In this document: piece by piece, positions 1 to 64,000 of the stretch
How positions within the stretch are numbered: position 1 is the stretch's first letter
Layout of the letters: the number at the start of each line of letters is the position of its first letter
DNA from: Roseiflexus sp. RS-1
GTDB taxonomy: Bacteria; Chloroflexota; Chloroflexia; Chloroflexales; Roseiflexaceae
Length of the DNA: 64,000 bases
NCBI RefSeq assembly: GCF_000016665.1
Contig: NC_009523.1
Coordinates: 5,145,501 to 5,209,500, forward strand
Direction of reading: 5' to 3'
Made by a program: the position numbers and the translations under genes
Notes under the pieces: model-generated
Told to the model about the DNA's origin: nothing
What the model saw: only the letters and a program-made list of their open reading frames with translations
Database searches by the model: none

Positions 1-46
1 ACATGTGAGCAGCGCGAGGTCTCGCAGCAGGCGCTACAGGTTGCAG

Positions 47-52
47 TACAAT
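47..52 (+). promoter_or_regulatory. possible -10 element before livG
   Basis: TACAAT lies 43 bases before the livG start. No good -35 is visible at the right distance, and the upstream context is cut by the window edge, so this is a weak call. Bases 1-95 contain no gene I can support. Confidence 0.25.
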
Positions 53-95
53 TCCTTCAGAGATTGGTGAAACGCATCATACGCCGGACTCCGGC

Positions 96-866
96 ATGGA
101 TACCGATATTGTTCTCGAAACTCGCAGCCTGACCAAAGCCTTTGGTGCGCTGGTAGCGGTGGATCGTGTGAGTATCAGGGTTCGCAGACGTTCGCTGCAT
201 GCCATTATCGGTCCCAACGGCGCGGGGAAAACCACGCTGTTCAACCTGTTGAGCGGCAACCTGGAACCGACCAGCGGACAGGTTCTGTTCAAGGGGCGCG
301 ACATCACCCGTCAGCCAGTCCACCGAACCATTCATCTGGGCATCGGTCGTTCTTTCCAGATTACCAACATCTTTCCCAATCTCACCGTTTTCGAGAACAT
401 CCGTCTGGCAGCGCAGGCGACGGGCGGCGACAACTTCAAGTTCTGGCGTCCAGCAGCGCATTTCAAAAGGTATGAAGCGCGCGCCTGGGAGGTGATCGAG
501 AAGGTGGGGCTGAAAGAACGCGCATTCGCACCGGCGCGCACCCTGCCGCATGGCGATCAGCGCAAACTGGAACTGGGCATGATCCTGGCGCCTGATCCGG
601 AGGTGCTGCTGCTCGACGAACCGACCGCCGGAATGGCCGCCGAACAGGTGCCCGAACTGATTGCGCTCATCCAGGACATTCAGCGCAGTGGCGAGAAAAC
701 CGTCATGCTGGTGGAACACAACATGAACGTGGTGATGAGCGTTTCCGATACCATTACGGTGATGCATCAGGGGCGCGTGCTTGCCGAAGGAACGCCTGCT
801 GAAATCGCGGCGAATGAAGAAGTGCAAACTGCCTATCTGGGTGGACTGTATCAGTTGAGCATGTAA
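96..866 (+). CDS. livG: branched-chain amino-acid type ABC transporter ATP-binding protein LivG
   Basis: This is a 256-residue cytoplasmic ATPase of the LivG (HAAT) family, which powers import of branched-chain amino acids, amides or urea. Walker A GPNGAGKTT is at about residues 39-47 and Walker B LLLDEPTAG at about 170-178. The signature loop reads LPHGDQRKLELG instead of the usual LSGGQ type, a variation common in LivG. The C-terminal AEGTPAEI and YLGG motifs are also typical. It opens a tight four-gene run, with livF nine bases downstream. No substrate-binding protein is visible in the window; it could lie upstream of base 1. The substrate cannot be assigned from the ATPase. Confidence 0.93.
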   Translation: MDTDIVLETRSLTKAFGALVAVDRVSIRVRRRSLHAIIGPNGAGKTTLFNLLSGNLEPTSGQVLFKGRDITRQPVHRTIHLGIGRSFQITNIFPNLTVFENIRLAAQATGGDNFKFWRPAAHFKRYEARAWEVIEKVGLKERAFAPARTLPHGDQRKLELGMILAPDPEVLLLDEPTAGMAAEQVPELIALIQDIQRSGEKTVMLVEHNMNVVMSVSDTITVMHQGRVLAEGTPAEIAANEEVQTAYLGGLYQLSM

Positions 867-875
867 CCTGAACTC

Positions 876-1580
876 ATGACGCAGATTCTGGAACTTCACG
901 ACATTCATACCTTTATCGGGCAATACCATATTTTGCAGGGAGTGAGCTTCACCGTTCCCGTGGGATCAATCACTGCGTTACTCGGGCGTAACGGGGCGGG
1001 CAAAACCACCACGCTCAAGACGATAATGGGATTGACGCCACCGCGTATCGGCGAGATTCGTTTTGAAGGTCGCAGAATCAACGGCATGCGCCCCTTCGAG
1101 ATTGCTTCGCTAGGGATTGGTTTTGTGCCGGAGCATCGCGCTATTTTCCGCGATCTGACCGTCGAGGAGAATTTGAAAATTGCCGAACGCAAAAAAGGCG
1201 ATTATGTGCGCAAACAGGAGATGATCTTCTCCCTTTTCCCCGATCTCAAGCGCCTGATCCATCTGCGTGGCGCCAATTTGTCGGGCGGGCAGCAGCAAAT
1301 GCTGGCGATCGCGCGTGCACTGGTCGCCGATAACCGTTTGCTGTTGATCGACGAACCAAGCGAAGGGTTAGCGCCGGTCGTCATCGAAGGACTGATCGGC
1401 GCCATTCGCCATCTGGCTGCCGACAGCACTGTTGTCCTGGTCGAACAGAACTTTCTGGTCGCCAGTCAACTGGCGGAGTATTATGTCATCATCGAAGAAG
1501 GGCGATCGGTGCAGAGTGGCCGTATGCAGGAGTTGGTGAACGATAAAGCGGCGATTCACCGTTATTTAGGGGCAGCGTAA
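876..1580 (+). CDS. livF: branched-chain amino-acid type ABC transporter ATP-binding protein LivF
   Basis: This 234-residue ATPase is the second nucleotide-binding subunit and pairs with LivG under the LivH-LivM channel. Walker A GRNGAGKTT is at about residue 37, signature LSGGQQQML at about 134 and Walker B LLLIDEPSEGLAP at about 154. The SEGLAP extension and the C-terminal RYLG motif mark LivF rather than LivG. It starts nine bases after livG and ends ten bases before livH, so the four genes are almost certainly one transcript. The start has no strong Shine-Dalgarno sequence, so translation may depend on coupling to livG. Confidence 0.93.
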   Translation: MTQILELHDIHTFIGQYHILQGVSFTVPVGSITALLGRNGAGKTTTLKTIMGLTPPRIGEIRFEGRRINGMRPFEIASLGIGFVPEHRAIFRDLTVEENLKIAERKKGDYVRKQEMIFSLFPDLKRLIHLRGANLSGGQQQMLAIARALVADNRLLLIDEPSEGLAPVVIEGLIGAIRHLAADSTVVLVEQNFLVASQLAEYYVIIEEGRSVQSGRMQELVNDKAAIHRYLGAA

Positions 1581-1590
1581 GAGGCGGCTC

Positions 1591-3150
1591 ATGGAACAGA
1601 TACCGGCGATCATGCGCAAAAACCTGGTGTTGATCATCACCCTGGCAGTCATGCTCATGCTCTTTGTTGCAGCCGCAAGCGGTATGAGCTGGCAGGATTT
1701 CGTCATAACCCTGTTGCGTGGTCTGGCAGTGGGAGCGTTGACATTCCTGGTGGCGTCCGGTTTTTCGCTTATCTTTGGGTTGCTCGACGTGCTCAATCTG
1801 GCGCACGGCACACTTTTCATGGTTGGCGCGTACATTGGCTGGACAGTGTATGTACGTCCTGATACATTTGTGGATATTCTGACGCCGCTTGCGCTGATCA
1901 TCAGTGGATTCACGCTGGGGGACGTATGGAGACTGCTGGCGCGGCGCGTACCGCAGTCGGGCGTGTGGAGGCGGGTGTTGCCGTGGGTGGCGATCATGCC
2001 CGGTGTGCTGATCGGCTTTGGGGTCATGCGTGGCTACCCGATTGCGTCCTGGAGTCTTGAGAATTATGCTGAAAGTCCCGTCACGTTTTCATTTCTCGCC
2101 AGTCAGGGGCAGCGCGTGATCCCTGCGCCTGCCACCTTTGGTGATGGCTCTCCGCTGATAGCATTCGGCGGGTTGATCCTGGCAAGTATGCTGGTAGCGT
2201 TTGGACTGACGCTGCCAGGGCAGAGCCACATCCATACAGCAGCACATGTATCGTGGCGTCATGGTGTGCCCTTTGCCAGTCTTATTGCGGGAGGGCTGGT
2301 TGTGTTTATCGTCAATGAGCCGCTCACCGCGTGGTTGTTTGCACTGGATACCAACTGGTTGTTCCTGATCGCAGTGCTGGCGGCAGTGTTGAGCGGTATG
2401 GGGCTTGGTGCACTGATGGAGTCGACATTGATCCGACCGCTGTATGTGCGCCCGATCTATCAGTTGATGCTCACTCTGGGGCTGAGCGCAATCGGGATTG
2501 AGATAGTGCGCGCGATCTGGGGGCGTCCCGAGTTCACCATGCCCAAACCGGCGCTGTTCGCCGGAAGCGGCGAGGGATGTCCGGCAGAGTCGCTCTGGCT
2601 GGCGCTGCAGAATAGTTGTTCGACGATGCTGTTCCAGGGTGGGCGCATTCGCATCTACAATGAGATGTTTATCCCCCTGGTCGGGCTGATTGTGTTGATT
2701 GCCGTGTGGCTGTTGCTCAGGCGCACTCGCCTTGGCATGATCATTCGCGCTGGCGTGCAGGATCGTGAGATGGTCGAGGCGCTGGGGATCAATGTGCGAC
2801 GGGTGTTCACAATGGTGTTTGCGCTGGGCGTGGGGTTGGCGGCGTTGGGGGGTGTGCTGGCGGCGCCGTCGATCGGGCTTTCCAACACGATGGGCGAAAG
2901 TTTTCTGCTCAATGCGCTTATTGCGCTGGCTATCGGCGGATTAACCAGTTACCCCGGCGCGGCAATCGGTTCGTTGTTGGTCGGAATGCTTCAGCAGTTC
3001 ATCATCAAGTACGGTCAGATTGGCATTGCCATCCCGTTGACCGGGATTGTTTTCAAACCTTCGCCGCCGCTGGTGCCCGCATCGACTATTCTGCTCATGG
3101 TGATCATTTTGCTCATTTTGCCCAACGGTCTGCTTGGCAGGAAGGAATAA
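1591..3150 (+). CDS. livH: branched-chain amino-acid type ABC permease LivH, enlarged
   Basis: Membrane permease of the LivH family. The N-terminal part (SGFSLIFGLLDVLNLAHG, residues about 57-74) and the C-terminal part (LNALIALAIGGLTSYPGAAIGS) carry the usual signatures of the channel subunit. The protein has 519 residues, whereas LivH is normally about 290-310. The extra length is an insertion of about 170 residues after the GAYIGW segment (residues about 85-255). It is itself largely hydrophobic, with several candidate membrane helices, and the canonical fold resumes at the ALMESTLIRPLY region. An AGAGG-like ribosome site precedes the ATG. It sits between livF and livM with spacings of 10 and 3 bases. 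Confidence 0.9.
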   Translation: MEQIPAIMRKNLVLIITLAVMLMLFVAAASGMSWQDFVITLLRGLAVGALTFLVASGFSLIFGLLDVLNLAHGTLFMVGAYIGWTVYVRPDTFVDILTPLALIISGFTLGDVWRLLARRVPQSGVWRRVLPWVAIMPGVLIGFGVMRGYPIASWSLENYAESPVTFSFLASQGQRVIPAPATFGDGSPLIAFGGLILASMLVAFGLTLPGQSHIHTAAHVSWRHGVPFASLIAGGLVVFIVNEPLTAWLFALDTNWLFLIAVLAAVLSGMGLGALMESTLIRPLYVRPIYQLMLTLGLSAIGIEIVRAIWGRPEFTMPKPALFAGSGEGCPAESLWLALQNSCSTMLFQGGRIRIYNEMFIPLVGLIVLIAVWLLLRRTRLGMIIRAGVQDREMVEALGINVRRVFTMVFALGVGLAALGGVLAAPSIGLSNTMGESFLLNALIALAIGGLTSYPGAAIGSLLVGMLQQFIIKYGQIGIAIPLTGIVFKPSPPLVPASTILLMVIILLILPNGLLGRKE

Positions 3151-3153
3151 GCG

Positions 3154-4239
3154 ATGACAACGTCCGGTTCTTCCTTCGTGCAACGGTATCGCATTGCACT
3201 GCTAACGCTGCTGGCGTTGGTTCTCCTGCCATTTGTTATCGGGCTGTTCGAGGGCGCGTCACCCTTCGAGGTGTGGTCGAACCAGAGCGGTATGTCCAGA
3301 TTTATTCAGGGATTGGCAATCGAGATCTTCATTCTGGCGCTGTATGCCCTGAGTTATGACCTGATCTTCGGTTTTACAGGCCTGCTGTCGTTTGGGCACA
3401 GTATGTTCTTTGCGGTTGGCGCCTACCTGACCGGTATCGCGCTTAAGAGTTTCGGGCTGAACCTGTGGCAAACCTTTGGCGTATTGATGCTGGCAGCTCT
3501 CGCGCAGGCGCTGTTGTTCGGCATTGTGCTGCCGCGCGTGAAGGGGATCACCTTTGCGCTGGTCACGCTGGGTCTGTCGAGCGTGTTCCATATTGTGGTC
3601 ATGTCGCGTGAACTGGGCGATTACACCGGTGCAGACGTGGGGTTGCAGGGGGTCATCATCCCTGATTTCATCAGCCCGGCTACGGAACGTCTCCGTCTGT
3701 ATTTTGTGACGCTCACGATACTGGTCGTGTTCTACCTGATCTACCGCCGATTCGTGGATTCGCCCCTGGGGCGGGTATGCAAAGCGATCCGCGAGAACGA
3801 AGGGCGCGCGCAGATGCTGGGGTATAACACGTTCCTGTTCAAACTGGCGGCGCTGATCCTCTCGTCTCTCACCGCTGCAATAGCTGGTGCGCTGCATACC
3901 ATCTATCAACCGATCGTCAGTCCCGACATCGCCGGGTTGGGTTTCACCGTCACTGCCCTGCTGATGATCCTGATCGGAGGCGTGGGCACACTCCACGGCG
4001 CGCTGGCAGGCGCAGCGATCTTCCGCCTGCTCGACTTCGGACTGCGGCGCTACCTGGGAGAGAGCGCCAGTTTTGTCAACGGCGCGATCTATGTGCTGAT
4101 TGTGCTCTTTCTTCCCTATGGAATTGTCGGAACGTGGCAACTCAAGGCGTCTCTCTCCATAGCGCGCATGCGCCAGGGTTGGCAGCGCTTACTGGAAATG
4201 GTCGGTGTAAACGTCGAACGTCGCGCATCCAGAGAGTAG
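3154..4239 (+). CDS. livM: branched-chain amino-acid type ABC permease LivM
   Basis: This 361-residue polytopic protein is the second channel subunit of the HAAT importer. The region FTGLLSFGHSMFFAVGAYLTG (near residue 75) and the cytoplasmic coupling segment SPLGRVCKAIRENEGRAQMLGYN (near 205) are family signatures. The latter contacts the ATPases. The ATG follows livH by three bases and has a good GGAAGGAA ribosome site. It ends the operon; 258 bases follow before the methyltransferase. The length is normal for the family or slightly long at the C-terminus. Confidence 0.93.
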   Translation: MTTSGSSFVQRYRIALLTLLALVLLPFVIGLFEGASPFEVWSNQSGMSRFIQGLAIEIFILALYALSYDLIFGFTGLLSFGHSMFFAVGAYLTGIALKSFGLNLWQTFGVLMLAALAQALLFGIVLPRVKGITFALVTLGLSSVFHIVVMSRELGDYTGADVGLQGVIIPDFISPATERLRLYFVTLTILVVFYLIYRRFVDSPLGRVCKAIRENEGRAQMLGYNTFLFKLAALILSSLTAAIAGALHTIYQPIVSPDIAGLGFTVTALLMILIGGVGTLHGALAGAAIFRLLDFGLRRYLGESASFVNGAIYVLIVLFLPYGIVGTWQLKASLSIARMRQGWQRLLEMVGVNVERRASRE

Positions 4240-4386
4240 CGGCATGATAAAGCCATCCGGTCAACATCCGAATGAGAGAGCATAAGAGAGCAAGAAGGCG
4301 AATGATCCTGCGACATCAGCATGCTCATGCCTGTGCTTGCCTGTGACGACAGACGATGTCGCGCCACCCTACTGCAACCGGCAACC

Positions 4387-4415
4387 TTGACGACTATTCT
4401 CGAACGTGATACAAA
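4387..4415 (+). promoter_or_regulatory. sigma70-type promoter candidate before the restriction-modification genes
   Basis: TTGACG (4387-4392) and TACAAA (4410-4415) are separated by 17 bases. The site lies about 80 bases upstream of the methyltransferase ATG. The rest of 4240-4485 shows no other signal I can support. Confidence 0.4.
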
Positions 4416-4452
4416 TGGGCTATCGTAATAGGGTGCAGAAAACAGGCATGTG

Positions 4453-4461
4453 TGGTAGAAT
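4453..4461 (+). promoter_or_regulatory. extended -10 element before the methyltransferase
   Basis: TGgTAGAAT is an extended -10 that would start a transcript near 4468, about 30 bases before the ATG at 4498. It matches the TGGTANNNT pattern seen before several genes in this window. Confidence 0.45.
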
Positions 4462-4497
4462 GTTTACACGTTTTCGTGTTCTATCTTGAGTCCGACC

Positions 4498-5685
4498 ATG
4501 ACCAATCTGACCTTCTACGAGTTCTTTGCTGGCGGCGGTCTTGCCCGCTTTGGTTTGGGCCGGCAGTGGACATGCCTGTTTGCCAATGACATCGATGAGA
4601 AGAAAGCGGAGGTCTACCAGCGCAACTTTTCCGGCGCTCCAGAGATGGTTGTCGAGGATATTCGTCACATCACGACTGCGATGCTTCCCGGTCGCGCCAC
4701 GCTGGCATGGGCATCATTCCCCTGTCAGGATCTGTCGCTTGCGGGGAAGGGCGGGGGGCTTCGCGCCGAACGCAGCGGCACATTCTGGCCCTTCTGGAAC
4801 CTGATCACGGCGCTCAACCGGGAAGGACGAGGCGTTCCTATCATTGCCATCGAGAATGTTGTTGGTCTCCTTACCTCAAATAACGGTCACGATTTCCAGG
4901 AGTTGATAACTGTTATTACTACGGAAGGATACCGCCTGGGCGCGATGGTTGTCGATGCGGTTCATTTCGTTCCCCAATCGCGACCAAGGCTTTTCATCAT
5001 CGCCGTCAAAGACCATCTGCCGATACCGGATGAACTCACCATGTGCACGCCGCACCCCATCTGGCATCCGATTCCGGTCGTTCGCGCGTATCGTCGCCTG
5101 TCGCCGTCGATGCGCGAAGGGTGGATCTGGTGGAATCTCCCTGTTCCCGATCATGCGCGGCTGCGGCTGCAGGACGTGATCGATCCAGAGCCGATCGGCG
5201 TGTCCTGGCATAGCCAGGAAGAAACGCTCCGTCTTCTGACACTGATGTCCCCGGTCAATATCGCCAAAGTACGTCACGCTCAGGCAACCGGTCGCCTGCA
5301 CATCGGCACGGTGTACAAGCGAACGCGCACCCAGAATGGCGTCAAGCGCCAGCGCGCAGAAGTTCGGTTTGATGGCATCAGCGGTTGTTTACGCACGCCT
5401 GCTGGCGGTTCCAGCCGACAGACCATCCTGGTCGTCGAGGGTGATACCATTCGCTCCCGCCTGCTTTCCGTGCGCGAAGCGGCGCGGCTTATGGGATTAC
5501 CCGACAGCTACTGGCTGCCGGAACGGTATAATGATGGGTATCACGTGATGGGCGACGCCGTTGCGGTGCCGGTTGTTTCCTGGCTGGAGACGCATATTCT
5601 GCGTCCGCTTGCAACAGGACGTGTTGAGAGCGCAGAGAGTGATAGATATGTCGACAAAAGAAATCATACCTTGTGTCTTATCTGA
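4498..5685 (+). CDS. DNA (cytosine-5) methyltransferase, type II restriction-modification
   Basis: This C5-cytosine methyltransferase of 395 residues carries the ordered family motifs. They are I (FFAGGG, residues 9-14, cofactor binding), IV (FPCQD with the catalytic Cys near residue 76), VI (IENVVGLL), VIII (QSRPRLFI) and a C-terminal motif X (YHVMGDAVAVPVV, with GDAV in place of the common GNAV). The target-recognition region between VIII and X is divergent and I cannot predict the recognition site. A TTG at 4486 would add four residues; I prefer the ATG at 4498. Its 3' end overlaps the next gene by 38 bases, and a Vsr gene follows. That makes a complete restriction-modification cassette with mismatch repair. 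Confidence 0.93.
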   Translation: MTNLTFYEFFAGGGLARFGLGRQWTCLFANDIDEKKAEVYQRNFSGAPEMVVEDIRHITTAMLPGRATLAWASFPCQDLSLAGKGGGLRAERSGTFWPFWNLITALNREGRGVPIIAIENVVGLLTSNNGHDFQELITVITTEGYRLGAMVVDAVHFVPQSRPRLFIIAVKDHLPIPDELTMCTPHPIWHPIPVVRAYRRLSPSMREGWIWWNLPVPDHARLRLQDVIDPEPIGVSWHSQEETLRLLTLMSPVNIAKVRHAQATGRLHIGTVYKRTRTQNGVKRQRAEVRFDGISGCLRTPAGGSSRQTILVVEGDTIRSRLLSVREAARLMGLPDSYWLPERYNDGYHVMGDAVAVPVVSWLETHILRPLATGRVESAESDRYVDKRNHTLCLI

Positions 5686-6511
5686 TGAGACAAGGCGTTT
5701 GATCGATGCGTATGCGCAAGCGCTCAAGAATCAAGCGCATATGATCGGCGATCATGGTTTGAGCGAGGAGGAGTTTTGGGCTTCGGGACTTTTTCGTGGC
5801 GCTATCGAGCGTCTTCGCGGACAACAGGCGGCTAGCATGGCTCAGAAGCGTCGATTCATCGAACGAGTTCTTGAATACCTGAAACAGAACAAAAGAATAG
5901 AGAGATGGGATTTCAGGGGCACTAGAGAGCGCCACGATTATGAAGTTCACATCGACGGTCGTATTTGTGTTTTTGAAGCAAAAGGATGTCTTGATGGCAA
6001 TAACACAAATATCTTCGAAAGACCCGCGAATGCAGACGAATTCATTCTCTGGTCACTCTGCCAGAATCCCGGCGCAGATCCGCGTCACAATGCCTGGTCA
6101 GGCATACATACCCGGCTAAGTGCAGAAATTATTAAAGAAGAAAAGCGTGTGGATGGATTGATTATATGGGATATGCTCTGTGGAACAAAAGGTCGCATCT
6201 GCCCGAAGTTGTCTCAAAATCGTGCGAAAGTAACTAATATAGGCGATAGTTTTTATGTTCCACCACCGTGTTTGTATCTCTTCCCTAGAACTGTACCAGA
6301 GGTTCGCACAAATCCTCGTCCAAACGTTTGGAAGATTGAGGAAGTTGCGTTTCTTAAGGTTCTTTACGATACATTTTCTTGCCAACCTGATGATGTGGTG
6401 GGGTTGAGTATAGAAGTGAGACAGAACGAAAATTATGTAGAAAGGCGCACAATTTTTGCTCGTAATGGAATAGAAATTGCTTCTTCAGATTGGACGAAGA
6501 TAAAGCGCTAA
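5648..6511 (+). CDS. probable type II restriction endonuclease (PD-(D/E)XK candidate)
   Basis: A protein of 287 residues that I do not recognise as a named enzyme. It is inferred to be the cognate nuclease from its place between a C5 methyltransferase and vsr. The sequence contains DYEVHIDGRICVFEAKG (residues about 97-113), which fits the D...ExK core of PD-(D/E)XK nucleases. The ATG at 5648 was chosen because the purine-rich GAGAG upstream gives a ribosome site and the overlap with the methyltransferase is then only 38 bases. The open frame extends back to 5561, but that part lies inside the methyltransferase. The second half of the gene is clearly richer in A and T than its neighbours, which suggests horizontal acquisition. 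Its C-terminal part has no feature I can interpret. Confidence 0.72.
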   Translation: MSTKEIIPCVLSDETRRLIDAYAQALKNQAHMIGDHGLSEEEFWASGLFRGAIERLRGQQAASMAQKRRFIERVLEYLKQNKRIERWDFRGTRERHDYEVHIDGRICVFEAKGCLDGNNTNIFERPANADEFILWSLCQNPGADPRHNAWSGIHTRLSAEIIKEEKRVDGLIIWDMLCGTKGRICPKLSQNRAKVTNIGDSFYVPPPCLYLFPRTVPEVRTNPRPNVWKIEEVAFLKVLYDTFSCQPDDVVGLSIEVRQNENYVERRTIFARNGIEIASSDWTKIKR

Positions 6512-6514
6512 GTT

Positions 6515-6925
6515 ATGCCAGATGTATTCAATCCTGAAGAACGCAGCCGCATTATGGCAAAAGTTCGTGGCGAGAATACATCGCCAGAACGTCTTGTGCG
6601 ATCGTTAATTCATAAAATGGGGTATCGATTTCGATTGAATGTCAAAGATTTACCTGGAAAACCTGATATTGTCCTTAAGAAGCATAAGAAAGTTATATTT
6701 GTGCATGGGTGTTTCTGGCATCAGCACGAAGGGTGTCCCCATGCTGCGCGACCATCGAGCAATACCGAATACTGGAATAAAAAACTGGATCGGAATATGC
6801 TTCGTGACCGGGAACATATGCACAAACTGGAATATCTGGGCTGGAATGTGCTGATCGTGTGGGAATGTGAAACAAGAGATCGCGAAAAACTGGTCGACAA
6901 ACTGAAAGGCTTCCTGACCTCCTGA
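6515..6925 (+). CDS. vsr: very short patch repair endonuclease Vsr
   Basis: This 136-residue protein matches the Vsr family over its whole length. It has the N-terminal RSRIMAKVRGENTSPE segment, the catalytic Asp of KPDIVL (residue 51), the FVHGCFWHQH zinc and active-site block (62-71), and the EYWNKKLDRN block. Vsr nicks beside T:G mismatches formed when 5-methylcytosine deaminates, so it limits the mutation caused by the partner methyltransferase. It starts three bases after the nuclease gene. Its stop codon overlaps the ATG of the next gene (TGATG), which ties the island to the downstream metabolic genes. Confidence 0.95.
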   Translation: MPDVFNPEERSRIMAKVRGENTSPERLVRSLIHKMGYRFRLNVKDLPGKPDIVLKKHKKVIFVHGCFWHQHEGCPHAARPSSNTEYWNKKLDRNMLRDREHMHKLEYLGWNVLIVWECETRDREKLVDKLKGFLTS

Positions 6926-7890
6926 TGTCTCACCGCCTGCATCCCATTCCCGCAATTGTCGAGGCGCCGTTGCACGCGCTGGTCGATCAGCGGCGCATTG
7001 CCCGGATTGCCAGTGGACCGGCGCTTGCCGCCGCCGTGCATGCCGGGTTGCATCTGCCGGTCGTCTGGAGCGCCGAGCCGCGCGAAGCCAGCGAGATGCA
7101 CTTCGAGGAACTGGCGCGCACCGTGCCCGCCGAAACTGAGGTGATCTACGGCATCGGCGGCGGTCTGGCGGCGGATGCGGCGAAGTACGTCGCCTGGCGC
7201 CGCAGTCTCCCGCTGGCGTTGATTCCGACCGCCCTCTCGGTTGATGCCCACTTCACCTGGGTCAGCGGCGTCCGACGCAACGGATGTGTGGCGTATCTCG
7301 ACACCGGTCCGGCGCAGGTTGTGTACGCCGATGACGGGTTTCTGGCGCACGCGCCGCCCCATCTTCGCGCCGCAGGCGTGTGTGACCTGCTCTCCATCGC
7401 TACGGCGCTCCACGACTGGCGGTACGCGGAAGAGCGCGGCATGAATCCGCCAGAGCAACGGTATACGCCGTGGGTTGCCATGGCAGCGCAGGCGATCCTC
7501 AATGGCGCGATCACTGTTGCCGAAGCCGCAGGGCGCGGCGACCCGGAGGGCATCCGTGAATTGTTGCGGCTCCTGGCGCTCGAAGTGCAGCTGTGCAATC
7601 TGATCGGGCATAGCCGACCGGAGGAAGGTTCAGAACACTATCTGGCGTATGCGCTGGAAGCGCATCCGTCGATCGGCAGCGGTCACGCCCACGGCGACCT
7701 GGTGGGACCGGCAATCCTGCGCGCTGCCGCCTGGCAGGGGCAGCATGTCGCTCCGCTGGAGCAGGCGCTGATCCAGGCTGGCGTACCGCTTGATCGCGTG
7801 CCGGAAACGGTCATGCAAGAGGTGATCCGGGAGTTGCCGTCGTATGTTCGACGCCACCATCTCGCCTTCAGTACCGCTCACGACCTGTAA
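6925..7890 (+). CDS. glycerol-1-phosphate dehydrogenase-like protein (AraM/EgsA family)
   Basis: This 321-residue protein belongs to the iron-alcohol-dehydrogenase/dehydroquinate-synthase fold. The nucleotide-binding part reads YGIGGGLAADAAKY (about 73-87), followed by LIPTALSVDAHFT, both very like sn-glycerol-1-phosphate dehydrogenases. Likely metal ligands are the Asp of VCDLLS, the His of GSEHYLAYALE and the His of HAHGDLVG. The family makes G1P, the archaeal-type lipid backbone; in Bacillus, AraM supplies it for heptaprenylglyceryl phosphate. The protein is a little shorter than the usual 350 or so residues. It overlaps the vsr stop by one base and is followed after 56 bases by a GH4 gene. 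The substrate is inferred only from family motifs. Confidence 0.75.
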   Translation: MSHRLHPIPAIVEAPLHALVDQRRIARIASGPALAAAVHAGLHLPVVWSAEPREASEMHFEELARTVPAETEVIYGIGGGLAADAAKYVAWRRSLPLALIPTALSVDAHFTWVSGVRRNGCVAYLDTGPAQVVYADDGFLAHAPPHLRAAGVCDLLSIATALHDWRYAEERGMNPPEQRYTPWVAMAAQAILNGAITVAEAAGRGDPEGIRELLRLLALEVQLCNLIGHSRPEEGSEHYLAYALEAHPSIGSGHAHGDLVGPAILRAAAWQGQHVAPLEQALIQAGVPLDRVPETVMQEVIRELPSYVRRHHLAFSTAHDL

Positions 7891-7906
7891 CCTGCGCGCT
7901 GCCCGG

Positions 7907-7915
7907 TGGTACAAT
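7907..7915 (+). promoter_or_regulatory. extended -10 promoter element before the GH4 gene
   Basis: TGgTACAAT ends 31 bases before the GH4 ATG, with no convincing -35. Expected initiation is near 7922. This would allow the GH4-ceramidase pair to be expressed separately from the gene upstream. Confidence 0.5.
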
Positions 7916-7946
7916 GCGGGGCAGTCCTCTGGATGCGAGGTGAAAT

Positions 7947-9221
7947 ATGAAGATCGTTGTCATCGGCGGCGGCAGCACCTACACCCCTGAACTGATCAAA
8001 GGTCTGATCGCCCGGAGTCCCATCCTGAATCTGCACGAAGTGTGGTTGGTCGATCCTGATGAGGAACGCCTGCGGATTGTCGGTTCGTTCGCACAACGCA
8101 TGGTCAGCCATGCAAACGCCGGATTTCGCGTCGAGTTGACCGCCGACCGGCAGCTGGCGCTGGAAGACGCCGATTATGTGGTGACTCAGTTTCGTGTTGG
8201 CGGGCAGCAGGCGCGTCGCAATGACGAACTGCTTGGACGACGGCATCGTCTTGTCGGGCAGGAGACGACCGGCGTCGGCGGGTTTGCCAAGGCGCTGCGC
8301 ACCATTCCGGTGGCGCTCGACATTGCGCGCGATATGCGCGCAATCGCACCGCAGGCGATCCTGCTCAATTTCACAAACCCGGCAGGTCTTGTCACCGAGG
8401 CGGTGGCGCGTCATGGCGGCGTGCCGGTGATCGGGTTGTGCAACAATGCGATCAATGCGCAGCGCGCGATTGCCCGCATGGTCAATGTTCCACCCGAACA
8501 GGTGTTCATCGAGCAGGTCGGGCTGAATCATCTGAACTGGATCCGTCGCGTGACGATCAACGGCGACGATGCGACTGATGCCGTACTCGAGGCATATGTC
8601 GAGCATCTGCGCCACGACGAGGATCCGATCCATTTCCCACCCCGATTGATCCAGATGCTGCGCGCCATTCCTTCGTCGTACCTGCGCTATTTCTACCTTA
8701 CCCCGCAGATCATTGCGCAGCAGGAGAGCGGTGCGCCAACCCGCGCCGACGTGGTGATGGATGTCGAGCGACGGTTGCTCGCGCGCTACGCCGACCCGAC
8801 GCTGCGCGAGATGCCGCCGGAACTGATGGAGCGCGGCGGAGCGTACTACTCCACAGCGGCTGCGGCGCTGATCGAATCGCTCCACACCGGCGACAACGCC
8901 ATTCATGTTGTGAATACGCGCAACAACGGCGCTATCCCCAACCTGGACGATGATGTGGTCGTCGAGATGCCATGCACGGTCGGGAAGCATGGCGCAACGC
9001 CTATCCCCGTTGCGCCACTAGAGCCGATCTTCCATGGTCTGACCTGTCAGGTGAAAGCGTATGAACTGCTGACCGTGAAAGCGGCGGTCGAGGGCGACGA
9101 GGATGCAGCAATGCTGGCGCTGCTCACCAACCCGCTCGGACCGGATGCAGCGCGCGTTGAGACGGTGTGGGAGGATATCAAACGAACGAACCGGGGTTTG
9201 CTTCCGACCTTCGAGAGGTAA
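7947..9221 (+). CDS. glycoside hydrolase family 4 enzyme (6-phospho-glycosidase or alpha-glycosidase type)
   Basis: This 424-residue enzyme shows the GH4 signature. An N-terminal NAD-binding segment KIVVIGGGSTYTPEL is followed by QFRVGGQQARRNDE, then LLNFTNPAGLVTEA. The Cys of LCNNAIN (near residue 165) and the His of GLNHLNW (near 195) bind the catalytic divalent metal. GH4 enzymes cleave glycosides by NAD-dependent oxidation and elimination. The sequence looks closest to the 6-phospho-beta-glucosidase branch, but no phosphotransferase system lies nearby, so the true substrate is open. A GAGGTGA ribosome site precedes the ATG. The next gene starts three bases after the stop. Confidence 0.88.
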   Translation: MKIVVIGGGSTYTPELIKGLIARSPILNLHEVWLVDPDEERLRIVGSFAQRMVSHANAGFRVELTADRQLALEDADYVVTQFRVGGQQARRNDELLGRRHRLVGQETTGVGGFAKALRTIPVALDIARDMRAIAPQAILLNFTNPAGLVTEAVARHGGVPVIGLCNNAINAQRAIARMVNVPPEQVFIEQVGLNHLNWIRRVTINGDDATDAVLEAYVEHLRHDEDPIHFPPRLIQMLRAIPSSYLRYFYLTPQIIAQQESGAPTRADVVMDVERRLLARYADPTLREMPPELMERGGAYYSTAAAALIESLHTGDNAIHVVNTRNNGAIPNLDDDVVVEMPCTVGKHGATPIPVAPLEPIFHGLTCQVKAYELLTVKAAVEGDEDAAMLALLTNPLGPDAARVETVWEDIKRTNRGLLPTFER

Positions 9222-9224
9222 CGT

Positions 9225-10424
9225 ATGAATGCGTCTGCCCTGCTCGCTGGCGCCGCGATGCGCCGGATTACTCCACAACTCGATGCCCGTCCGGTTTTTC
9301 TGGCGGGATTTCAGAATAACCGTCGCGCTACAGCGATTGACACCGACCTGTATGTGCGCGCGCTTGCGCTGCGCCTCGATGAGCGGATTGCGGTAATTGC
9401 CGTGTGTGACCTGATCGGTCTCGACCGCAGCGATGTGCTCGATGTGCGCACTGCGCTCGATGCGCGCGGCATCGATCCGTCCGGTCTGGTTGTCGCCTGC
9501 ACCCATACCCACAGCGGACCGGATACGCTGGGATTGTGGGGACCAGACCGGTACGTCAGCGGGGTGGATCCGCTCTACCTGGCAGCGGTCAAACAGGCAA
9601 TCGTCGATGCGGCAATAGAAGCGCTGACATTCTGCTGCCCGGCGCGCATGCGCTGCGCAATGACCCGTCTGCCGGGATATATCGCCAACTTCCGTGATCC
9701 GGGCATTGTTGATGATGACGTGGCGGCGCTCCAGTTTGTGAAACTGGATGGCGAAGTGATCGCCACTCTGCTGAACCTGGCGTGCCATCCAGAAGTGCTG
9801 GACGGCGACAGCACGCTGATCTCGGCGGACTATGCCGGGTATGCGTGTCGAGAAGTGGAAACGCGGGTCGGCGGAGTGGCGTTGCATGTTTCTGGCGCGC
9901 TGGGCGGAATGCTATCCCCCGACACGCGCGACCGCACCCCTGCCTGGGCGGAGCGCATGGGGCGCGCCTATGCCGATGCAGCACTGGCGGCACTGGAGGC
10001 GTCGGCGGTGATCAATGCTGATCGCCTGGAAGTGCGGCGCACCGAATTCGACCTGCCGCTGGTCAATCCGCTGCTGCTCATGGCGCAGCAGATGGGAGTA
10101 TTGCGGGTGCGCCAACCGGTGAACGGTGCGATTACAACCTCGTGCACCTTCATCGATCTCGGTGCAGCGCAGATCATTACCGTTCCCGGCGAACTGCTGC
10201 CACGGCTGGGGTTCGCAATCAAAGCCGCAATGCCCGGTCCCTGCAAGATTCTCGTCGGTCTGGCGGACGATGAAATCGGCTACATCCTGCCCGATGACGA
10301 ATTCGTGCCCCCCGCCGATTACCTGAACCCTGGCAGGCAGTATGAAGAGAGCATGTCAGTCGGACCGACCACTGGCTCACGCATCCTGGCAGCGGCGCGG
10401 GAGTTGATCGGAGATCATCCGTGA
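9225..10424 (+). CDS. neutral/alkaline ceramidase N-terminal domain protein
   Basis: This 399-residue hydrolase resembles the N-terminal catalytic half of neutral ceramidases. Diagnostic pieces are the CTHTHSGPDT metal-binding motif (near residue 91), NLACHPEVLDGD (near 183) with a further zinc-binding His, and SGALGGMLSPD. True neutral ceramidases are longer, with a C-terminal immunoglobulin-like domain that is missing here. No signal peptide is apparent, so the protein is probably cytoplasmic and its substrate need not be ceramide. It is translationally coupled to GH4 (gap of three bases), suggesting that both act on a glycoconjugate. That link is inference. Confidence 0.78.
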   Translation: MNASALLAGAAMRRITPQLDARPVFLAGFQNNRRATAIDTDLYVRALALRLDERIAVIAVCDLIGLDRSDVLDVRTALDARGIDPSGLVVACTHTHSGPDTLGLWGPDRYVSGVDPLYLAAVKQAIVDAAIEALTFCCPARMRCAMTRLPGYIANFRDPGIVDDDVAALQFVKLDGEVIATLLNLACHPEVLDGDSTLISADYAGYACREVETRVGGVALHVSGALGGMLSPDTRDRTPAWAERMGRAYADAALAALEASAVINADRLEVRRTEFDLPLVNPLLLMAQQMGVLRVRQPVNGAITTSCTFIDLGAAQIITVPGELLPRLGFAIKAAMPGPCKILVGLADDEIGYILPDDEFVPPADYLNPGRQYEESMSVGPTTGSRILAAARELIGDHP

Positions 10425-10446
10425 GCGCGTCTGCCGGGGGACGCGC
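10425..10446. terminator. GC-rich hairpin between convergent genes
   Basis: GCGCGTC (10425-10431) pairs with GACGCGC (10440-10446) across an 8-base loop. It lies between convergent genes and has no T-tract, so termination is only a possibility. Confidence 0.35.
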
Positions 10447-10467
10447 CCGCGGTTGACGGGCAACATC

Positions 10468-11289
10468 TCAGCAGTCGATGAACTCAACCACCCGCTTCAC
10501 GAACTCTGACGGGCATTCGAGGTGCGGCGCGTGCCCGGCGCCCTCGATGACATGATGGGTCATCACCGGGCAGCGCGTGCACATGTCGCGTGCGATTACC
10601 GTAAACTTCTCATCCAGCGCACCGGTGATCAGCAGGGTCGGTATCGAAAGGCACGGCAGGTCGTCCCAAAACGACGGTTGCGCGCCCGTCCCCATGCTGC
10701 GGAGACTGGCTGCCAGCCCTGCCGGAGTGTTGCGCAGGCGCTGTGCGCGTAGCCGCTGCTGTACCGCTTCCGGCAGGCGCCGTTGACTCTCCCACAGCGG
10801 CAGTCGCTCCCATTCTTCCACAAATGCAACGATTCCGTTCTGCTCAATGCGAGTCGCCAGCGCCTCGTCAAGCGCACGCCGCGTGGCGCGTTCCACTTCA
10901 GTCGCCAATCCCGGCGATCCGCTTTCCAGGATCAACGTCCGCACCGCATACGGGTACAGCAACGCAATCCCCAGCGCCAGGCGCGCACCCATCGAATACC
11001 CGACCAGATGCGCTGGCGTGGCTCCGAGGTCGCGCAGCCGGGCGACAATATCGCCAGCGACCAGCGGCAACGTGCAGCGTGCCGGGTCCGGCGGCGCAGG
11101 CGTGCGTCCGTGTCCCGGCAGATCGATCCGGATCACCCGAAACCGGTGTGATAATTGATCGGTCACCTCCGCCCAACTCTCGCTGCTGCCGGTAAAACCG
11201 TGGAGCAGCACCAGCGGATCGCCAGCGCCGGTCTCAGTGACGTGATAGGAAATATCGGTCGCGGGTGAGGTTTCGATTGTGCTGCTCAT
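10468..11289 (-). CDS. alpha/beta hydrolase, MenH-like
   Basis: This 273-residue alpha/beta-hydrolase has the nucleophile elbow GYSMGAR, an oxyanion HGFTGSSESW loop, the acid region GALDEKF and the catalytic His in GAGHAPHLE. The combination resembles MenH (SHCHC synthase of menaquinone synthesis). Menaquinone is the expected quinone of this organism, but no other men gene is nearby, so the specific reaction is unproven. The start was set at the ATG whose first bases overlap the upstream stop (ATGA at 11286-11289), which implies translational coupling to the secreted CAP protein. An in-frame ATG at 11310 would add seven residues. Confidence 0.75.
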   Translation of the reverse strand: MSSTIETSPATDISYHVTETGAGDPLVLLHGFTGSSESWAEVTDQLSHRFRVIRIDLPGHGRTPAPPDPARCTLPLVAGDIVARLRDLGATPAHLVGYSMGARLALGIALLYPYAVRTLILESGSPGLATEVERATRRALDEALATRIEQNGIVAFVEEWERLPLWESQRRLPEAVQQRLRAQRLRNTPAGLAASLRSMGTGAQPSFWDDLPCLSIPTLLITGALDEKFTVIARDMCTRCPVMTHHVIEGAGHAPHLECPSEFVKRVVEFIDC

Positions 11290-12653
11290 CTGCGGGTTGT
11301 GAATTGCCATGTGACGTTGAAAGGTCGACCATCATAGGTTCCGGTGACCGTTGCTTCAATGGTCGTAAATGGCGGCAGCGCCTGAGCGGGTATGATAGCC
11401 ACGCCTTTGTGACCGGCAGGAAGGTTCGTTGTTGCAGAATGGGGCAGTGACATTCCTGACCCTGTGCGCAGGCTTACACTGCTGATAACAGGCGTCGGAC
11501 CAAAGTATGGCCAGAACAGGGTAATTGGCAACTGTATCGGAGGGACATCCTGCTGATCGCCTCCAGGATACCGTACTGGCCAACCGGGGAAGGTCGTATC
11601 CTGATCCAATCGAGCATGTGTCAGAACATCCAACCCGGCAGCGCTGACCCCTCTCGTTTGGTAAAATCCGAACCCAAAGGTCGGAGTCGTTGGATACAGC
11701 AACCAGGCCCGATGTCCAACCGACATCATCCAGCCATCTATCGCGTCCAGCGGTTTCCAGACGTTGCCCGAACCCAGCCAGACATTTCCTTTCTGGGCAC
11801 ATGTCTGCCCTGCTCCAGAAGCCCAGGGAAGCGACGGATTCTGGTCATGGGTCAGCACTCCGTTTTCCGCCATATAGCGCGCATGTTGAACACAATTGTC
11901 ATTCAAAGTCGGATCGGCAGTGACCGGCGGAACACCAGCACGGGCGCGATATGCATTGACCTGTGCGAGCCAGTCATTCGATGGGAGGGATGGTTGTTGC
12001 GATGCCTGCCCACTGTGCCGAGTTTCATTGCCCAGCAACCCCAACAAGACATGGTAAGGAGGAGCAAGTTCCGGATGCAACTCGAATCGCGCACGCTCGA
12101 ACCACTGCACCTGATACGTTTTGCCATCGCTCAGTGTTTCTGAAACAAGATCGCTCAACGGCAAACCGAAGAGCGCCAGACTCTCAGCCTCGGTCGTACC
12201 ACGCCGACCATCGAGTTCAAGTCCATTCGCCCGCCATGCAGCAAGAATATCCCCACACACATTGTGACCTGTCTCTGGAAAGAAACGGCATCCTGGTTGT
12301 GGCTGACTCTGCGGAAAGGATTGCCAGTCGCGTCCCATTTGAGAGAGACGCTCGGCGCCCAGTCTTCCCAGTAAGACATCGTAGGGCGGACGATTGCCTG
12401 GATGCAGTTCGAGGCGATTGCGCTCAAATTGCTGCGCGCGCACTATACGCCCTTCAATAGCCATGCCTTGCTCAGGTCCTGTGGGAAAACCAAACACCGG
12501 TAATCCGCCGTTCTGTTCCCAGAATGATCGTATGCGTCCTGAGATGCAAAAGCCGGTTTCAGAGAAGCAGCGTTCAGCACTCCGACCCGTTGCGTGAGGG
12601 ACCGTCGAGAAAAACGCCATTCCCGTCATGAGAAGGAGCAGAAAATATCGCAT
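11286..12653 (-). CDS. secreted protein: two LGFP-like repeats plus CAP/SCP domain
   Basis: This 455-residue exported protein has an N-terminal signal peptide (hydrophobic stretch 3-20). Two copies of a repeat follow at about residues 29-105 and 118-205, each with FxETGxxxxG, W..NGG...FGxP, FER.R.ELHP and VLLG.LG pieces. A CAP (SCP/PR1) domain spans about 225-345, with LAQVNAYRARAGVPPV, the QHARYMAENGVLTHDQ region and a later SVGHRAWLL. A beta-rich C-terminal segment starts near 370. CAP domains occur in secreted proteins of varied function. The same repeat cassette occurs in the products of 15417-16541 and 16749-17972, with other C-terminal domains. A GGGAGG stretch lies 13 bases before the ATG, rather far for a ribosome site. 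Confidence 0.82.
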   Translation of the reverse strand: MRYFLLLLMTGMAFFSTVPHATGRSAERCFSETGFCISGRIRSFWEQNGGLPVFGFPTGPEQGMAIEGRIVRAQQFERNRLELHPGNRPPYDVLLGRLGAERLSQMGRDWQSFPQSQPQPGCRFFPETGHNVCGDILAAWRANGLELDGRRGTTEAESLALFGLPLSDLVSETLSDGKTYQVQWFERARFELHPELAPPYHVLLGLLGNETRHSGQASQQPSLPSNDWLAQVNAYRARAGVPPVTADPTLNDNCVQHARYMAENGVLTHDQNPSLPWASGAGQTCAQKGNVWLGSGNVWKPLDAIDGWMMSVGHRAWLLYPTTPTFGFGFYQTRGVSAAGLDVLTHARLDQDTTFPGWPVRYPGGDQQDVPPIQLPITLFWPYFGPTPVISSVSLRTGSGMSLPHSATTNLPAGHKGVAIIPAQALPPFTTIEATVTGTYDGRPFNVTWQFTTRR

Positions 12654-12683
12654 ACGCAGATGTATACCTCCCTTTCTGTGCGC

Positions 12684-12692
12684 ATTATATCA
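12684..12692 (-). promoter_or_regulatory. extended -10 promoter for the CAP protein gene
   Basis: Read on the minus strand this is TGaTATAAT, a perfect -10 with the TG extension, 31 bases before the CAP gene start. No -35 is evident. The rest of 12654-12923 is the divergent regulatory gap before 12924. Confidence 0.5.
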
Positions 12693-12923
12693 CTGCGAAA
12701 TCAACTGCCGAAGCCCTGTATCCCGACGCTCACGCTGCGTGAAGCAACGACTACCCCAAATTGCGCAGGACGCGCTACAATAAGAAAATAACAAACACAC
12801 TATGCGCCACCGCAATGTCGCGGCGGATGAGAGCGTCGTTGTTCTCCACAGCATGGGTGCAGCGGCGCTGCGCCCTCCCGGCGCCAATCGCCGCCATTCC
12901 GGTGGCGTGCGGAGGCGCCTGCA

Positions 12924-13640
12924 ATGCGTATCAGGGTTAAAGAGTTTCCTCCGCTGTTCCGCGACCGACGCGAGGCAGGTATGTTGCTGGCGCGTCGGCT
13001 CGCGGCATTAGCCAACACTCCCGATCTGCTGGTGCTGGCGCTGCCGCGTGGCGGCGTACCGATTGCGTATGAGGTCGCGCGTGCGCTTCACGCGCCGCTC
13101 GATATTGTCCTCGTGCGTAAACTCGGCGTCCCCGGACATGCCGAACTGGCGATGGGCGCCATCGCGGAAGGCGGTGTGCGCGTCCTGAACCACGCAGTCA
13201 TCAGAGAACTTGGCATACCGTCAGACATCATCGAGCATATCACCACTGAAGAACAACGTATTCTCGAACAACGCAGACGCCTCTACCGCGGCGATCGGCG
13301 TCCGCCGACGGTTGAAGGCGCGCGTGTCATTCTCATCGACGATGGTCTGGCGACCGGGATGACCATGCAGGCTGCGATCGAAGCGGTTCGGCGGGGTAGT
13401 CCGGCCGGGATCATTGTGGCAACGCCGGTTGCTGCTCCTGAGAGTGTCGCGGAAATCGAACCGCTGGTGGATGAGGTTGTTGCGCTGGCGACACCTGAAT
13501 TGCTCTACGCAATTGGCATGTGGTACAGCGACTTCACGCCAACCAGTGATGAGGAGGTGCGCGCGCTCCTCGCCGAGGCGTTTTGCGGCTATGCACCGGC
13601 GCCTCGTTCCGATGAAGCGCTGGAACGAGGCGCCACCTGA
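12924..13640 (+). CDS. phosphoribosyltransferase family protein
   Basis: This 238-residue type I phosphoribosyltransferase fold has the PRPP-binding loop VILIDDGLATGMTM (about residues 134-147) and the N-terminal LALPRGGVPIAYEVA segment. The family is often annotated simply as 'phosphoribosyltransferase', and its substrates are not known. A GGAGG ribosome site lies eight bases before the ATG. Its final bases overlap the frame of the next gene, which has its own start 62 bases after this stop. The two genes are probably co-transcribed. Confidence 0.85.
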   Translation: MRIRVKEFPPLFRDRREAGMLLARRLAALANTPDLLVLALPRGGVPIAYEVARALHAPLDIVLVRKLGVPGHAELAMGAIAEGGVRVLNHAVIRELGIPSDIIEHITTEEQRILEQRRRLYRGDRRPPTVEGARVILIDDGLATGMTMQAAIEAVRRGSPAGIIVATPVAAPESVAEIEPLVDEVVALATPELLYAIGMWYSDFTPTSDEEVRALLAEAFCGYAPAPRSDEALERGAT

Positions 13641-13702
13641 TGCGATCCATGATGGCTGAATGGCTCGAAATCATGCGTCATCGTGGAATTCAGGAGGAAC
13701 GT

Positions 13703-14869
13703 ATGAATGTTCTGCTCAAAGGAGTATCACGCGAAGAAGTACGAGAACTGATCGAGCAGGGTGGGACGCCGTGGGTCTCGTTCTTCCTGGCGCCCTATCC
13801 GCCGGGTGAAACGCTTCAGCGTGCAGTTCAACTCGAAAATCTGTTGCGGCGCGCCGAAGCGGAACTGGAATCCGGTGGATATGAACGCGATGATATGCGT
13901 GCGATGCTGGCGCCGGTGTGGGACATGACCGATGCGCGAGCACTCGAAGCATACCAGGATGCGGGTCTGGCGATCTATGTCGCTCCTGGTCAGGTTCACC
14001 TCTACCAGTTGCCGCATCGTGTCAGCGATGCGGTGATGGTGGGGCAGCGTCCATACATCAAACCGTTGCTCATCCCGCGCCCGGCAACCGACTCGTTCTA
14101 TGTGCTGGCACTGAGCAAAAGCCGCGTGCGGTTGCTGCACGCCACACCGTCCGGCATCACGACAGTTCCGCTGCCCGACGCCCCCGAAGGACTTGAGGAT
14201 CTGCCGCAAACCGACCCGACTGGTCGTCAGGCGCAACGCCACGTCACCCGTTTGATGCGTGGCGGTGCAAGCGGCGCCATGTATCCGGGACATGGCGGCA
14301 ACATTTTTGACGAAAAAGCGGAGGTGCATCGCTATCTCCAGGCAGTAAGCAATGCTGTCGAACGCGCCATGAATCGCACCCGTGATCCGCTGGTGCTGGC
14401 GGGTGTGGAGTATATGGTCTCGATGTATCGCTCGCTGAACGGATATGCGCACATTGTCGATGGTCATATCAGCGGCAGCCCGGATCACCTGAGCGACGAA
14501 GCGTTATGTGAACGTGGCGCAGGTGTCCTGATGGATGACCTGAGTCGTCGCGCCACCGATGAGCGTGACCGCTTCGAAGCGCTGCTTCAGTCCAATCCGC
14601 CGCGTGCCAGCACGAATTTGCGCACCATCCTGCCCGCAGCGCACATCGGGCGTGTAGAGCGCCTCCTCATCGCCAGCGACCGGCAGGTCTGGGGGCGCTA
14701 TAACCCTGATGAGGAGACCGTCTCACTGCACGACGAGCCACTGCCCGGCGACGAAGACCTGCTGGATGTCGCCGCTCACCAGACGATCCTGCATAGCGGC
14801 GAGGCGATTGCAGTGGCGGCTGCCGAAATTCCCGGCAGCAACGGGATCGCAGCGGTCTTCCGCTATTGA
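13703..14869 (+). CDS. baeRF-type (bacterial archaeo-eukaryotic release-factor-like) protein
   Basis: This 388-residue protein resembles the bacterial relatives of eRF1/Pelota (baeRF families). The N-terminal part has SFFLAPYPPGETLQRAVQLENLLRRAEAEL, a middle beta-rich domain reads FYVLALSKSRVRLLHA, and the C-terminal part has an ILPAAHIGRVERLLIA element like eRF1 domain 3. An internal glycine-rich stretch (RGGASGAMYPGHGG) lies where release factors carry their catalytic loop. Whether it acts on ribosomes is unknown. The start at 13703 was chosen because an AGGAGG site (13692-13697) precedes it; the frame is open from 13640. It follows the phosphoribosyltransferase gene closely. Family membership is probable; the exact subfamily is not. 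Confidence 0.65.
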   Translation: MNVLLKGVSREEVRELIEQGGTPWVSFFLAPYPPGETLQRAVQLENLLRRAEAELESGGYERDDMRAMLAPVWDMTDARALEAYQDAGLAIYVAPGQVHLYQLPHRVSDAVMVGQRPYIKPLLIPRPATDSFYVLALSKSRVRLLHATPSGITTVPLPDAPEGLEDLPQTDPTGRQAQRHVTRLMRGGASGAMYPGHGGNIFDEKAEVHRYLQAVSNAVERAMNRTRDPLVLAGVEYMVSMYRSLNGYAHIVDGHISGSPDHLSDEALCERGAGVLMDDLSRRATDERDRFEALLQSNPPRASTNLRTILPAAHIGRVERLLIASDRQVWGRYNPDEETVSLHDEPLPGDEDLLDVAAHQTILHSGEAIAVAAAEIPGSNGIAAVFRY

Positions 14870-15416
14870 TGAAACCGGATACCAGCGCACGCCAGGTCGA
14901 AAGAAAGATAGTGAGAGACACAGGTCGTTCTGGGGTGTTCCTGGCGCGCTGGAACGGTGTGCGTCCCCGCATGCGCGGGCATCTCGCCTGCACGCAGCGA
15001 TACGACCCGTCACGGGAGCGAGGGCATCGTGCCCTCACCACTCCACGAATGCGGGACGCCCTCGCTCTGTGGCAAACAGCGCAGATTGGGAACGAACATC
15101 ACCGTATCGCGCGTCGTGTTCTACCAGATGTGATGTCATCGGCGAGTCGCCAAACGAGCGCTGCTACAGGACAGAACCTTATCCTCTTCACCCCCGGTTC
15201 AGCAGAATGCTCTGCATCGGTGGAGTTCGTTGAGCGCCCACGGGGGCGCGCGCCAGCGCCGACAGAGAAGTGCGAAGCACTGCTCTCATCATCTTTTCAT
15301 CTTCGACGCATCCTGCCAGCGTTCTACCACGCATCTTCCATTCCTCGTATGCGCGCACAGGCGTAGACTCGAGGTGAACAGCGGCATATTGACGCCGCTG
15401 AAGAAAGGAGAAAACC
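14870..15416. other. gene-free region with inverted repeats
   Basis: I find no credible gene in these 547 bases. GAGCGAGGGC (15016-15025) is matched by its inverse GCCCTCGCTC (15058-15067). A nested alternative hairpin, GAGGGCA-tcg-TGCCCTC, lies at 15020-15036. The 3' part carries a dispersed repeat at 15066-15141. The secreted-protein gene downstream has its own AAAGGAG ribosome site. Confidence 0.6.
15066..15141 (+). repeat. dispersed repeat, copy A
   Basis: This segment aligns with 48732-48805. The shared pieces are CAAACAGCG...GATTGGGAACGAAC and, about 25 bases later, TACCAGA.GTGAT. The two copies sit in gene-free regions 33 kb apart in the same orientation and look like decayed members of one intergenic repeat family. 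Confidence 0.6.
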
Positions 15417-16541
15417 ATGAAACGCGGGATCCTTCTGGTCACCCTTCTGCTGGCAATTACCGGTGCGCTTGTTGCAGCAGCGCCAGCAAGTGCGGCGGAA
15501 CGGCAGCGATGTTTCCCGGAAACCGGCTACTGCGTCTCCGGCGCGATCCTGCGCTACTGGGAGCGCAACGGCGGTCTGCCCGTATTCGGCTACCCGATCA
15601 GCGAACTGCGGATCGAGCAGGTCGAGAACTGGAGCGGACCGGTGCAGTGGTTCGAGCGTGACCGTCTCGAGGATCACGGCTCGATCGGCGTCCTCGCCGG
15701 TCGGTTGGGCGCCCAGGCGCTCGAATACCAGGGACGTTACTGGCAATCGTTGCCGCGCCCGACATCGATCCCGAAGGAATGCCGGTTCTTCCCGGAGACC
15801 GGACACTCGCTCTGCGGCAAGTTCCTTGAGTACTGGCAGCGCAACGGCGGCTTGATGCGCTTCGGTTATCCGATCAGCGAACCGATGACCGAAACGCTGG
15901 CGAATGGTGATGAACTCTGGACCGGCACGGTGCAGTACTTCGAGCGACGACGGATGGAGTACCATCCCGAACTGGCAGGAACGCGCTACGAGGTGCTGCT
16001 TGGGTTGCTGGGGCGCGATATATACACCGCCGTTAGCGACCGCTGCGCTCCACCGGCGCCGTTCCTCGGTCCTACCACCCGCGCATATCCGAACATTCTT
16101 GGGTGTCCATCGCCATTCCCGAAACTGGCGGTTCCGGCAGCATCGCAGCGCTTCGAGCGCGGCGCCATGTACTGGGTTGCCAACACGGGTGACATTGCGT
16201 CCTGGCAGGCTGGCAATATCTGGGTGGTCTTCTACGACAACGCGCGCGGCTCGCTTGTCTGGCAACTCCACCCCGATTACTGGCGTGAAGGGGAGCCGGT
16301 GAGCGGCGGGATGACGCCTCCGCCGGGTCTGTTCGAGCCGATCCGCGGGTTCGGCAAACTGTGGCGCGAGAACCAGTTCGTCCGCGAGACGCTCGGTTGG
16401 GCGGTTGAACCGGAAAGCGCCGACAAAGCTGTGGAGCAGTACTTCCGGGGCGGAGCGTTCGCCATCTATCGCATGAATACTGACCGGATCTACATTATGA
16501 AGCCGGATAACACGGCAGAGGACATTCAGCGCATTCGCTGA
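15417..16541 (+). CDS. secreted LGFP-like repeat protein of unknown function
   Basis: This 374-residue protein has a clear Sec signal peptide (cleavage expected after the PASA region, about residues 24-27). Two repeats of the W..NGGL..FGYPISE / VQ.FER.R.E.H / G.LG type follow, near residues 32-110 and 120-200. Each opens with CFPETG or FFPETGHSLCG. The remaining 160 or so residues have no domain I recognise, although WRENQFVRETLGWAVEPE and EQYFRGGAF resemble a degenerate third repeat. A strong AAAGGAG ribosome site precedes the ATG. Extracellular, perhaps cell-wall-associated, by analogy with LGFP repeats of actinobacterial envelope proteins. Confidence 0.75.
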   Translation: MKRGILLVTLLLAITGALVAAAPASAAERQRCFPETGYCVSGAILRYWERNGGLPVFGYPISELRIEQVENWSGPVQWFERDRLEDHGSIGVLAGRLGAQALEYQGRYWQSLPRPTSIPKECRFFPETGHSLCGKFLEYWQRNGGLMRFGYPISEPMTETLANGDELWTGTVQYFERRRMEYHPELAGTRYEVLLGLLGRDIYTAVSDRCAPPAPFLGPTTRAYPNILGCPSPFPKLAVPAASQRFERGAMYWVANTGDIASWQAGNIWVVFYDNARGSLVWQLHPDYWREGEPVSGGMTPPPGLFEPIRGFGKLWRENQFVRETLGWAVEPESADKAVEQYFRGGAFAIYRMNTDRIYIMKPDNTAEDIQRIR

Positions 16542-16696
16542 GCGGGAGTAGTCAGGAATCGGCGGGGGGGTGGGCGTCCGACGTGATGCTCGCCCCCTCT
16601 GTTCTCATGCAGACGGAGCGTCCATACTCGTTACGCAGTGGTAGCGGTGCATTGCGCATTCACCATACCGTAACCTCATACGCAGCCTGAAAGATG

Positions 16697-16702
16697 TATA
16701 AT
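16697..16702 (+). promoter_or_regulatory. -10 element before the L,D-transpeptidase gene
   Basis: A perfect TATAAT, 46 bases before the ATG at 16749, with no good -35. If it is used, an in-frame GTG at 16707 would be at or before the transcript start, which supports the ATG. Confidence 0.4.
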
Positions 16703-16748
16703 TGAAGTGATACAACGTCCTGGCGCTGAACGAAGGGCGAAGAGCGTT

Positions 16749-17972
16749 ATGAACCGGCGACTGCACCACCCGCACCTGATCATGACCGGCATCGCAATCC
16801 TGATCGCAACAGCCATTGCCGCGCCGATCGAACTGCGCGCGCGGCAACGTCCCGCAGTCGCCGATTTCGCCCCGCCGCTCCCGGCTTCCGAGGCGCAGGC
16901 AGTCGTCGCTGCCGCGCGCGCCGCCGAACGGATGCAGCAGCAAAGCGCAGCGGAAGCAGTTCCGCTGCCGGCAGTACAAAATATGTACTTCGCGTCCTCC
17001 GGCTTTCACATCAGTGATCGCACCGGTTTCCTGAGTTTCTGGCGCAGGAACGGCGGTGAACTGATCTTCGGCTACCCGATCAGCGGCGAACTGATTGAAG
17101 ACGGGCGGATCGTGCAGTACTTCGAGCGTGCACGCTTCGAGTACCATCCAGAAAACCTGGGCACCGAGTATCAGGTGATGTTGTCGCTCCTCGGCAACGA
17201 GATCACCCAGGGGTACGATTTCCCCGACGGTCAACCGACGCAGGGGCGGCTCTACTTCCCCGAAACCCGCCAGACGCTTGGCGGGAAGTTTCTCAGGTTC
17301 TGGCAGAAACGCGGCGGTCTGCGCATCTTCGGCTACCCGATCAGCGAGCCGTTCGAGGAAATCAGCCCGATCGACGGTCAGGTGCGTATCACCCAGTATT
17401 TTGAGCGCGCCCGTTTTGAATATCATCCCGAACAGTTGCCCGCGTTCTACCGTCAGATGGAACGGGCGAACGGGATCATATTATCCGGGCTTCACGAAGT
17501 GCAGCTGGGCGATCTGGGACGCCAGGCGATGCAGCGCCGTGGCCATACCCCGCATGCGGTCGGTCCCATGCCCGGTGCGCCCGCCTGGTCGCCCAAACTG
17601 TTCGAGCGCCGGATCGAAGTTAATCTGACGCAACAGATGCTGACCGCTTTCGAGGGGGATGTGCCGGTCTATCGCGCTCCCGTCGCAACCGGTCGCGATG
17701 GCTTCAACACGCCAGCCGGATCGTTTGCCATTTACTACAAACTGCCGAGGCAAACGATGACCGGTTCGGCTGGCGGCGAGTCGTGGTATGTCCCTGATGT
17801 GCCATGGGTTCAGTATGTCGTTGGCGGCGTGGCGCTCCACGGCACCTACTGGCACGATGCCTGGGGCACCGGAGTGCGCATGTCGCATGGGTGTATCAAT
17901 CTGAATATCGATGATGCGGAATGGCTCTATCACTGGGCGGACATTGGGACGCGCGTGGATGTCGTGTATTGA
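16749..17972 (+). CDS. L,D-transpeptidase (YkuD) with two LGFP-like repeats
   Basis: This 407-residue envelope protein has an N-terminal hydrophobic helix (about residues 10-27), which may be a signal anchor. Two of the repeats found in the neighbouring secreted proteins follow at about 78-160 and 165-255. A C-terminal YkuD domain occupies about 285-407. The catalytic motif HGTYWHDAWG...MSHGCINL is intact, with Cys as nucleophile, so it should form 3-3 peptidoglycan cross-links or attach proteins to the wall. The frame is open from a GTG at 16707; I prefer the ATG. It lies downstream of the related secreted protein with a 207-base gap. Confidence 0.87.
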   Translation: MNRRLHHPHLIMTGIAILIATAIAAPIELRARQRPAVADFAPPLPASEAQAVVAAARAAERMQQQSAAEAVPLPAVQNMYFASSGFHISDRTGFLSFWRRNGGELIFGYPISGELIEDGRIVQYFERARFEYHPENLGTEYQVMLSLLGNEITQGYDFPDGQPTQGRLYFPETRQTLGGKFLRFWQKRGGLRIFGYPISEPFEEISPIDGQVRITQYFERARFEYHPEQLPAFYRQMERANGIILSGLHEVQLGDLGRQAMQRRGHTPHAVGPMPGAPAWSPKLFERRIEVNLTQQMLTAFEGDVPVYRAPVATGRDGFNTPAGSFAIYYKLPRQTMTGSAGGESWYVPDVPWVQYVVGGVALHGTYWHDAWGTGVRMSHGCINLNIDDAEWLYHWADIGTRVDVVY

Positions 17973-17987
17973 CGCACGATCGCTGCC

Positions 17988-18016
17988 TTGACAACCCTTC
18001 TCCTTCGTGCTACTCT
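17988..18016 (+). promoter_or_regulatory. sigma70-type promoter of rel
   Basis: TTGACA (17988-17993), 17 bases, then TACTCT (18011-18016), placing initiation near 18023 and the rel start 44 bases on. The bases after the -35 (ACCCTTCTCCT) are also found after the -35 at 62973. Confidence 0.6.
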
Positions 18017-18066
18017 GACTGCCACTATCCCGTCGGCCCTCTGCCGCCGCGTCGCAGGGCAGCACT

Positions 18067-20391
18067 ATGGACTCACCAGCAACACTCGCGGTGAGCAGTG
18101 GCGATGTCGCCACCGACTCCTCTGTTCGTTCAACGCGCCGTACTAGTGCCGCGCCGCAGCCGCCGCTGCGTCCAAATCCCGAGTTTACCCATAGCCCGGT
18201 CGCCGATGAGCTGGTTGCGCGTCTGAAACTCTACCAGCGCCAGCCGAACGGCAGTACCGATCGGATGGCACGCAGCGAGGAACTGGTGCGCAATGCGTAT
18301 GCCGTCGCCTGTGAAGCGCACGGCAAACAGAAGCGCGACTCGGGTGAGCCGTATATCGATCATCCGGTTGCCGTTGCGCATATTCTGATCGACCTGCAGC
18401 TCGATGCAGCGTCAGTTGCTGCCGCACTGCTCCACGATGTCCTGGAAGATACCCTCGTCTCCAAAGAACAACTGACAGCGTTGTTCGGCGCCGAGATCGC
18501 CAATCTCGTCGATAGCGTCACCAAACTTTCGGCGCTGGAAGCGCGCACCCGCGAAGAAGCGCAGGTCGGCACGTATCGCAAAATGTTCATTGCAATGGCG
18601 GACGATCCGCGTGTGGTGCTGGTCAAACTGGCAGACCGCCTGCACAACATGCGCACTATCGGCTCGCTCTCCGAAGAGCGCCAGAAACGCATGGCGCTCG
18701 AGACGCTCGAAATCTACGCCCCGCTGGCGCATCGCCTCGGCATCTGGCAGATCAAGTGGGAACTCGAAGACCGCGCCTTTGCCGTCCTCAACCCTGAAAA
18801 ATATCAGGAGATCAGTCGTCAGCTGTCATTGCGGCGCGATGCGCGCGAGCGCCTCGTCCACCGCGTGATCCAGCGTCTGCGCCAGGTGCTCGAAAAAGAA
18901 GGGATCAAAGCGGATATTACGGGGCGACCCAAGCACATCTATTCGATCTATCGCAAGATGGAACGCAAGGGCGTCAGCCTCGACCAGATCTACGACCAGC
19001 TCGCGGTGCGCGTGATTGTCGATACGGTTGCCGACTGTTACCGCGTGCTCGGTCTGGTGCATGCAACCTGGCCCCCCGTGCCCGGCGAGTTCGACGATTA
19101 TATCGCCATGCCGAAGGAAAGCATGTACCAGTCACTGCACACAACCGTGCTGATACCTGGTGGTCAACCCTGCGAGATCCAGATCCGCACCCACGAGATG
19201 CACGAAGTCGCTGAACGCGGTATTGCGGCGCACTGGCGCTACAAAGAAGGGTTTGGACGCATCGACGCATCGTTCGAGAGCAAACTGGCATGGTTGCGCG
19301 GCTTGATCGAATGGCGGCGCGATCTCACCGATGCCCGCGAGTTCGTCGATTCGTTCAAGACCGATGTGCTCGAAGAGCAGGTGTATGTGTTCACTCCCAA
19401 GGGCAAAATCATCGACCTGCCGGTTGGAGCGACGCCGGTTGACTTCGCCTACCGCATTCACTCCGATGTCGGGCACAGTTGCGTCGGCGCAAAGGTGAAC
19501 AACCGGATTGTTCCGCTCGATTACCAGTTGCGCAACGGCGAAATCGTCCATATTATGACCTCGAAGACGCCGCGCGGTCCGAGCCGCGACTGGCTCAACT
19601 TCGTCAAGACGAGCGGCGCGCGCAACCATATTCGCCGCTACTTCAAGCGTCTCGACCGTACCGAAAATATCGCTGCCGGGCGCGAATTGCTGGAAAAAGA
19701 ACTCAAACGCCTCGGTCTGTCGGTGCCCTTCGAGGAGATTGTCGCCATCACCGGTCTCAAGTCGATCGATGATGTGTTCGCCCAAATCGGCAGCGGCGAT
19801 ATCACAGCGCGTCAGGTTGCGCAAAAGATTCTCAGCCACCGCACACCGGTCGGTGCAGACGACCTGGCAGACATCCCGCAGGTCGCTCCGACAACTGAAC
19901 GCCCCAACGATACCAGCATCATCCGTGTACGCGGCATCGAAAACACGCAGGTGCCGACCCGCCTGGCGCGCTGTTGCAATCCGGTGGCGGGCGAACCGAT
20001 TGTCGGCTTTGTGACTCGTGGCAAGGGAATTACGGTGCATCGCGCCGACTGCCGCACCATCCTGAACGAACGCGACCGCGCGCGCCTGGTGGAGGTGACC
20101 TGGGGCGCCGGCGTACCAAAGCAGGGATACCCGGTGCCGGTACGGATCGAAGCCTGGGATCGCGTTGGGCTGTGGCGTGATGTCTCAGGCGTTATCGCCG
20201 ATGCGGGCATTAACATCGACGCGGTCGAGCAGGTGCCAACCCGCCGCCCCGGTCGCGCGGTGCTGACCGTCACCCTCCGCATCCAGAGCATTGCGCAGCT
20301 GACCGCCATCCTCGACAAACTCAACCGTCTCTCCGATGTGATCGAAGCGCGTCGTGAGCAAAATGCCGCCCCGACTGCTGAAACGCCCTGA
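18067..20391 (+). CDS. rel: bifunctional (p)ppGpp synthetase/hydrolase of the Rel/SpoT family
   Basis: This 774-residue protein makes and degrades the alarmone (p)ppGpp. It has an HD hydrolase domain with an intact HDVLED motif (near residue 122) and the VKLADRLHNMRT segment. The synthetase domain follows, with RPKHIYSIYRKM and YDQLAVRVI. A TGS domain (VYVFTPKGKIIDLP, near 438) comes next, then a conserved Cys region (ARCCNPVAGE) and a C-terminal ACT domain (from about 689). Length and order match the long bifunctional enzyme. The N-terminal 40 or so residues are a low-complexity extension. It has its own promoter and stands alone between cell-wall and lipoprotein genes. Confidence 0.96.
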   Translation: MDSPATLAVSSGDVATDSSVRSTRRTSAAPQPPLRPNPEFTHSPVADELVARLKLYQRQPNGSTDRMARSEELVRNAYAVACEAHGKQKRDSGEPYIDHPVAVAHILIDLQLDAASVAAALLHDVLEDTLVSKEQLTALFGAEIANLVDSVTKLSALEARTREEAQVGTYRKMFIAMADDPRVVLVKLADRLHNMRTIGSLSEERQKRMALETLEIYAPLAHRLGIWQIKWELEDRAFAVLNPEKYQEISRQLSLRRDARERLVHRVIQRLRQVLEKEGIKADITGRPKHIYSIYRKMERKGVSLDQIYDQLAVRVIVDTVADCYRVLGLVHATWPPVPGEFDDYIAMPKESMYQSLHTTVLIPGGQPCEIQIRTHEMHEVAERGIAAHWRYKEGFGRIDASFESKLAWLRGLIEWRRDLTDAREFVDSFKTDVLEEQVYVFTPKGKIIDLPVGATPVDFAYRIHSDVGHSCVGAKVNNRIVPLDYQLRNGEIVHIMTSKTPRGPSRDWLNFVKTSGARNHIRRYFKRLDRTENIAAGRELLEKELKRLGLSVPFEEIVAITGLKSIDDVFAQIGSGDITARQVAQKILSHRTPVGADDLADIPQVAPTTERPNDTSIIRVRGIENTQVPTRLARCCNPVAGEPIVGFVTRGKGITVHRADCRTILNERDRARLVEVTWGAGVPKQGYPVPVRIEAWDRVGLWRDVSGVIADAGINIDAVEQVPTRRPGRAVLTVTLRIQSIAQLTAILDKLNRLSDVIEARREQNAAPTAETP

Positions 20392-20488
20392 AGAATAATG
20401 TTGACGTTCGAAGTGTGAAGTGCAGTCTCGCGCGAATGTGCGTGTACGTTGCGCACCTGTCTCGGCGACATCAGAAAAGGAGTTGTTC

Positions 20489-21085
20489 ATGCGTATCATC
20501 TCGTTCCAGAATGCAATCATCCTCTGCTTCATGCTTACCGCAGCGGCATGCGGTACTGCGCCAATCGTGGCGCCGACGTCGCTCCCTTCCGCCCCCACAG
20601 CAGCAGGAATGAACCACGGCGATCACGGCGGGGCGACCGCGTCGCAACCGTATGACGCTTTGTTCATCGACAGCATGATCGTGCATCACGAAGGCGCGAT
20701 TACGATGGCGCGCCTGGCGCTGCAATCCGCCGATCGACCGGAGATCAGACGCATGGCGGAGGAGATCATTGCCGCGCAACAGGCGGAAATTGAACGCATG
20801 CGCGCCTGGCGCGCCGCATGGTACCCCGACCTGCCGCCCACCGCAGGCATGACCATGGATATGGGACCGATGGAGGTTGCGCCCGGCGAGACCCCGTTCG
20901 ACCGGCGGTTCCTGGAAGCAATGATCCCGCATCACGAAGGCGCGGTTGCGATGGCGCGCGATGCATTGCAGAAGGCGGAGCACCGCGAGATCGGCGAACT
21001 GGCGACTGCTATCATTGCAACGCAGGAAGCCGAGATTACCCAGATGCGTCAGTGGCTCAAAGAATGGTATGGCGTCGAACCGTGA
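20489..21085 (+). CDS. DUF305 lipoprotein with duplicated His/Met-rich module
   Basis: This 198-residue lipoprotein has the lipobox LTAAAC near residue 20. The body is a tandem repeat of the DUF305 unit (ferritin-like four-helix), each starting with a D..FI..MI.HHEGA..MA segment (near residues 57 and 147). Met and His side chains line up as in copper- or silver-binding family members, so a periplasmic-side metal role is possible but unproven. The ATG at 20489 follows AAAAGGAG; the frame is open from 20420. Confidence 0.82.
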   Translation: MRIISFQNAIILCFMLTAAACGTAPIVAPTSLPSAPTAAGMNHGDHGGATASQPYDALFIDSMIVHHEGAITMARLALQSADRPEIRRMAEEIIAAQQAEIERMRAWRAAWYPDLPPTAGMTMDMGPMEVAPGETPFDRRFLEAMIPHHEGAVAMARDALQKAEHREIGELATAIIATQEAEITQMRQWLKEWYGVEP

Positions 21086-21102
21086 GCCTTTGACCGGATT
21101 GC

Positions 21103-21111
21103 TGGTATAAT
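21103..21111 (+). promoter_or_regulatory. extended -10 promoter before the phosphohexomutase
   Basis: TGgTATAAT, a perfect -10 with the TG extension, 46 bases before the ATG at 21158. Confidence 0.55.
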
Positions 21112-21157
21112 CCCTCTGGGTCTTGCCGCGAAGCGTGCGGTTGGAAAGGAGGGAAGC

Positions 21158-22504
21158 ATGCAGATCGCGCCTGGCATTTTCAAGGCGTATGATATTCGCG
21201 GGATCTATCCGACGGAATTGAACGAAGAGGGCGCGTATGCGATTGGTCGCGCGTTTGTGACATTCCTCCAGGCGCGCGAGGTGATCGTTGGTCACGATAT
21301 GCGCCTGTCAGGACCGGCCATCTTCGACGCAGTCACGCGCGGCATTATGGATCAGGGCGCCGACGTGGTGAACATTGGGTTGGTCAGCACCGACCAGTAC
21401 TATTTCGCCTGCACCAGGCTCGGCTTGCCGGGAATGATGGTCACGGCGTCGCACAATCCGAAGCAGTACAACGGCTTCAAGATGGTGCGCCAGATGCCGT
21501 ATCTGCTCAGCGGCGCCGAAGGCATCCAGGATCTGCGGCGCATTGTTGAGAACGATGCTTACGCGCCGACGACGCGCACCGGCAGCATGCGCGCCCTCGA
21601 TCTGTCAGACGAGTTCGTGACATTCGTTCTCGGATTGATCGATAGCGACATTCTGGAACGCCGACGACTCAAAGTCATCGCCGATACCGGCAATGGCACA
21701 GTTGGACCCATCCTCCAGCGCGTGTACGGGCGCCTGCCGATCGATTTTATCGGAATGTATCTGGAACCGGACGGCAACCTGCCGAATCACGGTCTCGACC
21801 CGCTGATGCCGGAGAATCGCGCCGAACTCGAGCGGCGCGTCGTTGAAGAGGGGGCGGATGCCGGGTTTGCCTTCGATGGCGATGGCGATCGTTTCTTTGT
21901 CATCGACGACCGCGGGCGTTTCATTTCGGGCGACTTTCTGACCGCACTCCTGGGGCGCTACCTGCTCCGACGCGCACCCGGCAGCAAGATCGTCTACGAT
22001 GTGCGCGCATCGTGGGCAGTGCGCGACCTGATCAGCGCTGCTGGCGGTGTACCGCTGATTGAGCGTGTCGGGCATGCGTTCATCAAGCGCCGCATGGCGA
22101 ACGAGAACGCCCTCTTCGGCGGCGAAGTATCCGGGCACTACTACTTCCGTGATTTCAATTTCGCCGATTCGGGCATCATTCCATCGCTGCTGGTCATGGA
22201 AATGCTGGCTGGCAGCGATCAGTCACTCTCGGCGATGCTGGCGCCGCTGGAAGAGAAGTATTTCATTTCCGGCGAGATCAACTCGACGGTCGCCAGTCCG
22301 AAGGAGCGCCTTGAAGCGCTGGCAGACGCATACGCCGACGGCGTCATCGAATGGATCGACGGCATCTCGGTCACATACCCGACGTGGCACATGAACGTGC
22401 GCGCATCGAACACCGAGCCGCTCATTCGTCTGAATCTGGAAGCCACCACACGCGAGGAGATGGAACGCCGCCGCGACGAGGTGCTGGCGATTCTTCGGGG
22501 ATGA
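21158..22504 (+). CDS. manB: phosphomannomutase/phosphoglucomutase
   Basis: This 448-residue alpha-D-phosphohexomutase has the phosphoserine loop TASHNPKQYNG (near residue 96), the metal-binding loop FDGDGDRF (near 238), the sugar-binding GGEVSGH and the phosphate-binding RASNTEPLIR near the C-terminus. It interconverts hexose 1- and 6-phosphates for sugar-nucleotide or polysaccharide synthesis. The N-terminal FKAYDIRGIYPTELNEE is typical of the ManB/AlgC branch, though sugar preference (mannose or glucose) cannot be read directly. An AAAGGAGGG ribosome site precedes the ATG. The gene is followed by repeats, not by a partner gene. Confidence 0.9.
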   Translation: MQIAPGIFKAYDIRGIYPTELNEEGAYAIGRAFVTFLQAREVIVGHDMRLSGPAIFDAVTRGIMDQGADVVNIGLVSTDQYYFACTRLGLPGMMVTASHNPKQYNGFKMVRQMPYLLSGAEGIQDLRRIVENDAYAPTTRTGSMRALDLSDEFVTFVLGLIDSDILERRRLKVIADTGNGTVGPILQRVYGRLPIDFIGMYLEPDGNLPNHGLDPLMPENRAELERRVVEEGADAGFAFDGDGDRFFVIDDRGRFISGDFLTALLGRYLLRRAPGSKIVYDVRASWAVRDLISAAGGVPLIERVGHAFIKRRMANENALFGGEVSGHYYFRDFNFADSGIIPSLLVMEMLAGSDQSLSAMLAPLEEKYFISGEINSTVASPKERLEALADAYADGVIEWIDGISVTYPTWHMNVRASNTEPLIRLNLEATTREEMERRRDEVLAILRG

Positions 22505-22512
22505 GCAGGGGT

Positions 22513-22735
22513 GTTGAGCGTTGAAGGTTGAAGGTTGAAGGTTGAAGGTTGAGCGTTGAACGTACCGTTCGCTTATTTTTTTGACGGATGGCTTCCTGAT
22601 GCGATCTGCGACTTGACAAATAACGACCTGGCTGCGAGGACGCTCCCGTTTTATGGCATCAGGAAGCCTTGCATGAAAACAAGCGAACCGAGGGTTGAAG
22701 GTTGAAGGTTGAGCGTTCCAACGTTCAACGTTCTA
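22513..22735 (+). repeat. heptamer tandem arrays flanking a hairpin element
   Basis: The left array (22513-22561) holds seven units of GTTGARS: GTTGAGC, four GTTGAAG, GTTGAGC and GTTGAAC. The right array (22694-22735) begins with the same units and then switches to the inverted form (CGTTCAA). Between them sits a 122-base inverted-repeat element. The same heptamer recurs at 27684-27718. Confidence 0.8.
22567..22688. repeat. 122-base inverted-repeat (MITE-like) element
   Basis: The left arm (22567-22602) and right arm (22656-22688) are inverse copies. The outer GTTCGCTT matches AAGCGAAC and the inner GGCTTCCTGATGC matches GCATCAGGAAGCC exactly. The middle 53 bases contain no gene. Terminal inverted repeats within a repeat array suggest a small non-autonomous mobile element; a large hairpin terminator is the alternative. 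Confidence 0.6.
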
Positions 22736-22794
22736 ATCCGGTTGCATCGCACGCCAATGATTGCTACAATTGAGAAGGGCGCTCTTTGCTTCAT

Positions 22795-22879
22795 GGGGAC
22801 GTGGCGGAACCGGCAGACGCGCAAGTCTTAGGAACTTGTGGAGCAATCCGTGAGGGTTCGAGTCCCTCCGTCCCCACCA
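22795..22879 (+). tRNA. tRNA-Leu (anticodon TAG)
   Basis: The acceptor stem GGGGACG pairs with CGTCCCC. The anticodon stem CAAGT/ACTTG encloses the loop CTTAGGA with anticodon TAG. There is a long class II variable arm, the T-loop GGTTCGAGTCC, and an encoded CCA end. The length of 85 bases is normal for tRNA-Leu. It reads CUA and related leucine codons. Confidence 0.96.
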
Positions 22880-22985
22880 GGCTCCGTTGAGATTCGACAA
22901 CCGGAATGCATCCTCGTTGGCGTGAATTCGCGTTTTTCTGCATTGAAATGCGTTATATGTCAAAGCGGCAGCCTGACGTTCGCGC

Positions 22986-23014
22986 TTGACTCGCCCTGTT
23001 GAACTCTCTATAAT
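22986..23014 (+). promoter_or_regulatory. strong consensus promoter before candidate small RNA
   Basis: TTGACT (22986-22991), a 17-base spacer and TATAAT (23009-23014). Initiation is expected near 23021. This is one of the best consensus promoters in the window, yet no gene starts for 200 bases. Confidence 0.7.
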
Positions 23015-23020
23015 GCTAAC

Positions 23021-23150
23021 GACCAGTTAAGATTGTGAAAAACGTCGCGGCGTTCGGTGAGGGTTATCAGCCATGCGAATCGAAACGCCAGTTGAATATG
23101 AAAGCGTAAGCGGCACAGCAATGTATCACGCTGTGCCGCTTTCATTTGTT
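23021..23150 (+). ncRNA. candidate small RNA or attenuated 5' leader
   Basis: The interval runs from a consensus promoter to a hairpin at 23109-23140. GGCGTT near 23052 can pair with AACGCC near 23086, giving a 5' stem-loop. No open frame with a ribosome site fits. The transcript of about 125-130 bases could be a free small RNA. It could also be a leader whose terminator controls the SWIM-protein gene starting 72 bases further on. It does not match any riboswitch consensus that I can recall. Confidence 0.45.
23109..23150 (+). terminator. rho-independent terminator or attenuator
   Basis: AGCGGCACAGC (23109-23119) and GCTGTGCCGCT (23130-23140) form a perfect 11-base-pair stem with a 10-base loop. 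It is followed by TTCATTTGTT. Confidence 0.65.
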
Positions 23151-23221
23151 ATGTTCGATAGATGCGGATGCCAGGCGCTGCAGTATGGGTGCGCCTGCCT
23201 GTACTAGATGAGGAGGCGGAT

Positions 23222-23764
23222 ATGCATTCGGACCTGATCGGGAAGATCGAAAAAGCCCGGCGTTACGCGCAGGAACCGGAGCGCATCGCACTTGACGAAT
23301 TGACCGTTCGTTTCCACGGCGGCAACAACGATCACATCGTTCAACTTGCGAATGGACGTTGGGCTTGCGACTGTGATGTGTTTCGTTTGCGCGGTGTGTG
23401 CGCTCACGTTATGACCCTGCAAAAGGCGCTGGCGCCGATGCTGTCGGCTGAAGCGCGCGAGCCGGGTCCTGTGATTATCCATTCTGAATTGATCAGCATG
23501 ATCGAGAAGTCGCGCCGCTACCTGCATGAACTGAATCGTATCGAGATTCTGTCACTGCGCGCGCGCTTCCGTGGTAATAACAACGACCACGTGCTGATGT
23601 TGACCGACGCCGGCTGGTCGTGCGATTGTTCAACGTTCCGTGTGTGGAACACCTGTGCGCACGTCATGGCGCTTCAGCGTATTCTTGCGCCAATGCTGCC
23701 TGCCATCGCCCGTGAGCCGGGCACGGTTGTCGTCGAAGAACATCTGGTCAGCGCCTTAAGTTGA
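23222..23764 (+). CDS. double SWIM zinc-finger protein
   Basis: This 180-residue protein is made of two similar halves. Each has a helical segment (L I.. IEK.RRY...  RI) followed by a beta hairpin with GGNNDH or GNNNDH. A SWIM zinc-finger then follows: WACDCDVFRLRGVCAH near residue 42-57 and WSCDCSTFRVWNTCAH near residue 122-137. All CxC...CxH ligands are kept in both. SWIM domains bind nucleic acids or proteins, and here they are the whole protein. The start at 23222 follows GAGGAGG; the frame is open from 23162. It lies just after a strong promoter and hairpin and is followed by its own terminator. Confidence 0.78.
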   Translation: MHSDLIGKIEKARRYAQEPERIALDELTVRFHGGNNDHIVQLANGRWACDCDVFRLRGVCAHVMTLQKALAPMLSAEAREPGPVIIHSELISMIEKSRRYLHELNRIEILSLRARFRGNNNDHVLMLTDAGWSCDCSTFRVWNTCAHVMALQRILAPMLPAIAREPGTVVVEEHLVSALS

Positions 23765-23785
23765 CGACGCGAAGCCGGTGATGTC

Positions 23786-23817
23786 ATCCCCGCCCATACC
23801 GGGCGGGGATTTTGTTG
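23786..23817 (+). terminator. rho-independent terminator after the SWIM gene
   Basis: ATCCCCGCCC and GGGCGGGGAT form a perfect 10-base-pair stem with the loop ATACC, followed by TTTTGTT. The next gene starts at 23832, so some read-through or an internal promoter is needed for it. Confidence 0.75.
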
Positions 23818-23831
23818 TGAAAGGAGCACGA

Positions 23832-24548
23832 ATGACCCTGGTTATCGCTCATCGCGGCGCATCAGCTTACGCGCCGGAGAATACACTGCGCGCATTTGAA
23901 CTTGCCGTGCGTCAGGGCGCCGATATGTGCGAACTCGATGTGCAGCGGACGGCGGACGGCGTGCTGGTGGTGTTTCATGATGATACAACAGACCGCTGGG
24001 AGGCGCAGGGACGACCGGTAGCGCACTGCACCCTCGCCGATCTGCGGCGACTCAATATTGGCGGCGAACGTGTCGCAACCCTGGCTGAGGTGTGCGCATT
24101 CGCCCGGGAACGTGGTATACAGTTGAATGTCGAGATCAAAGGCGTCGGCATTGGCGGCGAGGTCGTGCGTCTGTTGCGCAACGAACGGGTGATCGACCAG
24201 GTGCTGATTTCATCATTCTGGCCCGCAGCGCTGGCTGAAGTGGCTGCGGTTGCGCCCGATCTGCCGCGCGCCTGTTTGATGGGCATCCCCACCTTTCGCC
24301 CTGATGTGCGCCTGCGTGAAAGCTGGCCCTTCCTCGACCTCAAAAAAGCCGGGGTTGTGGCATGGCACCCTGCGTATCAGATTCCATTGCTTGATCACAT
24401 CCTGCCGCTCGTGCGTCGTGCGGGGTATCGCGTCAATGTCTGGACGGTCAACGACCCGGAAGAGATGCGGCGCTTTGTGATGCTCGGCGCCGATGGAATC
24501 ATCACCGACGTGCCGGATGTGCTGCGGTGCGTCCTGAAACAGACTTGA
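23832..24548 (+). CDS. ugpQ: glycerophosphodiester phosphodiesterase
   Basis: This 238-residue GDPD-family enzyme hydrolyses glycerophosphodiesters to an alcohol and glycerol 3-phosphate. Motifs seen are IAHRGASAYAPENTL (residues 4-18), CELDVQRTADGVLVVFHD with the metal-binding acidic pair and His (near 36-53), VEIKG (near 100), and VWTVNDPEEM with GADGIITDVPD at the C-terminus. There is no signal peptide, so it should be cytoplasmic. The ATG at 23832 has an AAAGGAG ribosome site. An upstream in-frame ATG at 23778 would run through the terminator hairpin and is rejected. Confidence 0.92.
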   Translation: MTLVIAHRGASAYAPENTLRAFELAVRQGADMCELDVQRTADGVLVVFHDDTTDRWEAQGRPVAHCTLADLRRLNIGGERVATLAEVCAFARERGIQLNVEIKGVGIGGEVVRLLRNERVIDQVLISSFWPAALAEVAAVAPDLPRACLMGIPTFRPDVRLRESWPFLDLKKAGVVAWHPAYQIPLLDHILPLVRRAGYRVNVWTVNDPEEMRRFVMLGADGIITDVPDVLRCVLKQT

Positions 24549-24649
24549 CGTAATTGACGTTATCGTTTATATTCGGTAAACGGCGAGTGTATGTTCGCTG
24601 ATTGGTATCATTTCTGTAACGACGTAGTAACCAATGGCGCACCATTCGT

Positions 24650-24678
24650 TTGCAATTTTTAACGCCTTATGGTACACT
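24650..24678 (+). promoter_or_regulatory. promoter of the NlpC/P60 gene
   Basis: TTGCAA (24650-24655), a 17-base spacer and TACACT (24673-24678), with TG-G before the -10. Initiation is expected near 24685. The leader of about 110 bases contains a small hairpin, GGTCCT-tc-AGGACC. Confidence 0.55.
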
Positions 24679-24794
24679 CGCCCCATCGTGCCATCCGCTA
24701 ACGATATGCTCTGTTTTGTGCGTGGTTCAACCGGTCCTTCAGGACCAGGTTGCTTCTGGCGCATGGTGCAGGGCATACCGCCAGGAGATGCTCC

Positions 24795-26393
24795 ATGATT
24801 GAGCAAAGTCATCGGGGTATGACGTCGGACCCGTACAGCCTTGAGTCGCTGCAACGACGAGCGCTCGCCAGACGGCGACAACGAACATCGTTCACCAGCA
24901 TCTTTGCAACTCGATGGCAAACAGTTCGGTCTACCCGATTCGCTCATCCCGCTTCTCTCCTCGCACGGCTTCCCTCTCGTGTTGCGCTGCATGCGCTGGT
25001 TGCTCTGCTCCTTCCCGTGGCGATGCTGCTGTCGCAACTTCGCCCCGGCGTGCTGACGCCAGCGGTTTCTGCGCCAGTTGGGTCACAGGAGGGGAGCGAG
25101 TTGACCGTACCGCTTGCGCCGGTCGATCTCGACGCTGCGATTGGCGATCCGCCGCTCGAAGAGACTGCCGATCTCCCGGTGCCGCTGTCGCTGATTTCGC
25201 GCAGCGAGGCGCTGGCGCCGATCGTCGTCCCGGCAACGATTGCGGTTGAGCGCGCATTTCTGCGCAACGGTCCCGGAACCAACTACGATGCAGTCGGACG
25301 TATTTCGGGTGCAACGCCGGTGCAGGTCATCGGTCGCTACGGCGACTGGTTCCAGGTCCGCGAACGGGTTGATGGTCCGATCTACTGGATTTCGGGTGAA
25401 GTGCTCGCTATCTCGGAAGCGGCGTCATTCACGCTGTTCGAGGTGCAGGAGAGCGCCATTCCGCCGCCGCCGCCGCCCAAGATTGCAACCGTGCGCGAAG
25501 ACGGTCTGCAACTGCGCGATGGTCCTGGGACGCATTATGTGCCGATCACCAGTCTGAAACAGAACACGCAGATCGAACTGTACGAGATCTATCAGGACTG
25601 GTTCCACGTTGGCGCCCCCGGCGGGTTGGATGGATGGGTCAAGGCGGAATTCCTGAATGTCGAACCGTCGGTCGTCAAGCGTCTGCTTGTTGCTGAAACG
25701 ATCCCGGATCCGAATCCGGCGCTGGTGGGTGTGATCGCCGAGAATAGCGTCAACCTTCGCAAAGGTCCCGACTCGCGCTATGACCGGGTTGGTCGGATCG
25801 ATGCCGGCGTGCAGGTCGATCTGATCGGAAAGTATAAGGACTGGTTGCGGGTGCGGTTGCCCGACGGCACGAAAGCCTGGGTCTTCCGCGATCTGATCAC
25901 CACAACAGCGCACGTGCTGCGGCGGGTGCCGGTCAGCCGTGACTTCCCGGCGCTGCCGGTGAGTGGCGGGCGCCCTGGCGCCAGTCCGGGTCTGGCAAAC
26001 ATTGCCGCCAGCGGTGATGTCGCCAGTTTTGCAGTGCAGTTTGTCGGAGCACGCTACCGCTGGGGCGGCTCAAGCCCATCGACCGGCTTCGATTGCAGCG
26101 GTTTCACCAGTTATGTCTATCGTCAGTTCGGCGTGAACCTGCCGCGCAGCGCCGCTGCACAGTTCAACACCGCGTATGGCGCATCGGTCGGCTCGATGGA
26201 AAATCTGGCGCCGGGCGATCTGATGTTCTTCCGCAATACCGGCGGGCGACGCGGCATCAGTCACGTTGCTATCTACATCGGCGGCGGGCGTATGGTTCAT
26301 GCCATGACACCCCGCTACGGCGTGCAGGTGTCGGGCATCTGGGGATCGTACTGGACATCGCGCTACTATGGCGCCATCCGGGTGCGCCGGTAA
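24795..26393 (+). CDS. NlpC/P60 peptidoglycan endopeptidase with three SH3 domains
   Basis: This 532-residue cell-wall hydrolase has a cytoplasmic Arg-rich N-terminus, a membrane helix or signal anchor at about 55-75, and three bacterial SH3 domains (about 148-210, 228-295 and 312-375). Each SH3 has a LR.GPGTNYD-type motif. The C-terminal NlpC/P60 domain starts at about 410, with the catalytic Cys in GFDCSGFT (near 433), the His in GISHVAIY (near 490) and the third polar residue in GRMVHAMTP. It is expected to cut the stem peptide of peptidoglycan. The ATG at 24795 has an AGGAG site seven bases upstream; a TTG at 24750 is also in frame. Confidence 0.9.
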   Translation: MIEQSHRGMTSDPYSLESLQRRALARRRQRTSFTSIFATRWQTVRSTRFAHPASLLARLPSRVALHALVALLLPVAMLLSQLRPGVLTPAVSAPVGSQEGSELTVPLAPVDLDAAIGDPPLEETADLPVPLSLISRSEALAPIVVPATIAVERAFLRNGPGTNYDAVGRISGATPVQVIGRYGDWFQVRERVDGPIYWISGEVLAISEAASFTLFEVQESAIPPPPPPKIATVREDGLQLRDGPGTHYVPITSLKQNTQIELYEIYQDWFHVGAPGGLDGWVKAEFLNVEPSVVKRLLVAETIPDPNPALVGVIAENSVNLRKGPDSRYDRVGRIDAGVQVDLIGKYKDWLRVRLPDGTKAWVFRDLITTTAHVLRRVPVSRDFPALPVSGGRPGASPGLANIAASGDVASFAVQFVGARYRWGGSSPSTGFDCSGFTSYVYRQFGVNLPRSAAAQFNTAYGASVGSMENLAPGDLMFFRNTGGRRGISHVAIYIGGGRMVHAMTPRYGVQVSGIWGSYWTSRYYGAIRVRR

Positions 26394-26419
26394 CATTCCC
26401 ATTGCGATAGTGTGATCGA

Positions 26420-26450
26420 CGCCCGTGCACCTGTTGCACGGGCGTTTTCA
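26420..26450 (+). terminator. rho-independent terminator after the NlpC/P60 gene
   Basis: CGCCCGTGCA and TGCACGGGCG form a perfect 10-base-pair stem with the loop CCTGT, followed by TTTTCAT. Confidence 0.85.
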
Positions 26451-26612
26451 TGAGCGTTGTCACTCGTTGATCACATCGCTGCGGTACAATGCGTGACGGT
26501 GGCTCGCAGCATGCTGTGTGCTGCATTCGCTCGCACGCTTGTATTGTTGGGCGATGCTGTGGCGATCTGGCGCACCACGCCCACATTATTCCACACACGA
26601 GGAAACAAACGT

Positions 26613-27680
26613 ATGAAAGGATTGATACTCAGCGGCGGCAAAGGCACACGTCTGCGCCCTATCACCTACACCAGCGCCAAGCAACTCGTTCCGGTCGCCA
26701 ATAAACCGGTGCTCTTCCGGGTCATCGAGACGATCCGCGACGCCGGAGTCGAAGAGATCGGTGTCGTGATCGGCAGCACCGGACCAGAAGTGCGCGCAGC
26801 CGTCGGCGATGGCAGTCGCTGGGGAGTGCGCATCACCTATATCGAACAGGACGAGCCGCTGGGTCTGGCGCACGCTGTCAAAATCTCGCGCGATTTCCTG
26901 GGGGATGAACGTTTTGTCATGTTCCTGGGGGACAACTGCATTCAGGGGGGGATTGCGCCACTGTTGGAGCAATTTGGCGCAAGCGACTTCAACGCGCAGA
27001 TCGTTCTCAAACAGGTCTCCACACCCGAACAGTACGGCGTTGCCGTGCTCGACGAGCGGGGGCAGATCGTGCGCCTGATCGAAAAACCGCGTCAACCTCC
27101 CTCAGACCTGGCGCTCGTCGGCATCTATATGTTCGACAAGAGCATCTGGGAAGCGGTCGAGGCGATTCGCCCATCGTGGCGTGGCGAACTGGAAATCACC
27201 GATGCGATCCAGTGGCTGGTGGAGCATGGTCGGCGCGTCTTTCCCTACATCCACCACGGATGGTGGATCGATACCGGCAAGAAGGATGATATGCTGGAGG
27301 CGAATCGGTTGGTGCTGGAAGAAATGCCGGTATCGGTCGAAGGGTTCGTCGACCGCGATTCGCACCTGATCGGGAAGGTGATCATCGAGAAGGGGGCGGA
27401 AATCATCAACAGCACCATTCGCGGACCAGCAATCATCGGTGAGCATACGCGCATCATCAATGCCTATGTTGGTCCCTTTACCTCGATCTACCACCACTGC
27501 CTGATCGAAAGCGCCGAAATTGAGCACTCGATCGTGCTGGAACACTGCACCATTCGTGATCTCCCCCACCGCCTGGAAGACAGCCTGATCGGGCGGTATG
27601 TCGAGATTACCCGATCGCCGCGCAAACCGAAAGCCTACCGCCTGGTGCTTGGAGATCACTCGAACGTCGGGGTGCTGTAA
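26613..27680 (+). CDS. glucose-1-phosphate thymidylyltransferase, long form
   Basis: This 355-residue sugar-nucleotide pyrophosphorylase has the N-terminal signature MKGLILSGGKGTRLRPIT, the Lys of EKP..PPSDLALVGIYMF and the C-terminal left-handed beta-helix repeats (IIEKGAEIINSTIRGPAIIGEHTRI). The 'long' form, with the beta-helix tail, is common in Chloroflexota and actinobacterial relatives. It makes dTDP-glucose for deoxysugar or surface-glycan synthesis. No rml partners are adjacent. The frame is open from 26457, but the canonical N-terminus and a GAGGA site place the start at 26613. Confidence 0.87.
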   Translation: MKGLILSGGKGTRLRPITYTSAKQLVPVANKPVLFRVIETIRDAGVEEIGVVIGSTGPEVRAAVGDGSRWGVRITYIEQDEPLGLAHAVKISRDFLGDERFVMFLGDNCIQGGIAPLLEQFGASDFNAQIVLKQVSTPEQYGVAVLDERGQIVRLIEKPRQPPSDLALVGIYMFDKSIWEAVEAIRPSWRGELEITDAIQWLVEHGRRVFPYIHHGWWIDTGKKDDMLEANRLVLEEMPVSVEGFVDRDSHLIGKVIIEKGAEIINSTIRGPAIIGEHTRIINAYVGPFTSIYHHCLIESAEIEHSIVLEHCTIRDLPHRLEDSLIGRYVEITRSPRKPKAYRLVLGDHSNVGVL

Positions 27681-27690
27681 AGGGCTGAAC

Positions 27691-27718
27691 GTTGAACGTT
27701 GAACGTTCAACGTTCAAC
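27691..27718. repeat. perfect 28-base palindrome of heptamer units between convergent genes
   Basis: GTTGAACGTTGAAC is followed directly by its exact inverse, GTTCAACGTTCAAC. It lies 11 bases after the thymidylyltransferase stop and 6 before the end of the convergent glpX gene. A bidirectional terminator is plausible, although no T-tract follows. The units match the arrays at 22513-22735. Confidence 0.85.
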
Positions 27719-27724
27719 CTGTTC

Positions 27725-28714
27725 CTACCGGGCGTGAACATAATCGACGCCGGAGATGCGCATAAGTTTCGTCCAGTCGTGGCGTGACTCGATGAAGCGC
27801 ACCGTGCCGGAGACAGCGCGCATCACAACCGAGTAGGTGCGTGCGCCGCCGCCGAAATACCGCACGCCACGGAGAAACTCGCCGTCGGTGATTCCGGTAG
27901 CGGCGAAGAAGACATTCTCGCTGCGCACCAGGTCGGATGTGCGATAGACCCGTTCGAGATCAATGCCACTGGCAGCAGCAAGTGCGCGTTCGTCGTCGTT
28001 GCGGGGCCAGAGTTTGCACTGGATCTCGCCACCCAGGCATTTCATCGCGCAGGCGGTGATCACCGCTTCCGGCGCGCCGCCGATCCCCATCAGCATATCG
28101 GCGGGCGGATCTTCGATAGCGGTCATAATACCGGCGGAGACATCGCCGTGGAGAATGAGTTTGATGCGTGCGCCAGTCTCGCGGATCTGGCGGATGAGTT
28201 CCTTGTGACGCGGTCGATCAAGCACAACGACGGTGATATCCTCGACTTCCTTCTTGAGCGCGCGTGCAACGTTGCGGATGTTTTCTGAGACCGGCGCATT
28301 GATATCGATCGCGCCGCGCGCCTGCGGTCCGACTGCCAGTTTGTCCATGTAGGCGATGCCCGCCCAGTGATACAGGGATCCGCGCTCGGCAACGGCGACA
28401 ACGGCGATTGCACCGGGCATCCCTTCGGCGAGGAGCGTCGTTCCTTCCACCGGATCGACGGCGACATCGACCTCGGGCGGATCGCCAGTGCCAACCTTCT
28501 CGCCGATGTAGAGCATCGGCGCTTCATCCTTTTCCCCCTCGCCAATGACCACCACACCATCCATCGGCACAGCGTCGAGCGCAAAACGCATGGCATCGAC
28601 GGCAGCCTGATCGGCGGCGTTCTTGTCGCCGCGTCCCATGAGGCGAGCGGCGCGTAACGCCGCCGCTTCGGTGCAGCGTACCAGATCCATTCCCAGATTT
28701 CGTTCGAGACGCAT
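27725..28714 (-). CDS. glpX: class II fructose-1,6-bisphosphatase (GlpX type)
   Basis: This 329-residue enzyme dephosphorylates fructose 1,6-bisphosphate in gluconeogenesis or carbon fixation. Family pieces include GRGDKNAADQAAVDAMR, GEGEKDEAPML, the metal-binding DPVEGTT and GIGGAPEAVI. The start was set at the ATG preceded by AAGGAGG at the right spacing; the frame is open 14 codons further. It is divergent from groES, with the CIRCE region between them, and convergent with the thymidylyltransferase gene. Confidence 0.93.
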   Translation of the reverse strand: MRLERNLGMDLVRCTEAAALRAARLMGRGDKNAADQAAVDAMRFALDAVPMDGVVVIGEGEKDEAPMLYIGEKVGTGDPPEVDVAVDPVEGTTLLAEGMPGAIAVVAVAERGSLYHWAGIAYMDKLAVGPQARGAIDINAPVSENIRNVARALKKEVEDITVVVLDRPRHKELIRQIRETGARIKLILHGDVSAGIMTAIEDPPADMLMGIGGAPEAVITACAMKCLGGEIQCKLWPRNDDERALAAASGIDLERVYRTSDLVRSENVFFAATGITDGEFLRGVRYFGGGARTYSVVMRAVSGTVRFIESRHDWTKLMRISGVDYVHAR

Positions 28715-28855
28715 CCGCAGCCTCCTTGTGCAGTGAGATCCCGGAAAACCGCGCATTGTACGTGGAGAGGAAGTTGTCTATGATTGTAGCATGACTGCAC
28801 CACTCTGCCTAGCGCTTCGGTGACGCAATGCGTCTCGATGGTCTCATTATGTCTA

Positions 28856-28882
28856 CTGGCACTCTTCCCTTTTGAGTGCTAA
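28856..28882 (+). promoter_or_regulatory. CIRCE operator, upstream copy
   Basis: CTGGCACTC, nine bases, then GAGTGCTAA. The right half is perfect and the left half has two mismatches to TTAGCACTC. It ends nine bases before the -35 of the groES promoter. It is an HrcA repressor site by established knowledge. Confidence 0.85.
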
Positions 28883-28890
28883 AATGGGAC

Positions 28891-28919
28891 TTGACAAAAA
28901 CAAACGCTTTCGGTAGTAT
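28891..28919 (+). promoter_or_regulatory. groES-groEL promoter
   Basis: A perfect TTGACA (28891-28896), a 17-base spacer and TAGTAT (28914-28919). Initiation near 28926 falls just before the downstream CIRCE. Confidence 0.85.
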
Positions 28920-28928
28920 AGAGAGCGG

Positions 28929-28955
28929 TTAGCACTCTTCCGTCGAGAGTGCTAA
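28929..28955 (+). promoter_or_regulatory. CIRCE operator, perfect copy
   Basis: TTAGCACTC, nine bases, GAGTGCTAA: an exact match to the CIRCE consensus. It sits at the expected transcription start, so HrcA bound here would block the promoter. Confidence 0.97.
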
Positions 28956-29003
28956 CCGCTTCAACTGTCTCACCTGATCGATAGTGAAGGAGGTTGCACA
29001 GAT

Positions 29004-29309
29004 ATGGGCACGGATTTCCGCATCCGGCCGCTCGCAGACCGTGTTGTTGTCAAGCCGGTCGAGCGCGAAGAGAAGACCAAGGGCGGCATTTATCTGCCGG
29101 ATACGGCCAGCAAAGAGCGCCCGATGGAAGGCACGGTGCTGGCGGTCGGCGAGGGGCGCATCGATGACAACGGCAAGCGCATCCCGATGAATGTCAAGCC
29201 CGGTGACCGCGTGATTTTCGCCAAGTACAGCGGCACCGAATTCAAGGTCGATGATGTCGAGTACCTCATTCTTTCAGAGAAGGACATCCTGGGTATCATT
29301 CAAGAGTAA
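29004..29309 (+). CDS. groES: co-chaperonin GroES
   Basis: This 101-residue GroES forms the heptameric lid of the chaperonin. [16 protein letters not shown] at the start, [12 protein letters not shown] (the mobile loop) and [17 protein letters not shown] are typical. An AAGGAGG site lies 12 bases before the ATG. groEL follows after 61 bases in the same HrcA-controlled transcript. Confidence 0.97.
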
Positions 29310-29370
29310 CGCTGGTTGTATCGTATAGTCGTCAGGCGATCATCAGTCTGATCAGGAGGATAGAACTCCC

Positions 29371-31005
29371 ATGCCAAAGCAGTTGTATTTCAACGAAGAT
29401 GCGCGCCGTGCGCTCAAACGGGGCGTCGATATCGTCGCTGATGCGGTCAAGACGACCCTCGGTCCTCGCGGGCGCAATGTCTCAATCGATAAGAAGTTCG
29501 GCGCGCCGACCGTGACCCACGACGGTGTGACGGTTGCCAAGGAGATTGAACTGAAGGACCCCTTCGAGAACATGGGCGCGCGCCTGCTCGTCGAAGTCGC
29601 CACCAAGACGAACGATGTCGTTGGTGACGGTACGACGACGGCGACAGTGCTGGCGCAGTCGATTGTCAACGAGGGGTTGAAGATGGTTGCTGCCGGCGCC
29701 AACCCCATGCTGATCAAGCGTGGTCTCGATAAAGCGGTCGAAGCGGTTGTCGCCGAGTTGAAGAGTGTCGCTATCCCGGTGCGCGACCGCGCCGATATTG
29801 CGCACGTGGCCGCGATTTCGGCTGCCGATAGCGAGATCGGCGATCTGATCGCTGAGGTGATGGAGAAGGTCGGCAAGGATGGCGTGATTACGGTCGAGGA
29901 GAGCAAGGGAATCGCCTTCGAGAAGGAATACACCGAAGGTATGCAGATCGACCGCGGCTACATCTCGCCCTACTTCGTCACCAACCCCGAGCGCATGGAA
30001 GCCGAGCTCGAGGATCCCTACATTCTGATTACCGATAAGAAGATCAGCAGCATCCAGGACATTCTGCCGGTGCTGGAGAAGGCGTTGCAGGTGACCAAGA
30101 ACCTGGTGATCATCGCCGAGGATGTCGATGGTGAGGCGCTGGCGACCCTGGTGGTTAACAAACTGCGTGGCACGATCAACGCCCTGGCGGTGAAGGCGCC
30201 CGGCTTCGGTGATCGCCGCAAGGCAATGCTCCAGGATATTGCGATTCTGACTGGCGGCACCCTGATTTCGGAAGAGATCGGTCGCAAACTGGATAGCGCA
30301 ACGGTCGAAGACCTGGGTCGCGCGCGCCGCGTGGTGTCGGATAAGGACAACACGACGATCATCGAGGGTCGCGGCGATGAGCGTGCAATCCGCGCCCGCA
30401 TTGAGCAGATCCGCGCTCAGATCGAGACGACCACCAGCGACTTCGACCGCGAGAAGTTGCAGGAGCGTCTGGCGAAACTGGCAGGTGGCGTGGCGGTGTT
30501 GAAGGTCGGCGCGGCAACCGAGCCGGAGTTGAAGGAGAAGAAGCACCGCGTTGAGGATGCGCTCTCGACGGCGCGCTCGGCGGTGGAGGAAGGCATCGTG
30601 CCTGGTGGCGGCGTGGCGCTGCTCAATGCCATCCCGGCGCTCGACCGCGTCCAGGTGACGTATGAGGACGAGAAGTATGGCGTGCAGATCCTGCGCCGCG
30701 CGCTCGAGGAGCCGATGCGCCAGCTGGCGCGTAACGCTGGCGAGGACGGCGCGGTGATCATTGATACGGTGCGCCGCTTGCAGAAGGAAAAGAATGACAA
30801 GAATATCGGCTACAATGTGCTGACCGGTGAGTTTGGCAGCATGATCGAGATGGGTATCATCGACCCGGTGAAGGTGACCCGCTCGGCGGTGCAGAATGCG
30901 GTGTCGATTGCCGGTCTGCTGTTGACCACCGAGGCGCTGATCGCCGATATTCCGGAAGAGAAGCCGGCGACGCCAACCCCCGGCGGCGGCGGAATGGACT
31001 TCTAA
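29371..31005 (+). CDS. groEL: chaperonin GroEL
   Basis: This 544-residue, 60-kDa chaperonin subunit has [12 protein letters not shown] near the N-terminus, [14 protein letters not shown] (ATP binding, with the catalytic Asp), the [16 protein letters not shown] stretch and a C-terminal Gly-Met tail ending GGGGMDF. Full length and without visible defects. An AGGAGG-type ribosome site precedes the ATG, and a strong terminator follows. It folds non-native proteins with GroES. Confidence 0.98.
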
Positions 31006-31032
31006 ACCCGTCGGTGGGTTTTCCGCAAAAGG

Positions 31033-31070
31033 AAGGGGAGGCGTTGTCTGGCAGCGCCTCCCCTTTTTTC
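31033..31070 (+). terminator. rho-independent terminator of groES-groEL
   Basis: GGGGAGGCG (31035-31043) pairs with CGCCTCCCC (31055-31063), followed by six T. The A-rich left flank could let it also serve the convergent gene. Confidence 0.9.
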
Positions 31071-31108
31071 GTCCGCGTCATTGCGGCGACGGTGGCGCCT
31101 CTCTCGTT

Positions 31109-32299
31109 TTATCGCCACGAACTCAACCACTCGCTCAGTGACACGCGCGGCGCCAGACGCGGTGCAGCGTCACGGGACAGCGCCAGGTCGCGTACAATTC
31201 GGGCGATTTCAAACGCTGCCAGTGGATTTCCGGCGGCACGCGCGGCATCGGCTGCTGCCCGCCGGGCTTCCGGTCGTTCGATCCAGCGCTGTATTCCGGC
31301 GACGAACTGTGTCGCATCCGGTGTGTACTGCGCGGCGCCACGGCGCACGACATACTCCAGATTGCCGGCTTCCTGTCCGGGTGCAGCGCCATAGATCAGA
31401 AGGGGACGTCCCACCGCCAGCGCTTCGCTAATGCTCAAACCGCCAGCTTTGGTGGCGACGATGTCGGCGGCATACATCATGTCCGCCATGGGAACAAAGC
31501 CATAGATGTGGGTTGGATTCTTCCAGGTGCGCGCGCGCAACGTCGCAGCAAGTTCGCGGTTGTGACCTGTAACGATGGCAAGCTGGATGTGTTCATTTGC
31601 CTCATCGGCAGCAATCGACAGTTCCGCCAGTGGACCGACCCCGGCGCCGCCGCCGGAGATGAGCACGGTGACCAGATCGGTGCGCCAGCCCAGATCGCGC
31701 CGCACATCCTCCGGCGCAGCGCGCGGCGCTGCAAACCGCGGGTGGACTGGAATGCCGACAATCCGTACCTGGTGCGGCTCAAGACCACATCCCAGCGCGC
31801 GTGTGCGCACCTGCGCATTTGGAACGATGCACAGGTCGTCGACTGGCGAAAACCAGGTGTGGTGCACATGCCCCAGATCGGTCACAACCGTGATCAATCC
31901 GGGACGACCCCGCACCCCGCGATAGGCATCGGCGACCAGTGCAGTAAAGAGCGGATACACGCTGATGACGACATCGGGCGCATGACGCACGAGCAGTCGT
32001 CGCAGCGCATCGCCGATAGCCAGCCCCATCGCGCTGCGCAACAGCACGGCATATGCCGCTGCATCGGTGAGCGCGTGCGCGCGGTCATACCGTTCCGGCG
32101 CGTGCTGGATAGTTGAAAGGTAGAATGTTTCTGCATGCCGGAGCAGCGAGGGACTCGATGGTTCATGCAACGGGTTGGCGATGGTAACCTGCACGCTCTG
32201 GCTGTAGTTGTGCAACAGCGCCGCCTCGATCGCCTGCGCGGCGCTCCGGTGTCCGCTCCCCGCGTCGGTTGTCAGTATCAGGATGCGCACATTGCGCAT
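31109..32299 (-). CDS. GT28 glycosyltransferase, MGDG-synthase-like
   Basis: This 396-residue glycosyltransferase is of the MGDG-synthase / processive diacylglycerol glycosyltransferase type. The N-terminal acceptor domain shows TTDAGSGHRSAAQAI (residues 9-23). The middle has VVTDLGHVHHTWF. The C-terminal GT28 nucleotide-sugar site reads ATKAGGLSISEALAVGRPLLIYG with APGQEAGN. It likely adds galactose or glucose to diacylglycerol to make membrane glycolipids. Such lipids are expected in phototrophic Chloroflexota, but donor and acceptor cannot be read here. The start at 32299 follows AGGAGGAG; the frame is open to 32398. It lies 95 bases after the aminotransferase gene, so they may be co-transcribed. 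Confidence 0.8.
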   Translation of the reverse strand: MRNVRILILTTDAGSGHRSAAQAIEAALLHNYSQSVQVTIANPLHEPSSPSLLRHAETFYLSTIQHAPERYDRAHALTDAAAYAVLLRSAMGLAIGDALRRLLVRHAPDVVISVYPLFTALVADAYRGVRGRPGLITVVTDLGHVHHTWFSPVDDLCIVPNAQVRTRALGCGLEPHQVRIVGIPVHPRFAAPRAAPEDVRRDLGWRTDLVTVLISGGGAGVGPLAELSIAADEANEHIQLAIVTGHNRELAATLRARTWKNPTHIYGFVPMADMMYAADIVATKAGGLSISEALAVGRPLLIYGAAPGQEAGNLEYVVRRGAAQYTPDATQFVAGIQRWIERPEARRAAADAARAAGNPLAAFEIARIVRDLALSRDAAPRLAPRVSLSEWLSSWR

Positions 32300-32394
32300 A
32301 AGCGTTTCTCCTCCTGTGTGTTCCTGGCAGTTGGTTAGACGTTGATGAAAGGTTAACTGTTTCACCCAGCCGTTCCACTGCCAGTGCATCGATG

Positions 32395-33582
32395 TCACAG
32401 ACGGGTATGCAATGCTGCCAGGCGCTCGGCAGCCGCATCGATGGTTTCCAGGCGCTTGGCGAAGCAGAAACGCGCCAGGTTGGGCGCGCCCGTCGGGTCA
32501 CTGTAGAACGCTGAGGTGGGAATGGCTGCCACGCCAATGTCGGTTGTTAGCCACCGGCAGAAGGCGCGGTCGTCGGCATACCCCAGTGCGCCGATGTCGG
32601 CAGAGATGAAATAGGCGCCTTCAACCGGAAGCGTCGGTAATCCAGCTGACTCGAGCGCCTGCTGCAACCGCGTGCGCCGTTCGCTATAGTCGCGCAACAG
32701 GTCGCAGTAGTATCCGTTGACCGACGCCTGTTCCAGCGCGACGGCAACTGCTTCCTGCAATGGCGACGATGTGGCGAACGTCACCCACTGGTGCGCCTGG
32801 CGCAACGCCTGGTTCAGATGCGCCGGTCCAACCGCGTAGCCGATCTTCCATCCGGTGACGCTAAAGGTTTTTCCAGCACTGTTGATGGTGAGCGTGCGCT
32901 CCCACATGCCGGGGAGCGTCGCCAGCGGCACATGGGCGCCACCGTCGAAGACCAGCCGGTCATACACTTCGTCGGTGATCGCAAGGGTGTTGTGATCCTG
33001 ACAGAGTTCGGCGATGAGGCGTAATTCGGCGCGGGTGAAGACCTTGCCGGTCGGGTTGTGCGGCGTGTTGACGATGATGAGCGTCGGATTGCGCCTGAAC
33101 GCGGCGCGCAGTTCCGCCTCGTCGAACCACCACGTGGCGTGGGTGGGATCTGGCGGGTAGAGACGCACTGGTAGAGGAATGCCGCCTGCCAGGGTAATGT
33201 CGGGTACGTAGGCATCATACGCTGGCTCGAAAATGATGACCGCATCGCCCGGCTCGATCAGCGCCAGCAGCGCATCGCACAACGCCTCGGTTGCGCCGCT
33301 GGTGATTGTGACTTCACGCTGCCAGTCCACTGCACGCCCGTAGTCACGCTCCCACTGCGCAGCGACCGCCAGACGCAGGCGAGGCAATCCGGGCATCGGG
33401 GCGTACTGGTTGATGTCGGCGGCAATCGCGGCTGCCGCCGCTTCCTTGATGAATGCCGGACCTGGAAAATCAGGAAAGCCCTGTCCCAGGTTGATCGCGC
33501 CGCGCTCCAGCGCCAGCGCGCTCATTTCGGTGAAGATGGTTGTGCCGAAACCCGCCACACGGCGGGCAAGCCTGCCGGTCAT
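32395..33582 (-). CDS. class I/II pyridoxal-phosphate aminotransferase
   Basis: This 395-residue PLP enzyme resembles the YbdL / kynurenine aminotransferase / DapC branch. It has LGQGFPDFPGP near the N-terminus, TSGATEALCDALLAL, NTPHNPTGKVF, ITDEVYDRLVF, and the PLP-binding Lys in SAGKTFSVTGWKIGY. The C-terminal RFCFAK completes the fold. The substrate may be methionine, kynurenine or succinyl-diaminopimelate; the sequence alone does not decide. The ATG at 33582 has a GGGAG site seven bases upstream; the open frame continues to 33732 and overlaps the start region of the divergent gene. Confidence 0.88.
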   Translation of the reverse strand: MTGRLARRVAGFGTTIFTEMSALALERGAINLGQGFPDFPGPAFIKEAAAAAIAADINQYAPMPGLPRLRLAVAAQWERDYGRAVDWQREVTITSGATEALCDALLALIEPGDAVIIFEPAYDAYVPDITLAGGIPLPVRLYPPDPTHATWWFDEAELRAAFRRNPTLIIVNTPHNPTGKVFTRAELRLIAELCQDHNTLAITDEVYDRLVFDGGAHVPLATLPGMWERTLTINSAGKTFSVTGWKIGYAVGPAHLNQALRQAHQWVTFATSSPLQEAVAVALEQASVNGYYCDLLRDYSERRTRLQQALESAGLPTLPVEGAYFISADIGALGYADDRAFCRWLTTDIGVAAIPTSAFYSDPTGAPNLARFCFAKRLETIDAAAERLAALHTRL

Positions 33583-33694
33583 GCGTTCACTCCCTGAGTG
33601 CTGTTTCCACGTCTTCTGCTTCGCCGATACTGTATCGTACCATACCTGACGTCCTCGTGCGGAAGCGGTCAGTGGGCAGTCTTGAATGACATAT

Positions 33695-33724
33695 TTGACC
33701 ATCCGCTTACTTCGGGTATACAAT
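33695..33724 (+). promoter_or_regulatory. promoter of ctaA
   Basis: TTGACC (33695-33700), an 18-base spacer and TACAAT (33719-33724), 47 bases before the ctaA ATG. Confidence 0.6.
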
Positions 33725-33771
33725 GCCCGCACTATCGAGGCACAGTCGAAGCGCCTGGAAAGGAAGCGGTC

Positions 33772-34728
33772 ATGCTGGCACGCAATCGCTTTGCAACCTA
33801 TGTGTGGGGAGTGTTGATCTACAACCTGCTAGTCATTCTCTGGGGTGCGTTTGTGCGGGCAACGGGGTCGGGCGCAGGGTGCGGCAGTCACTGGCCCCTG
33901 TGCAACGGCGAAGTCATTCCACGCGCCCCGGCAGTTGAAACCATCGTCGAGTTCACCCATCGATTGACCAGCGGCGTCGCATTACTGATGGTGATTGGAA
34001 TGCTCGTGTGGGCGTATCGCGCATACCCGCGAGGTCATATCGTCCGGCGCGGCGCGCAACTATCGATGGTGTTCATCATCACCGAAGCGCTGCTGGGCGC
34101 CGGGCTGGTGCTGTTCGAACTGGTGGCGCACAATGCGTCGCTGACGCGCGCCGTTTCGATGGCGGCACACCTGTTGAACACATTTATTCTGATCGCCTGT
34201 ATTGCGCTGACCGGATGGTGGGCGTCGGGCGGCGAACCGATCCGTCTGCGCGGTCAGGGCGCCGTCGCATCCTGGCTGATCACCGGTATGGTCGGGTTGA
34301 TCCTGGTCGGCATGAGCGGCGCAGTCATCGCTCTGGGGGACACCCTCTTCTTTGCCCACACCCGCGCTGGCGGCAGTGAGGAAGCCCTGGCGCCGCTGGT
34401 GGCGGCAATCGTCTCGATCCGCATGATGCACCCTGCACTCGCCATCGGCGTTGGCGCGTTCGTCGTGGTGGCGGCATGGTACACGAGCACAGCGCGACCG
34501 GGCGCAACGACGCGCCGCCTGGCGATTGTGCTGACCGTGCTGTACGCGGTGCAACTGGTTGCAGGGTATGTCAACGTTGCGTTGCAGGCGCCCGTCTGGA
34601 TGCAACTGGTGCACCTGTTCCTGGCGGATGCAGTCTGGATTGCGCTGATCCTGCTGGCTGCGTCGGCGCTGCGTGTGAGCGCTCATTCATCCGAAGCGCA
34701 GCCTGCACCGTCGATGGCGCGGGCATAA
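33772..34728 (+). CDS. ctaA: heme A synthase (CtaA/Cox15)
   Basis: This 318-residue membrane protein with about eight helices oxidises the heme O methyl group to form heme A for aa3-type cytochrome oxidase. The loop RATGSGAGCGSHWPLCNG (near residue 26), with its paired Cys, EFTHRLTSG (near 63) and the His residues of the internally duplicated second half (HPALAIGV, LVHLFLAD) are as in Bacillus-type CtaA. The start at 33772 follows GGAAAGGAAG. It stands alone, with no cta or cox partners in the window. Confidence 0.92.
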   Translation: MLARNRFATYVWGVLIYNLLVILWGAFVRATGSGAGCGSHWPLCNGEVIPRAPAVETIVEFTHRLTSGVALLMVIGMLVWAYRAYPRGHIVRRGAQLSMVFIITEALLGAGLVLFELVAHNASLTRAVSMAAHLLNTFILIACIALTGWWASGGEPIRLRGQGAVASWLITGMVGLILVGMSGAVIALGDTLFFAHTRAGGSEEALAPLVAAIVSIRMMHPALAIGVGAFVVVAAWYTSTARPGATTRRLAIVLTVLYAVQLVAGYVNVALQAPVWMQLVHLFLADAVWIALILLAASALRVSAHSSEAQPAPSMARA

Positions 34729-34770
34729 CCGGCGGCGTGTCGCTTTCGTGCCGAATTCTATGGACGCCCT

Positions 34771-35640
34771 ATGACAAACGTACCGACACAACCGGTTCCT
34801 CCTACCGATGCTGACGCTGACCCGTTCCGCTATGGCTGGCGCTTCGTGCCGCGCCCGACCTCCGACGATCCTCACAACCTGGAACAGGCGCCGCTCACGC
34901 TGGAGGATGTCCTGCACCCGAAGGTGGGCGACTTCATCGTGCGCAGCGATCGCCACACCACTGACCGGATGTATCTCGCTTCCGTGCTGCGCGCTCGACT
35001 GGAGCCATCTGGTCGCGCTATCGTCCTCAGCAATATACGGATCGCGTGGGACATCCCCAATCTACGTCCCCACGGACCGGATATCATGGTTATCCCCGGT
35101 ATTGCAGAGCGGCAAGACTGGAGCACGTTCGAGGTTGCGGTCGAAGGGGCGCGTCCGGCGCTGATCATCGAGATCGTTTCGCCGGAGACGCGCGAGAATG
35201 ATGTGGTGATCAAGGTGAACCATTACGCACGGGCGGGAGTGGCGCAGTACGTGATCGTGGACGATGTAGGGCAGGGCGAGGAGCGACGACTGCACCTGCT
35301 CGACTATCGTCTGGAAGCGGGGGCGTACCGGTTGCGGGAACCGGACGCGAGTGGGCGGGTGCATCTGGAGATTGCCGACCTGTGGCTGGGGGTGCGGGGC
35401 GACGGCGTGGTATGCTACGACAGGCACAGCGGGGAAATTGGAGACTATGTGACGGTGATGCGCCAGGCAGCAGCGGCGGAGGAGCGCGCCCGGCGGGCAG
35501 CAGCGGCGCGCGAAGCGGCGGAGGAACAGGCGCGTCGCGAAGCAGCGGCGCGGGCACAAGCCGAAGAACGCCTGCATGCACTGCGTAAGCGTCTGCGAGA
35601 CATGGGAATCGATCCCGATGATGTCTCACGCGGGCAGTAG
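34771..35640 (+). CDS. Uma2-family (DUF820) PD-(D/E)XK protein with coiled-coil tail
   Basis: This 289-residue protein has the Uma2 nuclease fold. The active-site residues are the Asp of GPDIMVIPG, the Glu of ALIIEIVSPETREND and the Lys of VIKVNHYARAGVAQYVIVDD. A C-terminal segment from about residue 230 is an Ala/Arg/Glu-rich coiled coil, common in Uma2 proteins of phototrophs. Their biological role is unknown, and the family is greatly expanded in cyanobacteria and Chloroflexota. The weak context (TATGGACGCCCT) gives no clear ribosome site. Confidence 0.85.
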   Translation: MTNVPTQPVPPTDADADPFRYGWRFVPRPTSDDPHNLEQAPLTLEDVLHPKVGDFIVRSDRHTTDRMYLASVLRARLEPSGRAIVLSNIRIAWDIPNLRPHGPDIMVIPGIAERQDWSTFEVAVEGARPALIIEIVSPETRENDVVIKVNHYARAGVAQYVIVDDVGQGEERRLHLLDYRLEAGAYRLREPDASGRVHLEIADLWLGVRGDGVVCYDRHSGEIGDYVTVMRQAAAAEERARRAAAAREAAEEQARREAAARAQAEERLHALRKRLRDMGIDPDDVSRGQ

Positions 35641-35732
35641 GGCGTCTTCCTGACGAAGGAATGTGTCATGCGCACTGCTGGCCGCGTTGCTCGAAGACCG
35701 GGCATGTGCGCGATGTCACCTGGCTCCTGATA

Positions 35733-36179
35733 CTATGGATTATTATCGGTTGGCGGGTGATAGGCAGGCAAACGCAGGCGCCAGATCAAAAACCCCATCA
35801 ATCCGGCCGGACCGGCCATCAGGGTGGCAAAGAGGGAGGGAATGCGCACCCGGGCTGGCGCGTTCAGGCGGCGGCACTCACGATAAATCCACGCACCGCT
35901 GAACAGATCGAGCGCGAGCATGTGCGCCCAGGCTGCTGCCGCACCTTCCGGCGAACTCAAGCCCTTGCGAATTCCCTCAAGTGATGTAAAATCAAGCGAA
36001 GCGCCCTCGCGTTGCCCGCGTCGCACCGCCAGCGCCAGCGCCACAACATAGTTCAAGCCAGCAATAAACAGCGCACCAGGACGACTCATCCGCTCGGTCA
36101 ATGGATGATTGGGGGCAAACATCATTGCCAGCCAGAGTGGCATGGGAAAGATGTTCAGATACTGAAAGAAACGCTCCAT
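35733..36179 (-). CDS. ABA4-like (DUF4281) membrane protein
   Basis: This 148-residue membrane protein has about four helices. Family marks are NHPLTERM, HMLALDLFSGAWIYRECRRL and the C-terminal FATLMAGPAGLMGFLIWRL. In plants, ABA4 is needed to make neoxanthin. The bacterial members are uncharacterised, though they are often seen in carotenoid producers. The start was placed at 36179 because GGAGGAAG precedes it; the frame is open to 36278, inside the divergent gene. Only 19 bases separate it from the arginase-family start. Confidence 0.72.
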   Translation of the reverse strand: MERFFQYLNIFPMPLWLAMMFAPNHPLTERMSRPGALFIAGLNYVVALALAVRRGQREGASLDFTSLEGIRKGLSSPEGAAAAWAHMLALDLFSGAWIYRECRRLNAPARVRIPSLFATLMAGPAGLMGFLIWRLRLPAYHPPTDNNP

Positions 36180-36198
36180 CAACTCTTCCTCCACACGT

Positions 36199-37098
36199 AT
36201 GCGCGATATTGCAATCATTGGCGTGCCGCTCGACCTTGGCGCAGGACGGCGCGGCGTCGATATGGGACCAAGCGCCATGCGGTATGCAGGTCTGCGTGAG
36301 CGGATCGCAGCGCTGGGCTACCGGGTGCGCGACCTTGGCAACCTCGCCGTGCCGCTGGCAGAGCAGATCGAACCTCCGGTTGCGGATGAACCGCTGCGCT
36401 ACCTGCAACCGATCGTCGGCGTTGTGCGCGACCTGGCGCAACAGGTGCGCGACGTCATCTCCAGCAATACGCTGCCGATCATACTCGGCGGCGATCACAG
36501 TCTGTCGATCGGTTCGGTTGCGGGTGTGGCGCACAACCGGCGCATCGGCGTTATCTGGCTCGACGCCCACGGCGATTATAATACACCAGAGACGACCCCT
36601 TCGGGAAATATTCACGGCATGGGTCTGGCAGTTCTGACCGGACGCGGGCATCCAATGTTGACCGGACTGATCGGACGGATCCCGGTTCTTCGTCCGGGAG
36701 ATGCAGCGCTGGTTGGAGTACGGAACCTCGATGACGGCGAACGTGAACTGCTGCGCACCTCCGGTGTGCGTGTCTTTACCATGCACGATATTGACCGGCG
36801 TGGCATGGCGGCAGTAATGGAAGAAGCGATCCTGCACGTTAGCGCTGGCACGAGCGGTTTTCATCTCAGTTTCGATCTCGACGTGCTCGACCCGCACGAA
36901 GCGCCGGGGGTTGGAACGCCGGTGCTGGGCGGCATCACCTACCGGGAGGCGCACCTGGCGATGGAACTGATCGCAGCGTCGGGGCGGTTGATCAGCCTCG
37001 ATCTGGTGGAGGTCAATCCCATTCTCGATACCCGCAACATGACGGCGCTGCTGGCGGTCGAGTTCGCGCTCTCGGCGCTTGGCAAGACGATCTACTGA
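36199..37098 (+). CDS. arginase/agmatinase family protein (RocF-like)
   Basis: This 299-residue ureohydrolase has the manganese-binding motifs GGDHSLSIGS (near 96), WLDAHGDYNTPE (near 121) and SFDLDVLDPHEAPG (near 228). The N-terminal GVPLDLGAGRRGVDMGPSAMRYAGL is typical of arginase proper, so arginine to ornithine and urea is the likely reaction. Ornithine would fit Chloroflexota peptidoglycan, where it replaces diaminopimelate; that is inference. No Shine-Dalgarno precedes the ATG. The 19-base divergent gap cannot hold two separate full promoters, so promoter elements must lie inside the flanking genes. Confidence 0.88.
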   Translation: MRDIAIIGVPLDLGAGRRGVDMGPSAMRYAGLRERIAALGYRVRDLGNLAVPLAEQIEPPVADEPLRYLQPIVGVVRDLAQQVRDVISSNTLPIILGGDHSLSIGSVAGVAHNRRIGVIWLDAHGDYNTPETTPSGNIHGMGLAVLTGRGHPMLTGLIGRIPVLRPGDAALVGVRNLDDGERELLRTSGVRVFTMHDIDRRGMAAVMEEAILHVSAGTSGFHLSFDLDVLDPHEAPGVGTPVLGGITYREAHLAMELIAASGRLISLDLVEVNPILDTRNMTALLAVEFALSALGKTIY

Positions 37099-37682
37099 CG
37101 TCGCTCGACGGCGCAGACGTTCGGTTGTGTAAGGACTGACCGGGATTAAGACATTGTCGCTCAAATAAGTACACAATGGTCGTTGTGCAGGTTTTGTCTA
37201 ATGAATGTAGATAAAATGTCCTTCAGTTAAGATTTCTTCACTGTTTCGGCGGGTTCATCATGAAACTGACTGTAACCAGTTGTGATATTATTAACCAAGG
37301 TTGCATGATGCCGTTCAGCTACACCGACAACGTGTCAGACGCACTATTGCAGTTCGTCTCGCTGCCGCATCTCACAGATCCGAAAGCAGAACTGGAAGAG
37401 AGGGTGCAACCAGGCAATCTCGCCCCTCCTGGAAACCCACGTCGATGTATGTGCTGGCTGGAGCACGCTATCCGGTCGTCATTTCAATCAGGTCCGTGGT
37501 GACCGTAAGCCGTGCAGGTCGATGGCTGCGCGCAGTGTTTGGCGTGCCTGTTTTCGCGGAGCGTGATAACTGTCTGGTGTGGTGAGTTGCGCTGGTAAGT
37601 CGCTCTTGCGCGTTGTTCTGGCGATGTCCTGCTGATAAGCGTCCGGTTGTCAAGAACGTTCTGACTTCTAGAAAGGCGCCAC
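37099..37682. other. gene-free region before the ACIII operon
   Basis: No credible gene. Bases 37140-37240 are notably rich in A and T and probably hold the act promoter. Candidate elements are TTGTGC (37183-37188) and TAGATA (37208-37213), 19 bases apart, which is not convincing. The short open frame 37260-37502 has no ribosome site or recognisable product. Confidence 0.5.
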
Positions 37683-38345
37683 ATGGCCCAGATATTCGAT
37701 CGGAGAGCCAATACGCTCGCCAGGGTGAGTATCTTTGCCGGTATTCCGCTGGTGCTTGCCATCCTCGGGGGAGTCTGGTGGCTGTTTGGTTGGTCGGACT
37801 GGCACCGGGATGTCGGGGTGCCTGTCGAACAACCGGGGGGTGGGTTCAATCACCAGTTGCACGTTGCCCTGGGGATGGATTGTCGCTACTGCCACACGGC
37901 GGTCGAAGTCGCCGCCCATGCCAACATTCCCCCGACCGAAACGTGCATGGGATGTCACTCACAGATTATCAGCCGCAGCGAGAAAGTCGCATTCCTCTGG
38001 CAGAGTTGGGAAACCGGGAACGCGATCCAGTGGAACAAGGTTCACGATGTTCCCGATTTTGTCTACTTCAACCACAGCATCCATGTCGCCAAGGGCGTCG
38101 GCTGCTCGACATGCCACGGGCGCATCGACCAGATGCGCGTCGTCTACAAGACGCAGCCGCTGTTCATGTCATGGTGTCTGGATTGCCATCGTAACCCGGA
38201 GAAATATGTCCGTCCACGCGAAGAAATCTATAACATGGCGTGGACGCCGCCGGCCAACCAACTCGAAGTCGGACGACGTCTGGTGCAGGAGTACAATATC
38301 CGCTCGTCGTGGGAATTGACGAATTGCGCCATTTGCCACCGCTAG
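37683..38345 (+). CDS. actA: alternative complex III subunit ActA, pentaheme cytochrome c
   Basis: This 220-residue membrane-anchored cytochrome has one N-terminal helix (about 15-35) and five CxxCH heme sites: CRYCH, CMGCH, CSTCH, CLDCH and, at the very C-terminus, CAICH. Length and heme count match ActA. ACIII oxidises menaquinol and passes electrons to auracyanin or cytochrome oxidase, replacing cytochrome bc1. An AAAGG ribosome site precedes the ATG. It heads the six-gene act operon in the standard order A-B-C-D-E-F. Confidence 0.95.
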   Translation: MAQIFDRRANTLARVSIFAGIPLVLAILGGVWWLFGWSDWHRDVGVPVEQPGGGFNHQLHVALGMDCRYCHTAVEVAAHANIPPTETCMGCHSQIISRSEKVAFLWQSWETGNAIQWNKVHDVPDFVYFNHSIHVAKGVGCSTCHGRIDQMRVVYKTQPLFMSWCLDCHRNPEKYVRPREEIYNMAWTPPANQLEVGRRLVQEYNIRSSWELTNCAICHR

Positions 38346-38360
38346 GAATTGAGCGTGACT

Positions 38361-41300
38361 ATGAACACCAAGTCCCAGGATGTGAACGCATTGCGTGCGC
38401 GCCTTGCGAATGCCGAGGGGCGCGAGTTCTGGCGCAGCCTCGATGAACTGGCTGATACGCCGGAGTTCAACGAACTGCTGAAGCGTGAGTTCCCGCACGG
38501 CGCCGCTGAATGGCGCGACCCGGTGAGCCGGCGCAATTTTCTCAAGTTGATGGGTGCGTCGCTGGCGCTCGCGGGTCTGTCGGGGTGTCAGTTCGCGCTG
38601 AAGCAACCGCAGGAAAAGATCGTTCCCTATGTGCGCCAGCCGGAGGAGATTATTCACGGCAAACCGCTGTTTTTTGCCACCGCGGCGACGTTCGCTGGCT
38701 TTGGCACGGGGGTGCTGGTCGAAAGCCACGAGGGGCGCCCGACTAAGATTGAGGGGAATCCCGACCATCCTGCGTCGCTTGGGGCGACTGACCTGATCAC
38801 GCAGGCGATGATTCTGACCATGTACGATCCGGATCGGTCGCAGGTGCCGACAAATGCCGGGCAGGAGGCGACGTGGGAGTCGTTTGTTGCTGCTGCAACT
38901 GCTGCGATTCAGGCGCAGGCGGCGAAACAGGGCGCCGGGTTGCGCATCCTCTCCGGGGCGATCACCTCACCGACGCTGATTGCGCAAAAGCAGCAACTGC
39001 TGACGCAATTCCCGCAGGCGAAGTGGTATCAGTACGAACCGGTCGGTCGTGAGAATGTCAACGCCGGCGCACGCCTGGCGTTCGGCGAGGATGTGCAGAC
39101 GATCTATCGCCTCGATGCGGCGAAGGTGATCGTCGGTTTCGACTCCGACTTTACGGCGCCGTCGCCGACCGGCGTGCGCATGGCGCGTCAACTCGCCGAT
39201 GGACGTCGCATCCGCAAGGGGACGAAGGAGGTCAACCGGTTGTACCTGGCGGAAAGCACGCCATCGATCACCGGTTTGCTTGCCGACCATCGTTTGCCGG
39301 TGCGCTCGTCGCAGATCGAACATCTGGTGCGCGCGCTGGCGATCCTCGTCGGTGTCCCTGATGTGGCTGCGGGCGCTGCTCTCAACGAGGCGGAGAAGAA
39401 ATGGATCGAGGCGGTTGCAAAAGATGTACAGGCGCACCGCGGAGCGTGCGTCGTGCTGGTCGGCGAAAATCAACCACCGGTCGTTCATGCGCTCGGTCAC
39501 GCGATCAACGCGCAACTCGGCAATGTTGGGAGCACGGTGGTCTACACTGATCCGGTGGAGAGCGATCCGTCGGGCGGTATTGCCGCCCTCGGCGCGCTCA
39601 CCCAGGAAATGAACGCCGGTACGGTCGAGATGCTGGTAATGCTCGACAGCAACCCGGTCTACAATGCGCCAGCCGATATTCCGTTCGCCGAGGCGCTGGC
39701 AAAAGTGCCGTTGAGCGTTCACGTTGGACTGTACCGCGATGAGACCGCGCAGCAGAGCACCTGGCATATCAATGGAACGCACTTCCTCGAAGCGTGGGGG
39801 GATGTGCGCGCCTTCGACGGCACGGTGACAATTGTTCAACCGCTGATTGCCCCGCTGTACAACGGAAAGTCGGCGATTGAGACGCTCAATGTGCTGCTCG
39901 GCAAGCCGCAGGAGACCGGCTACCAGACGCTGACCGCGTACTGGCAGACGCAGGATTCGAGCGGCAATTTCCGCGTCTTCTGGAATCAGGCGTTGCATGA
40001 TGGCATTATTCCCGGCACCCAGGCGCAGGCACGCCAGGTGACGCTCCAGCGCGGGTTTGCCAGCGCTGCGCCATCAGCGCCAGCGCAGGGGCTGGAAATC
40101 GTGTTCCGCCCCGATCCGTCGATATGGGACGGTGCGTTTGCCAACAATGCCTGGTTGCAGGAAGTCCCCAAGCCATATACCAAACTGACGTGGGATAATG
40201 TCGCTATGATGAGTGCGCGCACCGCGAATGCGCTACGCCTCAAGAATGGCGATGTCGTGCGGTTGACGTACCAGGGGCGCTCGGTGGATGCGCCGGTGTG
40301 GGTGCAACCGGGCCACGCCGACGACTCGGTGACGGTGCATCTCGGCTTCGGGCGCACGGCTGCCGGGCGGGTCGGCAATAATGTCGGGTTCAACGCCTAT
40401 CGCCTGCGTACCAGCGCGACGCCCTGGTTCGGCGTCGGTCTGGAAGTGGCGAAGGTGGGTGAAAACTACAAGCTGGCGAGCACCCAGGGTCACTTCCTGA
40501 TGGAGGGACGCAAGAAAGACCTGGTGCGGTACGGGACGCTCGCTGAGTATGTGGAAAACGAGAAGTTCCTGCAGGTCGAAAAGAAGGAGCCAATCTCGCT
40601 CATCGGCGAGTATGAGTACAACGGCTACAAGTGGGGTATGTCGATCGACCTGAATGTGTGCAACTCGTGCAATGCCTGTGTCGTTGCCTGCCAGTCGGAG
40701 AACAACATTCCGGTCGTCGGCAAGGACGAAGTCTGGCTTGGGCGCGAAATGCACTGGATCCGGATCGACCAGTACTACGTCGGCGACGAGCACACGCCAA
40801 ACGTCTACAACATGGTCATGCTGTGCCAGCAGTGTGAACATGCGCCGTGCGAGATCGTCTGCCCCGTCGCTGCCACAGTTCACGATGCCGAAGGGTTGAA
40901 CAACATGGTGTACAACCGCTGCGTCGGCACCAAGTACTGCTCGAACAACTGCCCGTACAAAGTGCGCCGGTTCAACTTCCTGCAATATCAGGATGTGCCG
41001 TACCGCTCGCCAATCGATGCGTCGACCGAGAACGACAGCATTCCGGTGCTCAAGATGATGCGCAACCCGGATGTGACCGTGCGTGCGCGTGGTGTGATGG
41101 AAAAATGCTCGTTCTGCGTCCAGCGCATCAACGAAGCGCGCATCGAGGCGCGCAAGGAGAATCGACGCATCACCGACGGCGAGGTTGTGACGGCATGCCA
41201 GCAGGTCTGCCCGACACAGGCGATCGTCTTTGGCGACCTGAATGATCCGCAGGCGCGGGTTGTGACCTTGAAGGATCAACCGCTGAAGTACACATCGCTC

Positions 41301-41387
41301 GATAAACTCAATACAAAACCGCGTGTGAGTTATCTGGCAAAGATCAAGAATCTGAACCCCGACCTCGCAGAGGAAAAGAAGGCATAG
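38361..41387 (+). CDS. actB: alternative complex III subunit ActB, molybdopterin-oxidoreductase-like/iron-sulfur protein
   Basis: This protein of about 1008 residues joins a molybdopterin-oxidoreductase-like domain to a C-terminal ferredoxin-like domain. A Tat-type SRRNFLKLMG signal is near residue 57. The C-terminal part (from about 755) has four Cys clusters: CNSCNACVVAC, CQQCEHAPCEIVC, CVGTKYCSNNC and CSFCVQRI...CQQVCPTQAIVFGD. They coordinate iron-sulfur clusters that take electrons towards the hemes. The ACIII relative is known not to hold molybdopterin. TTG at 38349 or GTG at 38355 are possible starts; I favour the ATG at 38361. It starts 15 bases after actA. Confidence 0.94.
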   Translation: MNTKSQDVNALRARLANAEGREFWRSLDELADTPEFNELLKREFPHGAAEWRDPVSRRNFLKLMGASLALAGLSGCQFALKQPQEKIVPYVRQPEEIIHGKPLFFATAATFAGFGTGVLVESHEGRPTKIEGNPDHPASLGATDLITQAMILTMYDPDRSQVPTNAGQEATWESFVAAATAAIQAQAAKQGAGLRILSGAITSPTLIAQKQQLLTQFPQAKWYQYEPVGRENVNAGARLAFGEDVQTIYRLDAAKVIVGFDSDFTAPSPTGVRMARQLADGRRIRKGTKEVNRLYLAESTPSITGLLADHRLPVRSSQIEHLVRALAILVGVPDVAAGAALNEAEKKWIEAVAKDVQAHRGACVVLVGENQPPVVHALGHAINAQLGNVGSTVVYTDPVESDPSGGIAALGALTQEMNAGTVEMLVMLDSNPVYNAPADIPFAEALAKVPLSVHVGLYRDETAQQSTWHINGTHFLEAWGDVRAFDGTVTIVQPLIAPLYNGKSAIETLNVLLGKPQETGYQTLTAYWQTQDSSGNFRVFWNQALHDGIIPGTQAQARQVTLQRGFASAAPSAPAQGLEIVFRPDPSIWDGAFANNAWLQEVPKPYTKLTWDNVAMMSARTANALRLKNGDVVRLTYQGRSVDAPVWVQPGHADDSVTVHLGFGRTAAGRVGNNVGFNAYRLRTSATPWFGVGLEVAKVGENYKLASTQGHFLMEGRKKDLVRYGTLAEYVENEKFLQVEKKEPISLIGEYEYNGYKWGMSIDLNVCNSCNACVVACQSENNIPVVGKDEVWLGREMHWIRIDQYYVGDEHTPNVYNMVMLCQQCEHAPCEIVCPVAATVHDAEGLNNMVYNRCVGTKYCSNNCPYKVRRFNFLQYQDVPYRSPIDASTENDSIPVLKMMRNPDVTVRARGVMEKCSFCVQRINEARIEARKENRRITDGEVVTACQQVCPTQAIVFGDLNDPQARVVTLKDQPLKYTSLDKLNTKPRVSYLAKIKNLNPDLAEEKKA

Positions 41388-41455
41388 GCGCGGCAATGTC
41401 GAGATACGGGGGGTGGTCTGCTGACGTCTCCCGTCTAGGACACACGGAGTAGCAC

Positions 41456-42886
41456 ATGGCTTCACAACCCGCACAGAAATCGGCGTATGGCAAGATGCTT
41501 GAGGAGTTGCTGGGACCGAAGCAGAGTTATGAATCGGTCACCAGAACCATTGGCGACATTGTGCTGACGCCGCTCAAGCGAACCCCGTGGGGTTGGGCGT
41601 TGGGGTTCGTCCTTGCAGCCCTGGGATTGCTGATGTACCTCTACTCGCTGGCGGTGCTGTTTACCGTCGGCGTTGGCATCTGGGGGATTAATATCCCGGT
41701 TGCCTGGGGCTTCGATATTATCAACTTCGTCTGGTGGATCGGCATCGGGCACGCCGGGACGCTCATCTCGGCGATTCTGCTCCTCTTCCGGCAGGACTGG
41801 CGCACCTCGATCAACCGTGCTGCCGAGGCGATGACGATCTTCGCCGTTGCGTGCGCCGGTATCTACCCGCTGGTGCATACGGGCCGCCCCTGGCTCGATT
41901 ACTGGATGCTCCCCTATCCTGGCACGCTCGGTATGTGGCCGCAGTTCCGCAGCGCTCTGGAATGGGACGTGTTTGCGATCTCGACGTATGCCACGGTCTC
42001 AATCCTGTTCTGGTATGTCGGTCTCATTCCCGACCTTGCTTCGCTGCGCGATCGGGCGACGAATAAGTGGGTCAAGATCTTCTATGGCTTCCTGGCGCTC
42101 GGCTGGCGCGGCGGCGCCCGCGACTGGCATCGCTATGAGATGGCGTCGCTCATTCTGGCAGGGCTTTCGACACCGCTGGTGCTGTCGGTGCACAGTATCA
42201 TCAGCCTGGACTTCGCCATCTCACAGTTGCCCGGCTGGCACGTGACGGTCTTCCCGCCCTACTTCGTTGCCGGTGCAGTCTACTGCGGCTTCGCAATGGT
42301 GATCCTGCTGCTGATACCAATGCGCCGTTGGTACAAACTGCACGATCTGATCACGATGAAGCACTTCGACCTGATGGGCAAGGTGATGCTGGCGTCAGGT
42401 CTGGTGGTGGCGTATGGCTATTTCGGTGAAATGTTCTATGCCTGGTACAGCGCCAATATCTACGAGTACTTCCTGATCACGAACCGCACGATGGGTCCGT
42501 ACGCCTGGAGTTACTGGGCGCTGATCGTGCTGAATGTCGCCATTCCGCAACTGTTGTGGTTCAAGCGCTTCCGCGTCAGCCTGCCCTGGCTCTTCTTCAT
42601 CTCGATCTGTATCAATATCGGGATGTGGTTCGAGCGCTGGGTGATCATCGTGCTTAGCCTGCACCGCGACTTTATGCCAGCGTCGTGGGGCTACTACACG
42701 CCGAGTGTGTGGGATATCTCACTGTACGCCGGTTCGTTCGGATGGTTCTTCTTCCTGTTCTTCCTGTTCATCCGCTTGTTGCCGGCGATCTCGATCTTCG
42801 AGGTGCGCGACCTGGTGCATAAGATCGAGGCAGAACAGCACGCGCCGGTCCAGGTCGGCGGCGCCGGACACGTCAGGGAGGCGTAG
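41456..42886 (+). CDS. actC: alternative complex III subunit ActC, NrfD-like quinol-binding membrane protein
   Basis: This 476-residue polytopic protein has about ten helices and is related to NrfD/PsrC. Family segments include WGFDIINFVWWIGIGHAGTLISA, the RPWLDYWMLPYP loop, and the GARDWHRYEMAS...LILAGLSTPLVLSVHSIISLDFA stretch. ActC forms the menaquinol-binding membrane core together with ActF. A GGAG site lies seven bases before the ATG. The gap of 68 bases from actB holds no gene. Confidence 0.94.
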   Translation: MASQPAQKSAYGKMLEELLGPKQSYESVTRTIGDIVLTPLKRTPWGWALGFVLAALGLLMYLYSLAVLFTVGVGIWGINIPVAWGFDIINFVWWIGIGHAGTLISAILLLFRQDWRTSINRAAEAMTIFAVACAGIYPLVHTGRPWLDYWMLPYPGTLGMWPQFRSALEWDVFAISTYATVSILFWYVGLIPDLASLRDRATNKWVKIFYGFLALGWRGGARDWHRYEMASLILAGLSTPLVLSVHSIISLDFAISQLPGWHVTVFPPYFVAGAVYCGFAMVILLLIPMRRWYKLHDLITMKHFDLMGKVMLASGLVVAYGYFGEMFYAWYSANIYEYFLITNRTMGPYAWSYWALIVLNVAIPQLLWFKRFRVSLPWLFFISICINIGMWFERWVIIVLSLHRDFMPASWGYYTPSVWDISLYAGSFGWFFFLFFLFIRLLPAISIFEVRDLVHKIEAEQHAPVQVGGAGHVREA

Positions 42887-42891
42887 CGACG

Positions 42892-43470
42892 ATGCTGAAG
42901 CGAAATGCGATGCGCGCGAAGGCGCCAAAGGTTTCAACCGAACCGGGTCTGTATGGGTTGATAGCTGAGTTCGACAGCGCGGATGCGTTGCTGGCGGCAG
43001 CTGAAAAAACCCGTGATGCCGGGTATAAAAAGTTCGAAGCGTATACGCCGATCCCGATCCATGGACTGGATGAAGCGGTCGGCTACCGGGGCACGCGCCT
43101 GCCATGGGTTATTTTTGGCGCGGGGCTGCTCGGTGCGAGCGGGATGTTTGCTCTGCAAACGTGGATCAATGTGGTGGAGTATCCGATGAATGTTGGTGGA
43201 CGACCGCTGTTCAGCTGGCCCGCTTTCATCCCGGCTACGTTCGAAGGGATGGTGCTGCTGTCGGCGTTCGCCGCCGTGTTTGGGCTGATTGCGGCATGCG
43301 GTCTGCCGCGTCCATACCATCCGGTCTTCAACGCGCCCAACTTCGAGCGAGCGTCAGTTGACCGGTTTTTCCTGTGTATCGAGGCTGCCGACCCCAAGTT
43401 CGAACTCAAGCGGACGCGCCAGTTTCTGGAGAGCCTGGAGCCGCTGGCGGTCTCTACCGTAGATAACTAG
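42892..43470 (+). CDS. actD: alternative complex III subunit ActD (DUF3341)
   Basis: This 192-residue protein with two central membrane helices (about 65-85 and 115-135) belongs to DUF3341. The N-terminal soluble part has the characteristic AEFDSADALLAAAEKTRDAGY and FEAYTPIPIHGLDEAVG segments. The C-terminal FFLCIEAADPKFE strand is also typical. ActD wraps around ActC in the complex and carries no cofactor. It starts five bases after the actC stop, with a GGGAGG ribosome site. Confidence 0.94.
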   Translation: MLKRNAMRAKAPKVSTEPGLYGLIAEFDSADALLAAAEKTRDAGYKKFEAYTPIPIHGLDEAVGYRGTRLPWVIFGAGLLGASGMFALQTWINVVEYPMNVGGRPLFSWPAFIPATFEGMVLLSAFAAVFGLIAACGLPRPYHPVFNAPNFERASVDRFFLCIEAADPKFELKRTRQFLESLEPLAVSTVDN

Positions 43471-43480
43471 GGGAATTGCG

Positions 43481-44065
43481 ATGCTGAACGAACGACAATG
43501 CCGCCGCCAGAGCGCGTGGTTTGGGCGGATTCTCCGGGCAGGCTGGCTAATCGCTGCGGCGTTGCTGATGACTGCCTGCCACCTCGAGATGTACGATCAG
43601 GCGAAGTTCAATCCGCAGCAAGCGGCAAATGATCTCTTTGCCGATGGCGCGGCAGCGCGCCCGCTGGTGGAGCATACGGTAGCGCGCGGTCGGTTGCGCA
43701 TCGATGCAACCAGTACCGGGCGCGTCGCTGGTGACCCGAACGGTGCGTATCTGACGACCATTCCGATTCAGGTTTCGCCGGAATTGCTTGCTCGCGGTGC
43801 AGAGCGCTATCGCATCTACTGCGCAGTCTGCCACGGCGCCAATGGGAACGGTCGCGGTCAGGTCGGTCTGCTGCTCAACCCGCGCCCACCGTCGTTTTAC
43901 GACCAGCGGTTGCTCGAGATGCCTGATGGTGAGTACTACGATGTGATTGTCAATGGCAGGGGAACCATGTATGCCTATGGCTATCGCATCCAGAGCATCA
44001 GCGATCGCTGGGCAATCGTTGCGCACATCCGCGAGTTGCAGAAGAATCCGCCGCAGCAGAACTGA
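43481..44065 (+). CDS. actE: alternative complex III subunit ActE, monoheme cytochrome c lipoprotein
   Basis: This 194-residue lipoprotein has a long basic N-terminus, a hydrophobic stretch and the lipobox LMTAC near residue 27. A single CAVCH heme site is at about residue 114, followed by HGANGNGRG and, further on, a likely Met ligand in GTMYAYG. It is the monoheme subunit that hands electrons to the soluble acceptor. It starts ten bases after actD, with GGGGAA before the ATG. Its stop codon is the first unit of a heptamer tandem array. Confidence 0.93.
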   Translation: MLNERQCRRQSAWFGRILRAGWLIAAALLMTACHLEMYDQAKFNPQQAANDLFADGAAARPLVEHTVARGRLRIDATSTGRVAGDPNGAYLTTIPIQVSPELLARGAERYRIYCAVCHGANGNGRGQVGLLLNPRPPSFYDQRLLEMPDGEYYDVIVNGRGTMYAYGYRIQSISDRWAIVAHIRELQKNPPQQN

Positions 44066-44121
44066 GAACCAGGAACCAGGAACTGAGAACTGAGAACCGG
44101 GAATCGGGGATTGAGAAGCGA
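44059..44121 (+). repeat. nine-unit heptamer array at the actE stop
   Basis: Nine consecutive heptamers in phase: GAACTGA, two GAACCAG, two GAACTGA, GAACCGG, GAATCGG, GGATTGA and GAAGCGA. The first unit contains the actE stop codon. The consensus differs from the GTTGAAG arrays elsewhere but has the same 7-base period. Confidence 0.8.
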
Positions 44122-44222
44122 GCGTAAGGTTATCGCTGGCTGGCGTTCACAGCACGCGATTGGATGTTCAGGAATCGCGCCGATCATAATCGAGGAATGT
44201 CTCACCTCCGAAAGGGATGACC

Positions 44223-45467
44223 ATGATCGCACAAGAACCGGCTGCGCTTCGTCCTGCACTGGGGCGTTTTCAGCAAGTCGCTCTCATTGTCGGTAGTGTT
44301 GCGATGCTGCTGGCAGTGGCGGGGGCGTTTTTAGGAGCAGCGCAGTTCTTTCATTCGTACATCTTTGCCTATTTCTTCTGGTTTGCCCTGTCGCTCGGCG
44401 GGTTGCTGGTGCTTATGATCAACCATCTGACGCAGGGTGTGTGGGGGTTGATGCTGCGGCGCCTGCTGGAAGCGGCGGCGATGACCCTGCCGTTGATGGC
44501 GATCCTGTTCCTGCCAATTGCTATCGAAACACTGACCGGAACCCACTATCTGTTCCCGTGGACGAATCCGGAAGTGGTCGCAAACGATGAAGTGGTGGCG
44601 CTGAAGACGCCGTACCTGAATGTGCCGTTCTTCCTGGCGCGCGCAGTGATCTACTTTGTGCTGTTCGTTGGTATGGCGTATCTGCTGCGTCAATGGTCGC
44701 TGGAGGAGGATGCGAAAGGGTTCAGCGAGGATTTGCGCGGTCGCTTCCAGCGTCTGAGCGGTCCCGGCATTGTTGTGCTGGTGCTGGCGTGGACGCTCGC
44801 CGCAACCGACTGGGGGATGTCGCTGGAGCCGGAATGGTTCTCGTCGATGTACCCGGTGACCTATATCGCCAGCATGCTGATCCTGACGTTTGGCGGCGGG
44901 ATTATTGCGCTGGCGGCGCTCAAAGCGCGCAATTTGTTGCCGTTTGGCATCCCAACCGACCGCCTGCACGATCTGGGCAAGTTTCTGTTTGCCTTCGTGG
45001 CTGTCTGGGCGTATGTCAACTTCTCGGAATATCTGATCATCTGGTCGGGAAATGTGCCGGAACTGACGCCGTGGCATGGGCATCGCTCGGCAGGCGGGTG
45101 GGAGATCCTGGGGATCGCAATGATCTTCGGCCACTTCCTGCTCCCGTTTATGCTCCTGCTGAGCCGCTTTGCCAAGCGTCGGATCGCAAATCTGACGGCG
45201 ATTGCGGCGTATATGTTTGTGATTGAAATTGTCTGGTACTTCTGGAAGATTATGCCAGCGTTTCATCCAGACGGGTTCCATATCCACTGGCTCGATCTGG
45301 TGACCCTGATTGCGATTGGCGGACTGTGGCTTGGAACGTTTGCGTGGCATCTGCAGCGGGCGCCGTTGCTTGCACCGAACGATTACCGCGTGCCGTTGTT
45401 GCGTCGCCAGGAAGCGGGTGGTCATGGGCACGGCCACCACGGGAAGGCAGCAGTGGAGCATCACTGA
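44223..45467 (+). CDS. actF: alternative complex III subunit ActF, NrfD-like membrane protein
   Basis: This 414-residue polytopic membrane protein is a divergent copy of ActC. It has about ten helices, with FFHSYIFAYFFWFALSLGGLL early, ATDWGMSLEPEWFSSMYPV in the middle and FHIHWLDLVTLIAIGGLW near the end. A His-rich tail (GHGHGHHGKAAVEHH) closes the protein. It is the second large membrane subunit of ACIII. AAAGGG lies seven bases before the ATG at 44223; an ATG two codons earlier is also in frame. No actG follows: the next gene is on the other strand. Confidence 0.93.
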   Translation: MIAQEPAALRPALGRFQQVALIVGSVAMLLAVAGAFLGAAQFFHSYIFAYFFWFALSLGGLLVLMINHLTQGVWGLMLRRLLEAAAMTLPLMAILFLPIAIETLTGTHYLFPWTNPEVVANDEVVALKTPYLNVPFFLARAVIYFVLFVGMAYLLRQWSLEEDAKGFSEDLRGRFQRLSGPGIVVLVLAWTLAATDWGMSLEPEWFSSMYPVTYIASMLILTFGGGIIALAALKARNLLPFGIPTDRLHDLGKFLFAFVAVWAYVNFSEYLIIWSGNVPELTPWHGHRSAGGWEILGIAMIFGHFLLPFMLLLSRFAKRRIANLTAIAAYMFVIEIVWYFWKIMPAFHPDGFHIHWLDLVTLIAIGGLWLGTFAWHLQRAPLLAPNDYRVPLLRRQEAGGHGHGHHGKAAVEHH

Positions 45468-45556
45468 GGATCATCAGGAGACGTAGTTCGTTTCCGCGTC
45501 GTGACGCGGTTGCACCCTCGTCACACCGCCCCCCGGTTTCCCTCTCAGGAGATTTC

Positions 45557-45718
45557 TTGGGAGGGATGAATGATTTTCTGCATTCCGGTGCGCTTTTGCC
45601 CCCTCATCCCCCCTGCCCCCTTCTCCCCTTGTGGGAGAAGGGGGGGATTTTGGGCGTCCTGATGCCTGAAACGGAAGATGACACGCAGGGGCTTCCCAAA
45701 AAACCCACCCCTTCTGAA
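45557..45718 (+). repeat. dispersed repeat of about 160 bases, copy near actF
   Basis: This segment aligns along its length with 48151-48307. Shared pieces are TTGGGAG.GAT, TTCTGC.TTCCGGTGCGCTTT, CCCCTGCCCC, GGGAGAAGGGGG and GCAGGGGCTTCC. No coding role is supported. It lies between convergent genes. Confidence 0.75.
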
Positions 45719-45756
45719 AAAAAAGCGCCGTGCGGGTGAGATCACCTGCACGACGC
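45717..45756 (-). terminator. rho-independent terminator of the minus-strand DUF542-like gene
   Basis: On the minus strand a GCGTCGTGCAGGTGA / TCACCCGCACGGCGC stem (with a few mismatches) is followed by eight T. It is 22 bases past the stop codon. Confidence 0.8.
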
Positions 45757-45777
45757 CGTTCAACCGTCCCCCAATGA

Positions 45778-46023
45778 TCAGGCAACCAGTTCCTCTTCCG
45801 TAGCGTACTCGCGTACTGCCGGCGCCTGCCGCGCCCGTCGGCGCGCGCGATATTCGACAACCGCCAGCAACTCGTCCGGCGTCACCGATGCCTCAGCGGC
45901 GGCAATATCCAGCGGCATCGTGTTGGACGCACTGATGTGATACGCTCGCAACACGTGGCGCGCCTCCGGCACACGACCGGCAACTTCATTGATGGTCTGC
46001 TCTTCGTAGTTCCTGGGCTGCAT
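45778..46023 (-). CDS. small DUF542/ScdA-N-like protein lacking the Cys motif
   Basis: This 81-residue protein resembles the N-terminal domain of ScdA/RIC iron-sulfur repair proteins. TINEVAGRVPEARHVLRAYHI matches the family helix pattern, and the second half (AAAEASVTPDELLAVVEYRAR) matches the second helix pair. Where ScdA has Cys residues after the first helix, this protein has SASNTM, so metal or thiol chemistry is unlikely. A strong AGGAGGAG ribosome site precedes the start at 46023 and a terminator follows, so it is a real single-gene unit. Function unknown. Confidence 0.65.
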   Translation of the reverse strand: MQPRNYEEQTINEVAGRVPEARHVLRAYHISASNTMPLDIAAAEASVTPDELLAVVEYRARRRARQAPAVREYATEEELVA

Positions 46024-46126
46024 GGTTCTCCTCCTCATATGCTTCACTGCCATAACTGCCTGGAGGGCGTCGCGTTTTGCCTCTCTCAGGTTGTCCCGCG
46101 TCTCTGCGGTTCAGTGACTTCAGTAT

Positions 46127-46141
46127 ACCATACAATATGGT
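46127..46141. promoter_or_regulatory. palindromic operator candidate
   Basis: ACCATA-caa-TATGGT is a perfect 6-base inverted repeat in the AT-rich gap between the divergent small gene and the acyl-CoA dehydrogenase. A half-site (ATATGGTAT) recurs at 46209-46217, overlapping the -10 element. This is compatible with a repressor, which is not identified. Confidence 0.45.
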
Positions 46142-46211
46142 CATTTTCAACAAATGCAAGGGTTTTCTATTTGGTTATTTTGCACAAATTTGAAGGGCGA
46201 AGCGGGGAATA

Positions 46212-46220
46212 TGGTATGAT
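46212..46220 (+). promoter_or_regulatory. extended -10 promoter of the acyl-CoA dehydrogenase gene
   Basis: TGgTATGAT, about 40 bases before the ATG. TTGAAG (46190-46195) could be a poor -35 with a 19-base spacer. Confidence 0.5.
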
Positions 46221-46260
46221 GGGAAGAGAATCAGGCGCGTCACACAAAGGAGGCAATGGC

Positions 46261-47400
46261 ATGGATTTCGCCCTCAGCGATCAGCACGAGATGTTGCGCC
46301 AGACGGTGCGCGCATTTGCTGAGCAGGAGATTCGTCCGACGGCGGCAGCGCGTGACGAGGCAATGGAGTTCCCGGTTGACCTCGTAAAGAAAATGGGGCA
46401 ACTTGGCTTGATGGGTGTCGCCGTGAGCGAACAGTACGGTGGCGCCGGGCTTGATTACATCTCGTATGCGATTGTCATCGAAGAACTGTCACGGGTAGAT
46501 GCATCGCTGGGCGTTATTGCGTCGGTCAACAATTCGCTGGTGTGTTACGGCATCGAGACGTTCGGCACCGAAGAGCAGAAGCGTGAACTGTTGACGCCCC
46601 TGGCTTCAGGACGAATGCTTGGCGCGTTCTCGCTCTCCGAGCCGGGCGCCGGTTCGGATGCCGCCGCTCAAAAGACAACCGCAGTGCGCGATGGGGATGA
46701 ATACGTTATCAATGGCATCAAAAACTGGGTGACGAACGGTGACTATGCCGATACGATCATTTTGATGGCAATGACCGATCCATCCAGGGGGCATCGGGGG
46801 ATCACCGCCTTTCTGGTCGATCCGCATGCGCCGGGGTGCAGCATTGTCAAGGTCGAGCACAAACTGGGCATCCGCAGCGCCCATTCGTGCCAGATGGCGT
46901 ATGACAATTACCGCGTGCCAGCGTGGCGAAGGTTGGGCGAAGAGGGGCAGGGATTCAAGATTGCAATGACCATCCTGAACGCCGGACGGATCGGGATCGC
47001 AGCGCAGGCGGTCGGCATTGCGCAGGGTGCGTATGAGGCGGCGCTGGAGTACGCTAAAATCCGCGAACAGTTTGGCAAGCCGATCATCGAGAATCAGGCG
47101 ATCGGGTTCACCCTGGCAGATATGGCGACGCGGATCAAGGCGGCGCGACTGCTCACGTATGAAGCGGCCTGGCGCAAGGATCAGCATCTCGATTTTGTCA
47201 GCGCGGCGTCGATGGCGAAACTGTACGCCTCGGAAACCGCTATGTGGACGGCGACCAAAGCGGTTCAGGTTTTTGGCTCGAATGGCTACTCGAAGGAATA
47301 CCCGGTCGAACGCTACTTCCGCGACGCGAAGATCACCGAGATCTACGAAGGAACCAGCGAAATCCAGCGCCTGGTCATTGCACGCGAGATCGCACGGTAG
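46261..47400 (+). CDS. acyl-CoA dehydrogenase (short-chain/butyryl type)
   Basis: This 379-residue flavoenzyme has LGAFSLSEPGAGSDAAA (FAD/substrate loop, near 121), IKNWVTNG, YAKIREQFGKPI and the EIYEGTSEIQRLVIAREI C-terminus, whose Glu is the catalytic base of short-chain acyl-CoA dehydrogenases. It introduces a trans-2 double bond into acyl-CoA and passes electrons to ETF. Chain-length preference is inferred only from overall likeness. AAAGGAGG precedes the ATG at 46261; the frame is open from 45937. A palindrome upstream suggests regulation. Confidence 0.92.
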   Translation: MDFALSDQHEMLRQTVRAFAEQEIRPTAAARDEAMEFPVDLVKKMGQLGLMGVAVSEQYGGAGLDYISYAIVIEELSRVDASLGVIASVNNSLVCYGIETFGTEEQKRELLTPLASGRMLGAFSLSEPGAGSDAAAQKTTAVRDGDEYVINGIKNWVTNGDYADTIILMAMTDPSRGHRGITAFLVDPHAPGCSIVKVEHKLGIRSAHSCQMAYDNYRVPAWRRLGEEGQGFKIAMTILNAGRIGIAAQAVGIAQGAYEAALEYAKIREQFGKPIIENQAIGFTLADMATRIKAARLLTYEAAWRKDQHLDFVSAASMAKLYASETAMWTATKAVQVFGSNGYSKEYPVERYFRDAKITEIYEGTSEIQRLVIAREIAR

Positions 47401-47407
47401 CAGGGCT

Positions 47408-48025
47408 ATGCATCATAGAGCACGTCTGACCAGAATGGGTGCACTGCTCTGCGGCGCGCTGGCATGCCTGCTGAGTCTGCAGCTGATGGGACTGGCGTCG
47501 GTCGATCCGCCGCAGGGCGCGCGTTGGGCGGAAGCGCGTGCCCGGTGGAGTGCGCGGGCGCCCGACTCCTACTACATCGCAGTGCGTATCGAGGCGTTAG
47601 GGCGGGTGTGTGCTCAGCGCCTCGAAGTGCGCGGCGGGTGGGTGCGTCGGGTGCTCGAAAATACCTGCGATACGCTCTGGGTCGATCCGCTGACTGTCGA
47701 TCAGTTGTTTGCGCTCAGCAGCGATATTGAGAGCATCCCTGCCTCGCGCTGCGTGCCGTCGCCGCACGACTGCCCCTGCCAACGCGTCTTTACCCTGCGC
47801 CGCGTTGAGTATGATGCGGAGTACGGCTTCCCCAGCGCAATCATTGCGCGCTCTGAGGTGCAGTTCCATCCGATGCGGCGTGATTTCTGGGAGTATCTCT
47901 GGACGGAGGGCAACCTGCCGGCGTGTCAACCGGCGCGACGCCGCTTTACCGTACAGGTGCTGGCGCTTACGCCATTGCCGCCAGAGAGTCCGGTGCAGAC
48001 AGCAGAGTTCAAGCAGGTGCAGTAA
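47408..48025 (+). CDS. secreted protein of unknown function (possibly DUF6174)
   Basis: This 205-residue protein has an N-terminal signal sequence (hydrophobic stretch about 10-30). The ARARWSARAPDSYYIAVRIEAL and RRVEYDAEYGFPSAIIARSE segments resemble DUF6174, a small exported domain, but I am not certain. Four Cys cluster around VPSPHDCPCQRVF and may form disulfides. The start at 47408 is eight bases after the dehydrogenase stop, with a weak AGCAGGG ribosome site, so the two genes are probably co-transcribed. The open frame upstream to 47018 lies inside the dehydrogenase and is ignored. Confidence 0.62.
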   Translation: MHHRARLTRMGALLCGALACLLSLQLMGLASVDPPQGARWAEARARWSARAPDSYYIAVRIEALGRVCAQRLEVRGGWVRRVLENTCDTLWVDPLTVDQLFALSSDIESIPASRCVPSPHDCPCQRVFTLRRVEYDAEYGFPSAIIARSEVQFHPMRRDFWEYLWTEGNLPACQPARRRFTVQVLALTPLPPESPVQTAEFKQVQ

Positions 48026-48058
48026 GAGAATTGCTCATGCCACTGCCCGGATGTATGG

Positions 48059-48206
48059 CTCTCAAGGGTAGCGTTATTGGGAGAGATCAGTGATCTTCTG
48101 CGTTCCGGTGCGCTTTCGCCCCTCATTCCCCACCTCTCAAGGGTAGCGTTATTGGGAGAGATCAGTGATCTTCTGCGTTCCGGTGCGCTTTCGCCCCTCA
48201 TTCCCC
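48059..48206 (+). repeat. exact 75-base-period tandem duplication
   Basis: The 71 bases from 48061 to 48131 are repeated without any difference at 48136-48206. The unit carries GGTAGCGTTATTGGGAGAG and TTCTGCGTTCCGGTGCGCTT. Complete identity implies a recent event. Confidence 0.95.
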
Positions 48207-48307
48207 CTGCCCCTTTCTCCCACAAGAGGAGAAGGGGGAGTTTGATCGTTCTGAAGCCCAGAACGAGAGAAGGAATGCAGGGGCTTCCAAAAAAACCCGC
48301 TCCTGTA
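48151..48307 (+). repeat. dispersed repeat of about 160 bases, second copy
   Basis: This copy aligns with 45557-45718 in the same orientation. Its 5' part is the second unit of the 75-base duplication. Confidence 0.75.
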
Positions 48308-48369
48308 AGCGGATGCGTGGTCGTCACACCCGATACGCAGCAATGTGACTATCACAGCAACGAGGGCAT

Positions 48370-48405
48370 CGTCAGTCTTAGAATTATCGTCAGTCTTAGA
48401 ATTAT
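48370..48405 (+). repeat. 18-base exact tandem pair
   Basis: CGTCAGTCTTAGAATTAT occurs twice in direct succession. Confidence 0.95.
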
Positions 48406-48410
48406 AGATG

Positions 48411-48659
48411 GTCTTTGAATAAATAATCTGGTATAGCCCGCGCAGGCGGGCTTCGCATTCCATAGCCGAGGGCTTATAGTCTTTGAGTACATAATCCGCC
48501 ATAGCCCGCGCAGGCGGGCTTTGCCCTGGTTAGCCGAGGGCTTATGGTCTTTGAGTACATAATCCGCCATAGCCCGCGCAGGCGGGCTTTGCCCTGGTTA
48601 GCCGAGGGCTTCAGCCCCACGGCTAGCGCAGTATAGCGGATTTAATTTTCAATCTCCAT
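48411..48659 (+). repeat. 68-base triple tandem repeat with hairpin core and 3' extension
   Basis: Units start at 48411, 48479 and 48547, always with GTCTTTGA. Units 2 and 3 are nearly identical; unit 1 is diverged. Each contains the hairpin AGCCCGC-GCAG-GCGGGCT or a close form. Unit 3 with its extension (48542-48659) aligns end to end with the inverse of 54361-54477. Confidence 0.9.
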
Positions 48660-48731
48660 TAGCCCGACGGCAGGGGTGAATACCGGTTTATATTCTCAAC
48701 CTTCATCAGCCCCACAGCAAGAGGTTGATCT

Positions 48732-48805
48732 GCAACAAACAGCGTGGATTGGGAACGAACTCTGGTGAATCGCACAGGGCGTTACCAGACGTGATATGAG
48801 ATGCC
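48732..48805 (+). repeat. dispersed repeat, copy B
   Basis: Aligns with 15066-15141. The shared stretches are CAAACAGCG, GATTGGGAACGAAC and TACCAGA.GTGAT. Confidence 0.6.
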
Positions 48806-48842
48806 CTGGGCGAACCGGCGGACACCCTTTGAAGGTTCACTG

Positions 48843-49703
48843 TTATCCGAACCGACCGGTCACATAGTCTTCAGTTCGCTTATCCTTCGGATTGGTAAAG
48901 ATTGCATCAGTCGGTCCGAACTCAACCAGTTCGCCTGCGCGCGTTTCGCGATCCATCAGCATAAAAGCGGTCATATCAGAGACGCGCATCGCTTGCTGCA
49001 TGTTGTGGGTGACGATCACAATGGTAAAATTCCTGCTCAGTTCGTGGATCAAATCCTCGATTTTCATTGTCGCAATCGGGTCGAGGGCGGAACATGGCTC
49101 ATCCATGAGCACCACTTCCGGCTCCACTGCAATTGCACGAGCGATGCAGAGACGTTGCTGTTGACCTCCAGAAAGCGCTGTGCCGGATGACTTATGGAGG
49201 CGATCTTTCACCTCATCCCAGAGCGCTGCGCGTCTAAGCGCCATTTCAACCTTCTCATCAAGCACGCGTCGGTCTCTGACGCCCTGTACCCGTAGACCGT
49301 AAGCAACGTTTTCGTAGATCGATTTGACGAACGGGTTTGGTCGCTGGAACACCATGCCAACCCGGCGCCGCAGTTTGACCGGATCGAGATCGCCGTAGAT
49401 ATTGAGACCATCCAGGATGAGTTGCCCTTCGCCGCGCGCGCCCGGAGTACGATCATGCATGCGATTGATAGCGCGCAGGAAGGTGGATTTACCGCATCCT
49501 GAAGGACCGATAATTGCAGTCACCTGGTTCTGCGGGATGCGAATGTTGATGTTGCGCAACGCCTGAAACGTCCCATAGAAGAAGTTGAAGTTGATCGCTT
49601 CAATCTTCGTTTCCTGCGTTGTGGATGTTGTATGCTCTTTTGCACGTGCAACGGTCTCAGCAAACCTGCCGGACAATCCTGTTTGTCGCACTGTTTCGTC
49701 CAT
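48843..49703 (-). CDS. pstB: phosphate ABC transporter ATP-binding protein PstB (second of operon 1)
   Basis: This 286-residue ATPase of the phosphate importer has Walker [10 protein letters not shown] (near 65), signature [14 protein letters not shown] (near 178), Walker [15 protein letters not shown] (near 198) and the His loop [18 protein letters not shown]. The N-terminal 32 residues are an extra hydrophilic extension. It is the last gene of operon 1, following another pstB by 20 bases. Two PstB subunits with one PstC-PstA pair suggest either a hetero-dimer of ATPases or a spare copy. GAGGAA precedes the ATG. Confidence 0.95.
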
Positions 49704-49723
49704 AGATTCCTCGATATCAGGTG

Positions 49724-50527
49724 CTATCCTACCCGACCGCTGATATAGTCTTCGGTCCGCGGATCGTCCGGTTGGGTAAAAACCTTTGATGTTGGATTGT
49801 ACTCCACCAGCACGCCAGTTGGGACGCCGTCATCGGTATCGACCATGAACACGGCGGTCTCGTCGGAAATGCGCGCTGCCTGCTGCATATTGTGCGTGAC
49901 GATGACAATCGTATACTTCTTACGCAGATCGAGGAGCAAATCCTCGATCTTCATCGTCGAAATCGGGTCGAGCGCGGAACATGGCTCATCGAACAGAATG
50001 ACCTCCGGTTCGACGGCAATCGTGCGGGCAATGCTCAGACGCTGCTGTTGCCCGCCAGAGAGCGCCGTTCCCGCCTGGTTCAACTTATCCTTCACTTCGT
50101 CCCACAGGACGGCCGCGCGCAGGCTCGCTTCGACCTTCTCCGCCAGCACTCGTTTGTCGTTGATCCCTGCCAGGCGCAGACCGATGGCGACGTTCTCGAA
50201 GATCGAACGGGTGCGCAGCGCGATAGGCTGCTGAAACACCATGCCGATTTTGCGTCGCACCAGGATTGGATCGACGTCCGGTGCGTAGATATTCTCATCG
50301 TTCAGCAACACCTGACCTTCAGCGCGCGCACCGAGGATCGTCTCGTGCATCCGGTTCAGGCAACGCAGCACAGTGCTCTTGCCGCATCCGGAGGGTCCGA
50401 TGATTGCAGTAATTTTGTTCGGCTTGATCGTCATGGTCACGGGCCTGACGGCAAGACGTTTACCGTAGTATGGCTTCAGGTCGCGGATCTGAATTGTGGA
50501 TTGTGACGTCATAACGGGTATTGTCAT
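49724..50527 (-). CDS. pstB: phosphate ABC transporter ATP-binding protein PstB (first of operon 1)
   Basis: This 267-residue PstB has Walker [10 protein letters not shown], signature [14 protein letters not shown], Walker [15 protein letters not shown] and ITHNMQQ-type His loop ([20 protein letters not shown]). It has phosphate-importer residues throughout but differs from the other two PstB proteins of the window at many positions. For example, it has [14 protein letters not shown] at the start, where most PstB have an FYG segment. An alternative ATG five codons downstream is possible. It is 39 bases after pstA. Confidence 0.94.
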
Positions 50528-50566
50528 TGATGGCGCCTTTTCCTGAGTGTGAACATCATCCGCTGC

Positions 50567-51589
50567 TTAGCGCATGCGCAGGCGATTGCGTGTGGCGATG
50601 CGCACCAGGATATTGACCAGCAACACCAGCATCATCAGCACAAAGGCGCTGCCCCAGGCGAGCGTGTTTTCGCTCGGGAACGGCGACTCGGTGTAGCGAT
50701 ACGTAATCAGCGGCAACGCTGCCATTGGCTCGAAGAGATTGGTCATCAAAACGTTGCTGCCGAGCACCGTCATAATGAGCGGAGCGGTTTCACCCGCGCC
50801 ACGAGCAAACGCGAGCATCACGCCGGTGACGATGCCGGAGAGTGCGGTTGGGATAACGACGGTAAATGTCGAGTACCAGGTCGTGGCGCCCATTGCCAGC
50901 GCCGCTTCGCGGGTCGCCTCTGGCACCAGTTTCAACACTTCTTCCGTTGTGCGGGTAATGGTCGGCACCATAAGAAACGTGAGCGCAATCGAACCGGCGA
51001 TCCCGGCGAAACCAAGCGGTTGACCATCGGCGCCTTTTGCGTTCACAATCAGAATGTACGCTGTAACGCCAACGATGATCGAAGGAGCGCCAGACAATAC
51101 ATCGGAGGCGAAGCGCACGGTTGTCGCAACTGAGTTGTCGGGGAACTCAGACAGGAAGATTCCCGCCATGATACCGATCGGCGTGGCAATGATCAGCGCC
51201 ACTGTCGTAATGAGCAACGTACCGACAATCCCGTGAAAGACGCCGCCACGAGCGGGCGCTTCGAGAATATCAGCCCCTTTTTCATCGTTTGCCCCCTCCT
51301 GTCCAGTTCCGGGTTCGCCGCCGACGAGTGATCCCAGGTCGAGATTGGCAAACGGATCATTCGGGTCGATAGGACCAAGATCAGGCATTGACACTTGCAT
51401 CGGCGGCTGATAGATATCGGTGAAGAACTCCCAGTTCAAAGCTCCGCCGCCGATGACGATAACGTACCCGATGATCAGCACAAGCGGCACGATTGCAAGT
51501 CCTGTTGCCACGAAGACCAGACTGCGCATCATCACGTCGATGGCTTTGCGACGGGAGTAGTTGGGCGATGCACTCGATTTCAGGCTCAT
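50567..51589 (-). CDS. pstA: phosphate ABC transporter permease PstA (operon 1)
   Basis: This 340-residue membrane permease has about six helices and the EAA coupling loop (EATREAALAMGATTW near residue 226). The first external loop holds an acidic, Gly-rich insertion of about 50 residues (SMPDLGPIDPNDPFAN through EGANDEKGADIL) not found in typical PstA, facing outside. The start overlaps the pstC stop by ATGA, so the two permeases are translationally coupled. GGGAGGA precedes the ATG. Confidence 0.93.
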   Translation of the reverse strand: MSLKSSASPNYSRRKAIDVMMRSLVFVATGLAIVPLVLIIGYVIVIGGGALNWEFFTDIYQPPMQVSMPDLGPIDPNDPFANLDLGSLVGGEPGTGQEGANDEKGADILEAPARGGVFHGIVGTLLITTVALIIATPIGIMAGIFLSEFPDNSVATTVRFASDVLSGAPSIIVGVTAYILIVNAKGADGQPLGFAGIAGSIALTFLMVPTITRTTEEVLKLVPEATREAALAMGATTWYSTFTVVIPTALSGIVTGVMLAFARGAGETAPLIMTVLGSNVLMTNLFEPMAALPLITYRYTESPFPSENTLAWGSAFVLMMLVLLVNILVRIATRNRLRMR

Positions 51590-52581
51590 GCGCGTGTCCT
51601 CCCGACGGGTCCGCGGTTCATATACCAGATCAGCAGACGTGCAGACAGATTCAACAGCAGGGTAATCGCAAAGAGCGCCAGTGCAATCAGCACCAGCGCA
51701 CTCTCGTGGATCAGTGTCTGCGAGTTGACCAGTTCACTGGCGACCAGAGCAGCCGCAGTTGTGGCCGGCTCGAACAGCGTTTCCGGCACCTGCGGACGAT
51801 TACCGACCAGCATGGTGGCGGCCATAGTCTCTCCCAGCGCACGCCCCAGACCGAGCATCACTGCACCGATGATACCGGCGCGTGCATAGGGCACGACCGA
51901 TAGCCAGATAACCTCCCATCTGGTTGCGCCTAACGCCAGCATCACCTCGCGTTGCGTATTCGGCACCAGGGTCAGCACATCACGGGTAATAGCCGCAATC
52001 GTCGGCAGGATCATGATCGACAGAATAATCCCGGCAATAAGCAAACCGCGACCAGACGCAACGTTTCCACCGAGCCACGGGACGATCTGTCCTATGGTTT
52101 CAGACATCGGTCGTGCGATGTTCTGAGTAAAGAACGGTGCAAAGACCATCACGCCCCAAACGCCATAAATAACGCTCGGAATGGCGGCCAGCAATTCGAC
52201 CATGAATGAAAGCGGGGTACGGATAGCAGGCGGACACAATTCTGCCAGAAAAATCCCAATGCCAATCGCTACTGGCGCTGCCAGTATCAGTGCAATCGCC
52301 GAAGAGATCAACGTACCGACGATGGCCGGCATTGCTCCGAAACTGACCGGGTTGACCTCCGTTTCAACCGGATTCCATTCTCCCGATGTAAAAAACGCCA
52401 ACCCAAATCGCTCACGCGCCAGTTGAGAATCGCTCCATGTGACCCACAGAATAGCAAACACCAGTGCAATAACGAGCAGCGCAAAAAAGAGTGTCAATCC
52501 CCAGAAAATACCATCCCCGTGCTGTGTGCGTTTCGCAATGCGTTCTCGAAACGTTTCACGAGCTGCCTGTGCCTGTGCCAT
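51586..52581 (-). CDS. pstC: phosphate ABC transporter permease PstC (operon 1)
   Basis: This 331-residue permease has about six helices. LAELCPPAIRTPLSFMVELLAAIPSVIYG and the coupling loop NTQREVMLALGATRWEV are typical of PstC. The ATG at 52581 was chosen because GGAG lies eight bases upstream; ATG at 52587 has the same site only two bases away, and 52614 is earlier still. A large hairpin lies between this gene and pstS. Confidence 0.93.
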   Translation of the reverse strand: MAQAQAARETFRERIAKRTQHGDGIFWGLTLFFALLVIALVFAILWVTWSDSQLARERFGLAFFTSGEWNPVETEVNPVSFGAMPAIVGTLISSAIALILAAPVAIGIGIFLAELCPPAIRTPLSFMVELLAAIPSVIYGVWGVMVFAPFFTQNIARPMSETIGQIVPWLGGNVASGRGLLIAGIILSIMILPTIAAITRDVLTLVPNTQREVMLALGATRWEVIWLSVVPYARAGIIGAVMLGLGRALGETMAATMLVGNRPQVPETLFEPATTAAALVASELVNSQTLIHESALVLIALALFAITLLLNLSARLLIWYMNRGPVGRTRA

Positions 52582-52615
52582 ACTCATTTCTCCATAGTGT
52601 TTCGTACCACACATA

Positions 52616-52651
52616 ATGCTGTAGCAGGGAGATCGGTCCCTGCTACAGCAT
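52616..52651. promoter_or_regulatory. 15-base-pair hairpin between pstS and pstC (operon 1)
   Basis: The stem arms at 52616-52630 and 52637-52651 pair perfectly over 15 bases, with the 6-base loop GATCGG. There is no T-tract on the minus strand. It probably protects the pstS message or causes partial termination, so that binding protein is made in excess over the permease. Confidence 0.75.
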
Positions 52652-52677
52652 CGTTCTCTGAAATCGGTGGATCAGGA

Positions 52678-53919
52678 TTAGCGCGGCGGTGTCGTAAACA
52701 CCTGCTCGCCACGGACACGCACTTTGTTCAGTTGCGCCATTGCCTTCAGGCGCACTTCTGTCGGCAGTTGGACATAACCGAGACGGATGGCAGCCCCCTG
52801 CCCTTCGGTGAGACACCAGTAGAGAAAGTCGGTGAGCGCCTGCGCCTTTGGAACGTCTGTGTAGGTCTGTGAGCGGATCAGGATCCAGGTCAACCCGGCA
52901 ATCGGGTACGAGTTTGCACCCTGCGGGTTAGTGATTGAGAACCGCAGGTCTTCGGGAATAGTCACACCGGCCGCTGCCGCAGAGACGGTTTCTGGTGTAG
53001 GCAGGACATAGTTGCCCGCTGCGTTTTTCACGGCCGGCACCGGCAAACGGTTGCCGATTGCAAACGCCTGTTCAACATACCCGATGGCGCCCTCTGTGCG
53101 AACCACCGTGCCGGCGACGCCTGCATTGCCCGGTGCTCCAATACCGGCGGGCCAGCGGACGGTCGTACCGGCGCCGACGCGAGTGCGCCAGGTTTCACTC
53201 ACCTTCGACAGGTAATCAGTCCAGATCGACGTTGTACCTGAGCTATCCGAGCGATAGACAACCGTGATTGGCAGGTCTGGAAGCGCAACGCCAGGGTTGT
53301 CAGCAGCGATCCGCGGATCATTCCAGCGTGTAATTTCACCCAGATAGATGCCGCTCAGCGTTTCTGGCGAGAAGCGCAGCACTGTACCGGCGGGCAAGCC
53401 AGGCAGGTTGTAGGTCGGCACGACTGCGCCGATAACCATCGGCACGTGCAGCGCGTCCGGCGCTTCGGCAGCGATGCGATCCGCCGGTAGCGCCGAGTCG
53501 GTGCCGCCAAAATCGGTCAGATAGCGGATGAAGTCGCGCTGACCCTGACCAGACCCCACTGCCTGATAACTGATGGTCACCCCAGGAACAACATTCTTGT
53601 ACACGCTGATCCATGCCTGATAGAGGGGGTTCGGGAAAGTCGCTCCTGATCCCTGCAACACGACGCCGCTAATCTGACGTGGCGCCCACGCCGCAGGAGC
53701 AGTCGGTTGAGCGGTTGGAGTAGCCGCCTGTGGTCGTGGAGTCGGTGTCCGTCGGGGGCGCGGGGTTGGCGTTGCGCGGGGGCGCGTTGGCGTAGCCTGT
53801 GGTCGTGGAGTCGGCGTCGGCTGAGTTTGCGCCTGGGTCTGCGCCGTGATCACGAACGTCGACATGAACAGGACGAATGCTATCATCAACAGAACCGGGC
53901 GGACAAGATGCCGTTGCAT
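52678..53919 (-). CDS. pstS: phosphate-binding protein PstS (operon 1)
   Basis: This 413-residue exported binding protein has a signal peptide (about 8-28), then a Pro/Thr/Arg-rich low-complexity linker (about 32-75, TPTPRP repeats). The PstS domain begins near residue 83: LQGSGATFPNPLYQAW, SYQAVGSGQGQRDFI, FGGTDSALP and YRSDSSGTTSIWTDYLS line the phosphate pocket. There is no lipobox, so the protein is anchored by the signal or released. AAGGAG lies eight bases before the ATG at 53919; the frame is open to 54033. Confidence 0.93.
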   Translation of the reverse strand: MQRHLVRPVLLMIAFVLFMSTFVITAQTQAQTQPTPTPRPQATPTRPRATPTPRPRRTPTPRPQAATPTAQPTAPAAWAPRQISGVVLQGSGATFPNPLYQAWISVYKNVVPGVTISYQAVGSGQGQRDFIRYLTDFGGTDSALPADRIAAEAPDALHVPMVIGAVVPTYNLPGLPAGTVLRFSPETLSGIYLGEITRWNDPRIAADNPGVALPDLPITVVYRSDSSGTTSIWTDYLSKVSETWRTRVGAGTTVRWPAGIGAPGNAGVAGTVVRTEGAIGYVEQAFAIGNRLPVPAVKNAAGNYVLPTPETVSAAAAGVTIPEDLRFSITNPQGANSYPIAGLTWILIRSQTYTDVPKAQALTDFLYWCLTEGQGAAIRLGYVQLPTEVRLKAMAQLNKVRVRGEQVFTTPPR

Positions 53920-54148
53920 ACAGTGACTCCTTCCTCTCCTCTTCTGTCTGCCCCTTCCACTTGACGCATATTGACCCATCAGCCGTATCTTTGTCAGAGA
54001 CAATGCTAGCCATGCTCCAGATATGCTGCGCATGTGTCAGCGCATCACGTCCGGCAACCGGGGTCGGCTTGCGCCAATATGGTTTAGGCAAATCTGCGTC
54101 CCGTGATACTGAGTCTATCAAACGATCATTAAGGATCAACTCGTGCCG

Positions 54149-54196
54149 TCTTAAGGGAATTTTGTCCATAAATATAGACTTCTTAATAAATCTTAA
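54149..54196 (-). promoter_or_regulatory. Pho-box-like direct repeats before pstS (operon 1)
   Basis: Read on the minus strand, TTAAGA occurs at 54191-54196 and 54181-54186 (10-base step) and again at 54149-54154. TATATT (54171-54176) could be the -10 just after the pair. The site lies about 230-280 bases upstream of pstS. Assignment to PhoB/PhoP rests on likeness to TTAACA-type boxes. Confidence 0.4.
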
Positions 54197-54360
54197 ATCG
54201 CGTATTATCTGGACAGGTGATCGTTCAGCGCGATGAGTCGCCCCACAGCGCAGTTGGAAAACCGCAATAACCCCGGTTTGATTGCAATTCTCACCGAGGT
54301 TGAACCCAATTGACGAGGTTGAATACTCCCGGAATCGCTCCCCACGCAGCGACCGAAATG

Positions 54361-54477
54361 ATGGAGATTGAGAAATAAATCCGGTATGCGCCTGGCGCCG
54401 TCGGGGCAACCTCCCGGCTATGCGAGGCGAAGTCCGCTTGCGCGGGCGAGAGCGGAATAATTACTCAAAGACCATAA
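54361..54477 (-). repeat. inverse copy of the 48.5-kb repeat
   Basis: On the minus strand this reads TTATGGTCTTTGAGTA, then a GCCCGCGCAAGCGG core, then CCGGATTTATTTCTCAATCT. It aligns over its whole 117 bases with 48542-48659. The rest of 54197-54608 shows no gene. Confidence 0.8.
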
Positions 54478-54608
54478 TTTTGGTCTACACTTCGCCAGCA
54501 GCGGGCGCTTCGCACGACACGGCGGATAGGAACAATGGTCAATGTATCCGGGCAATGCTATAAGAGGCGCACGGCAATCGAGGATAGTTGGGGAAAGGAA
54601 CGCTCACA

Positions 54609-55286
54609 TTACGCGTTGAGCGACTCGTGCGCTGCGGTAGCCAGGTAGACGGTGCGTTCGGCGATATTTGTCGCTCGATCGGCGACACGCTCGAGCGCAC
54701 GGGTGATTTCGAGCGATGCAAGCGCTGCATCAAAGAGGGCGGCGTCATTGAGCGCCATCTGGCGCACCGCCTCGAGAATAGCACGGCGACGTGCATCGAC
54801 CTGATCATCGAGGGTGGCGATTGCGCGCGCTGTTGTGGCATCTTCCGAGAGGAATGCCGCAATACTGGCAGTCAGGATATGTTCGGTCAGCGCCCCCAAC
54901 TCCTGGAGATCGGTCGTGAGCAGCGGGGTGTACCCGGCTTCCCTGGCGCGACGCACCTGGAGGGCGATCTGTTTGGCGTAATCGCCGATGCGTTCAAGTT
55001 CGCCAGCAACCATCAGCAGGGTAAGCACACGACGTAGATCGCGCAAAAGTGGCTGCCAGCGACTGATGAAACGGGCTGTAAGGTCTTCGATATCCTGCTG
55101 AAGGGCGTTGATATCGGGATCGTCATGAATGATCTGTGACGCACCGATGGCATCGAAGCGACGCAACGCCTGAAGCGCCTCGTGCATCGCCTCCTTGACG
55201 CGCTGCGCCATACCGTCGAGTGCGTGGCGCAGACGATCATAATCGTGCTTTATACCGTGCAGCACGCGCCTGCTCTCTTCCACCAA
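54609..55286 (-). CDS. phoU: phosphate signalling protein PhoU
   Basis: This protein of about 225 residues forms the tandem three-helix bundles of PhoU. GELERIGDYAKQIALQV (near residue 92) and the matching TRALERVADRATNIAERTVYL near the C-terminus are the two metal-binding E...D motifs. PhoU links the Pst transporter to the PhoR kinase and limits uptake. The start is uncertain: a TTG at 55286 or a GTG at 55283 fit, and no ATG lies near. It follows pstB by 18 bases as the last gene of operon 2. Confidence 0.93.
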   Translation of the reverse strand: MVEESRRVLHGIKHDYDRLRHALDGMAQRVKEAMHEALQALRRFDAIGASQIIHDDPDINALQQDIEDLTARFISRWQPLLRDLRRVLTLLMVAGELERIGDYAKQIALQVRRAREAGYTPLLTTDLQELGALTEHILTASIAAFLSEDATTARAIATLDDQVDARRRAILEAVRQMALNDAALFDAALASLEITRALERVADRATNIAERTVYLATAAHESLNA

Positions 55287-55304
55287 CGCCTGGCAGCCGA
55301 ACGA

Positions 55305-56123
55305 CTAGCCGAACCGACCGGAGATATAATTCTCGGTGCGTTCGTCGTGAGGGTTCTGAAAGATCTGCGTGGTCGGTCCGTACTCGATCAATTCGCCAGC
55401 ACGTGATTCGTTCATGAGAAAGAAGGCGGTATAATCCGAAACGCGCGCCGCCTGTTGCATATTGTGAGTCACAATCACAATTGTGTAGTTCTGGCGCAGT
55501 TCGAACATCAATTCTTCAATCTTGAGGGTCGAAATCGGGTCGAGCGCCGAGCATGGCTCGTCCATCAGAATGACTTCGGGTTGCACGGCGAGCGCGCGAG
55601 CGATGCAGAGCCGTTGCTGCTGACCGCCGGAGAGTGCGGTACCGGGTTGGTGCAGTTTATCCTTGACCTCGTCCCAGATCGCGGCGCCGCGCAGCGCGCG
55701 CTCCACCAGTTCGTCAGCCTGCTGCTTCGTGCCGCGCCAGCCATTGATGCGCGGACCGAACATGATGTTTTCGTAGATACTCTTGGGGAAAGGATTCGGC
55801 TTCTGGAACACCATGCCAATCCGCCGCCGCACCTCGACCGGATCGACGTCCGGGTCATAGATATTCTTGCCGTGAAACAGGATCTGTCCCTCGAGACGCG
55901 AACCGGGGATCAGGTCGTTCATACGGTTGATTGCGCGCAACACCGTACTCTTCCCACACCCCGACGGTCCGATGAAGGCGGTTATTCGCTGTCGCTCGAT
56001 CTGGAGACTGACGTTGTTGACCGCGCGAAAGGCGCCGTAGTAGATGTGGGTATTTTTCAGTTCAACGGCATACTTGCCGTTTGATTGCAGCGTATTGACT
56101 GAAGAGAACTCGGCGGTTGCCAT
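55305..56123 (-). CDS. pstB: phosphate ABC transporter ATP-binding protein PstB (operon 2)
   Basis: This 272-residue PstB has Walker [10 protein letters not shown], signature [14 protein letters not shown], Walker [15 protein letters not shown] and the His loop [17 protein letters not shown]. The N-terminal [17 protein letters not shown] is canonical. An AGGAGG site precedes the ATG, whose first base is the last base of the pstA stop (TGATG). It is the only ATPase of operon 2. Confidence 0.96.
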
Positions 56124-57397
56124 CAGTAATTCCTCCTGAGACGATTGCGCAGCAGAATTGCAGTTGCGTTAAGCGCCAGCAGCGTGACGAGCAGCACGAT
56201 AATTGCCGCTGCCGCGATGCTGCGGAATTGCGCACCGGGTTGCGAGGTCCAGTTATAGATCTGGATCGGGATCACCGTAAATTTATCGAAGACGCTATCG
56301 GGAAAGAACACAACGAACGTTGATGCGCCGATAACAATCAGTGGCGCCGTTTCACCCATCGCGCGCGAGACGCTGAGGATCGTGCCGGTCAGAATGCCGG
56401 GAAGCGCATTTGGCAGTACGTGATGCCAGACCGTCTGCCACTTTGTCGCTCCCAGACCATACGATGCCTGACGGAGTGACTGCGGCACGGCGCGGATCGC
56501 TTCGCGGGCATTAATGATCATCAGCGGGAGAACCAGCAGCGCCATGGTCAGCCCGGCGGACAGGATGGTTCGTCCGTTCGAGTCGGTGACGCCAAACATC
56601 GCGCCGCTGGTCAATGCTTCGAGTGCGCGCACAAAGACTGCCAGCCCCAGAATGCCGTAGATGATCGAAGGCACACCCGCAAGGTTATTGATGTTGGTCT
56701 CGATCAAACGGTAGTACCAGGTATCGCTGGCATACTCTTCCAGATAGACGCCGCCAAGAATGCCGATGGGAATGGCGAGCAGCATCGTGATTGCAATCAC
56801 CCAGAGCGATCCCAGGATCGCATTGCCGACACCCGCCAGAAGGGGAACACTGCTCATCGGGCGGGTGAGAAATTCGCGGTTGATCCACGAATGGAACTCC
56901 AGTTTAGCGCGCGGGAAGCGCTCGCGAACAGTCGCTTCGATCCGCTCGCGTTCGAGCAACGACTCGGTCAGTTTATACGCAGCGACCACCTCACGACCAA
57001 CCACGCGCTCTTCGACCAGTTGCAGAACGCTCTCTTTCGAACGTTCACTGAACGGCTCATCACGGTCGAAGCGTCGGAACAGTCCGGCGGAAACATTCGC
57101 GCGCAGGATTTCGATCAACTCTTCCTTTGACAACTCTTCGAGCGGTCTACCGTCCGTCAATTCCTCCAATTCCTCAGGGTCGATCTTTGTTTGCACTGCA
57201 ATATAGCCAAACGTTTCGTCCACGATGGTATAGATCAACGTCGCCAGCGCCAGCAAGCCGATAATCAACGATGAAACGAAGATTGCCTGCCAGATAGCGC
57301 CGCGGAGACGGCGCGCCGCGATATTGCGATTAATATCCGCACCTTCCGGCAGATAACCGGTTGGCCTATCGCGCTGATCCATCGATTGTGCGCTCAT
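56123..57397 (-). CDS. pstA: phosphate ABC transporter permease PstA (operon 2), long form
   Basis: This 424-residue permease is longer than the typical 290 or so residues. After the first helix, a soluble acidic and helical segment of about 125 residues (from [15 protein letters not shown] through REFLTRP) precedes the regular permease core. The core has [17 protein letters not shown] and the coupling loop [16 protein letters not shown]. The extension is predicted to face outside, near the binding protein. The start overlaps pstC by ATGA. Confidence 0.92.
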
Positions 57398-58353
57398 TCA
57401 TACACCTCCCGGAAGCGACTCACAACCCATCCGCTCAACAGGTTGAGCAGCAGCGTCATGAAGAAGAGCACCAGAGCGATGGCGAAAATGCTGGTGTACT
57501 GAATGCTGGCGTAACTGATGTCGCCGCCGCTGATACGCGCGATATGCCCGGTCATGGTTTCGGCTGCCTGCAACGGATTGAAGGTAAAGCGGGGTCCGGC
57601 GCCGGCTGCCAGTGCAACGATCATCGTTTCACCGACCGCGCGCGACATTGCCACAATCACCGCTGCCAGGATGCCCGACAGCGCCGCCGGAACCACGATA
57701 CGCAGCGATGTCTCGAGGCGGGTTGCGCCAAGACCATATGCACCTTCACGCAATGCACGCGGTACGGCGCTCAGAGCGTCCTCGCTCATCGATGCGACCA
57801 GCGGCAGGATCATGATACCCATTGTCAACCCTGCCGACAGCATATTGTAGATCTCGACATTCCCCTTGCCCAGCAACCCCTGAAGGATCACCGGCGTCAC
57901 GAATGTCAGTGCAAAGTAGCCGTAAACCACGGTTGGCACTCCCGCCAGCACTTCGAGGATCGGCTTGAGGTAGCCACGCGCCTGGGGAGATGCATATTCA
58001 CTCAAATAGATCGCAGCGCCCAATCCCAGCGGCACGGCCACCATCAGCGCAATGATACTTGTAATCAGCGTCGATGTCATCAATGGCCAGATACCGAAGC
58101 GACCGGTTTCCGGCTGCCAGGTGGTTGTGCCGAAAAACTCTACCAGATCAACCTCTGGCGAACCAAAGAACATCCAGGCTTCCTGGAACAGAACGATAAC
58201 GATTGCTGTGGTTGTAAAAATAGAAATCGCGCCACAAATAAAGACGATGATCTCTATAACGTTTTCGCCGAACCGTGGCTTGCCGCGCAGATTGATCGGA
58301 CTGATGCTCAATGGTGTGGAGCGTTCAACGGCAACACGCGCTTCCTGTTCCAT
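57394..58353 (-). CDS. pstC: phosphate ABC transporter permease PstC (operon 2)
   Basis: This 319-residue permease has about six helices, with LGAAIYLSEYASPQARGYLKPILEVLAGVPTVVYGYFAL and the coupling loop ALREGAYGLGATRLE. A GAGGAG site lies ten bases before the ATG at 58353; a TTG three codons upstream is too close to it. A 12-base-pair hairpin lies between this gene and pstS. Confidence 0.94.
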   Translation of the reverse strand: MEQEARVAVERSTPLSISPINLRGKPRFGENVIEIIVFICGAISIFTTTAIVIVLFQEAWMFFGSPEVDLVEFFGTTTWQPETGRFGIWPLMTSTLITSIIALMVAVPLGLGAAIYLSEYASPQARGYLKPILEVLAGVPTVVYGYFALTFVTPVILQGLLGKGNVEIYNMLSAGLTMGIMILPLVASMSEDALSAVPRALREGAYGLGATRLETSLRIVVPAALSGILAAVIVAMSRAVGETMIVALAAGAGPRFTFNPLQAAETMTGHIARISGGDISYASIQYTSIFAIALVLFFMTLLLNLLSGWVVSRFREVYE

Positions 58354-58504
58354 GAGATGCAATCTCCTCGATTATGGCACTGAATAAATGTCGTTTTCGG
58401 CAGTGCAGTATAGCATAATTCTCCTGTCGATAATGCCAGGGCGTTCGTGACGCCAATCCGCCCGTCGCTTGCGTACAACACCTCGTCATAAGACAATGGA
58501 GACC

Positions 58505-58546
58505 GAGCAGACCTGCCGTCGATCGTGCACGAATGCAGGTCTGCTC
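58505..58546. promoter_or_regulatory. 12-base-pair hairpin between pstS and pstC (operon 2)
   Basis: GAGCAGACCTGC (58505-58516) and GCAGGTCTGCTC (58535-58546) pair perfectly; the loop holds a second small palindrome, TCGTGCACGA. No T-tract follows. Its place matches the hairpin of operon 1. Confidence 0.75.
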
Positions 58547-58560
58547 CTGTTACCGAAGCG

Positions 58561-60325
58561 TTATGGCTTCATCGCTGCCAGCCAATTCAGTTTGGCGACG
58601 TTGATCGCCTGCTGAGAGGCAGGGAAGTAGCCGACGTCGAGCACCTCATCGTTGACGAAGGTCAGATAGAAGTTGATGAAGGCGGCGACCTGCGGCTTCT
58701 CCTTCATAATCTTGGCGTCGGAGTAGATGAAGAGCGGGCGCGCCAGCGGATACTGCCCGCTCTCCGCCGTCTGGTCATTCGGCTCGACGCCTTCGACCTT
58801 CACCGCTTTGAGGCGATCCTTCTCGGCGATGAAGTAGGCGTAGCCGAAGTAGCCGATGGCGTTGGGGTCGCCTTCCACGCCCTGCACCAGCACGTTGTCG
58901 TTCTCGCTCAACTGAATGCCGGGAGCGTTCAGGATGGCTTCCTTCCCCTTCTTCTCAAACGCCGGGTCCATCACCACTTCGACGAAGAAGTCGAAGGTGC
59001 CGGAGTCGGTGCCGGGGCTGAAGAGTTTGATCGGATTGGCGGGCCAGTCGGGGTTGACGTCCTTCCAGGTCTTGGCTTTGCCGGAGAAGATATCGGCGAG
59101 TTGCGCCTTGGTCAGGCTGTCGACGAAGGTGTTGGCCGGGTTGACGACCACTGCCAGGGCGTCGGTGCCGACGCGGAACTCGACCGGCTCGCGACCGATG
59201 GCGCGGCAGTTCTCGACTTCAGCGGCTTTGATGGGGCGGCTGGCGTTGGAGATGTCGGTTTCGCCCGCCTTGCAGAAGCGCTCGAACCCGGCGCCGGTGC
59301 CGATCGAGTCGATCGTGATGTTGCCAGTGTACCCCTCGTCCTTGAAGCGCTCCGCCATCCGCTGGGTCAGCGGGAAGACCGTCGATGACCCGGCGGTGAC
59401 GATATTCCCCGTTACTGCTCCCGGATCGACCTCAGGCATCTTGACTTCCATTCCCATCGCTGCCAGCCAGTTTGCTTTGGCGACGTTGATCGCCTGCTGG
59501 GAGGCGGGGAAGTAGCCGACGTCGAGTACCTCATCGTTGACGAAGGTCAGATAGAAGTTGATGAACGCGGCGACCTGCGGCTTCTCCTTCATAATCTTCG
59601 CGTCGGAGTAGATGAAGAGCGGTCGCGCCAGCGGATACTCGCCGGTTTCGGCGGTCTTCTCAGTAGGCTCGACGCCTTCGACCTTCACCGCTTTGAGGCG
59701 ATCCTTCTCGGGAACGAAGTAGGCGTAGCCGAAGTAGCCGATGGCGTTGGGGTCGCCTTCCACGCCCTGCACCAGCACGTTGTCGTTCTCGCTCAACTGA
59801 ATGCCGGGAGCGTTCAGGATGGCTTCCTTCCCCTTCTTCTCAAACGCCGGGTCCATCACCACTTCGACGAAGAAGTCGAAGGTGCCGGAGTCGGAGCCGG
59901 GGCTGAAGAGTTTGATCGGATTGGCGGGCCAGTCGGGGTTGACGTCCTTCCAGGTCTTGGCTTTGCCGGAGAAGATATCGGCGAGTTGCGCCTTGGTCAG
60001 GCTGTCGACGAAGGTGTTGGCCGGGTTGACGACCACTGCCAGGGCGTCGGTGCCGACGCGGAACTCGACCGGCTCGCGACCGATGGCGCGGCAGTTCTCG
60101 ACTTCAGCGGCTTTGATGGGGCGGCTGGCGTTGGAGATGTCGGTTTCGCCCGCCTTGCAGAAGCGCTCGAACCCGGCGCCGGTGCCGATCGAGTCGATCG
60201 TGATGTTGCCAGTGTACCCCTCGTCCTTGAAGCGCTCCGCCATCCGCTGGGTCAGCGGGAAGACCGTCGATGACCCGGCGGTGACGATATTCCCCGTTAC
60301 TGCTCCCGGATCGACGTCGGGAAGA
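58561..60325 (-). repeat. 885-base-period tandem duplication inside pstS
   Basis: Bases 59401 and 60286 begin the same sequence (GATATTCCCCGTTACTGCTC), and identity continues through most of the unit. The minus-strand order is domain 1 (about 60325-59435), then domain 2 (about 59440-58561). Synonymous sites are also conserved, so the event is recent or maintained by gene conversion. Confidence 0.95.
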
Positions 60326-60561
60326 CCATCGTAATCGATCTCCGCCGCCGGTTCGGCAGTCGGTTGCGTGGGCGCGGCGGTCGGTTGCGCGGGCGCGGCG
60401 GTCGGTTGTCCTGGCGCCGGGGTTGCTTCCGCGGGCGCGGCGGTCGGTTGCGCGGGCGCGGCGGTCGGTTGCGCGGTCTGACCGCCACAGGCTGCGATGA
60501 TTGGCGCGATCAGCGCCAGCATCAGCAGCGACGCGAAAAACCGTTTCCTGATGATGTGCAT
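58561..60561 (-). CDS. pstS: double-domain phosphate-binding lipoprotein PstS (operon 2)
   Basis: This 666-residue lipoprotein has the lipobox IIAAC (Cys near residue 25), an Ala/Pro/Thr linker of QPTAAPA repeats (about 30-72), and two PstS domains in tandem (about 83-377 and 378-666). Each has GSSTVFPLTQRM, GTGAGFERFCKAGETDISNASRP and FSPG(S/T)DSGTFDFF, so both pockets look functional. The duplicated DNA has a period of 885 bases. Differences are few: S/T in the SPGSDSG motif, VP/IA before EKDRL, PTEKTAETGEY against PNDQTAESGQY, and the domain ends. A fusion of two nearly identical binding domains is unusual. The start has AGGAGGGAG upstream. Confidence 0.94.
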   Translation of the reverse strand: MHIIRKRFFASLLMLALIAPIIAACGGQTAQPTAAPAQPTAAPAEATPAPGQPTAAPAQPTAAPTQPTAEPAAEIDYDGLPDVDPGAVTGNIVTAGSSTVFPLTQRMAERFKDEGYTGNITIDSIGTGAGFERFCKAGETDISNASRPIKAAEVENCRAIGREPVEFRVGTDALAVVVNPANTFVDSLTKAQLADIFSGKAKTWKDVNPDWPANPIKLFSPGSDSGTFDFFVEVVMDPAFEKKGKEAILNAPGIQLSENDNVLVQGVEGDPNAIGYFGYAYFVPEKDRLKAVKVEGVEPTEKTAETGEYPLARPLFIYSDAKIMKEKPQVAAFINFYLTFVNDEVLDVGYFPASQQAINVAKANWLAAMGMEVKMPEVDPGAVTGNIVTAGSSTVFPLTQRMAERFKDEGYTGNITIDSIGTGAGFERFCKAGETDISNASRPIKAAEVENCRAIGREPVEFRVGTDALAVVVNPANTFVDSLTKAQLADIFSGKAKTWKDVNPDWPANPIKLFSPGTDSGTFDFFVEVVMDPAFEKKGKEAILNAPGIQLSENDNVLVQGVEGDPNAIGYFGYAYFIAEKDRLKAVKVEGVEPNDQTAESGQYPLARPLFIYSDAKIMKEKPQVAAFINFYLTFVNDEVLDVGYFPASQQAINVAKLNWLAAMKP

Positions 60562-60674
60562 ACGTTTCTCCCTCCTGACAATCTACTGCTTCTTTTCCGA
60601 AGTTCCCAGGCATGAATTGCTCGCAATCCGGCGGACAAACATACGCTGAGAACCTCTGTACATGGGCAGGGTAG

Positions 60675-60728
60675 AGTATACCTGCACAAAGTTAAGGGCA
60701 AAGGGTCGTTGTGTTAAGTTTAGGTTAA
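60675..60728 (-). promoter_or_regulatory. Pho-box-regulated promoter of pstS (operon 2)
   Basis: On the minus strand the -10 is TATACT (60675-60680). Upstream, TTAACT (60690-60695), TTAACA (60712-60717) and TTAACC (60723-60728) sit on an 11-base grid, with one position skipped. The nearest repeat is where a -35 would be, as in activator-dependent Pho promoters. Confidence 0.65.
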
Positions 60729-60787
60729 CCGTTACTGAACTGTATCGATCCCGATCCTGAATTGTTGTCTTTGGTGATCAACAGGCG

Positions 60788-60796
60788 TGGTATAGT
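60788..60796 (+). promoter_or_regulatory. extended -10 promoter of the HAMP/STAS gene
   Basis: TGgTATAGT lies about 75 bases before the ATG at 60871. No -35 at proper spacing. Confidence 0.45.
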
Positions 60797-60870
60797 GAAG
60801 AATAACGTCATCTTTGCCGGCGCCATGTTGCGTATCCGGCAGGTCATGCAGCGGAGCATATCACGTGCGT

Positions 60871-62541
60871 ATGAACATCACATCTGCATCCAGGCACTCA
60901 TCACGCAGCCTCTCGCTGTTGCTCGCTCTTGCGCTGATCAGCCTGAGTGTGCTGTCGCTCTCGATCAGCAATGCGTTGCAGGTCGCCTCGAACTGGCGGG
61001 TGCATCAGCGTGCGCTTGCTGCTCAGCAGCAGTCGCTTGCTCACGGGGTAGCCGTCGAGACGCAAACGTTCCTCGATGCACGCTGGAATATGTTGAACAC
61101 AGCTATCAGGATGTCCAATCTGGCGACTGCGCCGGTGGCGCATCGTATCGAGGCGCTGCAACGCCTGCTCGCCCTCGATCCGTCGTTTGAACAGTTGACG
61201 ATCCTGGATGATAGACGCTTTGTCGTCGCGGCGGTCAGTCAGAATCGCCAGAGGACGCCCAACTTCCTCGATACAGCGCTGGTCGAGGAGATCATGCACC
61301 AGACAACGCTGCGGAATCGCTATGTCAGTTCACTGCGGATCGATGGTGCGACAGGTGAACCGGGTATCATCCTGGCGTTGCCACTGGTCGATTCATTTGA
61401 AAACGATCAGGGCGCGCTGATAGCGACGGTCAACGCCAGATTTCTGTGGGATGCCCTTAAGCGGCAGTTGCCCTTCCGTGAAGGGATCGCATATATTGTC
61501 AACCGGGATGGCGATCTGCTGGCCTGCACCGACACTGCGCGCGTGCTACGCGGCGACACCGCCGTTGATATCCCTGTGGTGCAGGCAGCATTTGCCCATG
61601 ACCGCTCCGGCTCGTTCCAGACCCTGCACTATACCGGTCTCACCGGCATCGAGGTTGTTGGCAGTTACGAAGCGCTCCGAGAGCCAGCGTGGGCAGTAGT
61701 GGTCGAAGTGCCACGCACCGTCGCCTATCGTGATATTGTGAACGATATTGGCGTTTCAGCGCTTATTCTCCTGAGCGCGGCAGTCGTGTCCGGCGGTATT
61801 GGCGTCTACCTGGCGCGCTGGTTGTCGGCGCCGTTGCACCGTCTGACCCGCCTGGCGGAGCGTATCGCAGCGGGTGAGCGCGATCTGCGGGTTGCTGTGC
61901 GCGGTCCGCGTGAGGTGGAGATACTTGCGCGCGCGTTCGATACCATGACCACGCAACTCGAACAGAACCTGGAGACGCTGGAACATCGGGTTGCGGAGCG
62001 AACTGCCGATCTGCAAGCAGCGCTTGCCAGGGTTGAGGCGCAGGCGCAGGAGCAGGCGCGGTTGCTCGAAGAAATCGCGCAGCAGCGCCAGGCGATTCGA
62101 GAATTGAGCGTTCCGGTGCTGCCGGTGACCGATCAGGCGCTGGTGATGCCGCTGGTCGGCGCGATTGATACCGAGCGGCTGGCGGATATTCAGGATCGGG
62201 CGCTGCACGCATTGCAGCGGTCGCACGCACGCTATCTGCTCGTCGATATCACCGGCGTGCCGGTGGTCGATAGTCAGGTTGCGCAAGGTTTGCTTGCGAT
62301 CAACGCCATGTGTCGGTTGCTGGGCGCCGAAATGGTGTTGATCGGCATTCGCCCCGAAGTGGCGCAGACAATTGTGGGCCTGGGGATGAACCTGTCGTCG
62401 CTGCGAACCGCCGCCGACCTGCAGACGATACTGGGTGAGATCACCCGCCGGGATCAGGGTCGTGCAACGCGCAATGGCGCCGCGAACGGCGGCATCGCAC
62501 AGAACCATGCGTTCTTCGATCTGTTCAGCAGCCGCGATTGA
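60871..62541 (+). CDS. membrane signalling protein: Cache-like sensor, HAMP, coiled coil and STAS domain
   Basis: This 556-residue protein has a first membrane helix (about 14-32), an extracellular Cache-like domain (about 40-275), a second helix (about 290-315), a HAMP domain (RWLSAPLHRLTRLAERIAAGERD), a long coiled coil and a C-terminal STAS domain. The STAS domain has VDITGVPVVDSQVAQGL; the Ser after Asp is the residue phosphorylated in RsbR/RsbS-like proteins. It likely feeds an external signal into a stressosome or anti-sigma pathway, not a histidine kinase. No RsbT or RsbW gene lies nearby. GTG at 60865 is an alternative start. It is divergent from pstS. Confidence 0.83.
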   Translation: MNITSASRHSSRSLSLLLALALISLSVLSLSISNALQVASNWRVHQRALAAQQQSLAHGVAVETQTFLDARWNMLNTAIRMSNLATAPVAHRIEALQRLLALDPSFEQLTILDDRRFVVAAVSQNRQRTPNFLDTALVEEIMHQTTLRNRYVSSLRIDGATGEPGIILALPLVDSFENDQGALIATVNARFLWDALKRQLPFREGIAYIVNRDGDLLACTDTARVLRGDTAVDIPVVQAAFAHDRSGSFQTLHYTGLTGIEVVGSYEALREPAWAVVVEVPRTVAYRDIVNDIGVSALILLSAAVVSGGIGVYLARWLSAPLHRLTRLAERIAAGERDLRVAVRGPREVEILARAFDTMTTQLEQNLETLEHRVAERTADLQAALARVEAQAQEQARLLEEIAQQRQAIRELSVPVLPVTDQALVMPLVGAIDTERLADIQDRALHALQRSHARYLLVDITGVPVVDSQVAQGLLAINAMCRLLGAEMVLIGIRPEVAQTIVGLGMNLSSLRTAADLQTILGEITRRDQGRATRNGAANGGIAQNHAFFDLFSSRD

Positions 62542-62631
62542 CAGTCCGTCATCGAGCAGGTACAATCCCCATCGGCGACATGCGCCGTCTGTGACGATTG
62601 CCAGTATCGGGTCTCCTGCAAAAAGGTCATC

Positions 62632-62976
62632 ATGACCATGCCGGCGAAAGGTTCACGTGCATCCGCTGCTCCCCGTGGCGCTATCGGGCGCATTCGCGGT
62701 TCTGCCGGCGTCGCCGAAGAAGCCCTGCGTGGTCGCACCGAGCGGATAAAACGTCTGACTCCGCCACCCCCTCCGCCGTCTCCAACGTTTGAGCGTCTCC
62801 TGACCATTGGAGGTCTGCCGTTCCTGCTCGTGCGCCTCTTCTGGTACAATCTGCGTGAGGTGCGCTTCTGGTGGCCCCTGGTTCTGCCGTTGCTGGCGTG
62901 GACAGCGTGGCGCACCTATCACCGGGAGCGTGCAAAAAGCGTCCAGCACGACAGAACTGCGCAGAGTCGCGCTTGA
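62632..62976 (+). CDS. small Pro-rich membrane protein, hypothetical
   Basis: This 114-residue protein has a basic N-terminus, a Pro-rich hinge (TPPPPPPSPTF near 43-53) and one or two hydrophobic segments (about 60-90). An AAGG ribosome site lies about seven bases before the ATG. No homologue is recognised. It could be spurious, but the amphipathic C-terminus and the site support it. Confidence 0.45.
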   Translation: MTMPAKGSRASAAPRGAIGRIRGSAGVAEEALRGRTERIKRLTPPPPPPSPTFERLLTIGGLPFLLVRLFWYNLREVRFWWPLVLPLLAWTAWRTYHRERAKSVQHDRTAQSRA

Positions 62977-63001
62977 CAACCCTTCTCCTCGATGTAAGAA
63001 T
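62973..63001 (+). promoter_or_regulatory. promoter candidate of the histidine kinase
   Basis: TTGACA (62973-62978), a 17-base spacer and AAGAAT (62996-63001), overlapping the end of the small gene. The bases after the -35 are the same as in the rel promoter. Confidence 0.45.
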
Positions 63002-63096
63002 AGTGTGATATATGGCGGGTTACGCCAAAATGTGCACGTGTCCTTTCGGCACTTTCGGGTTGGGTTGTTTGCTCTTCAGCGCAGGCGCAGTCATTT

Positions 63097-64000
63097 ATGG
63101 GCGCTTCTGTACAACTGGCGATCCAGAATAACTTGAACGCAAGCATTCGTGACATTGCGCTGAACCTGTGCGCAGCGACCGGTGCAAAAGCATGCTACCT
63201 GACGTTGCGTGAACGACCCGGCGCCTATCCCCGTTTTATCGGCGCTGCCGGTGTGCACGGCGATCCTCCCGATTGGAACGACATCGGCGGCGCCCACATC
63301 CTGCGGCAGATCGGGTATGGCGGGACGATGGTCATGCCGGATTGTATGACATCGGCAATGGCGCTGTCGCTTTCTTCCGGCGGGCGCGATGTCGGTGTCG
63401 CCATTCTGCTGTTCGATGGCGAACCGCCGTCGGTATCAGATACGATGGTCGCCGCAGCGCGCCTGGCAGCGCAGGCGATCGATGCGTCATGGCAACTCGC
63501 CATGCTGCACGATCAGGCGGAGCAGATCGCCGAGCGCACCCGCCTGCGCGAGATTCAGTTGAGCCGCAACCTGATCCGTGGGGTTATCGACAGTGTGCCG
63601 ATGGGACTGGTGCTGATCGATCCAACCGGGTATGTGCTGGCGGCAAACCGTGCGCTCGCAGGGCGTTTTGGGCTTGAGCCGGCGATGCTGGTCGGCAGGT
63701 TCTACGATGATGTGCTCGGAGCATGGAGTGAGTCGGCTGCATCACGCACCTTTGTTGAACGCCAACCGCAACGCCTGCGCCGCACGCTTCAGCGTCCCGG
63801 CAGCAGTGATGCGCTGATCGAGATTGCGAGTTTCCCGCTCTTCGACGCAGCCGGAGCAGTGTATCAGGTGGTCGAAGTATGGGAAGACATCACCGAGCGC
63901 GTGGCGCTGCAAACCCAACTCGTACGTGCCGAAAAACTGGCGGCGATCGGTCATCTCGCCGCCAGTATTGCGCACGAAGTCGGCAATCCGCTCCAGGCTA
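63097..64000 (+). CDS. GAF-PAS histidine kinase, 5' part (cut by window end)
   Basis: The 301 visible residues start MGASVQLAIQNNLN. A GAF domain (about 15-135), a PAS domain (about 155-280, RGVIDSVPMGLVLIDPTGYVLAAN) and the start of a HisKA domain with the phospho-acceptor His in AASIAHEVGNPLQA are present. The rest of the dimerisation domain and the ATPase domain lie outside the window. There is no membrane helix, so it is a cytosolic kinase. Its place a few kilobases from two pst operons makes a PhoR-like role worth testing, but the GAF-PAS layout without membrane segment is not the usual PhoR. The start codon ATG has no clear ribosome site. Confidence 0.85.
   Translation, partial: MGASVQLAIQNNLNASIRDIALNLCAATGAKACYLTLRERPGAYPRFIGAAGVHGDPPDWNDIGGAHILRQIGYGGTMVMPDCMTSAMALSLSSGGRDVGVAILLFDGEPPSVSDTMVAAARLAAQAIDASWQLAMLHDQAEQIAERTRLREIQLSRNLIRGVIDSVPMGLVLIDPTGYVLAANRALAGRFGLEPAMLVGRFYDDVLGAWSESAASRTFVERQPQRLRRTLQRPGSSDALIEIASFPLFDAAGAVYQVVEVWEDITERVALQTQLVRAEKLAAIGHLAASIAHEVGNPLQA

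Follow-up and report, generated by a model that had tools for sequence, protein, structure and literature searches.

The window, which is the whole stretch of 64,000 nucleotides from Roseiflexus sp. RS-1 that was analyzed, contains three open reading frames encoding proteins with a hydrophobic N-terminal segment in each case and with the same cassette of two repeat units. The first one (11286..12653, minus strand) encodes a CAP-domain protein of 455 aa with an N-terminal cassette. Its repeat unit 1 (residues 28-102; 12348..12572, minus strand) and its unit 2, which carries an internal insert (residues 123-211; 12021..12287, minus strand), were identified by the unit profile with domain E values of 2e-30 and 2e-31, respectively. 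The CAP domain follows at residues 230-335 (11649..11966, minus strand; Pfam PF00188, 3.8e-17), and with 63.6 bits for Pfam CAP compared to a cutoff of 21.1 the protein belongs to the CAP superfamily.

The second protein (15417..16541, plus strand; 374 aa) is composed of the cassette and an LGFP-like two-repeat domain. Residues 1-27 (15417..15497, plus strand) resemble a signal peptide, with a hydrophobic segment and a helix at positions 2-20 in the structural model. Unit 1 with the invariant Cys32/Cys39 pair (residues 31-101; 15507..15719, plus strand) was recognized by the unit profile, the model, and a three-dimensional match to the LGFP domain of MytA, and unit 2 with the invariant Cys122/Cys133 pair (residues 123-202; 15783..16022, plus strand) by the unit profile and the model. 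The C-terminal domain (residues 206-374; 16032..16538, plus strand) contains two LGFP-like repeats and the invariant Cys210/Cys230 pair, as indicated by Pfam, hhalign, a PDB profile search, and the model. Neither the Pfam search nor the structural model revealed an enzyme or catalytic domain in this protein.

The third reading frame (16749..17972, plus strand, with an alternative GTG start at 16707) encodes a YkuD L,D-transpeptidase of 407 aa, again with an N-terminal cassette. Unit 1 (16983..17204, plus strand; unit profile, 2e-24) and unit 2 (17250..17528, plus strand; 3e-26), the latter with an insert before its last strand, precede the catalytic domain (17607..17963, plus strand; Pfam PF03734, 1.6e-26). 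A score of 94.1 bits for Pfam YkuD and an intact HG...SHGCxN motif from residue 364 onward place the protein in the YkuD family. The genome encodes two cassette-bearing YkuD proteins.

The initial annotation had described these three proteins as carriers of a common two-copy repeat with a CAP domain and a YkuD domain as partners of the first and third, and all of this was confirmed. Exactly two units per protein were found with the unit profile, and the pairwise identity among the six units was between 34% and 55%. Leave-one-out profiles retrieved both units of each omitted protein with domain E values between 1e-19 and 6e-31, and none of these profiles found another repeat carrier at an E value below 1 among the 237 reading frames of the window and 2370 shuffled sequences.

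The cassette as a relative of the LGFP repeat

A relationship of the repeat to LGFP had also been suggested initially, and structure prediction, as proposed there, supported this assignment. The AlphaFold model of the second protein (pLDDT 92.8) placed unit 1 on the MytA LGFP domain 6swz with a Z score of 8.1 (1.9 Å over 59 residues, 22% identity) and on 6sx4 with a Z score of 7.0, while the next unrelated row reached 4.6. The MytA-like arrangement of a helix and a 3- to 4-stranded antiparallel sheet is present in the modeled cassette unit, and the LGFP motif retains its G and P as G58/P60 and G150/P152, which are invariant or nearly so. Conserved aromatic residues of the cassette in the second protein include W48 and F57. 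Pfam LGFP was matched below the threshold by 8 of 14 cassettes (E values up to 1, best value 1.1e-4), with no other family recurring, and 6 of the 14 matched the phage endolysin family PHROG 2998 (best value 2e-7). The cassettes of the window nevertheless miss the Pfam LGFP cutoff of 22 bits, with 18.4 bits for the CAP protein and no match for the YkuD protein, and they do not form an LGFP array of three to five copies of an approximately 54-residue repeat. Two units exactly were present in 136 of 141 collected proteins, with a median spacing of 94 aa. Designed TIM barrels, which appeared among the PDB profile matches of the cassette, were discarded, with four internal repeats of about 5 bits each in the linker region only. 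These data are best read as showing a branch of the LGFP repeat that has diverged and been duplicated and is widespread in Chloroflexota.

The cassette was found in 130 of 251 sampled Chloroflexota genomes, or about half of them, and Chloroflexales genomes contain many copies; the restriction to this phylum is an impression from pattern-seeded searches. The cassette is N-terminal in most of the 141 proteins and C-terminal in some. Its presence on exported proteins and its attachment to many effectors, at either end, were supported. Partner domains with the cassette at either end were YkuD, sortase, M23, CAP, S8 (subtilase), M14, and several glycosidases (GH5, GH99/71, and GH42-like), and some cassette proteins contained no recognized enzyme domain. 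Glycosidase and protease partners are numerous, and a substrate-binding role of the cassette would fit them too.

In a tree of the units, first and second units were mostly separate, with 10 changes compared to 42.6 for shuffles, which indicates that the repeat pair is an inherited unit. The attachment end required eight changes in the cassette tree, which is about the chance level for ten C-terminal rows, so a repeated re-attachment of the cassette at either protein end is only loosely supported by these sequence comparisons. Proteins of the CAP, second, and YkuD type are passed on as orthologs inside the genus. The proposal that the cassette had been “moved between effectors” therefore applies to the phylum in its full depth but not to recent times. 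Mobility by phages or plasmids was dropped as an explanation: no cassette was found in phage records or viral contigs, and the only plasmid matches came from Chlorohelix and Thermomicrobium, on two large replicons.

Probable anchoring at the cell wall

The wall of Chloroflexota is made of peptidoglycan-polysaccharide, and an LPS outer membrane is not known from this phylum. The cassette is probably a divergent, duplicated LGFP anchor for exported proteins on this wall, and the second protein would be a two-module binder. The repeat pair would act as a non-catalytic anchor, placed at either end of exported proteins, and may keep wall-remodeling enzymes (YkuD, CAP, M23, and sortase) and secreted hydrolases on the cell wall, with a peptidoglycan-polysaccharide complex as the most likely ligand. 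Chloroflexota are not known to possess the mycolate-arabinogalactan wall targeted by LGFP in corynebacteria, which counts against an anchor of this kind. For the LGFP domain of MytA from C. glutamicum, binding to the wall ligand peptidoglycan-arabinogalactan is experimentally supported, according to PMC11299179, which cites doi 10.1111/mmi.14492. The initial annotation had named a previous description of the module with a defined ligand as the result that would speak against its proposal. On the basis of that source, this is the case for the parent LGFP module, whereas the Chloroflexota branch is not yet described; LGFP in Chloroflexi was found in the literature search only in one virome paper that counted LGFP endolysins.

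Alternatively, the cassette may be a carbohydrate-binding module by which enzymes are kept on external substrates or exopolysaccharides instead of the cell's own wall. This would agree with several partners being glycosidases (GH5, GH99/71, GH42-like) and proteases with outside substrates, and with the small binding sites lined by semi-conserved aromatic residues in the LGFP domain of MytA (PMC11299179). The same cassette, however, is attached to sortase, YkuD, M23, and CAP domains, which are usually located at the wall, and to proteins without a recognized enzyme domain, and the sole LGFP domain with a tested ligand in the literature searched binds the wall, making this explanation unlikely. 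A structural spacer or a protein-protein dimerization unit without a polysaccharide ligand is still less probable. The strict two-copy rule (136/141) and the many invariant structural residues would suit a rigid stalk, which is also formed by the MytA repeats (PMC11299179), but a cassette at the extreme end of a protein has nothing to space on one side, and the LGFP precedent is wall binding.

Because the cassette is below the Pfam and NCBIfam cutoffs, many exported proteins of Chloroflexota are “hypothetical” or bear the name of their partner domain alone. Recognition of the cassette as a divergent LGFP relative assigns a likely cellular location to these proteins and provides a handle on how Chloroflexota keep enzymes at the surface.

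The second protein and the ectodomains of Ser/Thr kinases

The C-terminal part of the second protein had been listed as an unknown domain. It has, in fact, known relatives: Pfam LGFP matched above the cutoff (27.3 bits compared to 22), with the best stretch at residues 242-264. When the profile of the C-terminal domain was compared to all PDB sequences, MytA 6swz (4.8e-5) and 6sx4 (9e-4) were the only matches with an E value below 0.1, followed by the next one at 0.9. Both were absent from the structural rows: the model of the domain alone (pLDDT 94.1) gave no clear match among the PDB structures, with a best Z score of 4.7 and MytA not listed. The LGFP assignment of this domain thus rests on sequence, and the lack of a structural match in this model comparison is not taken to prove that the fold is new. 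The unit profile and the profile of the C-terminal domain matched weakly, with a probability of 10-14%, indicating no more than a distant resemblance between these two types of repeat.

An enzymatic or other new activity of this C terminus, for which the initial annotation had considered it the best place to look, might be suspected from a confident model (pLDDT 94.1) without a clear PDB match and from class IV adenylate cyclase folds as weak rows (Z scores of 4.0-4.5 over about 107 residues), but is highly improbable and was rejected: across 44 homologs the invariant positions are limited to Cys5, Cys25, and Gly44, with no conserved catalytic set of acid, His, or Lys residues, and the domain is matched by sequence to MytA LGFP and is homologous to kinase ectodomains.

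This homology concerns the ectodomains of transmembrane Ser/Thr kinases. With hhalign, the C-terminal domain matched them with a probability of 99.9 and an E value of 3e-37, covering 150 of the 168 columns at 31% identity, and the homology to the Chloroflexales LGFP-type ectodomains spans both repeats. An hmmsearch with the domain retrieved all 8 same-order kinases examined (2.5e-17 to 7e-40) and none of 400 shuffles. One kinase relative, L101, reached 31.2 bits for Pfam LGFP in two stretches. The genome that contains the window also encodes another kinase, which has three PASTA repeats. The literature search yielded nothing on LGFP kinases, and the link to the kinases is the newest of the findings. 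Since it contains no enzyme domain but an LGFP-like C terminus of the kinase-ectodomain type, the second protein is most likely a wall binder or scaffold made of two modules and lacking enzymatic activity, in which this C terminus would serve as a second LGFP-like module beside the cassette.

The occurrence of one domain both in secreted proteins and in the ectodomains of kinases suggests a wall-sensing ligand. As a tentative and rather doubtful extension, the LGFP-type ectodomain of Chloroflexales may be a wall sensor that takes, in these kinases, the place of the PASTA domain of other bacteria, and secreted proteins with the same domain beside the anchor, such as that at 15417..16541, might compete for, present, or buffer the ligand of the kinase. 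If true, this would be a signaling system for the status of the wall that is made of LGFP-type modules. Membership of the LGFP kinase in a division-gene cluster was rejected: no conserved cluster of this kind was found around the kinase gene, and the neighborhoods, with glycosyltransferases and unrelated genes, had no gene cluster in common.

Comparison with known systems

The closest known counterpart is LGFP (PF08310) in the C-terminal domain of MytA/PS1 (6swz, 6sx4), in which a helix likewise precedes a small antiparallel sheet, with tandem copies on exported proteins, and which has the G and P of its motif in common with the FGYP of the cassette. The copies of the cassette, in contrast, are about 94 residues apart and nearly always two, compared to about 54 residues and about five copies in MytA. 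The cassette differs from LGFP also by an FGYP with an extended Q-x-F-E-R-x-R-x-E hairpin, a VLLGxLG tail, and frequent Cys pairs placed for disulfides, and it mostly scores below the Pfam cutoff. Endolysins of actinobacterial phages, which correspond to the PHROG 2998 region, carry LGFP as a targeting module at the end of enzymes that act on the wall (PMC3314691), as the cassette would be used. Barnyard gp39, however, possesses three sequential LGFP motifs, and the Chloroflexota cassette has no matches in phage records or viral contigs.

The Chloroflexales kinases resemble PASTA Ser/Thr kinases of the PknB/PrkC type in their kinase domain, single transmembrane helix, and extracellular repeats at the position of PASTA, but differ by the LGFP-like extracellular part and the lack of a conserved division-gene cluster. 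Wall-anchored YkuD L,D-transpeptidases elsewhere carry LysM, SPOR, or PG_binding_1 modules. The YkuD protein described here likewise combines a catalytic YkuD domain with a non-catalytic part that is presumed to target the wall, but this part is the LGFP-like cassette.

The repeat pair as a relative of LGFP

The open reading frames at 11286-12653 (complement; CAP protein), 15417-16541 (second protein) and 16749-17972 (YkuD protein) are genuine, and their products, each starting with a hydrophobic N-terminal segment, look exported. A unit profile (consensus RYFPETGHSVSGRFLEYWERNGGLAVFGYPISEELTETVSEGRTVLVQYFERARLELHPENAAPYEVLLGRLGAEL) found exactly two copies in each, as the initial annotation had stated. 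A profile built from two of the proteins recovered both copies in the third with E values of 1e-19 to 6e-31, and these leave-one-out profiles gave no further match among the 237 ORFs of the window or 2370 shuffles. The metal site of the CAP domain (11649-11966) may be altered, since the domain reads GNVW, apparently without the glutamate that is usual in the ENIA-type motif of bacteria.

The kinship to LGFP repeats suggested for this cassette was borne out. LGFP (PF08310) was its only recurrent Pfam match, under the cut-off of that family, and a phage endolysin family recurred among the PHROGs matches. Structure prediction, one of the checks proposed, gave a confident AlphaFold model (pLDDT 92.8; input, 45 natural homologs) for the second protein, in which unit 1 superposed on the LGFP domain of the Corynebacterium glutamicum mycoloyltransferase MytA with a Z score of 8.1 (1.9 Å, 59 residues), compared to 4.6 for the next unrelated row of the structure search. 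The family matches and the modelled fold thus indicate that the cassette is a divergent LGFP relative.

A domain shared with transmembrane kinases

The C terminus of the second protein (residues 206-374) had been regarded as unknown, which did not hold. It matched Pfam LGFP above the cut-off, and a profile from 44 homologs, compared with all PDB sequences, found MytA (6swz, 4.8e-5; 6sx4, 9e-4; next, 0.9). A structure search with the domain modelled alone (pLDDT 94.1) yielded no clear match. Genome searches with these residues returned two groups of sequences: relatives of the second protein, and longer ORFs (about 630 to 725 residues). The eight longer ORFs inspected come from eight genomes of one order, RS-1 among them, and all encode transmembrane Ser/Thr kinases, composed of a kinase domain, one hydrophobic segment, a Pro/Thr/Ser/Ala-rich linker of 101 to 153 residues and two repeats of the C-terminal-domain type. 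The C-terminal domain shows strong homology to these ectodomains in hhalign (E value 3e-37, 150 of 168 columns) and is the same domain as the outer part of this kinase group. Of 251 genomes from the phylum, 41 had matches to the ectodomain query, although some of the matching sequences are secreted proteins and not kinases.

The RS-1 genome encodes 27 kinase domains, with one LGFP-like-ectodomain type (complement of about 4529117-4531147; 2618-4648 in the locus L098) and another with three PASTA repeats, which adjoins a glycosidase with a C-terminal cassette in the region 3260268-3264780. A cassette subtilase (831394-831942) adjoins yet another kinase (832871-833617).

Spread, partners and inheritance

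The RS-1 genome, a single contig of 5.8 Mb in the Roseiflexus group with Roseiflexus MAGs as nearest named relatives, contains about 17 unit-bearing proteins. Searches of other genomes, as had been proposed, found the unit in all 20 genomes of a first survey (RS-1 and 19 relatives; 13 to 50 matching stretches per genome) and in 130 of 251 genomes drawn evenly across the phylum. Copy numbers in the latter set are lower bounds, since scoring was limited to 13 candidates for each genome. Two units were present in 136 of 141 gathered proteins and one in the other 5, with a median start-to-start spacing of 94 residues (10th to 90th percentile, 91 to 98). A short single-unit ORF of RS-1, terminated by an in-frame TGA (near 4394037; 3759-4202 in the locus L042), is possibly a decayed copy. 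The second protein also has a close relative (locus L142) on a contig labelled Candidatus Gracilibacteria, which is probably mis-binned; the sample set also yielded Chloroflexaceae.

Movement of the module between effectors, as initially proposed, agrees with the many partner domains but not with recent events. Partners in RS-1 are CAP, two YkuD proteins, a sortase, a subtilase, GH5, another glycosidase and an M14 carboxypeptidase; relatives add M23, GH99/71, S9, a nuclease and a sugar dehydrogenase. On a poorly resolved tree of 126 units (75 columns), the first- and second-unit labels needed 10 changes compared to 42.6 for shuffled labels, which argues that the pair formed early and was inherited as a pair. 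N- or C-terminal placement on the cassette tree needed about 8 changes, a number that fits repeated re-attachment but is not lower than expected by chance. Within the genus, the second protein has orthologs with 85 to 95% identity, adjoined by an ortholog of the YkuD protein (83 to 84%) in two genomes and of the CAP protein (89%) in a third; no recent shuffling was therefore seen in the genus, and the cassette proteins appear simply inherited there. One Roseiflexus relative (G004) carries a tandem duplicate of the second-protein gene (L068, 3786-4943 and 5151-6284).

Proposed role and comparison with known systems

Mutation and pull-down showed that the MytA LGFP repeats interact with peptidoglycan-arabinogalactan (PMC11299179, citing doi 10.1111/mmi.14492), and for a phage endolysin LGFP has been proposed to be the portion that binds the wall (PMC3314691). 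Passages in PMC3368417 and its reference 32 describe members of the Chloroflexi as being without an LPS-containing outer membrane and usually having L-ornithine-type peptidoglycan, and report an L-ornithine peptidoglycan-polysaccharide complex for Herpetosiphon. The cassette is inferred to bind such a peptidoglycan-polysaccharide complex and to keep enzymes within the wall after their export. On that basis, the second protein would be a two-module wall binder, cassette plus kinase-type domain, without an enzyme; that it might pair or compete with the kinase ectodomain is speculation.

The module is partly a described one: the LGFP repeat is known, with a ligand in corynebacteria, but the divergent two-unit branch, abundant in Chloroflexota and under the cut-offs of curated families, is new, as is the recognition of the C-terminal domain as the one that forms the outer part of a kinase group. 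Compared to LGFP in MytA, the cassette has a longer second hairpin and a copy number of near-strictly two. In contrast to PASTA kinases, the L098 kinase carries a pair of LGFP-like repeats outside the cell instead of PASTA repeats.
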